From contig OZ037767.1 of assembly GCA_964035545.1 (NCBI GenBank), positions 11,637,081 to 11,701,080 on the forward strand: DNA of 64,000 bases, written 5' to 3'. Made by a program: the position numbers and the translations under genes. The notes under the pieces were generated by a model. The model did no database searches. It worked only from the letters and a program-made list of their open reading frames with translations, and was not told the DNA's origin. This DNA comes from Bugula neritina. Taxonomy: Eukaryota > Bryozoa > Gymnolaemata > Cheilostomatida > Bugulidae. Position 1 is the stretch's first letter. Each line of letters opens with the position of its first letter. Positions 1-64,000 of the stretch are shown here, piece after piece.

Positions 1-535
1 TCTAGGGAGCAGTCATTGGGCATTAGCACGGTCAGTCAAGTGCATAGATAATTGCCTACAATAGCAAAGAGCTAAGTTTCAAAAGTATATGCCATTATGT
101 TTAAAATGCTCCTTTTTAGTTGTATTATATTTCATTTGCATAAAGTAACTAAATATTGGAAAGATATGAATGAAATATGGCGCCCATTGTATTACCACTA
201 AGTAACTACTTTAGTCTATCACAAATTATCTGAATTGAATTTTTTCTGGTTTACAACACTAAATTTATGACTTTAGCTGTCAACTAGCAAGAATATAGAT
301 CTATTTTGACTGCTACAAATAAAATAAGTCATAGATGTATTTCTAATATATAAAACGTGTATTAAAATATACTTTAAGTAACTATGATTTTTCAAATGAC
401 TAATTAAACGTTTTTAACATCAAAACCTAAATAAATTCTCAAAATATTATGTGTTTATTATTACTTAAGTAGTTTAATAAATAATATATTTAAATACAAC
501 ATAGCAGATTACACAAATATATTTTGCTCCAACAG
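1..535. other. AT-rich intronic sequence before the first visible AXDND1 exon
   Basis: No coding exon is visible. The stretch is AT-rich and ends in a splice acceptor (CAACAG) before the exon at 536. It is most likely intron of AXDND1, whose start lies outside the window. Confidence 0.5.
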
Positions 536-2875
536 ACTGCCAGTCGAAAACCGCCAGCTAATGTATGGAATCATAAAAGCAGACGTGATCGACTCAAGCA
601 TCTGACAGACCAAGCAGTATGTTTCTGTGGTGCTGGCAGGTAAATTACTTCTACCAGTGATGCGATAAGATTGATTAAATTTAGGCAATACTGCAAGCTT
701 ACAATAAAGTTCCCAAATTAAACTATTTAAATTGAATTTATAAAATAAGCTCTAGAACTTTACCTTGCAGTTTGATTTCTCGTTTGTTTGTTTGTCTCTA
801 TCAGGGGATACTTATAGTTACTAGTCTTAAGTTTGCATCTACAATCTACTGTATTAAATAATCTAATTTCACTATATAAACATCAGCTTTTTTTGAAAGC
901 AGCTGTGCTCTAATGGATAGATTGCTGGCTTAGTAATCACAAGTTCAGTGGTTCGAATCTCAGAAAAGGTCATTGGTGATGTTAAGAAGGGCATTAAGTC
1001 ATAATTGCTTCTTTGCCATAGGTAATAGAAAACAAGTCTCTAGCCCACTTTAACAAAACTTTGTTATCAGGGGATGGGAACCATAAACCTGCCTGAATGA
1101 TTTTTGAATTATTGAAGTCTTATACTTTATAAACAAATTCTTAGCCTACTTAAGACCCATAGAAACGGGAATGGTGACTGTGAACCCAGGAGAGTTTATT
1201 AACATCTGTTCTGTTAACTTCTAGAGACATATCTTTCCTGTATGATGTGCCGGCTCCTGAGGAGCCACAACCGACAGCCATTATTAAAAAAGATCTTTCA
1301 AAGTCAAGAGAAGCTCCAGCAATAAAGAAGCCACTTGAGTTACCAAATTCCTTGGTGCCAGATGAATATCACATTGTTAAGAACAAAGGTGTGCTGGGCT
1401 TGGAGTATCATGAAAGGTTAATATAACACTTGCTAAAGCTTCTAAATTCTCCTATTCCTTTTAGATCTAAATCTTCTTTGAATTTAAACTTATATTGTTA
1501 GGGTGCATCTTGACTATGAAGTTTTGCATTCAAGTAAATGTTTGACTGCTGTAAAGTTTGGATAAACATCTATAACAGTTTTGTTTGATATTTTTATTCT
1601 TTTTTAATTAAATTATTTTTTACATGACACAATAGTATTAGTATGCTGTTTTAGAAATAGGTATAGATGCTAATAAAATAGAAAAAAGTTGTGCAGTTGG
1701 CTTATCAAAATTAATTTATTATGAATTAATAGAAATTAACTAATACATTGAAATTAATTAATTTAAACAGATTAATTAAAAATGGTAAAAGTTAATTAGT
1801 AATTAAGTAAAATACATTGTTCTCAGATTTTAAGGACTATAAAAAATAAATTTCCAAACTGCTTAATCTAATACTTTAGTGTTCAGAAGTTTTGCAAATT
1901 AGCCATTCAGAAAGGTGCTAAACGGCTCCAGTTTATAGAGAAGTAAGTATGCTGCTTTGAGCTCCACTGCCACTTCTCTTCTCATTGATCTCTTACCTGT
2001 TCAATTTATACCTGTTCCAGCAATTGTTTTTGTTAATTTAAAACTGCTATTTGAGATGTGGTATCCTGTAAGTAAAAATAATTCATTTATTTTGTTCAAG
2101 CTCCTTTTGTTCATTTTTTGTTTATACAAAATGTGTTTTCAGTTTAAATTATGGATCTAAAAATAAAGGAATTCAATGAAATAAACACAAAATAGCTTTC
2201 AAAAATTCAGAATAATTGATTAGGCACTAAAGTATATTATAGCAAGCGATGTGATCATTCGCAGGGTAAGTTTTTCTGTTCTAAAGCTCTTCCCATGCTT
2301 TGTGCACAAACTATGCTATACTATAGGAAACTGATTAAGGTTGCAATAATTAGCATTGGAAACTCACATAAGTACGAGACAGCACCATAGTAATGTGATT
2401 TGTGTATAATTTCTGCTTTTAGTGACTACACTACACAGCCCGAAGACCACGAAGCTCATCTTACTGTCTTCCCATCAATGTAAGTGTTTAAGTGTTTACT
2501 TACACTGTAAGTGTTCAATGTGGGAATTGCTTCATACAGCACAACATTAGGGGTCATGACCTGCAGTAGTTCGAGGATGGTGGGTTGGAGATCAGACAAC
2601 GATGCATATGCAAATACTGCACTCAATGACCTAAAAATTTGTGCTGCATTTATTGGTCCCCATTTTTAAAGAATCTGTCACACCGACCATGCTACAGATG
2701 CTTCATTAAGTTAGATGTTTTTCACCATTCCACCTGACTACTCAGCTATAAATATAAAACTTGCAGGAATCCCACAAGCAGATATGAGGTTTTGAGGCTA
2801 AAAGAAGTTATGGAAGACTTAATGGAGAAGTCGGGGGTTAATGATGAGGCGATTGAATCCGTTGGTCCCACTCAG
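536..2875 (+). other. AXDND1: AXDND1 conserved N-terminal signature exons
   Basis: Five exons encode the most diagnostic part. It opens with TASRKPPANVWNHKSRRDR, passes through a Cys-rich turn (VCFCGAGRDISFLYD), then PDEYHIVKNKGVLGLEYHE, a basic helix (KFCKLAIQKGAKRLQFIE) and LTVFPSMNPTSRYEVLRLKE. Junction phases are 2,2,2,2,0 and agree at each border. This block is the basis for the gene name. The rest of the gene is assigned by continuity of phase and strand. Confidence 0.8.
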
Positions 2876-5800
2876 GTTAGAGTTTCAGGCTACCAAAAAT
2901 GATTGGCTTGAGTCTGTTTATCAATTTATAATGATGACCTGTTATCAGTGTATGGGCTAAGCCTTGATTTTACATTACTTTCATACTATATCATTTTGAT
3001 AATTTTGTTTTTTTTAATTATGTATAAAACAAAGTCATCCAGCTACTGTTTATAAATTCACATTACAATTGAAAATTTAAAACTGAAATTTTTTAGCCTT
3101 AACACTGTCTTTTTCTGAAGCTCAATTAGTGTTGATTCATCTTTTTGGCTTATGCATAGAATTATAAAACTTTTATATTTCTACTTTTTTGGTAGAAATA
3201 GCAAAACGTAAAATGCAGTATTTCGCACTTGACATGCATTGTTTTGCGATTATTATATAAATCTATAGTTGAGCTATTTAATCGTTTAACTTACAGATGC
3301 ACAACCTAATTGAGTTGATAAAGAAAGAGCAAAAAATTTACAACATAATATTCCATGAGTTGATTCGCCAAGCAACCATAGAATGTACAGAGAGGGGAGA
3401 ACTCCTTGCAGATATCAGACAAAAGTATTCCAATCTCTTGAGCAAAGTTCCAAAGCAGATTAGAGGGTAGGCTGGCATAAAATAGAACTAGCAGTTTAAA
3501 ATTTCTTGGTGATAAGCTCGTAGCGCTTTGCAGCAGATCTGTTATGAGAAACTGAGAGCTCAACTTGAAAGATTCAATCTCTTGTTGATTCAATTTACTT
3601 TTAACCTATTATTTGACTCTTTTGACCTTTAGTCACATGTAAAAGTGTGTTGCAATAATCTCACCAACAATTATTTTTGAAGAAAATTTGTAACCTATAA
3701 GCAATTCTTATCACTAGATGAAAACTTGCCTATTTCCAACAACATATTGTTATGTAGAGATATATTCTATGAAAGAAAAAAATTCAATAGAAGCATTATT
3801 TAAATACTGTTTCAAATAAACACTGTATGCTCCAATATGAGGCTTTTGCTGTCTTGTACCAAGAAATTTGATTTTGTGATTCAGAATTATGCAAAATAGA
3901 TGATGTAAATCATGAGGTTTCTTTAGTGTAGAAAAGGGTTTGGTGAGAGGAGAACTTTAACGCATAAAGTCAATGTTGCTGTTCATTGTAGATTACATGA
4001 TGAGGTGATGGCTCAGAGGGCTCTAGACAGAAGACTTACAGAGGAACTGTTTAGATTCAAGCAGCAAATCGTAGCTCTTACCAAGTAAATTGTTGGGTTC
4101 TTATTAAGTAGTTAATTACTAATTAATAGTTTGCTAAGAAAAAGTTTATCACTAAAAGGTTTAGAAATAACAAGTTATAATATTCTTATTTTAACAATTT
4201 GAAAAAAATAAACTGAGAATTGTATTCTAGCTCTCTTGAGATACAGAAACAATACAATTTGGCAAATTGGGTAATCTTGATCAAAATATTTAGATTGTAT
4301 TTCTTCTTTGAAATGTGATAACATTATTAACTCTAATTTTCTGTGCATACAGTGAGCTGACGGAGGTGAAAGAACATGATAAGCAGGTGACAGAACAGGC
4401 CAAAAGAGCTCAGGAAGATGTAAGCCAACCTCAGTTTATTCCATAGAGTGTGTTTAAGTCATTGTGATTTTCATATTGGTACCAATACAGAGTAATAGAT
4501 TCTATTTGCACTAAGGTGTGACAGGAATACAATATCAATATAATACTTTGCTTTCTAGTTGAGATCTGCACTAATGGAGTCACAGAAGAACGCTAGTCTA
4601 TTGGGAGAGTACCATGACCTCTACGAGCTTCAGAGACAGAGACTCGAGAAGTTGGTAGCCATTTTGACATCTGAGAAAGAGCTCTGGTCTACAGCCACAT
4701 ACAGTCTCTCTATAAAAGTAAGCAATTCTGAAACTGACATAATATTTTTAGCATTAAGCTTAAAGCATATTTACTTTACAGTTAGCCCAGAATAGCTACA
4801 CTGGCAGTACATACTTACAATGCTGGTCGCACATGTTGTTTCTATTGAACACCTTTTTCAAGATAGTAAAATAAATAATTGCGTAACGGTGATGTTCCAG
4901 AGTATATAAAGTTTTACAACTTTTTATATTCTGTAGGTGGTGGAGGAGGGTAACATGGTGACCGCCCGCAGAGCATATATCGCTGAGAAAGCTTGGTCTA
5001 AGTTGACTCACCATTTTGCTGTGTTGCTTAGCGACAAAGACACTGAGGTGTTGACAAAGTTGCAGCAACATATGGAAAGCTGGAGAGATCAAATGGAGTC
5101 CTTCCACATTAATATAAAGCAGATTGAAGAGGATGTTGAGGATGCACTAAAGAATATCAAATCTAATATTGTGCGATGGATTGACGACTTTAAAAAGAAT
5201 TGTTTGTAAGTTTACTTGAATCATTAGCCTATAGCCACAGGGTAATAAGCTGGCATGTAGTGGCAGGTACTCATTTATGACACATGCAATACAGTGTTCA
5301 AAGATATATTGTAAGCTGGCATGTAGTGACAGGTACTATTTGTGACACAGAAAGTTGTAGGAATGTATATTATAACTTTGACCATTTATCATTTTATGTT
5401 GTAAAAACTGAATGTCAACAAATTCAACTACTTACTTTCCCATCAAGTTAACACTTTGTGACTGAGAATTTTAAAGCCTTTTCAACATTTCTATACAGTA
5501 GAAGACAAATCTAATTCATTGTTTATAGACTTGAAAGATTGATACTAACCACTGAATACTGACTTCCATTCACTATTCAGGCATGGTTTTTTGCATCGAT
5601 TGATTACAATATTCTAAAACTTGCTAATGTTGGCACCAAGCTGTAACGTAGTATTTAGCTAATTCAATTGCACTTTTAAACTCAACACACAATCATTGCT
5701 AACTTGTGAAAACTCCTGTAAGTGGAGGGTTGTGCATGAGTACTTCTGAGTATCGAATTTTTATAATTCATGTTACGTTGTCCCACAGAGCAACCAATGA

Positions 5801-8800
5801 AGCTAAGTAAGTTTAGCATACATGTCCATGTTGGCTTTCTTTAGCAGACCTTGATAGCATATAACAATCTGAAATGAGCATTTAGACGTTAAACATAAAA
5901 ATTTAGCATCTTTTCATATTCTCTAGCTATGATCTGGCCTATGAGTAAAAAGATAAGCGCATGTCAAACTGGGTCAGCAAAAGAAATTATTAAAACGCTA
6001 TTCATGTCATCATTTGTACATAAATTTTATTTTTTTATTTTAATGATTTCTGAATTAAATTTGGATAGTAATAAATAAAACGTTTCAATGCTCATTTCAC
6101 AGATAGCTTTAGTGTAGCATATTTCATAGAGTTACTAATATTTCTCTAGTATTTATTTGCTACATGTGAAATGTCTGGCTAGTTACTATGTATGCTATGT
6201 CTCCAGTATGCTTATACCATGTATTAGCACACCTTTTGGTGTATTTTCTTTTTACGTTTAGTTTGCATAGCATCTTAAAGCTGTGAATATGGGTAGTATA
6301 AATTCCTTAAGATGTGTCACTATTATAACTGATGAATATAATGTGAATGCATTGCATTGTCCTCTCTAAATACATCTCTGTATTAAATATTTTCTAGTTT
6401 ACAGTTATTCCAGCTGTGTAGATATTGTGAGACTAGTTCTAAATATATTCAATAATAGTATTTGTGCAATAAAAACTAGAAGGAAAAATTATGAAGCTCA
6501 GCTTTTATTTTCATACATTTTCACATCCCAACAACCTGCTACTATTTTAGCTCATTTCTCTCTTCCTTGCTTTAGTTGTTGCCTAATTATTAGAATGTCT
6601 GCTTTATTTCCAATGGTTTGACTTAGTCAACGAATTTTTGCTAGGGTTGTTTTCTTATAAAGATTCTTGTGTAGCTATGTTCACTGTATTTTGGGTTCAA
6701 TTTTAAATCCTGGTTAAATCAGGTGTCGTTTTAATTTTATTATTTTGTTCTGTCGCAAATAGTCCAAGACTAGAGACAGAAATACTAGTGGAAATATGTG
6801 TTGAGACAAGTGGTCAGCTAACCACAGGCAAAGCTAGGCTTGAAAAAACTGCTGCTTTGAAGAAGGTTTTCTGAAGTTGAATAAACAATTTGTTATAGTT
6901 TATGTCTCTATGAACTGACTTATGGTCACCTTTGGTCACCTTTCACCGCCGTGATCCTTCGCGGGGGGGGGGGGGCGGGTATATGAACTGACTTATGTTT
7001 CAATAAATGTTTTGTAACCATTCTAGGAATAAAGATGGGGCTTTTGTAAAGGCACCAAACCTGGAGAAGGCTAAGCTGATATATGCTGAGATAAAGGAGT
7101 GGGCAGTGGTATGTACAGAACACAGTTTACTGCAGGCTATAAGTTTACCAGTGAATTCTTTTATTATTTAAGTATGTTTAGTAAAGTGCACGAACTAAAA
7201 TTAGTTTAAACAAACTCAATTGCTTAGTTCAAATTATTTTAATCAAAGTAATTATTCAATCACCAAAAAATAATTCAAGTTATTTATAAATTACTGTTAA
7301 ATTATTATATAATCAAAACTGTTATGCTGGTTGATGTAAAATCTTCAAATGATATGTTTTTTCAGCTACTTCAAACCGAGCTTGACAAGTTTAGTGGGAG
7401 TTTGCTTCTCTCTAACAATGATGCCTTGACCGCTATTGAGTATGAGATATCTGGTTGGACAGAATGTGGTGTAGAGGTCTTTAACAGACACAGACATCAG
7501 GATGAATATCCCAATGACTACAAAGTCATGGTTAAACTCAACAAGGTAACACAGACATTGTAGTGCTGCGTTTTTAGGAGTTGCCTTCTTTTATATCTTA
7601 ACTGGGCAGAGCCTCCTCAAAAATGAAACCATTTATTATAGCATTACTTTACTTTCTCTTATAAGTTTAAGTTTTTTACTATTCTAGAATTGTTGAAAAA
7701 TTTACAAAAAATTGAATTATTTTGCACACTTTTGAATATTTTGAGTAGAAAGTTTAGAAATTTGTAAAAGGAATTGTAAATTTCTCATTCTCTAAAACTT
7801 AACAGCACTTTTCAAAAATAGCTCATAGGATAAGAACAAATCAGTAGAAGCTCCATGAAGAGTAAAATTATCTATTTTATTCTAAAGAATTTATAATCGT
7901 AAAGATTCGATAAAATAGGATGTCATAATTAGTTTTGGGCTGCTTTCATTATCAAACGAACATTTGACTGCATTTCACTCAAACTTTTATCAAACTTGCA
8001 GAGCTCTTGTTGAATAGTTAAAAAGGTTTTGTTGGGTTTTCAAATGTTTTAGGCTTGTGTGTTTAGCTGATTTATAATCTAAAGATAGATCACAAAACTT
8101 TACGACAATGTGTTTCGAGTCTCGGTTCTAGGTTTGGACAGATAAACCTGTGAGAGAAAATAGTGGTGGTGTTTAGGCTTTAAACTGAATTAAAATGGTG
8201 TACTTGCAGACTCTACGAGACATGTGTCTACAATATGGCAACAGAGTGACTGGAGAGAATGGTGTGGCTAAGTACATGATACAAATAAACACAGGGTTTG
8301 AGACCTGGGAGAATAAACTGATAGGTATCATACACTCTGGACAGACATTGGCTCACAGGTGAGTCATGTGACTGCTTTCCATAGAATTTGTGTAACAATA
8401 AATGACGATCTGAGCTATTAATAGAAGCAGTCAAGCAGCTAATATAATAGTTATTGTAGTTTTTTATTTTCAAAAACGAATTGTTACACAGAGTTTTTAG
8501 GTATACAGTTTTGCTTGAACACAACACTGTAAGACGTTGATGGTACCATTAGTTTGTGATGCTATATACTACTATTTTAGATCAATTTTATATATAAATT
8601 GCTAATTAGACTTGCATACTAAACGAAAGTAATAGCCTGCTACAGATTTTAAGTAGTTTAGCCTCAACTCCACAACAATAAAATCATTGATGACCACAAA
8701 TTAGCCAGACCAGAGTAGAGTAGTGTTGATTACCAGCCCTCACTAACTAATCTTAGGCAATGTAGTTGTACTTGGCTAACTTTGGAAATTGCTAGAAGCA

Positions 8801-11800
8801 GCACAAAGTTGGAGGTTATTGAGTACATTGTATGTGTAGACATCATTGTCCAAACTTCAAAACCCCACCTCTATTCACTGCGCTCAATGACCACCAACTT
8901 TATGCTGCTTTACGCCATTTCTAACTAACTAACTCCACCTGCTCGTAGCTCAAGGAATAGAATTCATATTTTAATTACTCCGTATGTACAGCAAACCTTC
9001 CCAACTAACATAGTCCGTTGGACTCAATAGACTAAGCTCCTTAAACTTGTATGTTTTTACTTATCATCTGCTTCAGTGATACCGAGTCAGATTTGCTAGA
9101 TGATGACGAAAGGTATAGATTGTCAGTTACTTTTGCTTCTCTTTGTTCTAGATGTTAACTATCATTTATACTACACGTTATAAATGTGTTTCTGTTTCTA
9201 TATTAAGTTTCCTATATCTCATGTAACATCTAATTGGATGCTGCCCATGCATTAGCTTCGATAGGAAGGGTTTGTTTGTAAAGAACCAAAGCTAAAGGCA
9301 CTTGACATGCTGTGTTTTAAGAAAATTTTCCTAAAGCCAAGTGGCTTGGACTTGCAAAACATTATTAAAAATTCAATCCAATAGTTTGAAAAAAAATATC
9401 AAAAATAAGTTGGTGTAGTTTTGGGCCAGAATTTGTTTTACCAGCTCTATGTACATACATTATAATACCAACTAAATAGCCTTGAGACTTGCATATAATC
9501 AATGGTTTTGTAATTGTGCACACTTATTTATTAGAAGATAAGTTTTGTTGATGAAATAGAAGTTTTCAAGTGTAACAATGTTTGTTTGGAAAGGCTAAAG
9601 CAAATCATGCAGAATTACTTAAACCCAGTTGTTACTGAGATTAGACATACAAGTAGAATCAAGAAATAACTTTTCTGTGCATGCTGTTAGCCATTTTGAT
9701 TTTCTATACATGTAGTGTCTTATATGTTTCAATAGAATTTAACATTTATCTTCTATTTAATTCTTAGCTGTAGTACATGTTGTTTAACCAAAGTCTTTCT
9801 AAGTTTGTGCATTATAACTAACACAACATTATGGTTGCACTAGAAGCTGAGACTTTACACATAGTGCTCTTGCTTACATGTATTTTGTTTGACAAAGCTA
9901 AAACCTGCTACCAACTTCCTTTATTTTGATGCCAACAAGCTTTTCATCATAACCTCTTTCATTTATTGCCAGCCTCTACTACTGTTTAATTTTGAACATG
10001 CACTCTGAATAACGGCAGTACAGCTATAGTAGCCACGATGTATTGTTAGCTGACTAATATTACCTTTATTCTCCTCAACCTCTAATCACTTCATATCCTC
10101 TCATTCTAGTCTGTTTTCTCCTTCCGAAAACACACTCCATTCTAGAAAAATCTCTTTCCAGACTGTCAAGACTCAAACTGATAAAAGAGCGCCCAAGTAC
10201 AATGGTAATCTTTTAAATCTGAGGTCCAAAACTGAGATATACATATACTAATCGCATATTGTTATGTTTACAAGACAAATTTTTAAAATCCTTTTGTTAA
10301 TTTCCAGTCTCTACAACATCCATCATACATATTTACTAGAAATATTTTTACGCGTCAAGAATTAAATTCCCATACACAGACAGGCGGTACTTTCTTACAT
10401 GATTTACTAGTACTTGGTTCCTGCTTACTTAGCCAAGTCTTCTGAATTCAACATAACTTCTCTTTATAACAATTCACAAAGTTATTGTCACTTTTTCTCA
10501 CTCTGTTTAACTTTTTCTGTCATTTCATCTTTCTACTTCCTCAAATACCTCTAGTGCCATTGCGTAAAACCAATAAAAAACCAAGACAGAAAAAACAACA
10601 TGGAAAATTGAATTTACATAAAAACAAGAGTCATCAAAGCAATTTCCTTCAAGTGGTGACAGCATGGTCAAGAGGCAGCCCTCATGCATCAACACATCAT
10701 GTCACGCATCACACCATGATGGAGAAATCTGCTTCTTCCAACACCATCCACTCTAATGTTTCAGTTCTCCCTCTCAGCAATAAAGGATCTTTCGATGACA
10801 AAAGCATTGTTCTGTCAGTTTCCTATTTTCTCTCATTTTACTCGATTTATGTTGTTGAAACCTGACTATGTCATTTATGTTGTCTTGAAGAATGTGTCAA
10901 ATTTTAAGAAATGTGTATTTCAGATTATTGTGCAGTGGCATATTAAACAGATGCAATAATTAATTCAGTTGACTGAAATAATGCATAACTTTGTGTAGTT
11001 TCAGTATGAAATATTTTTTTCAATTACAGTATAGCCTGCAATATATTTGTAGCTATAATACAGACTAGTTAAACCAAATAATTTAAATGTAACATGTTGC
11101 AGGGAGTGGATGTCATTTATGGAGCAGATGGATGAGTGGGTGCTGGCTGTAGACAACTGTATAGAAAGCATTGGTTCTGTCAACACTGAAGACGACAAAG
11201 AGAAAGGAAACATTGCTCAAAAGTGAGTTAGAAGTCTGTTGTAGCAATATCTGAAAGTTTTAGCATTACTGACCAATAAAAAATGTAAGCTAATATTCGT
11301 TTTTTGCCAACCTTCTACTAACGGATTAGTTGCTTTCAATTGACAATGGAAAGTTTTTCTAATTAAGATATATTGTCATATTAACGTTTTATATAACTTT
11401 TTGCTATGATTTTTTTTACCAAAAATTTCTTAAAGCACTATTTTTTGCATTGTTGCCCTGTGCTTAGTTCCTAGTTTTACCAAACTCTTCAATCTATTTC
11501 TGTCTTCTGTCTCTGTAGCATCGAGATTAAGTCAGCAGCCAGCTTAAAGCACTTTAAAGAATCCCTGACACACTTTACTTATATAGCACGAAAATATTCA
11601 TCTATTTCTTAGCTATCACTAGACCACCCCTTTGAGGGTGGATGGCTAGACTATTTTGTTTTATAACAAGATTAGTGCATGCATGTCCAGAAAACTTTCG
11701 GATTTCTAAGCTCTCAGTGCACACGTATTACGCCGGTTTCCGGTCTGCTTCGAGTCCTAGTTACTATATAACTAATAGTAATAATTGCATACTTTCACAG

Positions 11801-14800
11801 CGTTTTATTTTTAGCCACTGCAACACACAGATAAATCACTAAACTGACATAAATTTTAAAACACAGAGTACAACTAAGGCTCAATGAAAAAAACAAATGA
11901 TACCATTTTATTATTGATATTAAGAGCTAAAGTTACTTCCGTTAGAAATTTTGAGCATCGGAAAAATGAAATAGCCTCACCCTCACGATGTAATTAGAAC
12001 GGGTGGCTAAGTACGGCGATAACACGATATTGTTGAAAGAAATTAGCTAAATCCAACGAGTGGTAAACTTTTCTATAAAACATTACAAATTTTTATAATT
12101 GCATATTCAATTATGTAACTTATTACGCTTCCAAATAGATTATCATTACCGTAACCGGATATTACCAATATAACCTGTGCCTAGTAGTAGTCGCTCGCTA
12201 TCTATATAAATTAGATTTCATATTCATATTGCCATTGGACTCTAATGAACAAACTTATTACCTATATTACTAGTTACACTTACTGTCGACATGACTACAC
12301 GAATGGCTTCAAGTTCTAAAGGCAAATGCAAAAGAAGAGTGTGTGAAGCTGCAATGTGTTCGTACAAGGAAAAACACATGTTTAAATGGCCTGCTGATAC
12401 TCATACTGCGTGTGGTGAAAAATGGACCAAGTTTGTCAATACGAAAAGAAAAACCTTTCTGCCTGATAACAACTCTCGTTTGTGTTTTCAGCATTTTGGT
12501 GATGAACAATTTACAAACATGGGCATGTATAAAGCAAAACTCATTAACATGTAAGTGAATAACTCACTCAAACTCATAGTCATAGTGATACTGACTAATG
12601 ACTTAGTGATTGTGATATAATTAGACGATAGGCTAATGATAGTTTTTTTAATGTTGATTTTCAACAATAAGTATAACTATAACTATCAAGTATTACTACA
12701 AGTTGGTATAAGTCAATAGGATTGTCATGACCGTGTTGATTCAATTTCATGTGACTATGACATAAACTTGCAAGTACAAGTTTGCATTTATGATTTACAC
12801 GATAACCATTATTGTAAGGAAATTCATTTATAATGGCGATAATATGAAAGACTTATGATTATCAGAATGTGTCATAGTCACTTGGATACATACCATTAAT
12901 ATTATGATTCATACGCACTGATACTCATGCTATGAGTATGATACTGGTAATGGTGCCCATCATCAATACCAGTAAAAATTAATGGTAAATATTGTTCACT
13001 TATTGAAAGAATAAAAATTCATTGTCTTTGATTTACTCTTTAGATTGCATTTAGAGAAAACAGCAGTCCCAACTATTCATTTAGTGGAAACTGAGGGTGC
13101 AACTGGATGCACTCCATTAACTCCTCGGAAACAAAGTCAGCAGGCGGCCACTATCACACCTAAAGAAGCTCGCTGGTTAAAAAGAACAGACCCTGGTTTT
13201 CTGTAAGGATTATAATATTGAAAATGCGATCTTGAGCAATAAAATTGAAATATGATATAGACAGCAATGGAGATTTTCTGCAGCTGTTTCAATAATACTT
13301 TTCCAGTTACCTTCATATATAATAATATTTTAGAGCTTTGCCAAGTCAAACAAAAAAACCAGCTCTCCATCGTAAGCCAGAAAAGAAGGGCCTACAGAAA
13401 GGAATAGGACACAACAAATATGTGCAAACACCTAAAAGGATGCAGAAAAAGATTAGAAGCAAAGCTGTTCAATGCTGGTATATAGAAATATGGCGAAATA
13501 GTATTGTTCACTTAGCTCAAAAACTGAATTCATAGCTTTTCTCCATATTTATTTTTATTTAAAATGCATGTTCTAATGCAACAAAAAACCAAATATTTTT
13601 GTGTAATGGAAATAATATTTTTAATTTTCCACCTCAAGGTGTGTCAAAAATAAATTTGGACAATATATCTACTTGTAGTCTCAGTTTCCATTGAAATGTA
13701 GATATTGTAGAATATGATCTTAGAGTCACTTGAAAAGTTCAGCGCAAAAATAGTCACCATATTGAAGTATATTCACCATTATTGCAACTCAAACTCAACG
13801 GTAAATTAATTTCAAAGGTCAGGGAGATTGCAAATAATGAGGTTTATTCTCATAGTAAGCTGTACACACTACAAGAGGCAGTAGCAACTGACTGCTACTA
13901 AAAATCACCAGAGTGTTAATGTTCATAAATCTTCATTGTACACGAATTTGCTGAACATCCATTCAGCAAATTCTTCCTCATCTTCAGTTGGGGGGAATGT
14001 AGCTTGCACCCAATCGTATAAGCAAGCTGGTAAAGGGCGTCTCTCACCCTTTTTAATATCTGGAAACAGCCAGAACACCAAAAACCGGTAGCTGCAGAAC
14101 CTTTTTTTAGTGTTGAGAGAATGGGCCTTCTCATCAAACAAATCATCTACCAAAATAAATGATTGGCTAAATAATCAAGTAAGACTATCTAGAAAAACTA
14201 ACAATGACAGTTACTGATCTACAGTAGCAATTGACTAACCATGATATCTCAGGTAGCTGCTGTATGCAACTTCTAATACAGCTGGTTGCGTCAATTGCTG
14301 TACTCCCGGGTGCTGTGTTATACATTCCATGCTGCTATCTAATCGAAGGTTTGCAGCATGATCACGGCAACAAACAGACTGTTCCACTGTAGGCTGATTT
14401 TGGCAGCGGTGGCAAGTGCACCACTCCGTGGCTGGCCTTATATTTTTCTACAAAACAAACAAGCTTTTCTAAAAACGTTATTACCAGTATCATCCACATT
14501 AAGTCCATTAATTACTGTGTCTAAATTTGTTTCCTGTATTTTTCTTTGTATTGAAAATTGAGTCCAATGAGGCTGAAGTTTGAAAATACTTTAAAATCAT
14601 GGGTTTTAAAATATTCCAAGTTTGCATTACTGTTCAAACTATTTTTATATTTATAGTTGAAAATTAATTAGATTTTTTATATTAAAACAAACTCATAATT
14701 TTTGCTATGAAATAAACTAATTTTCAGAAATTTTAAAATATTTTATTGTTGTTAGTACTATATGTTATACTATAAAAGCAGAAATTCAGAGAAATAGGGG

Positions 14801-17800
14801 GCTTAGAAATAAAATACTAAATGTTATCATCGTGAATGCAAGTTTGACATGAATATGTATGTGATTAACTTATTTTGTTAAGGATCGGTATAACCACAAT
14901 TACAATAAAAGTGAATAATAATCATCATTATTATGCATTTATAACAATACAGTCTTTCCCTTGACTTAAATTATCAGGTAAATCTAACTACAAATAATTA
15001 ATACTAATACCTGTATTGGTAGTAGTAATAACAAAATTAGTATTGATCAAATATTTAATTACTTGACTGGAATTTGTAATCATTAAATTTAATGATTATC
15101 ACTTTATTATTAATAATATTATATAAACCGATACTATAGCAATCATCAAATATTTAGCTTGTAATTTCAATTTGATATCATGCTTGCTCTAACGCTTTAG
15201 TAGCACAAAACTCAGCTATATTAACTAATTAAGCCAGGATCAATACGAGCATTAGCATTGAGCATTGGAATTACGATTACAAAATGAAAATGAAATATTA
15301 TAATTATAATAATTTATAACTTATACTAGCTTATACTTATAACTTAAAGTATTACTATTACTATTAGTATTACTATTAGTATTACGGTATTAGTAACACT
15401 ATAGTTTATAAAATTAAATCGTACTGATACTGTAAAATTATAAATATTATCACCTGTTAGTGTTGCTCATCAGTAACAGTAAAATCCTTGTCATGACCAT
15501 CATCTCCATTTTCATCTTGATACGTAAACGGCTCAAACTGATAGCCCATTACTTCAGAAATCTCAGTGACAGCGTGAGTGTGATTGTCATAGTCATACTC
15601 ATTGCGATTCTCACTGTGCTCTAAGTATTCTTCGTCAGAGCCAGATATGTTCATATTAATATCGTATTTATGTTATTTCTGTATTAGGTTTATCTTTATC
15701 ACAATTACACTGCACAGACTCGGACACGGTAAGTTGGTAGCTATGTATTTATTGCCGCGAAATTTGTTTATGAAATAAAACCTAAATTCCACAAAAAAAA
15801 TACTAATTGGGGGCTAGACAGACGTCCGATAAATTAAAAATGCTAAAACTAAGGTTACATGCAACGGAAAATATAGCCTATACTTATTTTCCGAATGTCT
15901 TACAGGCGGCGTTTCCATCTATTTCTCGCAACTGCGGTGTAATACGTCACAGAAGGGCGAAAAAAATTCTCGAAGTTTTTTGGACATGCATGCACTAAAA
16001 CTGTTATAAAACAAAATTGTTTAGACCTGAAACCCTAAAAGAGTGTTAAAATGATAGCTAAGACATAGATGAATATTTTCATGCTATATAAGTAAAGTGT
16101 GTCAGGAATTCTTTAACACTGTGTTCACTTCATTGTCTCTTCAAACAACAGCTGTGCTCTATACCGAACTGTAGATCTATATTTGGTAGACTAGTATATA
16201 CCTGCTTATTCACTTGAATGTTACAGGATAGATGTGCATGAGATGATGAGGAAGGCCCATATGTGGAGTGTGACTACTAACAACTCAATAGACAGCGAGG
16301 ATTCTAAATATATTGAACAAGTATGTGACTTGCTATAATTACAAGCCATAATTTAGTATTTGCATGAGATGACTCATAAGATGACTCATAGGGTGACTCT
16401 TATGATGAGTCATAGGGTGACGCTTATGGTGAGTCATAAGATGACTAATAGAATTACTCATATAATGACTCGTATGATAGCTACTATACTATAGCTTTTA
16501 TAGAACTTTACAATTTAGCAAACACATTTTGACATTTTTGAAATTTTACTTGACTCTAAATGCTGTTTTTGCTAAATATATTTTCTTTCAAAAAATCGTG
16601 CAGAAAAGACACTTATAAAAGTCATCAAAAGATTAAAGAAAATATTATTAGGATTTCTCAATGGTTTAAATGTTAAGTTGCCAAAAGTTCTTCAAACCAC
16701 CCCTGGTAAATTACAATTTAAGCTGTTTGACTTTGTAGGTGACTCAGTTACACACGCAGATGGTCAAGTGGATGGTACATATTCTTCTACGTCTAGCTCC
16801 GGACATGCCCGGCACTTCTGTGGAATCCATTGAACAGTCTCTTGTCAATTCTCCCTCAATTAATGACCTGGTAGAAGAAGCCACAGTCCTCTTTCAACAA
16901 CTCGATTCATTTTCACTTCTTATCCATGGGTAGGTCAACATGGTGGTGATGGTGAAAGTCTATGAAAACTATAATTGTGGTGATGAGATGCAATATCTAT
17001 GAAAGATGGTTGCAGTGGTATAATATTATATAGGCTAAATGATAATTTTTTTTGTTTTGTGGACAATGACATATTTTATGCTATCATGATCAATGAGAAG
17101 TGAAAAAAGATCTGAAAACTTATGCAACTGACCAAATATAAATAGGAATATACTCAATTAATAAAACCCTATCTAAAATTTGTTCCCTACGACCCTAAAG
17201 GTAATCTGTCGCGTAGGTATTTTGTACTAGAATTCTTAATCCTTTGAATCTCTATAATCTGGTATTAAGATCTGTGCATGAGAAATACATTTCTTTTGCC
17301 ATATTGAAGGACAAAACTGTTTTATAATTAGATACATAAGGCTAATGCACAAGCAAATAATGCATATTGAAAGATATTTTCATCTCCTTACATTGGGGAA
17401 TGTATTTGTATTATGTATTAAACTCTATGCTGGTAAAAACCAGTAAATATAAGCCTTTTTATAACTAATACTAAATTTGGTATGTATATGTGGTGCTGTA
17501 ACAGTATGCCTACAAAACTAAACACCATATAATGACACATCTACCTAATCCGTCACATTACACATGATTTGGTACAACTTGAAAATTCTGGAGCGTATTT
17601 TCTAGTTCATGTGAAAATATTGTGAGACTGAGAACTCAGGACCGAGTAGCTAGTGGTGATGACATGGCTGAGAAGGAGCTGAATGACTTGCAAGGAATGA
17701 AGGTGAGTTTGCTGTCATGGTATTCTATATTTTATAGACATACATACTCTGTTGATAATACAGCTAATTGTATATTACAAATAGTATATGGTACTTAGTG

Positions 17801-20800
17801 CACAAGATTTAGTGCATAGTACACAATACTTAGTACACAGTACACATTGCTTAGTGCATAGCACACAGTACTTAGTACTTAGTACACAGTACTTCGTACA
17901 CAGTACTTAGTGTATAGTACACAGCACTTCGTACACAGTACTTAGTGTATAGTACACAGTACTTAGTACACAGTACACATTGCTTAGTGCATAGCACACA
18001 GTACTTAGTACTTAGTACACAGTACTTCGTACACAGTACTTAGTGTATAGTACACAGCACTTCGTACACAGTACTTAGTGTATAGTACACAGTACTTAGT
18101 ACACAGTACACATTGCTTAGTGCATAGTACATAATGCTTAGTGCATTGTACACAGTACTTAATGGGCAGTGCGCAATGCAGCGTGTATGGTTGTTTAGTT
18201 AGATCCACTATTTTCTTTTTTTTCAGCAGATGAGATTTGATTTAGTGTTTTCTCATATAATGTGTCTTTTAGTTTAAATGTACTTTGAAATTTAAGATTT
18301 TCTATGCAGCAAAAATATGATTTAATTTTTAAAAGCTTGTGGAGGTAAAAAAGATACTTGAAATGTTTATAAGATGTGTTAAACTTTAACAGTAAACTTA
18401 GCATACTAAAGCTAGATAGTTATACACAAGATATACTGTTTTATATGCGTACATAAACAGTATTAGTCATTATACCATGTGGCAGATAGCTGTACAACTT
18501 CTATTTTGTTTTAGTACGAAGCCTATCATTGGATATATGCTTCTTGCATACTGATTATGGAGCTAGCCAATGAAAACATAGATTACAAACCTCTGGATAA
18601 AAAGTTTGACATGACCCAGTTCTCTAAGGCCCGCACAGGTGTGATGCTCTACCTTTCTTACCTCTAATTTAATTAATCAAAAATGTAAACAGCATAAAAC
18701 TTGCTATACTCAAAGTTAAGCTAACTCCTCATGCTTCAACTTGCATTGAAATTTGCATTTCTTCATCAACCTTGATTTAATGCAATTTTATAAAACATTT
18801 TTGCGAAATGTATAACGCCCTATTCCTATTATACTTGAGCTTAACTCATATATATTGTATGTTTGAAAATTTTATACTCTAATATATCTCAGATAAATAA
18901 ATCTTCCAATCCTTAAGTAGCGTCCGATTCCATTTATCAAAAACATAAACTTAGTTGCATGTATTGCAAATAAAGTTTTTTTAAGTATAATATGTTATAA
19001 TAGAACTAAACTTCAAATCTAAGTGAACTAAATAATGATAAGATCTGCGTATAAATAGGACTTTTTTTAATTAATATTTCAGCCAAATCCCATGTACTCG
19101 ATTACATGGAAAGCTTGGAAAATACCGGTGAATATGGGTTTTGCAATATGTTTTCATGTTACCATGCCAACGTTTACTTTATATTGTTACACGCACATGT
19201 TAGTAATACAACTGCAGGCTTCCAATATATATATTTTCTTGTTTGCTCTTCCTCTTGAATTTTATTTCTTAGAGCTTTTTGTTTTCCCTGAGTGATGATT
19301 TTTAATGTGGCTAAGCAATGGGTGGGCTAGGTAGTGAGAGCACCCACAATAAATATCAAGTGGGTAACGTGAATATCATGGCTACCAGCCACCACCTATT
19401 TCGTGTTGCCTTGTCTGAAATGACTGCCATAAAACTTCTCTAGTCATAGTTGTGAGACATTAACCTGGTCATTTTTAGGTTAGCTGCATTGCTGAAACAT
19501 GATGCAAACTACACTATATATAGGGGATGTTAGTTGTGATGTTGTCTCTTATCAAAGCCTCAGTACCTTAATTATAGCATTGTATCATTATGCTGTAAAT
19601 ACTATCATAATCATGATAGGAGCTCACATACTAAGGGAGGAAGTTTTATGACGGTCGTATGTTCCACTTGCACGTTATTTTCTGTATGTGATGTTATTAA
19701 AATGTGTATAATTTTGTAAAACTGTCCATTTGATACTGAGTTAGTACTGTACTTACCCTTACTTTGTAAATACTGTACTATACTTACTTAGCAACTACTG
19801 TACTATACTTACTTAGCAACTACTGTACTATAATAACTAAGGAAATACTTTACACTGTATAGTATGTTCTGTGAGATAATGACGCAGGTCTGTAGACAAA
19901 GTGCAGAGTACAAAATATCCACACAACAGCCTCTCTGCAAACTTTCTGCTCATTTAGTATTAAGTTTCTGTTGATTTCGAGTCTAGAGATCCTTCATTTT
20001 ATACAAAACTTCCATCATTTTGATTTCTAGTTGCATATCCTTATTATAAGGAAGAGCTCAATGGTAAAGTTAAATATTTGTTTCCACCTTTGTTGCGGAT
20101 TGTCATGTTTCTCGGTGTGATAGACTGATAGTGTAGTACATATAATAGTTACAAGCTCTTCCCACCCAAACTCATGGATTCATGTGTGGCCAGGTGGCCT
20201 GAAGAGGCACCCAGGCTTGCATATTATGGTTCTACATGATTTTCTTTTCTTTTAAACTGTTATTTCTGAAAATATTCACATTTCTATCTTTTCAACAGTT
20301 AAAGAATTGCTCTATCTTGTCTAATAAATGGCCATTTAGGTCAAACACACATAATATTGTGTTTTTCTAAGCATGCATTGACAAAAAGCATTTGACCAAA
20401 AGTAGAAAAAGTTAGTTGAAGTTGAGTGTGTAGATTGGTAACAGCCAAAACGCCGATTTTGAAATGAGCTGGGAAATGTGACGTAACAGCGCCAGCATTC
20501 CTGCTGGTCACGTGACTATACAAATGAATAACTATAGAAATATGACTGTGAGATGTGATCTTCCAGCTTGTAATTTGTATATTTATAGAAGTGCAAATGT
20601 GAATTATCTCAATCTATAGTTTTTTGACATTTTAAATAACATGTATGTAATAACATTAGGCCATATTTTGCTTGTAAACATTAGAAAAAAGCATTGCAAA
20701 AACATGCGTTCTTTAGGATGAATGCCTGCGATCGATCTAAACTAGGTCAGATTGTGCAATATTACGGGCACACCAAAGCTGACCTATATAGCGCACTGTA

Positions 20801-23800
20801 ACTGCTTGAGCGTTATTGGTTGATATTGTGCTCAGCAACCTTGAATACTAGCGTTATAGTTAGCACGTGCAGCATAGTTACTGGCGTTCACACGTCACGT
20901 ATTAGGCTATTCTTTTTCATGGCTGAAAATTTTACCGCCCTCAAAATTGGAATTTTGAAAAGCTGTTTTCTAGGCATATATCCCTTTGCAAAGTCACAAT
21001 TGTTTGCATACACATTAAATTATAGTTCATAATTATAATGTGATTGTAATAAACTAAGATTGAGCAATCCTTTAAAATCAGCTCTTGTAACCATACATTG
21101 ATTTACAATTATTGACTACTTAGATATTTAACACACTTTGTACAATGACACAGTGCAAAATATGTCTCACAAAAAGGTAACATCTAATATTAAGTCACCT
21201 ACCTTAGTATGTCTAAATTTGTCCAAAATTATGTATATTTATAGACCTTTGAACTTTTAGTTTAATATGAGCAGAGATAAAATATATTGAGGCGTTTGAT
21301 TCTTGCGTAGCTAACTAATTTAACAAACTAGTTTAGAATTTTGGTTTGTTCTCAATACAACCTGCTGCAGTGTATTGAATGTACTATCAGAAGTGTAAGT
21401 TACAAATGTATTATAAGCAAATGTTGATGCATTACTTATATTGTATCACAGCTGATGCTCAGTCTAGTGTGGCTGGTGATGACGAACCACCGGCTGCAAG
21501 TTCTGATGTGAGGAGGGAAAATTCTGTACCAGAAAAAGATTCATCTTCTGTGAGTCAATTTCATAATTGAATGTTATAATTAGAATCTACCATTTTGTTG
21601 GTATAGACTCGAATACCCACACACATACAAACATACACACCCACACACATACAAACATGTACCTAATCATAATGCATTTTTATTCATTCATACAGCAACT
21701 ATATATCATTATATTACTACTGTATTACTATGACACAACTATATTAATTAATGATATTATACTACTATATTTTTACTATTAGGTTACTATTGCATTGATA
21801 TTATATTACTACTACATTACTATTATATTACTATTATATTACTACATTACTATTATATTACTATATTGCACCTCATGGTTGGCAAAAAAATTAAGGGTAA
21901 GCAACTCATGATTTCTTACAATGCAGGAAAATGAATCAGCTGAAGCCACAAACGTCTTGAAAGTAGAAGAAGCAGAAGCTGGGACAGAAGCTGGGACAGA
22001 AGCTGGGACAGAAGCTGGGACAGAAGCAGATAGTGTTGAACCTGATGCTGAGAAGGCCATGGAGCCTGTACCACCCAGTCAACCCAAACCTGTAAGACTT
22101 TATCATATTTTGTGCCACACTTGTTGGTTATTGCAGCTTAACAGCAAAAGCTACCTAGTAAGAGAGTGTGAAATAAGCAAAACCTTTTTAGCAACACAAT
22201 TTTTCCCTCTATGAAATATAACTTTCAAACCTGTAACCTTCAAACCTTCAACTTTCAAACCTGCAACCTTTAAACCTTCAAACCTGCAACCTTCAAATAT
22301 TTAGCCTTCACAGCTTTAACCTTCAAACATCTATTCAAAGCTTATAACTGTTGTAGAGATCGGAAGGCTCTAGACCAGCGTCTGCCGTAAAGCAGGCTGG
22401 CCACACTCCTGGCCCAAGTTCTCGCCAACCTTCAGCCTCAGGCTCAACTGAAAAGTCTGCTGAAATGTCAAGGCCACCTTCTATTAAGAAAGATGATAGC
22501 CTTAGTAAGATAGAAGTTATTGGCAGAGATGACAATACTAGACCAGCCGTGCTCCCCGAGCCTACCCCTGATGAGGTATGGTCTTGTTTAGAGATGCTGG
22601 ATTTATATGTTACTATGAAGCATTTGGCTGGTAACAGTTATGGTGATTCATAGACAAACATTAGAAAAATGTTAAAAGCATTATTTGTTTGAGAAGAAAA
22701 TTCGTTAAAAAGACTGCTTGAACCAATCAAAATATTTTTACTTACAGAACACAATAATTGATTGCTTACCAGGGGGTGGGGGTTTGGTTTATTGTAAAAC
22801 TAAAGTGAAAACAGTTACAAACTTTATTTAGAGATTTTGAATTTAGCTTTAAATTAATTGATAAAAAGTTATAATATTGAGATTATAATTGATTTAATGA
22901 AGTTTTAAACATGAGAGCTTGTACAACTGTCAGCCAGTCCACTAGAATGTCTTATGCTATCTGAAATCGTTTCAGCCTCCTCCAAGACCCAGTAGTGGTA
23001 TGCCGATGGCTGTGGACTCTCAAAAAGCATACGATGCTCTAAAAACTGTTCAGAAGCTACAAGTTCAGTTGCTGTAAGTCATCTTTCTCCCGTATCGCAA
23101 ATACCCAATACAAAAAGAGGGCTTCTTAGTAGATATAGAAACTGCATGCTGCTAAGGCATGGACTTCTACTACTAAAGTTAATGCAAATAACATTTTGTT
23201 TAGAGTGGTTAAATTTGAACCTAAGTATTTTTAATTTTTTTCAATTGATTCAGTTTTTAAGCAGAAATTCAATACAGAAAAAACAGGAAAATAAACTAAA
23301 TTTCTGCATTTTTCTGTTTGCAGAGTATAGATTTTGATGTTGATTGATTATCACTTAACTAGATTGCTGTTAGCTGGTGTTACCTACTCTATATAACTGT
23401 TATTACCTGGTCGCCTATTATGGCTAAAGGTTTTTACTTCATACAGTGATTAAAAATTATTGTTTGCATGCTGGCCATTCATCTCAACAACTTAATAACT
23501 TCCCCTGACTTACTATGACTTATTTTAACTTACTATGACTTGCTTTGACTCACTATGACTCGCTTTGACTTACTATGACTTGCTTTGACTCACTATGATT
23601 TGCTTTGACTCACTATGATTTGCTTTGACTTACTATGACTTACTTTGACTCACTATGACTTGCTTTGACTTACTATGATTTGCTTTTTACTTACTATGAC
23701 TTGCTTTGACTCACTATGACTTGCTTTGACTTACTATGATTTGCTTTGACTTACTATGATTTGCTTTGACTTACTATGATTTGCTTTGACTTACTATGAC

Positions 23801-25503
23801 TTGCTTTGACTTACTATGACTTACTTTGACTCACTATGACTTGCTTTGACTTACTATGATTTGCTTTGACTTACTATGATTTGCTTTGACTTACTATGAT
23901 TTGCTTTGACTCACTATGATTTGCTTTGACTTACTATGACTTACTTTGACTCACTATGACTTGCTTTGACTCACTATGACTTGCTTTGACTTAGTATGAC
24001 TTGCTTTGACTTACCATGACTTGCTTTGACTCACTATGACTTGCTTTGACTTACTATGACTTGCTTTGACTTACTATGACTTGCTTTGATTTACCAAGAC
24101 TTACTTTGACATAACATAACTTGTTTTGACTAACTTTGACTTGCCCTGACTCTGTACAACTAACAGATTCAATAAACTTACACAATAAAACTTACACCTT
24201 ATTTCTAATAGTTTATAAGAAGCGCCCAAAAGCAAATACTTTTAAAACTTTCTAAGCTATACATATTAATCTACATTGTTAAAACAAGAATATAATATAT
24301 CTCAGTTGTCACAAATGTCTCTAACTCACTTCTGCATCAACAGAGAGACAGAGCAAAGAGCTCAAACTGCTGAAGAAAGTGAGGCTAAGAAATCTGCTGA
24401 GCTGGTTGAAGCTCTGAAAAAGCTGCGAGCTTTAGAGAGACAGATGGAAGAGTTGCAGAGTGGTGGTCGCGTGTCTACTCCCAAACCCGCTGCTCCACCA
24501 GCTGCAGCTGAGTATGTCTGAGCAAAATATTTAGTTTATATAACAACTGCCTCCAAGTGTGGTGATGGAGATATTTCAATTGAATTTCATACAAATTTTG
24601 GGTTGAGATTTAAGATAATCTTTTTTGCATGAATTCAACAGGCTTTGCATGGTCCATCATCTGAAACAGGGGCTTTTTAAAATTTGTCACCTCAATTTTT
24701 TAGGGGATTTTTAGAGAAATATTAAAAACTTCAATAACACAAATGAACTTTATTTGCATGTAAACTTAAACTCATTCATATATAGATGTCGTGAAAAACT
24801 TCTGACTCTTCACTTGTTTCTTTATATTCAGACTCTAATCTCTTATGTGTATTTTTTGAAGTGGGTGTTGTAATGGAGAAATTAGTTAAAATAGCCTAAG
24901 TTCCAGATGGGAATATAGCAAACAAGTCATATACTCGAGATAACCTCAACCTGTACCATAAACCTAAATTCATTAATAAAGTTGAAGGCATAAAAAACCC
25001 ACCCAGGTTTATAGTCACCATCCCCTTATGTGCAGAGTTTTTAAAGGGAGTTAAGGACTTATTCAGATTGGGCACATAAATAATTATGACTGGATGCTCT
25101 TCCTAACATCGCCAATGGGCTTTGCTGGGGTTCAAACTCATGACTCCGTGTTTACTAATTGCCAGCACTCTACCCACTATGCCACAGCACTCTACCCAAT
25201 ATGCCGCAGCTGCTCTCTAATTGAGACTATAAAAGTTTCTCCTATTGTGATCATTCCTTGAGGAACGTTTCATGCTCTCTAAATTGTGACTGTTACCTGA
25301 CAAGTGAGAACTGGACAATTCAGTGTTGTTTCCAGTTTAGGATATTCTCAAAGTGTTGCAACATTTACATAAATATTTGCAGAGATACTGCTTCACCAGG
25401 GGCAGCGGCACCTTCCTCTCTTACCAGCTCGGAAAAAACTGAAGCTACTAAAAAGAAATCTAAATCTGGACGACCAAGCTCCCAGTCTAAAAAGAAGAAA
25501 TAA
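536..25503 (+). CDS. AXDND1: AXDND1 orthologue (axonemal dynein light chain domain-containing protein 1), 3' part, 29 exons
   Basis: Exons: 536-639, 1225-1416, 1880-1942, 2423-2479, 2767-2875, 3297-3466, 3992-4084, 4353-4419, 4559-4717, 4937-5205, 7027-7108, 7366-7545, 8210-8358, 9077-9112, 10110-10204, 10555-10813, 11103-11222, 11519-11557 plus 16117-16170 (split by a transposon), 16227-16320, 16739-16929, 17606-17702, 18515-18638, 20031-20063, 21452-21549, 21927-22091, 22357-22575, 22976-23073, 24344-24511, 25383-25503. All have GT-AG borders and compatible phases, giving 1,234 residues and a TAA. The motif PDEYHIVKNKGVLGLEYHE followed by LTVFPSM is what I recognise from AXDND1, a sperm-flagellum/cilium protein carrying a p28-type axonemal dynein light chain region. 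The middle is helical and coiled coil, and the tail is low complexity with a basic end. An AATAAA lies near 25914. The exons at 9077, 10110, 10555 and 20031 are less certain. As the sequence stands, the transposon in exon 18 introduces an early stop. Confidence 0.82.
896..1195 (+). repeat. tRNA-derived SINE copy, + strand, in AXDND1 intron
   Basis: A tRNA-like head (GTGCTCTAATGGATAG as A-box region, GGTTCGAATCTC as B box) is followed by a body with the segment GATGTTAAGAAGGGCATTAA and, further on, GGGGATGG...ATAAACCTG. The same head and body order appears at 24980-25215, 30015-30235, 55622-55800, 58714-58790 and 63000-63172 on the other strand, so this is a dispersed family. Exact ends were not determined. 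Confidence 0.65.
3297..8358 (+). other. AXDND1: AXDND1 helical/coiled-coil exons 6-13
   Basis: Eight exons encode heptad-rich, charged helices, for example DLYELQRQRLEKLVAILTSE, and a stretch with conserved Trp (SWRDQMESF, IVRWIDDFKKN, IKEWAV, ISGWTECGVEVFNRH). There is no catalytic motif, which fits a structural axonemal or assembly factor. The intron 5206-7026 (1.8 kb) separates exons 10 and 11 and contains no exon I can support. Confidence 0.75.
5206..7026 (+). other. AXDND1 intron 10: short direct repeat, G tract, otherwise plain AT-rich
   Basis: The left end holds an imperfect direct repeat around 5242-5349 (units share GCTGGCATGTAGTG and CAGGTACT). A G-rich tract at about 6961-6978 lies between two copies of ATGAACTGACTTATG (near 6910 and 6983). 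Nothing else stands out. Confidence 0.5.
8791..8915. repeat. Fold-back (inverted repeat) element in AXDND1 intron 13
   Basis: The left arm 8791-8823 (starts GCTAGAAGCAGCACAAAGTT) is nearly the reverse complement of 8883-8915, with a loop of about 60 bp. Weaker matching extends a further 15-20 bp outward on each side. Transcribed, it would form a long hairpin. It may be a decayed MITE. I saw no clear target-site duplication. Confidence 0.5.
9077..10813 (+). other. AXDND1: AXDND1 exons 14-16: low-complexity linker, tentative
   Basis: Exon 14 (9077-9112) is a small acidic exon (SDTESDLLDDDE). Exon 15 (10110-10204) is Ser/Lys-rich (HSRKISFQTVKTQTDKR). Exon 16 (10555-10813) is basic and His/Ser-rich (KKPRQKKQHGKLNLHKNKSH) and would end at the modest donor CT|GTCAGT. 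Phases agree (2 to 2, 2 to 1, 1 to 2), and exon 17 starts with one base that completes the codon. However, exon 13 or 14 could also join exon 17 directly in frame, so one or more may be skipped or false. The intron 9113-10109 shows nothing else. Confidence 0.45.
11558..11745 (+). repeat. Left terminal inverted repeat of the TTAA transposon
   Basis: It pairs with 15930-16112 in reverse complement. The outer 60 bp differ at only a few positions. Between the outer and inner matching blocks, the left arm carries a small hairpin (CCACCCCTTTGAGGGTGG, about 11624-11641) that the right arm lacks. Confidence 0.85.
12291..13535 (+). CDS. THAP-domain DNA-binding protein, three exons, carried by the transposon
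   Basis: Exons 12291-12550, 13044-13202 and 13334-13535 join in phase (2, 2) to 206 residues and a TAG. AATAAA lies at 13649-13654, 114 nt downstream. The N-terminus has the THAP zinc-finger pattern: Cys-Ser-Tyr after CEAAM, then MFKWPAD, a Trp (EKWTKFV), and the closing Cys-Phe-Gln-His-Phe (RLCFQHF). The rest is basic (KKPALHRKPEKKGLQKG) with no recognised catalytic domain. THAP domains bind DNA and occur in P-element and Kolobok transposases. At 206 residues this is too short to be a complete transposase, so it may be a terminus-binding partner or a remnant. The start ATG was chosen as the first in the open exon; a second Met is 4 codons later. Confidence 0.7.
13843..13848 (-). terminator. 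Poly(A) signal AATAAA of the ballast-domain gene
   Basis: On the - strand, AATAAA lies 75 nt past the stop codon of the ballast-domain gene. Confidence 0.5.
13923..15654 (-). CDS. Stand-alone P2X7 C-terminal (ballast) domain protein, three exons, carried by the transposon
   Basis: Exons on the - strand: 15654 down to about 15457, 14447-14240 and 14146-13923. Exon 1 is acidic (MNISGSDEEYLEH) with the phrase MGYQFEPFTY. Exon 2 has the cysteine block WCTCHRCQNQPTVEQSVCCR followed by CITQHPGVQQL and AYSSYLRYH. Exon 3 has KRFCSYRFLVFWLF, RRPLPACLYDWVQATFPP and an acidic end. This order matches the P2X7 receptor intracellular ballast domain, where the cysteines bind zinc and the fold binds guanine nucleotide. 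No channel, membrane segment or signal peptide is present. Exon 2 to exon 3 joins cleanly (phase 1). Exon 1 has an in-frame TAA one codon before the best donor (CAG|GTGATA). A weaker donor 5' of the stop (ACT|GTTACT) would keep the frame. So the gene is either slightly damaged or uses the weaker site. Confidence 0.75.
15930..16112 (-). repeat. Right terminal inverted repeat of the TTAA transposon
   Basis: Reverse complement of the left end, as described for 11558-11745. It ends ...GTCAGGAATTCT directly before TTAA (16113-16116). Confidence 0.85.
16370..16475 (+). repeat. Short tandem repeat in AXDND1 intron 19
   Basis: About 6-8 imperfect copies of a 14-16 bp unit based on GATGACTCATAAGATGAC. 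It lies in the intron between exons 19 and 20. Confidence 0.6.
17780..18190 (+). repeat. Higher-order minisatellite in AXDND1 intron 21
   Basis: The basic motif is CAGTACTTAGTGTATAGTAC and variants. The phrase TAGTACACAGTACACATTGC recurs at about 17831, 17964 and 18097, so the array has a 133-bp higher-order period. Open frames across it are repeat artefacts. Confidence 0.75.
18639..20030 (+). other. AXDND1 intron 22: small tandem repeat near 19745-19850
   Basis: Mostly AT-rich sequence. A three- to four-copy repeat of about 25 bp (TACTGTACTATACTTACTTA) lies at 19745-19850. No exon is supported. Confidence 0.5.
20064..21451 (+). other. AXDND1 intron 23: no supported feature
   Basis: The region 20440-20960 is less AT-rich than its surroundings and contains several ACGTGAC/GTCACGT words in both orientations, which hint at a decayed inverted-repeat element, but I could not define its ends. 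No coding exon is supported. Confidence 0.35.
23500..24130 (+). repeat. 20-bp minisatellite, about 30 copies
   Basis: The unit is CTTACTATGACTTGCTTTGA with few substitutions (CTCACTATGAT, CTTACTTTGA). It lies wholly in AXDND1 intron 27, and the copies drift at both ends. Confidence 0.85.
24980..25215 (-). repeat. tRNA-derived SINE copy, - strand, with duplicated head
   Basis: Read on the - strand it starts GAGAGCAGCTGCGGCATA, then has the B box region (GAGTTTGAACCCC), GGCGATGTTAGGAAGAGCAT, and GGGGATGGTGACTATAAACC. Part of the A-box head is duplicated in tandem (two copies of GTGGCATAGTGGGTAGAGTG-like sequence at about 25165-25210). It belongs to the same family as 896-1195. Confidence 0.65.
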
Positions 25504-26801
<1,298 letters not shown>

Positions 26802-27968
26802 ATGGTGTACTGTCTGGTCTTTCTAGTATGGTGAGTAAACTTAACCAGCTGTATTTATTTCACTTTATTAAATTTTATCACATTATGAAGACACTGTTGT
26901 TCATTACTATTCAATACTAGTTAAAAATTCACTTAAAAATTTAGTTCTATAATATGCAGTTTATAGTTTTTTTTTTATAAAAATTAGACACATAGTTACA
27001 ATTAATCAGTGCATACTGCTTTGAACTTTGCAGCAAACACCTAGTAAAGACCTTTGAAATAAAAGGAGATAGAATGACAAGCCAAATGAAGTGTCAAATG
27101 AGACATGTGGCCTTTGTCTTCTATAAGACCAGAATTAATCAGGCTCTGCATATTCAACTGATTCAAAGACTGAATTACAATTTTGTAAATAATGCAATAA
27201 AATACGGACCTGCTGAGTCTACAGGAACAAAACTTTCAATTGCAACTCTTATAAAGCTCAATTATGGTTCTCCCCAACTCTACTCGAGTGTTACTGCAAA
27301 CAGTTTCATATTCAATAAAGAGTGTGAAGGGAAAAGTGTTAAAAATGTTGATGGAATTGAAAGAAAAAAGAAACCTAGGAACATGTTCATACCAGACCCC
27401 ATAATTCAACAAATTTACAACAATTTTCTGCAAAAGGCCATTACATACAAAAAGAAAGAAGGTACAAAAGAACAAGCCGAAGATATAACTGAAACAAGTT
27501 CAGAACAAACTGAGAGCATTTCTCGAACAAATAATGAAATCCAGCCAATGACTAACAGCCACATGGCCAAAACAAGAAAGATGCCTGCCAGAAGCATCAC
27601 TGAGATATTTTTGAACTCAGGAGCGGCAAATGAAGAACTTGAGATCAAACTAAGTGAAGATGCAAGTGACGGCGAAGTCTTTGAAATGGAAGAAGTCAGT
27701 GATTGCAGAACAGTGTATTGTAAGTGCATAACTATTTGATAAAGTTTTTCTAAAACAATTTACTTATAATAGTCAAGATATAATTAATATCTATATTATA
27801 GGTAAACAACTTAGTTGGCTGTATTGAAATTGAAATCCACTCGACTAATTATTCCTCCTTATAGATAAAAAGGAGTCTACCAGACAGCAGCCCAAAGAAC
27901 CAGAGAAGCAGACGCTAAAGACCAGAATCTGGAATATCATCATCTGTAACACATGCAAAGCTGAGTGA
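26802..27968 (+). CDS. Hypothetical 272-residue protein, three exons
   Basis: Exons 26802-26830, 27034-27719 and 27865-27968 join in phase (2, 1) and end at TGA. AATAAA follows at 27981-27986. The long exon is open for 228 codons. The first nine residues are hydrophobic (MVYCLVFLV) but too short to be a convincing signal peptide. The protein is Lys/Asn/Thr-rich. It has a possibly folded first half (HIQLIQRLNYNFVNNAIKYG, KLSIATLIKLNYGSPQLYSS), an acidic second half (EELEIKLSEDASDGEVFEME) and a C-terminal CNTCKAE. I do not recognise the family. The gene starts 1.3 kb downstream of AXDND1 on the same strand. The first exon is the weakest part; the ATG at 27074 is an alternative start. Confidence 0.5.
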
Positions 27969-30640
27969 AACAGTGGAATGAATAAACTACAATGGAAAGT
28001 AATTAATTAAAAAGCTAGTGACTCTGCAGAAATTAATTGATGACCCAGTTCACTCAAAACTACATTATCTAGATATATAGACTTAATTTGCTAGTCAAAG
28101 GTCAAGTTCAAATACTGCTGTGGAAAATATGTTATATCACAATAGCTCATAAAAGTCTTTTGTAACTTTCACAATACGTCGACATATTGTCCAGTTATTT
28201 GGTTCAAACATTATTAATGCTGAAATTTTTTGGGCTTCAATAATGCAAAATATATTTGCAAAAAAAAACAAACCAAAACTTCTTTCAAACTCTCAAATCA
28301 AGTTGGCTATAACATAAGCAGTAATAGAATTTGTAACATATTAAAACTGTGTCTGATGAATAATAACTAAATATAACCAACATTAAACTACTATAGTTAT
28401 GTGATTAACACAAATTAGTACCTGGAAATAGCTTGATTGAATAATTGCATAACTCCCAATTACCAGTTTTTTTGAAAAGATTGACCAATTTTCGGTCAAT
28501 TGTTCAATAAAACAGTGTGCTCTCAAAAAAACATATGCATGTAAATAAATTAAGTAACTTTTCCAAAAATCACAAAAAAGACAATACGCTAAAAGGCAAT
28601 ACAATCATTATTGTTAACTCTTTAACTCTATCAGCAATGACAAACTACACATTTATTACATTTACATGACCAGTAGTACTACTAGCATCAAAATAGTTAT
28701 AAATACATCACAGTAATTTGTAACATCTGTTGAAAGTGCCTGGCCATTACTTACAACTACCTATTAATTGACATTAAATAAAGAATACTATATAGTGCTA
28801 TCAAATATAACAGTTGTAAATATTGGTTGCATGCAAAATAATGCAAAATAATGTTGAATTGAATATTTTCTTGCTAATGCATAACAAAAATCTGCTTGCT
28901 GCTTGCTTAATAGTTAAAACAATTAAATTATACAATAAACAGTACTGGTTCAACATTCACACAGGGTCGCTCAACTCACTCCTTTTTAAGGTACGTTGTG
29001 CTAAAAACCTTACAGTCAAAATATGGGCTTTATCTTAGTGAGTAAAATGTTTATGAATTAAGTTTACTGGACAAAGACAGCAACATATGACCGATTTTCA
29101 TGGTGCTGGCCTTTAGATTGGCAACAAATTTTCTTAAAACCTATGATCAAAAACGAAAGTTTTGGTTCAACTAGCCCCACCTTCACCTGAAGAAAATGAT
29201 TTTTTTGGTGAAGCTATTTGAATGACAGTATTTATTAAAATGCTGCAAACATAATTATCTTTGAAAATATTAAGTAATCTCTTCAAACAGTACTAACATG
29301 CATGCATTTAAATTTAAAATTTTTTATAAACAATTTGTTATGAGTGCGTAGGCAAAACAATTGAGTTAATTCATGTTTTCCAAGAAAAAATATTATGTGT
29401 ATACTAAATAGCCTATTCACTTTATATCTAACTTATCATTAGAATTTAGCAAATTAATCAAAATTAATGCCACATTTTAAAAATATCGCTTCAAAAAACC
29501 ATATTATGCCATCAATGTAAGATGTGTAAGAGTGTGACTGTAACCATTCACTGCTGCTGACAACATATGATAGCTTTAATCAAGAGCATAAAATAAATCA
29601 ATGCATGACAACTCAAACTCACAATTATAGTTAGACTTTTGTATTACCATAATAGAAGCTCAATGTGTTATAGTCCATACGCTTTATGTCCATACCTGAA
29701 GTTAGCTATATGAATATTAGATAGAATTAGGTATTATAATTTAAAATATTGAAAATAGCATCCCAAAATATAAAATATTAATTCTTCAAAGGCCATAAAA
29801 GTTATTTATATATTTTGTAATAAAGTAAGTTACTATATTATCTTCACAGTAAGCTTTAATCTTAACCAAATTTTAACCATTAGAAACAATCTGCTGTTTG
29901 AAAACTCCAAAGGATCTAACATAATGCTGCCATGATGAAGTAGCATAGAAGTGTAGTTTCAAGTGTGGGAGTGTGCAGAAAAACTCAGCTTGGTCATATG
30001 AGCACACTCACACAAGTTTAGAGTCATCATCTCTGTAAGAAAACTCCTGATGGAAGAGGTTTGTGTTTATAAAATAGGTAGGTTAAGGACTTATTGAAAT
30101 GGGGCACATTAGCAATTGTATGACTGGACGCTCTTCCTAATATCGCTAGTGGCCTTTGTCAGGGGTTCGAACCCACGACTTCGTGTTTATCAAGCAATAA
30201 CACTTTAATTCCTAGACCACGGCTGCTACCTCAGTCATATAAAGCTGAGTATAAATTTCACCTCACTTATCATAATTTACTTAAACTATTATTAGTTTAA
30301 GTTCAAGCTTACAAATTATAGAAATGGTGGAGCATGAAAAGTCTTACCAGTATCAATGCAGTATAGCTGATTGCAATGTATTATTATGACAAAATTACAG
30401 AGTTCTTTATACTGGTTATAACTTTGAAGTTATAGCATTGTATATAATAGACTTTGCTCCTATGTTATAAGACAACTAGATAATTCAAAAGCACAATGCC
30501 ACTTGGATTATTATTGGTCTTCAATATAATACAATTGTGTAATTTAGGAGTTGTCCTTTTTCGGAAGTTAGTTAGAGACATTATAAGTCTAACGCACGCC
30601 TGCACATTGTAATACAAGAAAATACAAAGTTTCGAAACAA
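27969..30640. other. Intergenic AT-rich sequence
   Basis: No supported gene in about 2.7 kb. The only recognisable item is a SINE copy at 30015-30235. Confidence 0.5.
30015..30235 (-). repeat. tRNA-derived SINE copy, - strand
   Basis: On the - strand: head GCAGCCGTGGTCTAGGAATT, B box GGGTTCGAACCCC, body GCGATATTAGGAAGAGCGT and a tail matching other copies (CAGGAGTTTTC). It is the best-preserved B box of the family in this window. Confidence 0.65.
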
Positions 30641-30864
30641 GCTCTGTGTCTTGTTTACAGTTTATATATGGCGCGCAATTTACCTCTTGCGTTAACCGTA
30701 ACTATGGCAATTAATATTATAACCTTCAGCTGGGTTATTTTTCGAAGTGATCTAGTCCCACTCACTAGATTTTATTTCGTTTGTGTTTCGTATCTTGTGG
30801 TTTTTCTACTTTTCCTAAGCTGTTACAAGTGTAAAGGATTTTTGTATTTATAATTTAGGTTCAA

Positions 30865-31170
30865 ATGCAGTCATTCAAAGCGTTTCTGTTCTTCAATACA
30901 GTTATCCTGTTCAACTTCCAGGTCATGGTTAAACTTGAAGTTGATGCTTTGCTCACCAGTGCTAGTAGTAGCAGCAGCAGTATCACTATCAGTAGTACTC
31001 CGTCTTCTGCTACTGATTCTATTTCTGGTAATGGTATTGTAATACAGCACTTGAACAGTCGGCGAAATCTTCACCGAAAGTCTGCTGGTCAAAGCTTTAC
31101 TCAAGGTACTGGTCGTGTTACTCATAGTCATAGTGATAGTCATACTGTTAGTTTTAATAACATTAAATAG
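30865..31170 (+). CDS. Candidate short secreted Ser-rich protein (or signal-peptide exon)
   Basis: An open frame of 101 residues starts MQSFKAFLFFNTVILFNFQ, which resembles a signal peptide, continues with a Ser/Thr-rich stretch (SASSSSSSITISST) and ends at TAG with AATAAA about 33 nt later (near 31203). A donor-like CAG|GTCATG after the hydrophobic segment leaves open that only the first part is an exon, for example of a secreted protein downstream. Its phase (0) does not match the first visible exon of the mosaic gene at 43531, so I do not join them. The AG-rich 30668-30853 frame just upstream is not supported. Confidence 0.3.
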   Translation: MQSFKAFLFFNTVILFNFQVMVKLEVDALLTSASSSSSSITISSTPSSATDSISGNGIVIQHLNSRRNLHRKSAGQSFTQGTGRVTHSHSDSHTVSFNNIK

Positions 31171-31261
31171 AATAATTGTTATAAGCCTCAGGTTTAAGTA
31201 ATAATAAAATTAATTAATTACGATGATCATGGCGTAGTGAATTTGCAGTTCACTGTAAAGT

Positions 31262-31607
31262 TGTTGTGAGTTTTAGCACAATTATCAAGCGTGGATTGCC
31301 TGCGTATTTAATGTCAATTTAACTAGCAACTACTAATAGAGCTTGCGTACGATAACCTTTATTTAACTCGATAGACATAGTTATAACATCACATCAGAAT
31401 ACCACAATACATCAATCAATTATAAACACATGTTACTACTACGAGTCCCTGCTCTCAACAACACATGGTTTCTGCTAGCTAACCCGCGCACAGTCACTTG
31501 ACCGGAACCTTGCCTTCCGGTCCCTCTGATTGGATAGTAGAACATAGTTATAAGTATTCCATACAAGAGGGGACGACCCCATTATTATACTACGTAATCC
31601 CATTACA
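31262..31607 (-). repeat. 3' LTR of element 1
   Basis: 346 bp, nearly identical to 36113-36458. On the - strand it begins TGTAATGGGATTACGTAG and ends CTCACAACA. The adjacent internal sequence (GGAGGGGGCGG on the - strand, 31608-31618) is a polypurine tract for plus-strand priming. Confidence 0.92.
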
Positions 31608-32072
31608 CCGCCCCCTCCAGCAGAAAGCCCCACTTTCTGATAAAAACAAAATAGTATAATAATGCAAAATGACATAAGTAAGGAAAATCCACAAAGAAAA
31701 AGAAAAGAAATATCAAACGTACGACATATTTATAAGTAAGATAAGGAGACGGCCAACACACAGCTGGCCAGCTACAGAGAGAGAGATCTGGATCGTCACA
31801 CAGATCGGTCGTTAGCAGATCAAGCATTTACATGATCACAATGTAGTACCACGAGGATATGCAGAGTGGAATCGCCAACTTCCAGCTCTTAGTTTTGCAG
31901 GGACTGGATCCGGTGTCGTGCTTGTCGTGCCCGTAATCTACGCTTGAGGCGTCCCACTGAGCCCTTTAGTTCACTAAGGCTCATTGTAGTGCTGAGTAAG
32001 TCGGGGGCCAATTGGGTGAATTCATCCTGCAGTCGTAGGAGTCTTTCCTCAACAGTTGCTAGTCGGTTAGGC

Positions 32073-32786
32073 CTAGTTGGAGTTGGCGTCGCTTCTTCTG
32101 GAGTCTGATGCTTCCATGGGGGTGTTGTCTGGCCGAGGTATGATTGCAGCGACCGTTTTCACCATAGGGGATTTCTGACGGGCGGCTGTTAGCAGTGTAT
32201 AAAACCCGGAGGATAATGCGGCCCAGGTCAAAGCCTTCTTAACCACTGGTCTGACGGCTTCTAGATACTGGTCGTAATTGTCCGCGTCCACTACATAGCC
32301 CTCGCCTGCGAAACAGTCCATCATATGTGCCACGACGGGGTATGGGTATACGTCGTGAAATCTACACGGACAGAAGCGTAGTAGGAAGTGTGCATTCACA
32401 TGCAGCCGTAATCCTTGGTGTGAGGGAAGCTCTTCGTAACACACATGGCAGGTGTGCTGTGACCTACTCGGTCCCCAGGCTTCTTCAATTTGCCGCTCCG
32501 TCCGTCGCGACACCCATCTGTGTCTTCGACGCAGCACCGCGGGCAGTCCGTTGTCCATTTCCGGTCCGTTATCCAAGGAGGAGAGGGGGTGTAGATCTTG
32601 TGACCCAGAGATGGTCGATCGAGTGTGATCTGCAAGAGTATAACAATATAAGCGGGTACACTGAGTACAGCCGGCGTATACAGCCTGGTAGGTACTTAAC
32701 TCAATTGGACACTCGTGAGACTCAGCTAATGAATAGTTGATCGAAAACACACACTGCTGTAACAGACCGTTCAGTCTTAGAGTCAA
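32073..32786 (-). CDS. Extra zinc-finger ORF of element 1, in the position between pol and 3' LTR
   Basis: 237 codons. The middle holds a C2H2 finger (CHVCYEELPSHQGLRLHVNA, spacing Cys-2-Cys-12-His-3-His) directly followed by a second Cys/His cluster (FCPCRFHDVYPYPVVAHMMDC). The rest (AVRPVVKKALTWAALSSGFY) is helical. There is no membrane segment or signal peptide, so it is not envelope-like. The start may be further in, since the first 60 residues look unordered. Its function is unknown; a nucleic-acid-binding accessory protein is an inference. Confidence 0.6.
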   Translation of the reverse strand: MTLRLNGLLQQCVFSINYSLAESHECPIELSTYQAVYAGCTQCTRLYCYTLADHTRSTISGSQDLHPLSSLDNGPEMDNGLPAVLRRRHRWVSRRTERQIEEAWGPSRSQHTCHVCYEELPSHQGLRLHVNAHFLLRFCPCRFHDVYPYPVVAHMMDCFAGEGYVVDADNYDQYLEAVRPVVKKALTWAALSSGFYTLLTAARQKSPMVKTVAAIIPRPDNTPMEASDSRRSDANSN

Positions 32787-32944
32787 TGTGAATTCCCACC
32801 ACTAAAAATCATTACCGAGTCTCCAGCTTATTCTGTTACAGTTAAGCTGATTAATACAGTTTAGTCCTCGTACCAAAAACATAACTAACTCACCTCTCGA
32901 TTCTTGGCAAGCCATTGTGAATGAGAGTGGTATGTTTATGATTT

Positions 32945-34288
32945 CTACGTACGTCTACTCAAAGCTGTATCAATGTGATGAAAGAGCGAGCAGCGTAGTT
33001 GTGAAACGTGGCTAGGACTTATTACCTCCGGTGTATGAATCTCGTTTGAGATTCCGCCGAAGCAAAAGTTGATATTCTCGTGGTGTTCACAACTCCCACG
33101 TCTTGCTCTCTTCCCCGTACGGTACCTCGTAGGACGTTTGACCGCACCCTGAACGGCACGTGGTAAGTCCTTGAGATATGCGGGGGTTTGTCCAGAACAC
33201 CGTTTTCGAGGTGTCGTCACCAACCAAGGCGGTTTACTCACCAGTGGACAGTCACGTCTCACGGGTGGTGCCTCCAGCCAGTTTGTGACAAATGGAGCTT
33301 CCCCAGCATCTCCGTACGGAGCCCCTCTCGTGGGGGGGTTTTGCACTTCCAGGTCGGTTTCTGACCTAGGAAGTGGTGGCGGCAGCTTGCACGCTGAAGG
33401 CGGTGAGCGCACTTCCCTGAACGGGTGTGGCTTTTCCTGCCTCGCCACTGCTTTGGGTTGCATCCTGGGCGGTTTGTCGACCAGGTCAGCAGTCTCCGTC
33501 TGCCCGAGCCCTTTTGCAGTTTGCCTTCGCCGCCCCACCTGGTCAAGAGGGCGGCCGTGCTTACTGGCCCGGCAGACTCCACACTGCCGAACTCTGCGCC
33601 GTACTTCACGCTCCATGTTAGGCCAATACCACCAGAGTTGTAGTTCGGTAAGCACCTGTTGGGCTCCCCCGTGAGCCTGTTGGTGTACCTCTTCTATCAA
33701 CTCTCGGCGGATGGCGGCAGGACAGAGGGTCTTCTCCTGGTCTGGCTGGTTGTGGTTAGCGGCCAAAGATATGGTCAATAGACCATCCGGCCCGATCCGC
33801 AGTGCGTTCCAACGTCGGCAGTACAGCTGCCACTCGGCGCAGCCCTGCTTCCGTTGTTTGTCACTGGGTCGTCGCCCTTCTCGTTTTATTCGATAGACGT
33901 CGGCTACCACCCCCGGAATATGTTCCTGGAGGTGTCGTAGCTCCTTGACGCCATCGGTTGAGACGGGTTCGGCGTGGGGGTCTTGTGCCACCTCTGGGGG
34001 CATGTCAGGGTCCCCAAGATGAGGTGTAGCCTCGGTTTTGTGTAGTAACGTGGCCGTCTCTTGGCGCTTCTCGTTATCTACACAACCGGATTCTCCCCCA
34101 CGAGTCCCCTGGCCGTGTGGGGCGTGGGGTGAGGCAGTCCTTCGCCCTGGAGACGGGCTCTCTAGAGGACTTCCCATCGCGGTTTCCCGCGATGGCCTGC
34201 TGTTATCTTCTTGAACAGAATGAGTACAGCTTGGTGGAGAGGTGGGTGGTAGATTCACCGACTCCGAGGGGGAGTGGAGGCATGGCAC
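32945..34288 (-). pseudogene. Element 1 pol remnant: linker plus integrase zinc-binding remnant
   Basis: Same frame as the protease, separated from it by a TAA at 34334-34336. It is Pro/Ser-rich first, then has RRELIEEVHQQAHGGAQQVL, WYWPNMEREVRRRVRQC and GVCRASKHGRP, the HHCC zinc-binding region of gypsy integrases. After that the integrase core is deleted and the frame passes into a basic, Pro-rich tail with TPAYLKDLPRA, matching the C-terminal end of element 2 (PPSYLKDF). It stays open for 447 codons despite the large deletion. Confidence 0.65.
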
Positions 34289-34333
34289 CGAGGTCTTTCT
34301 TCTCCGTGTCAGCTGGTTAGAGCTGCGGACAGG

Positions 34334-35245
34334 TTAGACATTCGGGTGCGCCCTCTCTACAGCTCCCGGCTTGGAGGTACGGCCACCGTCTACCTGGCGG
34401 TGGACGGTGTCCCGGGAGTGGCCGGGCATAGTACAGGTACGTACTATCGGCTCTTCTCCCGTCAGGGGATGGCCAAACTTATCGACACAGGCGAGCTCCC
34501 GGCCGCCCATAAACATCGCAGATTTGCCAAAATCGATGCGACACCCGTGTCGTTGTAAGAATGGCATCCCAAGAATGGCGTCCTCTTGGAGCTGTCTGAC
34601 TATGAACCTCTCCTGGATGGTCTGGTTACGGACGCTCCCAGGGAGTTCAATGATACCGTAGAAGGGGATACACGACCCGTCTGCCAGGGTGCCATGATCG
34701 CCTTCGTACGGTCCCAACCTGCTTCGGATTTGAGCACTGAGTGTGTCGAAGAATCGACGATCCAGGAGGTTGGTGGTGCAGCCCGTATCTAACAGGAATT
34801 TGGCCGGCTTGCCGGCTATCTGTCCTGGTAAAAGCAGGCTGCTCTCGTGAGGATGTAGTGGTATCTTGGGTGACCTCATCTCCCTCGCCTTGGCGGAGGG
34901 GTTAGGTTCCTGACGACGACTGGGGACCAGCTGTCGAGGGGGTGGCGCCACGCCTTGCGGCGTTTGGGCTTTTTCCCTCGCAGACTCTGCGGTCCGTCGT
35001 TTGTCGAACCTGTTGCGGGGTGGCATTGAGAACACCGGCGGCGAGCGGCTTGTACAGCCTGCTTGCCGTCCTGGTGGCCGTTCCGCGAGGTCCCGGACGG
35101 GTGTCCGGCGTGGCGGACGCCACTGTGTCCTCCCTTGGGGTTTTATCGGCGGCCCGCCGGAGGTGGGAGCATCCGCGGGCCGTCGTAGTTTAACCCTGGT
35201 TGAAGTTGGGGACAGTGTTTCTGGAAGTGTCCTGGTCTTCCGCAC
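34334..35245 (-). CDS. Element 1 retroviral-type aspartic protease region
   Basis: The catalytic motif is FLLDTGCTTNLLDRRF and the later ILGMPFLQRHGCRIDF is the flap-following hydrophobic-Gly motif. The first 100 codons overlap the end of gag in the -1 frame, so a -1 ribosomal frameshift would join gag to pro, as in many LTR elements. It ends at TAA 34334-34336. Both catalytic signatures appear intact. Confidence 0.75.
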   Translation of the reverse strand: MRKTRTLPETLSPTSTRVKLRRPADAPTSGGPPIKPQGRTQWRPPRRTPVRDLAERPPGRQAGCTSRSPPVFSMPPRNRFDKRRTAESAREKAQTPQGVAPPPRQLVPSRRQEPNPSAKAREMRSPKIPLHPHESSLLLPGQIAGKPAKFLLDTGCTTNLLDRRFFDTLSAQIRSRLGPYEGDHGTLADGSCIPFYGIIELPGSVRNQTIQERFIVRQLQEDAILGMPFLQRHGCRIDFGKSAMFMGGRELACVDKFGHPLTGEEPIVRTCTMPGHSRDTVHRQVDGGRTSKPGAVERAHPNV

Positions 35246-36078
35246 TCCCAGCAGGACGGGTGTCCTCTACCAGGCGACTGCACCGGTGGCCCGTCAAGCT
35301 CACGGGTAGTGTCTAGCTGGCTTAGAGGGGCCAAGGCGGAGACCAGTTCGGCTAGCATGTCGGTCATTTGTGCGACCTTCGATGCCACCGTCATCTGCGT
35401 CACCTTGGCCACCGCTGGAGTTTCCGCGTTAGAAGCGGTAGGAGCAGCGGAGAGCTCCATGTCCACCTGACGAGAAGTCACACGGTTCCGGTGCAGCTGA
35501 CTGGCCAGAAGGTAAGCTTCCCCTTCTGCAAGCGCACCTTCGACCGTGGTGACTCCCCTCGCCAGGAGTTGGTGATGGAGTCTCAAGTCGTTGATGGATT
35601 GCACGAAGGCATCATAAGTGTACCTCTCACGGTTTACTTGCGGCAGATCGCGGAACGCGATCTGCGCCAGCCTCATTACCGTGGTAGCGTGCTCTTGTAG
35701 CGGCGTGTGAGGGTCACGCCGCAGTCTTTGGAGACGGGCCCGCGCATCTACAGCGGAGATACCAAAACGGGCCCGCAGGGAAGCAAAGATCCCGTCGATG
35801 TCTGGTCCCACTCCGTATGGCTTGGCTTTGTCTGACAGCGCCATCCGGAGCTTGAGCAATGCTATTCGGGGTGGCCACTGTGCAACCTCCATTACATCTT
35901 GGAATTCCTGAACGAATTGCTCCACCGGCTCCTCACCTGAGAAGGTGGGCACCCTCAGCCGGTACTTCTCTTCATAACATTCCCTATGCACTCGCACTTC
36001 TGGTTCTATAGGTATAGCAACGTTATCTTCCTCACCTTCATTCCTCCGAATGGGTAGCTCCGTGCCTCTTTCTGTCAT
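35143..36078 (-). CDS. Element 1 gag (capsid/nucleocapsid)
   Basis: 311 codons from an ATG 35 nt inside the 5' LTR. It contains a gypsy-type capsid region (PTFSGEEPVEQFVQEFQDVM, RLQRLRRDPHTPLQEHATTV) and a C-terminal CCHC zinc knuckle (CWECGRPGHFQKHC). It is intact and open. It packages element RNA into particles, so this copy could supply or share particles even without its own polymerase. Confidence 0.8.
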   Translation of the reverse strand: MTERGTELPIRRNEGEEDNVAIPIEPEVRVHRECYEEKYRLRVPTFSGEEPVEQFVQEFQDVMEVAQWPPRIALLKLRMALSDKAKPYGVGPDIDGIFASLRARFGISAVDARARLQRLRRDPHTPLQEHATTVMRLAQIAFRDLPQVNRERYTYDAFVQSINDLRLHHQLLARGVTTVEGALAEGEAYLLASQLHRNRVTSRQVDMELSAAPTASNAETPAVAKVTQMTVASKVAQMTDMLAELVSALAPLSQLDTTRELDGPPVQSPGRGHPSCWECGRPGHFQKHCPQLQPGLNYDGPRMLPPPAGRR

Positions 36079-36093
36079 CTTGATATACGCGAA

Positions 36094-36111
36094 ATCCCAC
36101 CGCTGCCACCA
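36094..36111 (-). promoter_or_regulatory. Primer-binding site, complementary to tRNA-Leu 3' end
   Basis: The + strand reads ATCCCACCGCTGCCACCA, which is the 3' end of a eukaryotic tRNA-Leu (AAG/TAG type) including CCA. It lies one base from the 5' LTR (36113). Its complement on the element's sense strand primes minus-strand DNA synthesis. Confidence 0.75.
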
Positions 36112-36112
36112 C

Positions 36113-36458
36113 TGTTGTGAGTTTTAGCACAATTATCAAGCGTGGATTGCCTGCGTATTTAATGTCAATTTAACTAGCAACTACTAATAGAGCTTGCGTA
36201 CGATAACCTTTATTTAACTCGATAGACATAGTTATAACATCACATCAGAATACCACAATACATCAATCAATTATAAACACATGTTACTACTACGAGTCCC
36301 TGCTCTCAACAACACATGGTTTCTGCTAGCTAACCCGCGCACAGTCACTTGACCGGAACCTTGCCTTCCAGTCCCTCTGATTGGATAGTAGAACATAGTT
36401 ATAAGTATTCCATACAAGAGGGGACGACCCCATTATTATACTACGTAATCCCATTACA
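36113..36458 (-). repeat. 5' LTR of element 1
   Basis: 346 bp, pair of 31262-31607, followed by the AAGT target duplication at 36459-36462. Confidence 0.92.
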
Positions 36459-36466
36459 AAGTATAA

Positions 36467-36885
36467 TGTGTGGATCTACTTATTCAAGCTACTTCACCAG
36501 GTTTATCACGATTATACAGAGTTTATTATTTATGAAAGATACAGCAAATAAAACTACTACACTAATTTACACTCTTACATAATACAGAGCAATCTATGCA
36601 CTACTACTCAATAACAAGTCCCAAGCTGCTCTGCCCGGCTAGCTGCCTAGCGTGCTTCCAGTATACGTAGATAGCTCCGCCTAGTACTAATTAGTAGTCA
36701 CTCTCGATTGGCTAGCACTAGTGGTACCATGTCGACTAGGCAAGATGTTGTCGACTAGGCAAGATGTTGTCGACTAGGCAAGATGCTGGCGGCCTCCACA
36801 GTTGGCCACCACAATAGCATGACATAGAGTCGACCCTTTCGATATACTCATAGGTTAACTAATTGCATTATTAAAATCCACTACA
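36467..36885 (-). repeat. Putative 3' LTR of element 2
   Basis: On the - strand it would run from TGTAGTGGATTTTAATAATG to ...AGATCCACACA (TG...CA), with a purine-rich tract (AGGTGTGGAGAG, 36886-36897) just upstream. It contains three tandem copies of GTCGACTAGGCAAGATGTT (36731-36785). The partner LTR is absent, so this rests on position and termini only. Confidence 0.45.
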
Positions 36886-38590
36886 CTCTCCACACCTATC
36901 GAAAGGTACACTTTATGATTTAATACAGACATTGGAAAATTACTAATAATACAGAAAAATAAAAAAAGATACATGACAGTATAATAGAAAATATATATAC
37001 ATAAATGTGTACGCACTACTTAAATGACAATATGATGTGGTACCAGCCTATTTACTTCACGATACCAGTCCACGAGTCAGGTAGTTTATTATTCTCCACA
37101 AGGTCGTACCAACGGTCCTTGTATACCTTGTAAGAAGAACTGGAATGGACACTCGTCCAGTCAGAGTCAAGCACGCGTCTCGCCGACGCCGGTGATCCAG
37201 AAGAATCAAGCATGGCAAAGGAAAATTCCCCTAAGGAAAAGGGAGGGGATCGTCACCATATCCTTCCTTGTATTGTGATGTCGCACACCAGCAGTCCATG
37301 CTGATAAGTAGGCCCAAGACCCCGACAGGGGAAGAAGCGCCAGCAGTTTACGCTAATTAGTCAGTCAAATACCGAAAGGGGAAGAAAGCGAAGGGGGGGG
37401 TATAGAGTTCGTCCTCAGACTATTTCTTCTTTCTTTTATTGAAGTGGGAAGGGGGGCACCATCTGCCACGACAGCCACCCGATCTGCTGTGATGACTACA
37501 GGAATCAAGTGAACGACGACAGGAGGAAAATGAGAGGTGACTGCGTGACAGTGGTGCCAGGAGAAGAAAGTGCCCGCTCTTCATTAAAGTCTCACCTGCA
37601 ACAGAATACCAGAATCTGTTGTAGGGGTTTTCACCCGGTCAGTACGACACCGACGACCAAGTTACACAGTCTATCAACCCACTGATTATCTAAATCATAC
37701 GGGCGACTGTCTTACTACACGTCGTCAGTGAAATCATCTGACTAGAAAACCAACTTCATCGTTATGATAAAGCGAGACTGATTTTATAGCTACTAGAATT
37801 CTACTTAAATAATAGAATTATGCTAGTAGACTTACCATAAGACAGCCTTGACGCCAGTCTACTGTCCACTTAGGCTTGTATTATTGCCATCCTGCCAAGT
37901 ATGTGCTCGCATTATGACAGTTAACATTGAAAAGAACGCTCTGCACAGTGAAAGTGATTAGGGTCATTTTACCTAATTTGGTACACACTGGATATCTTCA
38001 GTTTTTGGCTATTTTTCACAATTCCGTTGGTAATGAACATGGTCTTTTGGCCAAAACTAGTAAAACACCAATAAATACACCTAAATAATCAAAGTTCTTT
38101 TCAATTTTGCTTCATTCCTCATGTTTTTCCCTAATTATTCAGCTAGTTTTGGTTACGGACCGTTACGGTTTTTTCGTAACAGTCGCACATATAGAATATT
38201 AAGTGCATATGACAATGACCTGTGCTTTAATGTTGGGGAATCCCCTCCCAGCCTTTGCTGTTATGCGTAGTTAGAACCAGCACATAAAAATACCATGTAT
38301 AGTAAATTTCAATTGATTTTGGGCAAACTTTAATGTTAAGTCATAAGTTGCTGGTGTGTACTAAATGAAGTAAACTGACTCATTACATAATCTCCGTTTT
38401 CACTAGCGAGCTGGCTTCGCTCTTTTCTATGTCCCCCGGTGGCGTTATTATATTACATATTTACGCCACTGAGTATACAATTCCCAGTTGTGTTCCCTCA
38501 CATTTCAGGATCTCAACTCTCAATTGCTGGTGTGTCCTCGCTGGTGTTATTATATTATAATATATAAATTTACACCATCGAGTCGACAGC
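36886..38590 (-). other. Element 2 non-coding stretch between pol and 3' LTR
   Basis: No open frame is supported in 1.7 kb, so the extra ORF of element 1 has no visible partner here. A hairpin (CAACAGA...TCTGTTG) lies near 37597-37620. An imperfect tandem duplication of about 100 bp occupies 38440-38640 (both copies have GGTGTTATTATATTA-like and CAACTCTCAA sequences). Confidence 0.45.
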
Positions 38591-39284
38591 TCACAGTTGC
38601 GTTTCCTTGTATCTAAGCCTTGCAACTCTCAACTGTCCATCTCCCCAGATTTCTTTTATGATAGCTAATGGATGTTTTTCCACTGCATCACACAAGAAAT
38701 CTTTCAAATAAGATGGAGGCGCCCTCGTACGTTGACTACGCTCTAACTGTGCTGGGGGGTTTGCTACTACTGGTGACTCTACCACCACGGGTGGTGTCGC
38801 CAGTACGGGGGTCCACCAGTACGGGTGGTGCCTCCCTAGCTGCCTCTTCCTCATGAATTTGAGGAAATACCATCTCATCCGGGATGATAGGCCTGTCGGC
38901 CGGCTCCACTGGTAGTGGGGCCGGCTCGGACTAGTCTATCGGTGTGTCGGCCGCCTCCTCCTGGGGTGGAGGTGGCCGGGGCGGGTCAGTCGGCGTGTCG
39001 ACCGCTCCTTCCTGATCTGGCAGTACCTACTCTATATCTCTATATGCAAGGCCTCGCCCTCTCATGTGAGGGCGTCGCGCAGGCTCTAAGAGTGGAGGGG
39101 CCTGTCCTGCTGCATCAGGGCTCGCCCAGTATGGTTTTAACCGTGCTTCGTTCTGAACTGACACTTGTCCAGAACGTTCCACTTTATATGTGTGATTTGA
39201 CATCACCTCAATCACACAATAGGGACCCACGAACTTCGGCTGCAACTTAGCCGCCTGTCCGCGCTGCCGGCGATGACTGGTCAT
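38591..39284 (-). pseudogene. Element 2 integrase C-terminal (GPY/F) part and tail, broken
   Basis: 39284-39027 encodes KFVGPYCVIEVMSNHTYKVE and NEARLKPYW, the GPY/F module that follows gypsy integrase cores. It ends in a stop at 39027. A further frame 38878-38591 holds RTRAPPSYLKDFLCD. The upstream join is lost at the G/C run near 39310-39322. Confidence 0.6.
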
Positions 39285-42200
39285 CCAGACTCAGTCTCCC
39301 ACCTTATACAAGGGGGGGGGGGGTCATCAGAGTCACCACTCCTGACCTGCCATTGCTGCTCACGTAGCACCTCGTGAGCCGTCCTCATGCGCTTCACGAA
39401 CTCGTCCACGTAATCGTGGACGTTGCTCTCTGGGGTCGGAACATGATAGGTTACGTGCTCAGGAACCCTTGTTTCTCTCCCCAGCATGAGAAAATTAGGG
39501 GTCTCCAGTGTACTGGAGTGAGGGGTACTACGGTAAGCTCGCATAATTTGCGGCAGCACCAAGTCCCACTCTTCCTGGCTCCTACCGATAAGTAGGCTTC
39601 TCAGTGAGTCCCCTAGCATTCGGTTGTTCCGCTCCACAACCCCGTTCCATTGCGGGTGATACGGGGTTATCCGACTCTGGTTTACCCCCACGTTTTACAG
39701 AGATCGCTCATAAGTTGCGACTGAAACTGGGCGCCTTGATCAGAGTGTATCTGTTCCGGCAAGCCGAAATAACAGAACACCTGCTGATCCAAGACTCTGG
39801 CCACCGAGGGGGCCGACGCATCTGGAATAGCCAGTGCATCAGCCCACCGCGTGAAATGGTCAGTTAATACCAGTATCCAGTTATTACCTCTCACTGTTGT
39901 GGGCATGGGGCCTACCAGATCTACAGCAACTACCTGCCACGGACGACCGGCATGGAGGCGGCGCCTCCCTGCGGTCTCAGTGGAGCGGCCATGCTTACTA
40001 GCTTGGCATACCTCACACTTCCGCACCCGGAGCCGGACATCCCGGGTCATACCGGGCCAAAACCACTGGAGTTGAAGACACCTAGTCACCCGTCCAGCTC
40101 CTGCATGAGCTTGTTTATAGGTGTCCCAGATCAACTCCCGCCTCAGAGCAGACGGACAGACTACCCTCTCTCGTTTACAGCGATTGGTGCCGGCTGCTAA
40201 CGTTATCGTCAGCAGCCCATCGCTGTTAAACCGGAGGGAGTCCCAGCAGTCACAGAAGTATTTAAACTCTGCACTTTTCACTCGCTGTTCGACCTCACTA
40301 GGCCGCCGTCCCTCCTTCTTGGCCCGGACTAGGTCAGCTACTACCCCTGGTAGCGTAGCTTGGAGCTGACACAGCTCCTTGACGTTCTTGAGCAGCATGG
40401 GGTTTGCGTGAAGGTTGTTAACAGCCTCATTAAGGGATTTGGACCAAAGTTGTCCTTCCTCCCAGCTGTATACACCCGCTTTCCCCAACTGTTGTTCAAC
40501 GTCCGAGCGAGGGGGTCCACCATCCCTACGCTCTATATTTTGGCATTGCTTACACCCAACTGCCTGTCGGCGGCTGAGCCCGTCGGCATTACCGTGTTTC
40601 TTACCTAGTCGGTGTTCGATCCGATAAGAAAACTCTGCCAGGATTTCCAGCCAGCGCGCCACTTGGCGTGATGGTTCAGCCCGTCGACACAGCCATATCA
40701 AAGACGCATGATCCGTCCGTAGTCGGAACGTACGCCCATACGGATGTGGTCTAAAGTGTTTGACCGCCTTGACTACTGCCAGGAGCTCTCTCCTGGTTGT
40801 ACAGTAGTTCTTCTCAGGCGCCGACAGGGCTTTACTATAGTAAGCCACCACCACCTCGCGACCATCTTGGGCCTGAGACAGCACAGCCCCCACATTGTGG
40901 TTACTGGCATCAGTATCCAAAATGTACTCTTTCGCCGGATCAGGATACGCCAAGATGGGTGCTTCCACCAGGCGATCCTTCAGGTGGTCAAATGCCTTCT
41001 GCTCGGCCTGTGTCCACTGCCATCGCACCCCCTTTGCTGTCAGCCGATTCAATGGCTGTGCAATTCCTGCGAAGCTCGGTATGTACTGACGATAGTACCC
41101 TACCAGTCCCAGGAATGCCCGCAATTCAGGGAGGTCCACAGGAACAGCCCAGTCCCTCATGGCCCGTACCTTCTCGGGGTCGGTGGCGACCCCGTCTCGA
41201 CCAACAACATAGCCCGCGTACTTAACCTCGCGCTGCAGTAACGCACACTTAGAGGGCTTGAGCTTCAGACCAGCAGCTCGAAGTCTGTCAAACATCTCTC
41301 TTAGCCGACTGACATGAGTGTCGAAGTCGGGGGAGATGACAATGACAACATCGAGATATATGAGCAAGGTCTTCCAGTGCAGCCCACTCAGGACCTGCTC
41401 CATGAGTCGCTGGAAGGTGGCAGGTGCAGACGAAAGTCCGATTGGCAACACCTTCCATTTCCAGAGCCCATCCCGCGTAATAAACACGGCCTTGTCCTGC
41501 GCTTCAGGATTCAGGGGCACCTGCCAATACCCGCTTAACAAGTCCAACGTGCTAAAGAACTTGCTACCAGCTAAGGCGTCTAGCGACTCGTCGATCCTAG
41601 GAAGAGGATAAGCGTCCTGGATGGTCAGGCTGTTCAGCCTGCGATAATCAACGCAAAACTTCCAGCTCCCATCCTTTTTCCGAACCAGGACAACTGGAGA
41701 ACTCCAGGCCCCATGACCTGGCTCAATCAGGTCCCGGTTCAGAAGGTCTTGCACCTGTCGGCTCACTTCCCTTTCCTTCTCAGGACCTAACCGGCGGATC
41801 GGCTGCCGGATAGGCACCGTCCCCGCCGCCAGGGGTATTTCATGACAGACAGCCTCAGTCAGACCCATGTCATGATCGCCGCAGCTGAACACGTTTTTGT
41901 ACTCAGAAAGTAGCTGCGCCATTACCAGGCATTCCCGCTTACTCTCACAGCCATCACAGGCATCCCCGTACAACTCTGCTACGTGTTCAGGTACCGGCCC
42001 CCTGTCGTCCCTAGTGGGTATCCTACGGGCTTCGTCCGGCGTTTCCAGCGCGGGCCCAACATCCTCCTCCTGCATGGAGTGGAACTCTCCCACTAGTGAC
42101 CCAGCCGGCAATTCTACCGGCTCCGTGAAAGGATTCATGCACTGGACCAGGAACTCCCCCCGCTCATCCAGTCTATTCAGACTGTTAGCGAGCTGGACGC

Positions 42201-42324
42201 CCCCCAGTGCACCTTCCACCACTCCTAAGTCGGATATTTCCCTACAGTTCACTCTGCAGCAAACTGTAGCCCGAGAGCGCCCAGGTACAGTACAACGCTG
42301 CACCACCTGCACTCCCCCCACCAA
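39281..42324 (-). pseudogene. Element 2 reverse transcriptase, RNase H and integrase, inactivated
   Basis: 42324-39682 is open for 880 codons. Order: RT (HGAWSSPVVLVRKKDGSWKF, DYRRLNSL), RT active site reading YLDV instead of YLDD (41347-41358), RNase H (ILDTDASNHNVGAVLSQ, RTDHASL), integrase zinc-binding region (QAHAGAGRV...CEVCQASKHGR) and core (VAVDLVGPMP, HSDQGAQFQ). A frameshift at about 39685-39690, beside a C run, moves the rest (TPYHPQWNGVVERNNRMLGD, with the core Glu) into 39691-39281. The changed RT aspartate and the frameshift each should abolish function. Confidence 0.85.
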
Positions 42325-42327
42325 GGG

Positions 42328-42651
42328 TCAGCCAAATCGGTCGACACAGGCCAGCTCACGCCCGGCCATCACCACTGCCGACTTGTTAAAGTCGATGTGG
42401 CACCTGTGTCGTTTCAGAAATGGCATGCCCAAGATGGCATCCTCCTTGAGTTGACTGACGATGAAGGTCTTGCTGATCACCTGATCACGGACTCTACCAG
42501 TCAACTCTATTACCCCATAGAAAGGAATACACGACCCGTCCGCCAACGTACCGTGCTCCCCTTCATATGGTTCTAGGCTAGCCCTGTCCCTGGCACTGAG
42601 TGTGTCAAACAGACGCCGGCTCAGAAGATTTGTGGTACACCCAGTGTCCAA
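42328..42651 (-). pseudogene. Element 2 protease, bounded by in-frame TGA codons
   Basis: The catalytic LLDTGCTTNLLSRRLF and the ILGMPFLKRHRCHIDF motif are present. The frame is continuous with the linker upstream (stop TGA near 42703) and with RT downstream (TGA 42328-42330). Element 1 has sense codons at both places, so the stops look like decay and not programmed read-through. Confidence 0.7.
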
Positions 42652-42702
42652 TAGGAAGGTGACAGCTTTTCCGGCAAGCTTGCCGGGGAGGAAATAGCTG
42701 CT

Positions 42703-43050
42703 TCAATATGGCTGGGCGCTCACTGAGCGGTTCGTCTCTTGAGGCGACACCTCATGTGCATGGAGTTGGGGATGCACCTGTGCTTTTCGGTCGCGAGGGG
42801 GTTGTCGACGTTGCGTGGGCAAGCCGGTTACACCTCGGTCTTGCTCACACACGGGCGGCCGAGTGAATGCTCGGTCTGGCGCTCGTGTGGGCAACCGAGG
42901 GAAATCCCTGTTTCGCTCCCACTCGTACACTCCCTCATCAGGCAAACCTTCAAAGCGGTTTTTGAGTACCCAAGCCGGAGGTTTTGGCGGGCCTTGCGGC
43001 CTACTAACTCTCCTTGGGGCTTGCCACTCTAGCGAAGGCGGCCTCATCAC
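42703..43050 (-). pseudogene. Element 2 gag/pol linker fragment
   Basis: Pro/Arg-rich (SRPQGPPKPPAWVLKNRFEG) with no zinc knuckle. It leads in frame, through a TGA, into the protease. The gag core that should precede it is gone. Confidence 0.5.
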
Positions 43051-43202
43051 CCGGTGGGGTTTGGGCCTTAGCCTTTTCCTTGGAGGGTTAACCCGGGGCC
43101 CACGGTTGGCGTTTAAAATGCAGTCTGCAGTAACTATTGTAACTTAATTGTGTAATGATTCATAAAGTTTTGGAATAGAGTAGTTTGAAAAATGCTGATG
43201 CT

Positions 43203-43259
43203 GTGGCCCCCCCAGCTCCAACTGAAATTTACAATGTGGCCCTCGCTTGGACACCCCTG
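43203..43259 (-). mobile_element. hAT-type transposon end fragment
   Basis: On the - strand it begins CAGGGGTGTCCAAGCGAGGG and continues with GCCACATTG, a layout common at hAT/Charlie-like termini. The other end and an 8-bp duplication were not found. It may be a remnant only. Confidence 0.4.
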
Positions 43260-43530
43260 CAGTAATACATCAACTTCTAAACCTGCCCATGCTCATAGAG
43301 CTATCATCTGCACAGAGTTAGCTTATATTACTAATACTTTCCTTCTTTCTTATATTATCATTATAGGCCTAGGTTTCAAGTTAGTACTTAAGTTAAATGG
43401 TTTCATTTAAAAAGATGTCTAAAAGCACAGCAGATAAGGTTACACTGTACTGTTTGTATTTTCTGCTATGCCTTTGTTACCTGTGCCATTTTTACCTAAA
43501 GTTGCATGCACTATATGCATTCTACTTTAG

Positions 43531-45769
43531 TCCTACAATATGGCTGCCGATGCAAAGAGTCAGAGACGAAGTGTAACCTTGGAACATGTACTTGTAGTAC
43601 AGGATATTACCGTGTGTCATCAGGTGGCGTCTGTAAGCCAGGTAAAATATGATGTACAAAAGGGCACCTGCATGTATCATGATGATTAGGTTTTGTTAAA
43701 TTTAATTTAATTGTCATTTCACCTTCTTGATCACTTATTACTTGATCACGTGTGTGTGTGCATGGGTGCGTGTGTGCGCGGGTGTGTGCGGGTGCGTGTG
43801 TGTGTGTGTTGAAAGAATAAACATTTAGTAGCAACTTATATATCTAGAACAGTTTGACTAGAAAAGTTTGTACTTTAAAAACGTTAAAATCTGAAAATGC
43901 AGCAGTGTTACATCCCAAATTGCAGTAGTAATTGTTTGTAAAACATTGTTTCTACATGCAACTCGTTGTAGCAATGGGGAGCAAATGTTTATCGACATCA
44001 GAGTGTAGACTGAGGAATCTGAACAACAGTGTATGTAGAAGGGGAAGGTGCTCTTGCTCCCATGGATATTTCTACCCTGGTGGCGTCTACAGAACCGATT
44101 GCTTTCAGGGTATTTCATCTCTTGGAATTTCATGGAATACATCAAATATTTTTATTTTTTGCTCCCTTGATAAATTATGCATCAACCATTATTGTTTTAT
44201 TAGGCTTTCACGGCTTTAAGTTCATAAATGACACATACACATATATATATGTTTGTGTGTACATATGTATGTATGTACATATGTAAATATGTATGTATGC
44301 ATGCATGTATGTGCATTTGATTCATATATTTTCTAATAGTTTATTTATATCAGTTTCATTGTTGACTATTTTAACTTATTCATTTTGAAATTAAATACAT
44401 AAGTTATTTTCAATCGGTTGGTTTTCCATGTTGTCATAGCAGAATACCTCTGGTCTTCCTTTTCATTACCCACCAACAGTGTTGCTAGTACCAGTAACTC
44501 AACAATTTTCTTTCAGCACTTGCAAGTACCTGCAAGCACAGCTCTGAGTGTCACCTGCTTTTTCCTCACTCTGTCTGCTCAGAAGGCAGATGTGTATGCA
44601 TGACCGGTTTCTATTTTTTCAACCATACATTAAGCTGCCTACCTGGTATGGACTCTTTCCTATTTTCAGTAATAGTTATAGTTAGTGTGAACAGTGATCA
44701 GAAACAGTTGTTAATAACAGACATTAGTTAGTAATTAGTTACAGTTAGTATTTACAGTCATTAGTAAAAGTAATTGGTTACAGTCATCAGTTACAGTCAT
44801 CCAAAACATATTTCTAACAGCTTCTAATGACAGTTATTAGTGACTTTCACATAGCTAGTATGTTAAATCTAGTTAGGTTTAGAATTAAATAAATCGTTGA
44901 AAATGTTCAAGTCAAGCTGTAAACATTTGTTTCTCATTTTCTGCCACAGTTATTTTCCCAAGGTGTTTTTATTATTGTTTTTACATTTTCACTTCCCTTG
45001 CCTTCTTTACATAGATAAACTTGCAATGATGGAGTTAATGGTGCTACGAAAACGTCATCATAATTATTATTGTCATTATGTACCATCTGATATTAGTTTT
45101 GTTTATCTATGTTCTCATGCCTCCACTTAAATACATACAATTACTAGTATTTTAGTTCTGGGGAGTCTTTGTGCCGGACATACAGACTGTATGGAAAGAG
45201 GAGGAGACAATCACAAATGTTCAGAAGGATTTTGTACATGTGATGATGACTCATACTTTGCTCCTCCTACTTCCTGTTTACTCGGTAAAGTCTTTCAACC
45301 TAAAATGTTATTCTCTCAGTCTAATTGAAATAGTTTGGAGTTGTCTTTCCTATAACTAGTCGCAGAGTAAAGTATTATGCTGTATGCTAGATGGTAGCAA
45401 AAGAGTTTTACATGAAAATATAGCTCTTTCCAATCTGTACCTTGACCTCTACCAGTGGTCTGCTCTCATTTCTATTAATGGTTGTAGTTAGAGAACGGTT
45501 GTGTAAAGTACATGCAGACTGCACCGTGCTGAGTCATACACACATCTGTAACACAAGGGGGAATAACCGCTGTTACAGTAAGTCTTGGAGCAGTTTGCAG
45601 TGTCATACAGTATACTATAGTATACAGTATATTAGTCTGCAGCTTACCCGGAAGTTGTCTTCTTTAGAACCTTGCGAGTCTGTAATCTGTGAGAACAGAG
45701 GGGTGTGTCAACCAAACACGGAGACCTCATTCAAAGATTACCACTGTGACTGCACACCTGATTACGCAG
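43531..45769 (+). other. Six cysteine-rich / EGF-like exons of the mosaic protein
   Basis: Each exon is phase 1-1 and holds one Cys-rich unit. Examples are CRCKESETKC...TCTCSTGYY, KCLSTSECR...RCSCSHGYFYPGG, TCKHSSEC...RCVCMTGFYF, LCAGHTDC...FCTCDDDSYF and a canonical EGF at 45668-45769 (CESVICENRGVCQ...HCDCTPDYAG). Symmetric phase-1 exons are typical of shuffled extracellular modules. The introns hold a TG/CA-rich patch (43740-43812), ATGTATGT runs (44250-44310) and little else. Confidence 0.7.
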
Positions 45770-48700
45770 GTAGTAACATCTTGGAATCCTGCAACAATAA
45801 AGTGTGTTTAATAGTTATTTATACTGTTGATTAAAATGTGCTTGTGGACGATAGTGTGTACCGTGGCAACTATCCGTGAAAATTATCTCAAAAATGGAGT
45901 CCGATTAAAATAATGTTTAGGTTCATTTGTTAAGAATTTGTTACTTTTAAACAAAAAATGACATTAGTACCTCATTTAGGTGCAGCAGTGAAAAAATTGA
46001 AATGGCCTAAGGTTTTGAATTATTTTTATAAATTTTGGTTTGGCACGGGTTAATTTTTTAGCCAGAACATAACTTCTTTTGCTACATTTCTAATCTAAAA
46101 CACAGGTTTTTCTCAATTTCTCCATGATTGCACCTAGCTCTAATACCTATAACATTATAAAATGGCAAACAAACCAAATTACATTCACTAAAGGAAAAGA
46201 CCCAATTCCTAATCAATTGGCAACCAGCTTGCAGTAGGTTTCTGCTTGAGTGATAATTAATGACGATGTTAACACATTTAGTCTAAACCAGCTCAAACTG
46301 AGGATTAAATTTTTCAGGATTAACATGCAAGTATCGTAAAGAGTCCGTCACTGTGACTAGACTTAGAGTCCCGCTCTACATTCATCCTGCCAGTCAAGAG
46401 CTGTTTGACAGTCTCACTGACTCAATTCGAAGAGCTATGGTGGCTGTGTTGTGTGGAGAAATCAGAGCTTGTATAATGTCACTTCAATACAGAGTACATG
46501 TAGAGGTTAGTAATACTTGTACTGGTAGATTTCTAGACAGCAACTACATAAACTATCCAATTGCAAGGGTGGGTTGTATTGTCCCCCCTCTTTTAACTGA
46601 GTTGGTAGAAATCAAACGATGCTTAGTTGCTAGAAGCTGTCTTCTCGTACAGAGTGCTTATAGAATTATCTATTGTCTAAAAATATTGAAATTTCTCCAT
46701 CAGAATTGGGGATAAGATGTCCTCTAGTAATGCATTACAATCTTTTACTATAGAGCTTTGTGGTTTATATACACTTTGTCAGTTTTACTCTTGGTACAAT
46801 AGTCTAGAAAATGCTATTGCATTCTACAATGTGTACTAATTTGCATGAAACTGGCATGTTTAACACAGCAAGATGACTAATCAATGTAAAAAAGTATTGC
46901 GCAATAACATATTGCATACATGTCATTCTAAGCAATACAAGTACAGGTTAAAATCAAAAGAGTATAATATATAGAATTGTTTATATAGCAGAATTTGTGA
47001 TATTGAGTTCACAATTACATTTAGTATTATAAATAATTCCTATGCATTATGAAATAAATGGAAGCTACTTCAAGTAAATGAAAGGCAAATACTAAATGCA
47101 CCAGAATTTATTATCTTTTACTCTGTCTTGTCTCTTGTAGCTGATCTCAGTGACTCGCCTATCTAACTCAGTTTCTGTTGACATACGTTATGTGGTCTCT
47201 GAGGGTCAAGGTCACACACTGGACGCTGTAGAAGCTCTCAACTCTCTCACACTTGCGCAGAGGATGCAGTATTTTGACTATCCTCTGGAAATAGTTGCTA
47301 AGAGTAAGTTAGCTGACCAACTCCTCTGCTAATACTGCTTCTAGTCATAAAGATCATGGACACTGTTGTGCCTCTAATCAAACAACAGAGAGTCTAACTT
47401 ATATAAACTAAGTGTTTAAAAAACAGCCTACTGAGCTGGCCATCATAGTTACTGTGATTACATCCTTTGGTTGCTATAGTTATTATGGTTACATGCTATG
47501 GTTACTATAGTTACTATGATTATCAATGCTATGGTTGCTATAGTTACTATGATTATCAATGCTATGGTTGCTATAGTTACTATGATTATCAATGCTATGG
47601 TTGCTATTGTTACTATGGTAGCACCCTCTGGTTACTATAGTTACCATGAGTACATGTTATGGTTGCTATAGTTACATGCTATGTTGACTAACCTACCAAA
47701 AGTGTAATTTCTCCACAACCCAAGAGTTTGACAAGCCCTGAGTTAGTCTACATGTGCTTTGGCGATTGTCTTTAATTCTTTCATCACACATTGCAGGTCT
47801 AACTGAGTTAGAATTTGCTAGCCATTGTATGCTGAAGTGGAGTTTCTTTGTTGAATCTGATACAGTCTCACCAACTAATCAACAGAACTTAGAAAGCAGG
47901 CTGAGTTTGCTGATGGGCTGGGTGATGTCATCAACGTCTGCAACCGAGTTGGGTTCCATACAGTGTAAGGTGAGTTCCATACAGTGTAAGGTGAGTTCCA
48001 TACAGTGTAAGGTGGGTTCCATACAGTGTAAGGTGGGTTCCATACAGTGTAAGGTGAGTTGCATACAGTATAAGGTGAGTAAGTTGGCTCTAGCCTTAAG
48101 ACCGTGTATTATATATATTACAGATTATTATAGATTGATTCAGTGTATTACAGTATATTACAGTTTATCACAATATATCACTGTATATTACAATGTATTA
48201 CAGTGTATTACAGTATATTACACAGTATTGCAGTTTATTACAGTATATTACAATGCATCACGGTGTTTTACAGTATATCACAGTCTATTACAGTAGAAAT
48301 GCTTCGCCTCTCAACATGCTCCATAATATGTACAAGCTGTTGTTATTATTGTAGATAGCAAACTCTACTCTTACAGCAACTGGACTAGTCATTGAGTATT
48401 CGGTTATATATGGAGATATATGTTTACCTAGCGTCATGGTTACTAGAATGATGTCACAGTTCCACCTATCACAGTTTAACCCGTACATTGGCAAGGTTGA
48501 GTCATATCCAACAGGTAGCCTAACAGTTACATGTACTACTATACTAGTAAACTTTATATATACTCATTTATTTTGACTTATAATAAGTATTCCTATGTGC
48601 ATAACATGTATTACTCGGTATATAAAAATATTACTTTGTAAATAAGAAGTATATAACATCTCATTATTATCCATAGAATACTGTTTTACAGCAGCCTCTG

Positions 48701-51700
48701 TGCCATCAAAGTCTAGTTCCTGTTTCCAGAATGCTTTTATAATCAGTAAGTCTTCATCTCATTTCCCTTTTTCTAACTTGGACTCACTAACTAACATCTC
48801 ACTAATTAACATCTCACTAATTAACATCTCACTAATTAACATCTCACTAACTAACATCTCACTAACTAACAACTCACTAACTACCACCTCACTAACTAAC
48901 ATCTCACTAATTAACATCTCACTAACTAACATCTCACTAACTAACAACTCACTAACTACCACCTCACTAACTAACATCTCACTAACTAACATCTCACTCA
49001 CGAGTTTTTAATTGTGAAGCAAGTGGCTTTGCTTTGAAACCAATACGCAAATACATAAGTCAAACCATTTGGTGTAAATAGTACAAATATACATGTCGAA
49101 CCAACTCAAGTCACGATTATATTCAATATACTTTTAGCAACTCTCATGGATCTTTCCAGAACATACGCATACTTTGCTCTACATTGGTCAAGACTAGAAG
49201 ATGGAATAGCTAGAGTCATCTCCCATGTTCTCAAAGATTACCTGCAGAAGTTGGAGTTTGGTGGTGATAAAATAAAAAGAGATATTAAACTCAGACTACC
49301 TGCTATCAGCTCTAAGGTCTGTCACCCTTCTTGCTCACTGAGATGAAATGAAATGGCTCATTGTAAAACTTAACGTAGTTTGTCATTTCAGTGCCATACA
49401 CGTCATACAAGGAAAGACTAATATTGTCATTTGTACATAGCTAATTCTTCTATTTTGTGTTGAAATCTGCTTGAATTGTAGCGGTAGCTAGCGGTCTTTT
49501 TCAAATATTTGTAAGAGTAGTTCCACAATCAAAAGCTGTACTTGTTTATGTAGTTATTAGATATCAGGAGAGAGGAGAACACAACAAGAGTTAAACTAAT
49601 AGCATTGACAAAGGTGGCTGGAGTTGTCTTGCCAGTGGAGCATGTATTACAACACTTCTCAAGTATATCTCCACAGCAGGTTGCTCTGGAGCTGGGAGAG
49701 GTTATTGTAGCTGAAGAGTTTGTTCAAGGTGAGTCGTTCTACCTATGTAGTATACACCAGCGTGTTGGGATCAAACATTGAAATTAGTTAAAATTTATAA
49801 AAACATAGCATTTTTTTGAATATGTATGAAGAAAAATAGAAAAGTTGTCCTGCAACAATGAAGCACAACCTAGTTGATTAAAATGTAGGTGAGGGGAGTG
49901 AAAAACAGTTCCCGAGAAATTTGGCTTATGGCTACTAGATTAATACAGTTTGTGTATCAGTTGCGAGATTAGAAGCTGTACTAATAGTAGAATATAGACT
50001 AACATACAGAAAATGGTCTACCATTTGATTATAGCTAAATACAGCTGGCAAACCATGAGGCAAAACTCACTATGAAAAATCATGTGTTTTGTTACTGAAT
50101 ATTCAATAAAATATGGAGAGAAGGAAGAAGAGATGAAAAACATTAAATTATTTAACTTTATTTGTTAAAACTTTTTTAGTTTTAATTAAAATGAGATATG
50201 CTAGTAGCTATAATTTTGAAATTCAGGTGAAAAGTGTAGATAATTGAAAGTGTACTAAATGACACAGAGTGGTCCTTCTATTATCATATAGCAGTCGCTT
50301 ACTTTATAATTTCAATTGTAAAGAGTTGTAAAACCTTCTCACTTGTTACTATGGTAATTAAATGTTTTATAGTAATACATAGCTGTAAATGTTCTGTTCA
50401 CTAGATATATATAATCTACTTTGCAATGAGCTACTCTAACAATCCTAGAACTGTTTATGTTGGATGGAATATTACATTCCAGATAGCAGTATCTGAGAAT
50501 ACTATTCAGTTAGCTGAAATATTACAGTGAAATAATGAGTTAACAACTCCAAGAGTGTAAGACACTAAGCATTGTTTACTCACGCTGCTATAAAGTCATA
50601 TTATCTCCCTGCTGTGTGTAACTGTATCATAAATGGTGAATAGTGACTGCATCTAGTACATCGCCTCATCTGTGTGTTAAAGCTTATGAAGGCAAAGCTC
50701 GAGAGATACTGAAAAAGAATAGTACCGTAGAATCATCTTATTGCCTCCAGGACACAAGTGATGTTAATACGATTCGGTATTGGACCAGGACAGGTATATT
50801 ATATATGTCTGATCCAATATGTGTTTACTGTGTGCGGCACATACACCTTAGACTGGTTACTCTTTAACTAATCACTCTACAACATAGTACTATCAACTAA
50901 CTACTCTACAATATAGTACTATCAACTAACTACTCTACAATATAGTACTATTAACTAATTACTCTACAATCTATTACTATCAACTAACTACTCTACTAAC
51001 TTTTGGTACTACTATCAACTAACTGATATACAGTATAGTACTATCAGCTTACTACTCTACTAACTTTTGGTACTACTAACTTGTAATACTACTAACTTGT
51101 AGTACTACTAACTTGTAGTACTACTAACTTGTAGTGCTACTAACTTGCTGTACTACTAACTTGTAGTGCTACTAACTGATGGTAAAGTCACTGTTGAGAG
51201 GAAGTCATACAGAGACTCCATGAGAGTTCCACTCAGTCGACTCTTCTTGAAAGGATTACTCAGAGAAAACTCCCAGGAAGAGAATCATCTGTCATCCATG
51301 AAGAGTTTACCCAACATCTGTGTTCAGGTATATCACTCTAAGGAATGTTCTGGTGGTTTCCAGCTAACTTAGCTATATATAGGGGAGACGACTCTAATAC
51401 TGAGATATACATTTGTCCTGGTAACAGAATACCATTTCTAACAATTTAAGTGTTTAATTGTTTAAACTTTATATGTTTTGACAAGAATACTATATTTTAC
51501 TGACTATTTAAAATAGTTGTAGTATCTGTAATCATCAGATATGTTGTGTATAAACAGAGTTGAGAAGGGAACAATTAGCTCTTATGAGTTTGTGGTCAAG
51601 TTGCATGTTGAAAATTCTATATTAACACTTTTCTCTCTCTGTTATTGAATATTCTAATCGTATACAAAATGAGTTAATCTAATGCTTCTTACTAGTATAG

Positions 51701-54700
51701 AAAACACCAAGGTGTAAGGGATTCTGAGCAATGACTTCATTTCATAGTCTTAAAGGAGCATTTGCTAGTCTTGACTTAATTGGCCAGTAACTATTGATAG
51801 TTGATTGGCTGAAAATTCAGATTTTCTTTTAAATTTCTTACTTTACAGGTTATTAGCTCAAAAAGAGTTGCCAATGACTCTAAACGCATAGAACTAGTCT
51901 ACTATGTCACTGTGGACAAAAGACTGACCCCGCCCACTCGACTAGTGAATATCACGTCCTTGCTGTCTATACAGGAAATAGCTCTCACTCTTGGAGAGGT
52001 AGTGGATGAGAAACAAGCCGTGCAGCCTTACAGTCACTCTCTTATAAACAGTTGTCGTGGGTTCCTATAGTTGATAATAAGTCTATCAGCTCATATTAAC
52101 ATTTTGTGTCTGTAGTGTTATAATTACCCAGTAGTCCTGTGGTGTAATGGTTAGCACTTGCTTGCAAACCAGAGGTCTTGGGTTCAAATCCCAGTGGGTG
52201 CAACATTTTTTCATAGTATTTGTAGAATATGAAACTTTCACAGCTACCATCTATTTTAGTTTAACTTGTTCAACTATTATATCACTCTACTAATTCATAG
52301 ATGTATAGATAGTCTGGTGGAATGTACCTCTTTTACATTAGTAGAGATCCTGCATATTATGGGGTGAATTATAGGGTGGACAGATACCTGCTCAGAAGTG
52401 GTCTTATAGTGTTCAGGGTGTTTAGTTACTGTAACTTACTGTCTCTAATATCTTGATACACCTGAATATCACATAGCCTGTGTTTCAGCCATGAGCACTG
52501 CGGGGACAGAGTTTATTCTGGCTTTCATGGAGAACTACGAAGAAGGTGATTGGCCAAAGTATGCAGACTATGCACTCAGACTATACTTCACTACGGGTGG
52601 ACCACAACCCTCTCAGGTAGCTAAAGGACCTCAGTCTATTGTGAAAGAAGTTTATCATCAATTTTCAATCTTGCTATAATACTTGACTGTATGTGTTGCT
52701 ACAATATTCATACTGTGTGATGCTACAATATTCATACTGTGTGGTGCTGCAATCTTCATACTGTGTGGTGCTACAATATCCATACTGTGTGTTGCTACAA
52801 TATTCATACTGTGTGGTGCTACAATATTCATACTGTGTGATGCTACAATATCCATACTGTGTGGTGTTACAATATTCATACTGTGTAGGTTACAGTAGAA
52901 GCTGGCCTCTACTTCAGAAAGCAAATGTTGGTTCGACCAGCAACAGAGAACTACATGATTATACCGAGTGGCTTCATGACCAGAAAGACAGCTATTCAAT
53001 CAAATGTGCTCCGCGTCTCCTCCACACTCCCTATAAATGGTAGGAACTCTGCTGATTTTTCTAGCTGATTCTGATATACTAGTTAAGCAGCATGCTGACT
53101 ACCTTATTCTGGTATACTAGTTAAGCAGCATGCTGACTACCTTATTCTGATATACTAGTTGAGCAGCATGCTGACTACCTTATTCTGGTTTAGTTGTAGC
53201 CGTCAACAGAGACTACCTGACCCAGGATTCTGCACTAGTTTTACCTCTCAACCAGCTTGGCACCGAGTACCTTGCTGCAGGTGCCTCTTCTAGTGGCACG
53301 CTGTCGCAGGTGGCTGTGGCAGCGTATACTGATACAGTTGTTACAGTGACCTTACCGTTGCAAAGTAAGCTATGTATTCTCTCACTGTACTAAGAGTTGA
53401 ATTTCAGTAACTTTGTGAATAATAAAAACAATAAAGCATTATTTACACTTACAAATAGAGTAATGGCAATAAGTTTAATAAATTTTTAAATTAAAACACA
53501 AAATATATTATTTTAGTAGATTCAGGATTTAACCTAGTTTTTTTGGCACTGTAAATATCTAAAGATAAGAGAATATTTTACTTGTTCAAAGAAGATAATG
53601 CATTGAGTTTCGGTATAAAATATGGTATAATGTTACAGCTCCACTCATGACTTTCATCAAATTATGTTATTAGTGCTTGTGCTTGCTGTGAAACCATGAG
53701 TAGCATTTGTTATATTAAGTTTGAAGAGCCCAACTGTAGACTGTGGTGTATATGTAGCATACTGTAGTGTAGTTGTGTAGTATACTGTAGTATATACATG
53801 TAGCATACTGTAGTGTATACATGTAGCATACTGTAGTGTATACATGTAGCATACTATAGTGTATACATGTAGCATACTGTAGTGTATACATGTAGCATAC
53901 TGTAGTGTATACATGTAGTATACTGTAGTGTATACATGTAGCATACTGTAGTGTATATGTAGCATACTGTAGTGTATACATGTAGTATACTGTAGTGTAT
54001 GCATGTAGTATACATGTAGCATACTGTAGTGTATATGTAGCTTACTGTAGTGTATACATGTAGCATACTGTAGTGTATACATGTAGTATACTGTAGTGTA
54101 TGCATGTAGTATACTGTAGTGTATACATGTAGCATACTGTAGTGTATATGTTGCTTACTGTAGTGTATACATGTAGCATACTGTAGTGTATACAAGTGCC
54201 CTGCAGTGTGTACATGTAGACAATTGTGGATACTGAAATGTATATATGTAGTATACTGTAGAGTGTAGTGTATATTGTAGTGTACACATATAGCATACTG
54301 TAGTGTATGCATGGAGCATACTGTAGTGTAGGCCTATACATTATTAAGTTATTTTCTTTAAGCCAATGGCGTCCCCACTGAGTTCAGACTTGAAGGGAAA
54401 TCATACACAACAAATATGACTGTAAATATCAAAGCTATGAAAGTGCTTCAAATACAGATAGCAGGTGACATCACTGGCACTAGGTTAGTGTTGTATGTAT
54501 TCCTTCCCTCTCCCATTTCTGTCTCTATGCCCACATTGATGTCTCTATTTCTACACTGATGCCTCTATGCTCACACTGATGTCTTCATTTTTTTCCATTA
54601 TCTCTATTTTAACAATGATTTATTGTACATTATACTATTAGTTCTATTTTCACATTGATGTCTTCACTCAGATCTCTACATTGACCTCTAATACTTTCAG

Positions 54701-57700
54701 GATAATCTCTGATAGGCCAGTTGCCGTGTACTCTGGTAATGTTGTTGTCGCTGTCCAGGGACAATCCAGAGATCATCTGTACGAACAGCTTCTACCTTCT
54801 CACTTGGCTGGTGAGATTATGTCATACTACATCATATATTACATCATATATTACATCATAAACTACATTGTCTATTACCATAATATACTATATTATATAC
54901 CACTTCATATACAACATAATATATTACTTCATATTACATCATATTTTGCGTCATAATGCCACATCATATATTTCTTCATATTACATCATATTTTGCGTCA
55001 TAATGCCACATCATATATTTCATCATCTAATACATAATATATTATATTATATAGCACCTCATATACAACATACTAGATTGCATCATATAATACATGATAT
55101 ACTAAATCATATATTGCCACAGTATATATCTGCTAATCAAAAATGGAGAACTTATCTTGGAATTAATTACATCTTTTCTTAAATGATTCATTTAATGAAT
55201 TTGCTTAAATATAACTATAGATTGCTTCTTGTTTTTATAATCACATTGCATAACCAAGATTGGTTTAATAATTAGAAGAATATATTAATTATGTTTTTAT
55301 GTACACTGATCCAGGTAAAAGCTTCGTTGTTGTAACACCTGTTACTTCATTGCCACGCCTACCTGATAGAGTGAAGATTGTTGCTGTACAGTCGGATACA
55401 ACCGTTTCCCTTCCTGCACATGACTCCTCCATCAACATAGCCCGGGCTGGACAGAGTGCGGAAGTCGTGTTGGCTGCAACAGACCACTCCCTCTTCCTCT
55501 ACAGCAATAAACCTCTCAAAGTGTTTCAGATCTCAACATCTGCCTCAGTGAGTTGTGTTACTATTGCAGTGTGTAAACTCAATACATCATAATGTAATAT
55601 GAACAGCTTTTGTTTGAAGTATCTATCCCTGTGAGAACCCCTGATGGCAAGGGTTTGTCAGTGACTGGATACCAGTGTATGCTGTGGTACAGGAGCAATT
55701 GTGACTGGATGCTCTTCTTGACATTGTCAGTAACCTTGTAGTGATTCAAACCCAATAACTAGTGCTATATGTCTGGGTGCTGGTGGTATGTAGTGCAATG
55801 ATATGCGACAATAGGCTTGCTGACTTGTAATGTATTACATTAAATGTATTTATTTACTAAGGACAAAAGTGATAATAATGCGAAGTATAGAGACTAAATC
55901 TTTAACAATAGCTATACAAATATTATATGATTTATGCTGGCTATGACAATAACAAGGAAGCATCATACCTACTCATTACAGCTATTAGGTATCTTCAGAT
56001 ATAAACTCTACTTGGCATTGCATCACCTAAGGCACACTAAAATACAATATATAATAATACCTTCAATAGAATCAGGTCTTAGCAAATGTAGATAACTTTA
56101 AGAAAGTTATCATCTGATGACTAGTGAACACCTTATCTTAAAATTGTTGGTTTTTGTTAGAGAAATAATTTTGCTGTTCATAGAGTGATAAACTTTACTA
56201 TGCTGTTATTGACTCATACACCTGCTGCCAATCTCCGCCTGTCAGCAGGCAGTCTGTTATACGAATTGTTAGAGCAGTTTTTGTTCCAAGTTACTCATCA
56301 CTCTAAATTGAGGGGATAACGCTTTGATATCAGGTTTTTATTAGTCATGGGAGGATAACCCTCCTCCTTATAATGCCTGCAGATTTAATGAATTAAATAT
56401 TGTCTGTATACTGAAGACTAAGCCTAGGGCCACACGGTGCGTATTTTCGCATGCGAAAATTGAAATCACGAGTAGCAAAGGTGTTCACTGTAGCGTCAGT
56501 GATGCGTGATAAATAAAGCATTCATTTTTAAATCGCACACGATTTCAATAAAACGCAATTTACTGGAATGTAGCACTAAAATAAAAAAATTGGGCTCGCT
56601 GAATAACTACCAGCCAATTAGGTGACGACGACAGAGACGATTCGCACTTGCGTTGAAAATGCAGAGCGACAAGTGCGAATGTTTTCTCAACTGGCACAGT
56701 GGACACCTTTGCTACTTGTGATTTCAATTTTCGCATGCGAAAATACGCACAGTGTGGCCCTAGGCTTAATGACTAAAAATAAGATTTTCCAAGGCCAGAC
56801 ACAAACACCACCTACTGAAAGAAGTTTAATAAACCAATTCATACCAAGCAGCTTAGTGTGGTAACAGCTGTGTTATATTTGTATCTATAAACAGAAGTAT
56901 GTTCCCTTGTGCAAGTAGGAATTTATCTGGTGGTTATTTCTACTTGAGCTGTTGAGTATAACTGTGTAGGTTTCTGCTTAGCTCTAGTGTATAGGTGTCC
57001 AATTGATATTTGTATTTACACTCGATTGGTTTTGTTTCACACTCAGACAAATTATCATACTAAACAGTTTGGTAGAACTAGTTTTACCCAACAGCTGCAT
57101 TTGTGTGCATCTCTGTAAACAGAATAAGAAGTACTCAAATTGCTTCACAATAATATATTAACGTATAGCTGTTGAGCCTCTTTGATGGTAACCAAGTCAA
57201 ATAATACTAATATATAACTATGTAACTATGTTTCAAGCTTCATAGGGTTCATAACTAGCATACAAATTAAGGGTCAGCAGATCTTTAGGTGTCAGCTGAT
57301 TTTTAGGTGTCAGCCAAGTGACTTCCATCACGCATTTCATACACACATTCTGAGCACCTCCATAGTTGCCTTGATCATCTCTTTGGCAGCCACATTAAAG
57401 GCAGGTGCCACTGTTACCAGCACTTCAAACAAGTCTCTTGCGCCTAGCTTACAGAACCCACTGTTTACGTAGCAAGGAGCATGTGTAGAGAATGCTTCCT
57501 CTTTCAGCTTTCCACAGGATAGCCTGTTATCCTTGTCTAGATAGGGAACTAATGCTACTTGGAGGCACTCTTTCACTCGTCCCACCCACTTTTGCCCACT
57601 GTCCGAGAACCGGTCTAGCCTCTTAGCGTACCTGTCACAGAAATGCAGCCCGTAGGATATAGCGTAGTTCTCCGAGTCTGTACAGTTTGGGTAACTCTTC

Positions 57701-60700
57701 TCTAAGCACAGACTGTACCAGCTACAATTTCCTGGTTTCTGGCAGTTCTCCTCTACTCTCTCTACAATGTAAACAGCATTTGTGATTATCTTGGCATTTT
57801 CTCATCTGAGAAATATCTGAGTGTTAGAGAGATGATGCTGTATTTACCCATTTCATAGTCCAGCTCCTGTGGACTCACTGGCGGGTCAGTCTTGGTTTCA
57901 GCGAGTATTAATCCTTGACCCAGTATCGCTATTAGCAACCAGTAACTCACTATCGTCTCTACTCTCATACCTTCTGTTAGTGTTCGGAATGCCAGCTTGG
58001 TCTATAGAGTATAGATTAGCAAAGCATGCATTTCCATGTGAATTGTTAGCATGGTTTCTAACTAAACTTGCTCGGCTGTTAGGGCGCTGAGAACTGTGTC
58101 TCTTACTAAGATGGTAACTTGGTAAGAGCTTCTCTGTAGCACAGAATGCTCTTGAACTCATGGCTTAATGCACACTAGACTAAGTTCCATCTACTAGACC
58201 ACAGTGGCTTACAAGGTTTCAAACTAAATTATACTGTTCTACATTACAGGACACCATATGCTATGTGATTAGGTACAACTTACCAACATGTAGATGACAG
58301 GCCCTTCTACTAAATACAACTGATTAGACTGGCTGTAGATTTTCACTAATAATGTTAACATCTGTCTTCTTCCAGGGACTTTATATCAACCTTTATATAT
58401 TAGTTTAACATGCCAGTTGCTATTGCTTATCTGAAGGGTAATTAGATTAAGGACAACTTATTACATTATAAGTTACGAAATGCTACCTTGTTGCACATGC
58501 ATACAATGTCAGTGAAAATGGGGCTAACTAAGTGCTAATTTTCAGCAGAGTTTTGACCTGTCTCTGTTATCTGCTGCTTACTTTTTCCAAAATACATAAA
58601 TTTCTGAGACTGTTTAAAGCCTCCCCCTTCGAACTCCCCTCCCCAGATAGTAAGAGTTTATAAGTGGAATAAACAAGCACTATGCTTCTGACATGCTGAT
58701 TACACTGTTTAGGAGCTTTTGCTGTCGCACAGGAACAGACTGGATGCTCTTCCTGACATCACTTGTGACCTCTGTCATACTAGGTCATATCATGTAAATT
58801 AGCTTTTGGGTTTTGTATTCTGAAATGTTGATAACTTGCCAAGCTGTTGATTTCTGTAAACAATAATATTTCAATTCTATTTCACCAGAATATGACAAGC
58901 AGCAAAATGTATGGTGTGAAGTGCTGAGAGTTTGTTATGAGCAATTATTACCATTTATGTTATACTGTCTGACTTGTCATTTTTCAGAATATTTCGAAGT
59001 TGTTTATTGAAAATTGATTTTGTAAATTTTAAAATATATAAAATACCACAGTTTGCATTTTCTATTGGTTGGTTGCTTCATATCTGTGTTATACCTTCAT
59101 TGAATGGTTTTGCCTTTGCTAGACTAATTTCCTTTCTTTTTAATGTAGCCTGACTTTGGGGACCCGAGTTTACTTGAGGTGATGCCAACAGATTTCCAGG
59201 CTAACTGCTACGTTCTGGCTATACCCAATTCTGGATACAGGAATTTTATCCACTTTGCAGTACTACATATTAATACTATAGACATTGGTAATACATATTA
59301 TTAGTATAGACATTGGTAATACATAATAATACTATAGACATTGGTCCTAATGGTGAATGTCTTCACTGTGTCTCATTGTTTCTCAGATGGACTATTACTG
59401 AATTCAGTGAAGCTCAGTACCTCTCACTGTGACTGGCATGTAGTAGCACACACCTACCCGGAGAGATCAATGTGTAGCCTTAATTTCTCTTACGGAACAC
59501 ATAGACTGTGGCACCAGGACTCCAACATTCTGTTCACTCTGGTATGTCGCTACTGTCCTTAAACAAATTGTCTTAGCAGAAGTTAATGATGAGTTACAGG
59601 GAGATGGAACTAAGTCTAGAAGCCTATCAGAGACTTTAACTGTTCATAATAATGACTTTGTTGCTGTTCTGTGTTTTAGTATCAGTTTGGGATGGGATTC
59701 AGAGAAAGTTACAGTCAGAGAGGAGCGGTTTGCTCTGGCCCGCATGTCACCAGTTTCTCTTCTGTTTCGTCCCCTGGTCTATCCTCACAGGTAGGTTCAC
59801 CTAATACTAATACTCTCCCACCTAGTACTAATACTAACTCACCTAATACTAATCTTCTATCACCTAGTACTAATACTCTGTCATTTAGTTCTAATACTCT
59901 CCCACCTAGTACTAGTACTCTCTCACCTAGTACTAATCATAGATGGTCAGCAACTATTTGGTCACTTGAAATACATTGCAACATGTGAGGAGTTGTAGAG
60001 ACACACTTATCATTCTCTCCTCTCCTATCTTAATCCCAGTTCGAACTTACATGCATTTTAGTTTGACCTTTCACTGTATTTTGTTGTCAGTCAAAAGCTG
60101 CTTCAACTCATTTTCCAACTGCTTCTACACCTAAAACTCCCATACCAACCATAGAGTGGGTCACCAGATCTCCAAGGACTTTCTTTAGAAGCTCTGTTCA
60201 TGAAACTTCAAGCTCAAAGTTTACTAAACATGTCACTCGAGAAAGTAGTACTTCTTCCAGCTCTTCTGTTACTCTGCATCCCACTTTTGTTATTACATCA
60301 CCATCTGCTGCTACTTCACCGTCTGCTGCTACTTCACCGTCTGCTGCTACTTCACCATCTGCTGCTACTCCAACATCTGCTGCTACTCCACCATCTGCTG
60401 CTACTTCACCATCTGCTACTACTTCACCATCTGCTACACACTTTCCTTCTGCAACATCTTCCACGGTTTCACCTGTTGACCCTGTGACCTCTAACCCCAC
60501 CCACTGGGTTCAATTTGGTAGGTCATTTATTAGGGCCGCTTGCTTCACAACCATCTTGTATTATTAATGGATCTTGACATTTACCTATAGAGTTTTTCCT
60601 AGATTATACTTTTTCAATGTAGAAAGAGAAAGATTTTTGAAAAATAAGTGTTATGTAATAATAATGTCTATTTGACTTTTAATATTAAGTAATGTAATAC

Positions 60701-63700
60701 CTTTACAATTAAACCTTCTTGTAATATAACATATGATTATGTACAAATACTGTCTGTACTTCTTTTTTCCACAGCTATTGTTGATTCTGTAATGCACGGA
60801 TTTATTAACTTTAGTTGTTGGTCTAAACAAGATGATGTTTAGTGAAGATATTTTGAGGAAGATAGAGCTCTCTCTCCATGATCTCTACATTGGTTTATCT
60901 AGTCTAATGCCAGCAGCAAACACAAACACTAGCGTAGAAGTCAAGGTTATTATGGAGTCTTATTTAATCACTAATATACACTATTTACTCTTTATTTCTT
61001 TAGTTATCAGTTGACCGTAGCTATATCTGGTATCTATGTTAAAACAGTGCTCCTTTCGTATCTCACAAAGCTTTGGGTGCTACAAACTGAATTCGTGAAT
61101 TAGTAAAATGCCAAATTTAACCCAAGGGTCAGTTAAATTTCGCCATTTTGTTCCTATACACACATACATAAAGTTAGTAATCTGTGTTATTATATATTAC
61201 ATATACTAAGTTATACTATTACTATAGTATATATTACATATACTAAATTATAATATTACTATATTATATATTACATATACTAAGTTATATTATTACTATA
61301 TTATATATTACTCGTACTATGTTATACTATTACTATATTATATATTACATATACTAAATTATAATATTACTATGTTATAGATTACAAAGGTGGAGGTATA
61401 CAATGTCAATCTCACCAGAGTTGTATTCCATGTGAGACAAGGTGAGCCTTTGGAAGCCAAAGAAGTGCTCTCAGTTCTAGGAGGAGTGAAAGCTGACTCT
61501 CTGTCAGATCTGCTCAACCTCACCATATACCAGTCCTTTACAGGTACTGCCGATAGTTGTCAGCTTCCTGCCTCCTTTTTTTATGAGTTCCTTCCACCTG
61601 TTTGCTGATGCTGAATGGATTACAAGTATTTTAAGTTTTTAAAGAATTTTCTTGTATAGTAAAACATTTAGCAAAGGGTTGATGCAGTACTATACTATTA
61701 TATAGAGTAGTTAGCCTACTATGTATTATATATAATAACACACTAGTATACTATTATATAGAGTAGTTACTATGTATTATATATAATAACACACTAGTAT
61801 AATATTATATAGAGTAGTTACTATGTATTATATATAATAACACACTAGTATAATATTATATAGAGTAGTTACTATGTATTATATATAATAACACACTAGT
61901 ATACTATTATATAGAGTAGTTACTATGTATTATATATAATAACACACTAGTATAATATTATATAGAGTAGTTACTATGTATTATATATAATAACACATTA
62001 GTATAATATTATATAGAGTAGTTAGCCTACTATGTATTATATACAATAACACACTAGTATAATATTATATAGAGTAGTTACTATGTATTATATATAATAA
62101 CACACTAGTATACTATTATATAGAGTAGTTACTATGTATTATATATAATAACACATTAGTATAATATTATATAGAGTAGTTACTATGTATTATATATAAT
62201 AACACACTAGTATAATATTATATAGAGTAGTTACTATGTATTATATATAATAACACATTAGTATAATATTATATAGAGTAGTTAGCCTACTATGTATTAT
62301 ATACAATAACACACTAGTATAATATTATATAGAGTAGTTACTATGTATTATATATAATAACACATTAGTATAATATTATATAGAGTAGTTACTATGTATT
62401 ATATATAATAACACACTAGTATAATATTATATAGAGTAGTTACTATGTATTATATATAATAACACACTAGTATAATATTATATAGAGTAGTTAGCCTACT
62501 ATGTATTATATACAATAACACACTAGTATAATATTATATAGAGTAGTTACTATGTATTATGTATAATAACACACTAGTATACTATTATATAGAGTAGTTA
62601 CTATGTATTATATATAATAACATACTGTTATATACACACACAGCATATCTGAGCTCAGCAGAATTCAACACTACGTTGGCCGAGTTAGCAGCAGGCGGGG
62701 ACGTGGAGTCTACCCAGGACAGCCCCACCCCTACCTGGCTGACAATTCTCTTAGGACTCCTAGTTTTTGTGATGGTGGTGACGGCTGTAGGTGTGGCAGC
62801 CCACAGCTACAGGCTGAATAATAAATCATTGGCAGCACAAAAACCTCGTAAACAAAAGTTGAAGGTATTGTATCCCTTTATTGGCTGTCTATAAGAACTC
62901 CTTTCCATATTCTGTGTTTTAGTTTTGTTGGTTTTCTTTAAAAATAATTTTAGATTTACCATCTTCAATCCTCTCTCCTCTGGTCTTTTCTCTCAGGAGT
63001 TTATAGTCACTATCTCTGTACAAATGGTTTTTAAAGCTGGCTGAGGACTTTTTGATGTGGCACAGGAGAAATTATGACTGAATGCTTTTCCTAACACCAC
63101 CAATGGTGTTTAAACTCAAACCTTGTTGCTTGGCCAGCCCTCTAACCACTACACCACTGCTGCTCTCTTCTGGTCTTATCTCTACTGACTTTATATTGAG
63201 CAGCTTATTCATCTAGCCAACCATTAGCACTTCTCGCTATGCTCAGATATTTCTTATAATTAAACTCATCTGAGGGAGTTTCATGTTTTCTGTGCTGTTC
63301 AGTATCTTCTAGCAATAAACAGCATCTGGTGTCACTCAAGTTGAAAACATTGTGAAATGGTTCTTCCATACATAAAGTTATACTTCACAACACTTCACAG
63401 CATTGTCTCTGTCTCAACTCAGTCGGTTTACCTGGTAGGTGAAGATGTTGGAAGCTGAACCTGGTGGAGTTACAGAGATACCAGACAGAGTTAGTTACAA
63501 GATGGAGGAGGAAGTACACACTGGATTCGGCACTCCTCTAGGTGACACCAGCCTTCACCCAGCGCCATCTGGTGGCAAAGGTCACAAATATGGTAATGGC
63601 AAAGGTCATGACTTTGATAATAGCAAAGGTCATAACTCTGGTAATGGCAAACGTCATGAATCTGGTAATGGCAAAGGTCATGACTTTGGTAATGGCAAAG

Positions 63701-63886
63701 GTCATGACTCTGGTAATGGCAAAGGTCATGACTTTGGTAATGGCAAAGGTCATGACTCTGGTAATGGTAAAGGCTCTGGTAATACTAAGAAAGATGTCGT
63801 AGAGGTTGATGTTTCTATCTCAAAGACTTCAATCATGTCTAACATCTTGAGCACAGATGTACATGGACTCAGCTTTGAACATCATG
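43531..63886 (+). CDS. Large mosaic membrane protein: Cys-rich/EGF-like, SEA-like, IgGFc-binding-type, mucin, TM (30 exons, partial both ends)
   Basis: Exons: 43531-43641, 43972-44109, 44517-44645, 45156-45284, 45488-45577, 45668-45769, 46318-46505, 47141-47303, 47797-47969, 48355-48514, 48692-48745, 49138-49316, 49554-49728, 50644-50793, 51167-51327, 51849-52032, 52489-52616, 52889-53039, 53200-53364, 54363-54483, 54701-54810, 55315-55547, 59149-59287, 59387-59541, 59680-59790, 60091-60517, 60815-60945, 61381-61543, 62644-62864, 63439-63886. The phases fit throughout, giving about 1,660 residues with no stop. The protein looks like a type I surface receptor or tethered mucin: a long ectodomain, one membrane helix and a tail. 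The signal peptide and first exons are not seen; the retroelements lie directly upstream. The donor at 52032 is the least certain border. IgGFc-binding domains are known from FCGBP-type secreted mucus proteins, so the transmembrane setting is unusual. The ligand is unknown. Confidence 0.7.
47440..47690 (+). repeat. About 33-bp minisatellite in intron
   Basis: Imperfect copies of a unit containing GGTTGCTATAGTTACTATGA and TTATCAATGCTAT. Intron between the two exons 47141-47303 and 47797-47969. Confidence 0.7.
47955..48080 (+). repeat. 21-bp repeat duplicating an exon end and its splice donor
   Basis: The end of exon 47797-47969 (TCCATACAGTGTAAG) and the first six intron bases recur about six times, with donors at 47970, 47991, 48012, 48033, 48054 and 48075. 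The period is a multiple of three and the copies are open, so each donor would keep frame, adding Val-Ser/Gly-Ser-Ile-Gln-Cys-Lys per copy. Confidence 0.85.
48130..48300 (+). repeat. TATTACAGT-type minisatellite
   Basis: About 15 imperfect copies of a 10-11 bp unit (GTATATTACA). It is in an intron of the mosaic gene. Tyr-rich frames across it are artefacts. Confidence 0.7.
48783..49000 (+). repeat. 15-bp minisatellite
   Basis: About 14 copies of ATCTCACTAACTAAC with variants (ATTAAC, AACTCACTAACTACC), in the intron between 48745 and 49138. Confidence 0.8.
49729..50643 (+). other. Intron of the mosaic gene, no feature seen
   Basis: 0.9 kb of AT-rich intron with no repeat array or exon that I can support. 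Confidence 0.5.
50870..51166 (+). repeat. Tandem repeats CAACTAACTACTCTACAAT and ACTAACTTGTAGT
   Basis: Two adjoining arrays: about five copies of a 28-32 bp unit, then about eight copies of a 14-bp unit. The second array runs into the acceptor of exon 51167, and its unit contains TTGTAG, so several potential acceptors precede the exon. Confidence 0.7.
52137..52208 (+). tRNA. tRNA-like sequence, probably a pseudogene or SINE head
   Basis: It has a D arm (GTGTAATGGTTAGCAC), a good T arm (TTGGGTTCAAATCCCAG) and a T run after the end (ATTTTTT). However, the acceptor strands (AGTCCTG and TGGGTGC) do not pair and the anticodon stem is mismatched, so a working tRNA is unlikely. It lies in the intron between 52032 and 52489. 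Confidence 0.4.
52690..52888 (+). repeat. 27-bp minisatellite next to an exon
   Basis: About seven copies of TGCTACAATATTCATACTGT plus GTGGTGC, running right up to the acceptor of exon 52889 (GTGTAG). Confidence 0.8.
53740..54345 (+). repeat. 23-24 bp minisatellite (ATGTAGCATACTGTAGTGTA)
   Basis: About 25 copies, with drift to the right, in the intron 53365-54362. Open frames on the - strand here (His-Tyr-Ser-Met repeats) are artefacts of the array. Confidence 0.85.
54820..55125 (+). repeat. CATATATTACAT-type degenerate repeat
   Basis: TA/CAT-rich array starting directly after the donor of exon 54701-54810. The units are irregular, with one 45-bp stretch duplicated (CATATTTTGCGTCATAATGC, near 54938 and 54988). 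Confidence 0.65.
55622..55800 (-). repeat. Diverged SINE copy, - strand
   Basis: It shares ACCCCTGATGG, GGTACAGGAGCAATTGTGAC, TGGATGCTCTTCTTGACATT and GATTCAAACCC with the other copies, in the same order. Confidence 0.55.
56422..56765. mobile_element. 344-bp MITE with 70-bp terminal inverted repeats
   Basis: The left arm starts GCCTAGGGCCACACGGTGCG and the right arm is its near-perfect reverse complement. Each arm contains the palindrome TTTTCGCATGCGAAAA. Flanks are CTAA (left) and TTAA (right), so the target may have been TTAA or TAA. The interior is non-coding. Confidence 0.8.
57337..57968 (-). CDS. Secreted cysteine-rich protein, two exons, nested in an intron on the opposite strand
   Basis: Exon 1 is 57968-57848 and exon 2 is 57761-57337, joined at phase 1 to 181 residues and a TGA. 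The N-terminus is a clear signal peptide (MRVETIVSYWLLIAILGQG, then AETKTD). The mature part has ten Cys (ENCQKPGNCSWYSLCLEKSY, PNCTDS, LHFCDRYAKRL, RVKECLQVALVPYL, LSCGKLKEEAF, HAPCYVNSGFCKL, VLRMCV) and one N-glycosylation site in each of NCS and NCT. The helical spacing and the KECLQ.../CY...FC pattern recall stanniocalcin-like hormones, but I cannot confirm that family. Its role is unknown. It lies in the intron 55548-59148 of the mosaic gene. Confidence 0.65.
57969..59148 (+). other. Second half of the 3.6-kb intron: SINE fragment only
   Basis: Contains the SINE fragment 58714-58790. The promoter of the nested - strand gene should lie at about 57970-58200. I see no clear TATA box. Confidence 0.4.
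58714..58790 (-). repeat. SINE fragment, - strand
   Basis: Short match to the family body (GCACAGGAACAGACTGGATG then CTCTTCCTGACATCACTTGT). Confidence 0.5.
59680..60517 (+). other. Mucin-like Ser/Thr/Pro exons of the mosaic protein
   Basis: Exons 59680-59790 and 60091-60517. The second carries about eight copies of Ser-Pro-Ser-Ala-Ala-Thr (18-bp repeat, 60298-60440), a dense O-glycosylation target. The intron between them has a TCACCTAGTACTAATACTC-type repeat (59795-59940). Confidence 0.75.
60815..61543 (+). other. Fifth SEA-like module, next to the membrane
   Basis: Exons 60815-60945 and 61381-61543. The exon pair has the same outer phase 1 and central phase 0 as the earlier modules: a helix (SEDILRKIELSLHDLYIGLS), strand (NTSVEVK) and then ITKVEVYNVNLTRVVFHVRQ. 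The acceptor at 60814 was chosen because the one at 60774 leads to a stop. SEA domains typically lie just outside the membrane, as here. The intron has a TATATTACATATACTAA repeat (61190-61380). Confidence 0.5.
61690..62630 (+). repeat. 51-bp satellite-like array, about 18 copies
   Basis: Very homogeneous units containing TATTATATATAATAACACAC and TATTATATAGAGTAGTTAC. A variant with an extra GCCTAC appears at about every 300 bp (61712, 62023, 62283, 62489). It fills most of the intron before the membrane-helix exon. Confidence 0.85.
62644..63886 (+). other. Membrane helix and repetitive cytoplasmic tail of the mosaic protein
   Basis: Exon 62644-62864 encodes a helix (WLTILLGLLVFVMVVTAVGV) followed by basic residues (KPRKQKLK), giving an outside-in type I orientation. 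Exon 63439-63886 encodes the tail: an acidic start, then about eight copies of an eight-residue unit Gly-Asn-Gly-Lys-Gly-His-Asp/Glu-Phe/Ser (63590-63780), then EVDVSISKTSIMSN. The reading continues beyond the window (phase 1). Confidence 0.7.
62865..63438 (+). other. Intron with a SINE copy (63000-63172, - strand)
   Basis: On the - strand: head GAGAGCAGCAGTGGTGTAGT, GGTTAGAGGGCTGG, body GGTGTTAGGAAAAGCATTCA and GATAGTGACTATAAACTCC. It is the most complete copy of the family on the right side of the window. Confidence 0.65.
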
Positions 63887-64000
63887 GTAAGGTTTCTTGT
63901 ATAGTAAAGAAGTTCTAACCTTCACCTTAGCTTCTATTCTTTTAAATGTATACACCCAAATTATTAGTATCTATGTACATTTCTCAACAACTTGATCTCA

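What the first reader, a model, noticed from the sequence alone, without database searches (positions are those of the whole stretch)
11558..16112. A TTAA transposon carrying a THAP protein and a P2X7 ballast-domain protein
Seen: inverted repeats of about 180 bp, TTAA on both sides, and two convergent spliced genes inside, one THAP and one with the WCTC..C..SVCC cysteine block and later motifs of the P2X7 receptor C-terminus. Known: in vertebrate P2X7 this zinc-binding ballast domain is fused to the channel, and stand-alone relatives exist in invertebrates. Inference: at least some stand-alone ballast genes travel on Kolobok-like DNA transposons, which would explain their spread and suggest a mobile origin for the domain in P2X7.
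Basis: partly seen in the sequence, partly recalled or inferred. Interest (0 to 1): 0.95.

Follow-up and report, generated by a model that had tools for sequence, protein, structure and literature searches.

The report
Transposase-less Kolobok carrying a P2X7-ballast gene
A bryozoan jumping gene carries a gene for the zinc-binding tail that vertebrates fused onto the P2X7 receptor; the link between this transposon group and P2X7 has already been published, and this copy is a defective member that has lost its transposase core.

Summary
Window 11558-16112 (4555 bp) is a DNA transposon with ~140-bp inverted repeats, TTAA on both sides, termini AG...CT, and two convergent spliced genes: THAP (Pfam 29.1 bits) and the P2X7 ballast domain (P2RX7_C, 47.1 bits; seven cysteines aligned). 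It belongs to a family: 22 of 22 copies with both ends located have TTAA on both sides, and 22 loci carry both genes. Chromosome lengths identify the genome as Bugula neritina (Bryozoa).

Two corrections. First, THAP is not separate cargo. A 7.4-kb copy has exons of a Kolobok-type DDE transposase between the two genes, so the THAP exons are the transposase's N-terminal end. The window element lacks about 2.85 kb and is non-autonomous. Second, the main inference is in print: Kojima & Bao 2022 report that KolX, the second protein of Kol0-lineage Kolobok transposons, is the P2X7 ballast domain, and that P2X7 arose by fusion with it.

So this is a new family of a known kind, in a phylum not on that paper's Kol0 list. 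Mildly interesting: at least five different internal deletions removed the transposase core but kept the THAP exons and all or nearly all of the KolX sequence. Position alone could explain that.

The parts
11554..11557 (.). left target-site copy TTAA
11558..11697 (+). left terminal inverted repeat, starts AGAATCCCTGACACAC
12291..12550 (+). THAP exon 1 (first exon of the truncated transposase gene; GT donor at 12551; in-frame ATGs at 12291 and 12303)
   Evidence: splice sites read by eye, no transcript
13044..13202 (+). THAP exon 2, with the AVPTIH box (AVPTIF-type)
   Evidence: splice sites read by eye
13334..13477 (+). THAP/transposase exon 3; if unspliced, the frame runs into a stop at 13533
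13704..13706 (.). junction of an internal deletion of about 2.85 kb relative to the longer copy L018, with 3 nt shared at the two edges; the missing piece carries transposase core exons
13923..14146 (-). KolX (ballast) exon 3, including the stop codon
14240..14447 (-). KolX (ballast) exon 2 with WCTCHRC...VCC...C
15454..15654 (-). KolX exon 1; in this copy a private 6-bp insertion puts a TAA in frame at 15459-15457
15973..16112 (-). right terminal inverted repeat, ends ...GGAATTCT
16113..16116 (.). right target-site copy TTAA

Best explanation
This is a non-autonomous, internally deleted member of a Kol0-type Kolobok family in the bryozoan Bugula neritina. The complete architecture is a THAP-DDE transposase gene running inward from the left end and a convergent KolX (P2X7-ballast) gene running inward from the right end. 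In the window copy the middle of about 2.85 kb, with catalytic exons, is gone, so only the transposase's THAP exons and KolX remain. The copy is presumably moved in trans by a transposase from a complete or related element that binds its ends and inserts it at TTAA (inferred). KolX is presumably an accessory protein of transposition, and the leftover THAP protein could compete for the ends (both inferred, untested).
For: Shown: TTAA at both ends in 22 of 22 copies with both ends located and termini AG..CT, matching the published Kolobok 5'-RR / YY-3' rule. THAP and P2RX7_C pass their Pfam cut-offs. L018 matches the window copy at 97% on both sides and adds about 2.85 kb with exons reading TTDRH...DTWHICK and SELESFH. 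A second family in the same genome (L042, L043) has GDGRCDSPGH / TTDRH..DTWH / SELEAFH convergent with a ballast gene. The L042 exons joined pass the Pfam cut-offs of Mutator (51.7 bits, cut-off 26.5) and DDE_Tnp_ISL3 (24.3, cut-off 23). The seven window-type copies differ by 0.37% on average, so their spread was recent. Published: KolX of Kol0 is the ballast fold, and Kolobok transposases usually have a THAP domain with an AVPTIF box.
Against: No intact autonomous copy of this family was seen. L018 shows no first-D exon and has a frame-shifted KolX, and its own piece of transposase scored below the Pfam cut-offs (Mutator 21.1 against 26.5). In the transposase search the next nearest locus reaches 82% over 33 residues only, so the transposase that moved the copies is inferred. 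Kol0 membership by transposase phylogeny was not tested. A role of KolX in transposition has no direct evidence, and changes between copies were too few to show selection.
Confidence: 0.92

Rival explanations
1. A self-contained two-gene element in which THAP and the ballast protein are cargo or an accessory package, with no transposase gene in its ancestry.
For: 22 loci carry both genes, and only one of the 23 end-flanked ballast loci (C8, L018) matches the transposase query.
Against: L018 and the related L042/L043 carry the transposase core between the THAP end and KolX. Different copies have different deletion edges around that core.
Confidence: 0.03
2. A piggyBac-type TTAA element. Kojima & Bao mention a few piggyBac families with a KolX-like C-terminal part.
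For: TTAA target site; the remark about piggyBac.
Against: Termini AG..CT follow the Kolobok rule. The L042 transposase has GDGRCDSPGH and DTWH and matches Mutator/ISL3-type models, with no piggyBac model at E <= 1. The seven ballast cysteines are present, most of which the paper says the piggyBac versions lack.
Confidence: 0.02
3. The derivatives spread because they keep the THAP fragment and KolX: a truncated DNA-binding protein plus KolX acting in trans as repressor or helper, like the KP product of the P element (KP recalled, not looked up).
For: At least five different deletions that cannot derive from one another (types B, C, D, E and G) remove the core and keep the THAP exons and all or nearly all of the KolX sequence. 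Over all eight types the right edges lie at L018-element positions 4806-5253, around the KolX stop at about 5216.
Against: Deletions from interrupted gap repair centre on the middle of an element anyway, and the core is in the middle. L026 and L055 lost both genes and still have both ends with TTAA. Many kept genes are broken: THAP in L019, L022, L023, L024, L025, L050 and L051 (and one base short in L016), KolX in several copies. Variant counts are inconclusive; in type B pN/pS is above 1 for KolX.
Confidence: 0.12

Closest known systems
Kolobok, Kol0 lineage (Kolobok-1_XT type) with KolX
   Same: TTAA target, RR..YY termini, THAP-DDE transposase plus a second protein with the P2X7 ballast domain (published features; seen here).
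   Different: The window copy lacks the transposase core, and 22 of the 23 end-flanked ballast loci give no match to the transposase query. The host is a bryozoan; the paper names vertebrates, annelids, cnidarians and sponges for Kol0.
P2X7 receptor C-terminal ballast
   Same: Domain match over almost the whole ballast, seven cysteines aligned.
   Different: Stand-alone, not fused to a channel. The P2X matches of this genome lie elsewhere.
KolobokP
   Same: Same superfamily; known from Bryozoa (Membranipora).
   Different: KolobokP has long terminal direct repeats and a His-Me nuclease; here the ends are inverted repeats and the second gene is KolX.

Membership tests
Kolobok superfamily | TTAA target-site duplication | tested here: met
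   22 of 22 copies with both ends located (18, 4)
Kolobok superfamily | termini 5'-RR and YY-3' | tested here: met
   AG..CT in the same 22; rule
Kolobok superfamily | DDE transposase with C/DxxH motif | tested here: met
   Met for the sister family L042 (D, D, DTWH, E) and in part for L018 (second D, DTWH, E, but no first D). Not present in the window copy, which lacks that segment
Kolobok superfamily | THAP domain with AVPTIF-type box | tested here: met
   PF05485 29.1 bits; AVPTIH in the next exon
Kolobok superfamily | H2CH zinc finger in the transposase | not tested
   feature named; I did not look for it
Kolobok Kol0 lineage | second protein KolX with ballast fold and seven cysteines | tested here: met
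   PF20478 47.1 bits; cysteines aligned to P2X7 by eye; no structure was predicted
Kolobok Kol0 lineage | transposase groups with Kol0 in a tree | not tested
   no Kolobok reference sequences were on hand
piggyBac | piggyBac transposase | tested here: not met
   the transposase of sister family L042 matches Mutator/DDE_Tnp_ISL3 models, no piggyBac model at E <= 1
P2X7 receptor | ballast fused to a P2X channel | tested here: not met
   17 P2X matches, none nearer than about 120 kb to a ballast match listed (150 of 171 listed; compared by eye)

The most novel reading that the evidence does not exclude
Deleted Kolobok copies form a lasting two-protein parasite of the parent element: a THAP-only repressor plus KolX. 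The repeated sparing of both genes by different deletions would then reflect selection, and KolX would be a trans-acting transposition factor. That function would be what P2X7 inherited.
Probability: 0.1. Interest if true: 0.6.

Novelty: new member of a known kind. Interest (0 to 1): 0.27.

Why it matters
It is independent support, in one chromosome-level bryozoan genome, for the published view that stand-alone P2X7 ballast genes are transposon genes. The gene sits at 23 related loci, each near the same kind of end, and in a second Kolobok family whose transposase shows all three catalytic motifs. The recent, nearly identical copies would be good material for asking what KolX does.

Tried and rejected
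Whole-genome search with PF20478 itself found nothing here or in the 14 control genomes, probably because the gene is split into short exons; a protein query found 171 matches. Clavelina lepadiformis as host was rejected on chromosome lengths. A sponge was dropped because the COX1 of contig C295 looked right by eye with the invertebrate code, AGA = Ser. pN/pS between copies: too few changes. The public protein search gave 4 metagenome proteins and no named host. Rfam on the window: no match. A tree of the KolX region showed that copies sharing the B deletion do not form one group, so conversion or recombination between copies is likely, and deletion types should not be read as clean lineages.

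Considered and not used: a probability for the deletion pattern. Only 40 of 214 candidate ends were scored, and internal deletions are expected to centre on the middle. Type I (L053) was dropped from the count of deletions that keep both genes, because its right end and KolX exon 1 are missing from the fetched stretch. The odds of the selection rival were lowered from 0.15 to 0.12 for that reason.
Full report
WHAT IS THERE. The element spans window 11558-16112 (4555 bp), with TTAA at 11554-11557 and 16113-16116. The ends form an inverted repeat of 144 nt including the TTAA, 85% complementary. The + strand gene has a THAP domain (PF05485, 29.1 bits) and the - strand gene a P2RX7_C domain (PF20478, 47.1 bits over residues 6-124 of the joined exons). 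Against the PDB the latter finds only P2X7 receptors (3 sequences at E <= 1, best 0.00012), with the cysteines aligned by eye.

GENE MODEL. KolX reads as three exons with GT-AG sites (15654-15454, 14447-14240, 14146-13923, minus strand). The phases join exon 1 to exon 2 (phase 0) and exon 2 to exon 3 (phase 1). I read these; there is no transcript evidence. In the window copy a 6-bp insertion adds an in-frame TAA at the end of exon 1. None of the 19 other copies that could be aligned there has it; two further copies, L027 and L053, do not reach it. So the window copy's own KolX is probably cut short.

COPIES. The left 201 bp has 41 matches (40 of 214 first-look candidates scored). I fetched 20 loci and later 7 more. 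In 18 of the first 20 I located both ends, and all 18 have TTAA on each side and termini AG..CT. The other two, L020 and L027, show only one end. Of the later 7, four (L050, L051, L052, L055) have both ends, all with TTAA; L053, L054 and L056 are broken. The ballast protein query gave 171 matches, 150 of them listed. They form 24 loci with a match of at least 80% identity. Of these, 23 lie within about 3.1 kb of an end match; the exception is a 41-residue piece at C3:8768118. A query with THAP exon 3 gave 23 loci, all 23 candidates scored. Twenty-two of them are the same loci, one (C2:7694305) is THAP only, and one ballast locus (C7:9004656) has no THAP.

THE MISSING TRANSPOSASE. Copy L018 (C8, about 7.4 kb) aligns with the window copy at 97% on both sides and has about 2.85 kb more in the middle. 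That piece encodes, in spliced exons...SSNAMELEGLIRCRNQLEKLGIPVISLTTDRHVQIQAYMRTKWPNVQHFFDTWHICK... and ...ENTSELESFHALLN.... By my reading these are the second D, the DxxH motif and the final E of a Kolobok-type transposase. A second family in the genome (L042, L043) also has the first-D exon GDGRCDSPGH, with the transposase convergent to a ballast gene. The L042 transposase scores 51.7 bits for PF20700 Mutator and 24.3 bits for DDE_Tnp_ISL3, above both cut-offs. The shorter L018 piece stayed below them (Mutator 21.1 bits). No match to the first-D exon of L042 was found in L018, and L018 has a frame-shifted KolX. So I have no intact parent of this family. L042 and L043 show stops in some stretches of the translated matches, and I did not establish that either is intact.

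DELETION TYPES. In L018-element coordinates: A 2150/4997 (7 copies including the window), B 2387/4946 (8 copies: L019, L021, L023, L024, L025, L027, L028, L052), C 2540/5126 (L017), D two gaps (L016), E 2799/5253 (L022), G 2306/4806 (L050), H 2329/5192 (L051), I about 2786/5219 (L053). A and H contain B's deletion and might be nested in it. B, C, D, E and G each keep some sequence that the others lack, so none can derive from another by further deletion. These five keep the THAP exons and all or nearly all of KolX; E loses the last codons. L053 and L027 lack the right end and KolX exon 1 in the fetched stretch. L026 and L055 lost both genes, and L056 most of both. This could be selection, or simply that the core lies in the middle, where interrupted gap repair deletes. 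Many kept genes are broken: THAP in L019, L022, L023, L024, L025, L050 and L051 (exon 3 of L016 is one base short); KolX in L018, L022, L023, L024, L027, L028, L052 and L053, with an exon 1 donor change in L017 and a 10-base loss near the stop in L051. A tree of the KolX region splits type B. I do not lean on the pattern.

AGE AND SELECTION. Type A copies differ by 0.37% on average (maximum 0.62%); seven of the eight type B copies differ by 1.2%. Variant counts in coding exons are too few to decide on selection. Type A has 3 THAP, 1 KolX exon 1 and 2 ballast nonsynonymous changes against 0, 0 and 1 synonymous. Over 20 copies pN/pS is 0.49 for THAP, 0.57 for the ballast exons and 1.02 for KolX exon 1. 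In seven type B copies it is 0.49, 1.94 and 1.22.

OTHER BALLAST LOCI. The L042/L043 family has both genes. A high-copy repeat carries a decayed ballast gene: 86 of the 150 listed matches, counted by hand, are short (about 40 residues), 48-63% identical and usually hold a stop; I assume that they are one family. Four fetched copies (L045-L048) are 94-100% alike over nearly all of their shared length. Three blocks of it align with L042 at 73-82% and skip most of the transposase, so it looks like a deleted relative, but its ends were not reached. L044 holds six tandem copies of the last ballast exon. The P2X channel matches of this genome (17 at exon level) lie at least about 120 kb from any listed ballast match, so here I see no ballast fused to a channel.

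HOST. The lengths of contigs C1-C9 given agree with the nine chromosomes of Bugula neritina tzBugNeri2.1: 35.64, 33.58, 32.42, 24.80, 17.72, 16.05, 15.81, 13.35 and 10.88 Mb (PMC11480708, passages seen). The held assembly has 295 contigs and 215.85 Mb against 320 scaffolds and 216.00 Mb in the paper.

WHAT IS KNOWN. PMC9587614 (Kojima & Bao 2022; [quoted passage not shown] PMC7016195 (listing, start of abstract and two passages) is an earlier paper on the ballast domain in invertebrates; 'transpos' and 'Kolobok' do not occur in its main text. PMC6004289 (passages) gives the THAP/AVPTIF features. The searches 'P2X7 ballast transposon' and 'KolX' each listed only PMC9587614. 'Kolobok P2X7' also listed PMC9319628, with one occurrence of each term, which I did not open.

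CONCLUSION. New family of a known kind, in a phylum not on that paper's Kol0 list (Bryozoa are listed there for KolobokP). I did not search for other reports of Kol0 in Bryozoa. The window copy is a young, non-autonomous deletion derivative.

Noticed in passing
window 42327-39284 and 36123-32948, - strand: Open frames of an LTR-type retroelement: reverse transcriptase, RNase H and integrase-like stretches (42327-39284), and gag with a zinc knuckle plus a protease-like stretch (36123-34337). Seen in the translation list only; names recalled, no profile run.
   Followed up: no
L044 (C6:12938500-12947500): Six tandem, near-identical copies of the last ballast exon with one cysteine-rich ballast exon at 8330-8115, in about 6 kb; no inverted repeat found at E <= 1e-3. 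Possibly a host-side expansion or a broken array.
   Followed up: partly
L045-L048 and some 80 further loci listed: High-copy repeat carrying a decayed ballast gene, related to the L042 family; its ends were not reached.
   Followed up: partly
G000 C295, C17, C196, C65, C6:11174072, C4:5169166: Several COX1 matches: those on C295, C196, C65, C6 and C4 contain TGA codons, C17 has none, C196 and C65 are split, and C6 and C4 look like nuclear copies.
   Followed up: no
window 61691-62626, 23506-24144, 53740-54330: Long tandem arrays (units of 51, 20 and 23 bases, or multiples).
   Followed up: no
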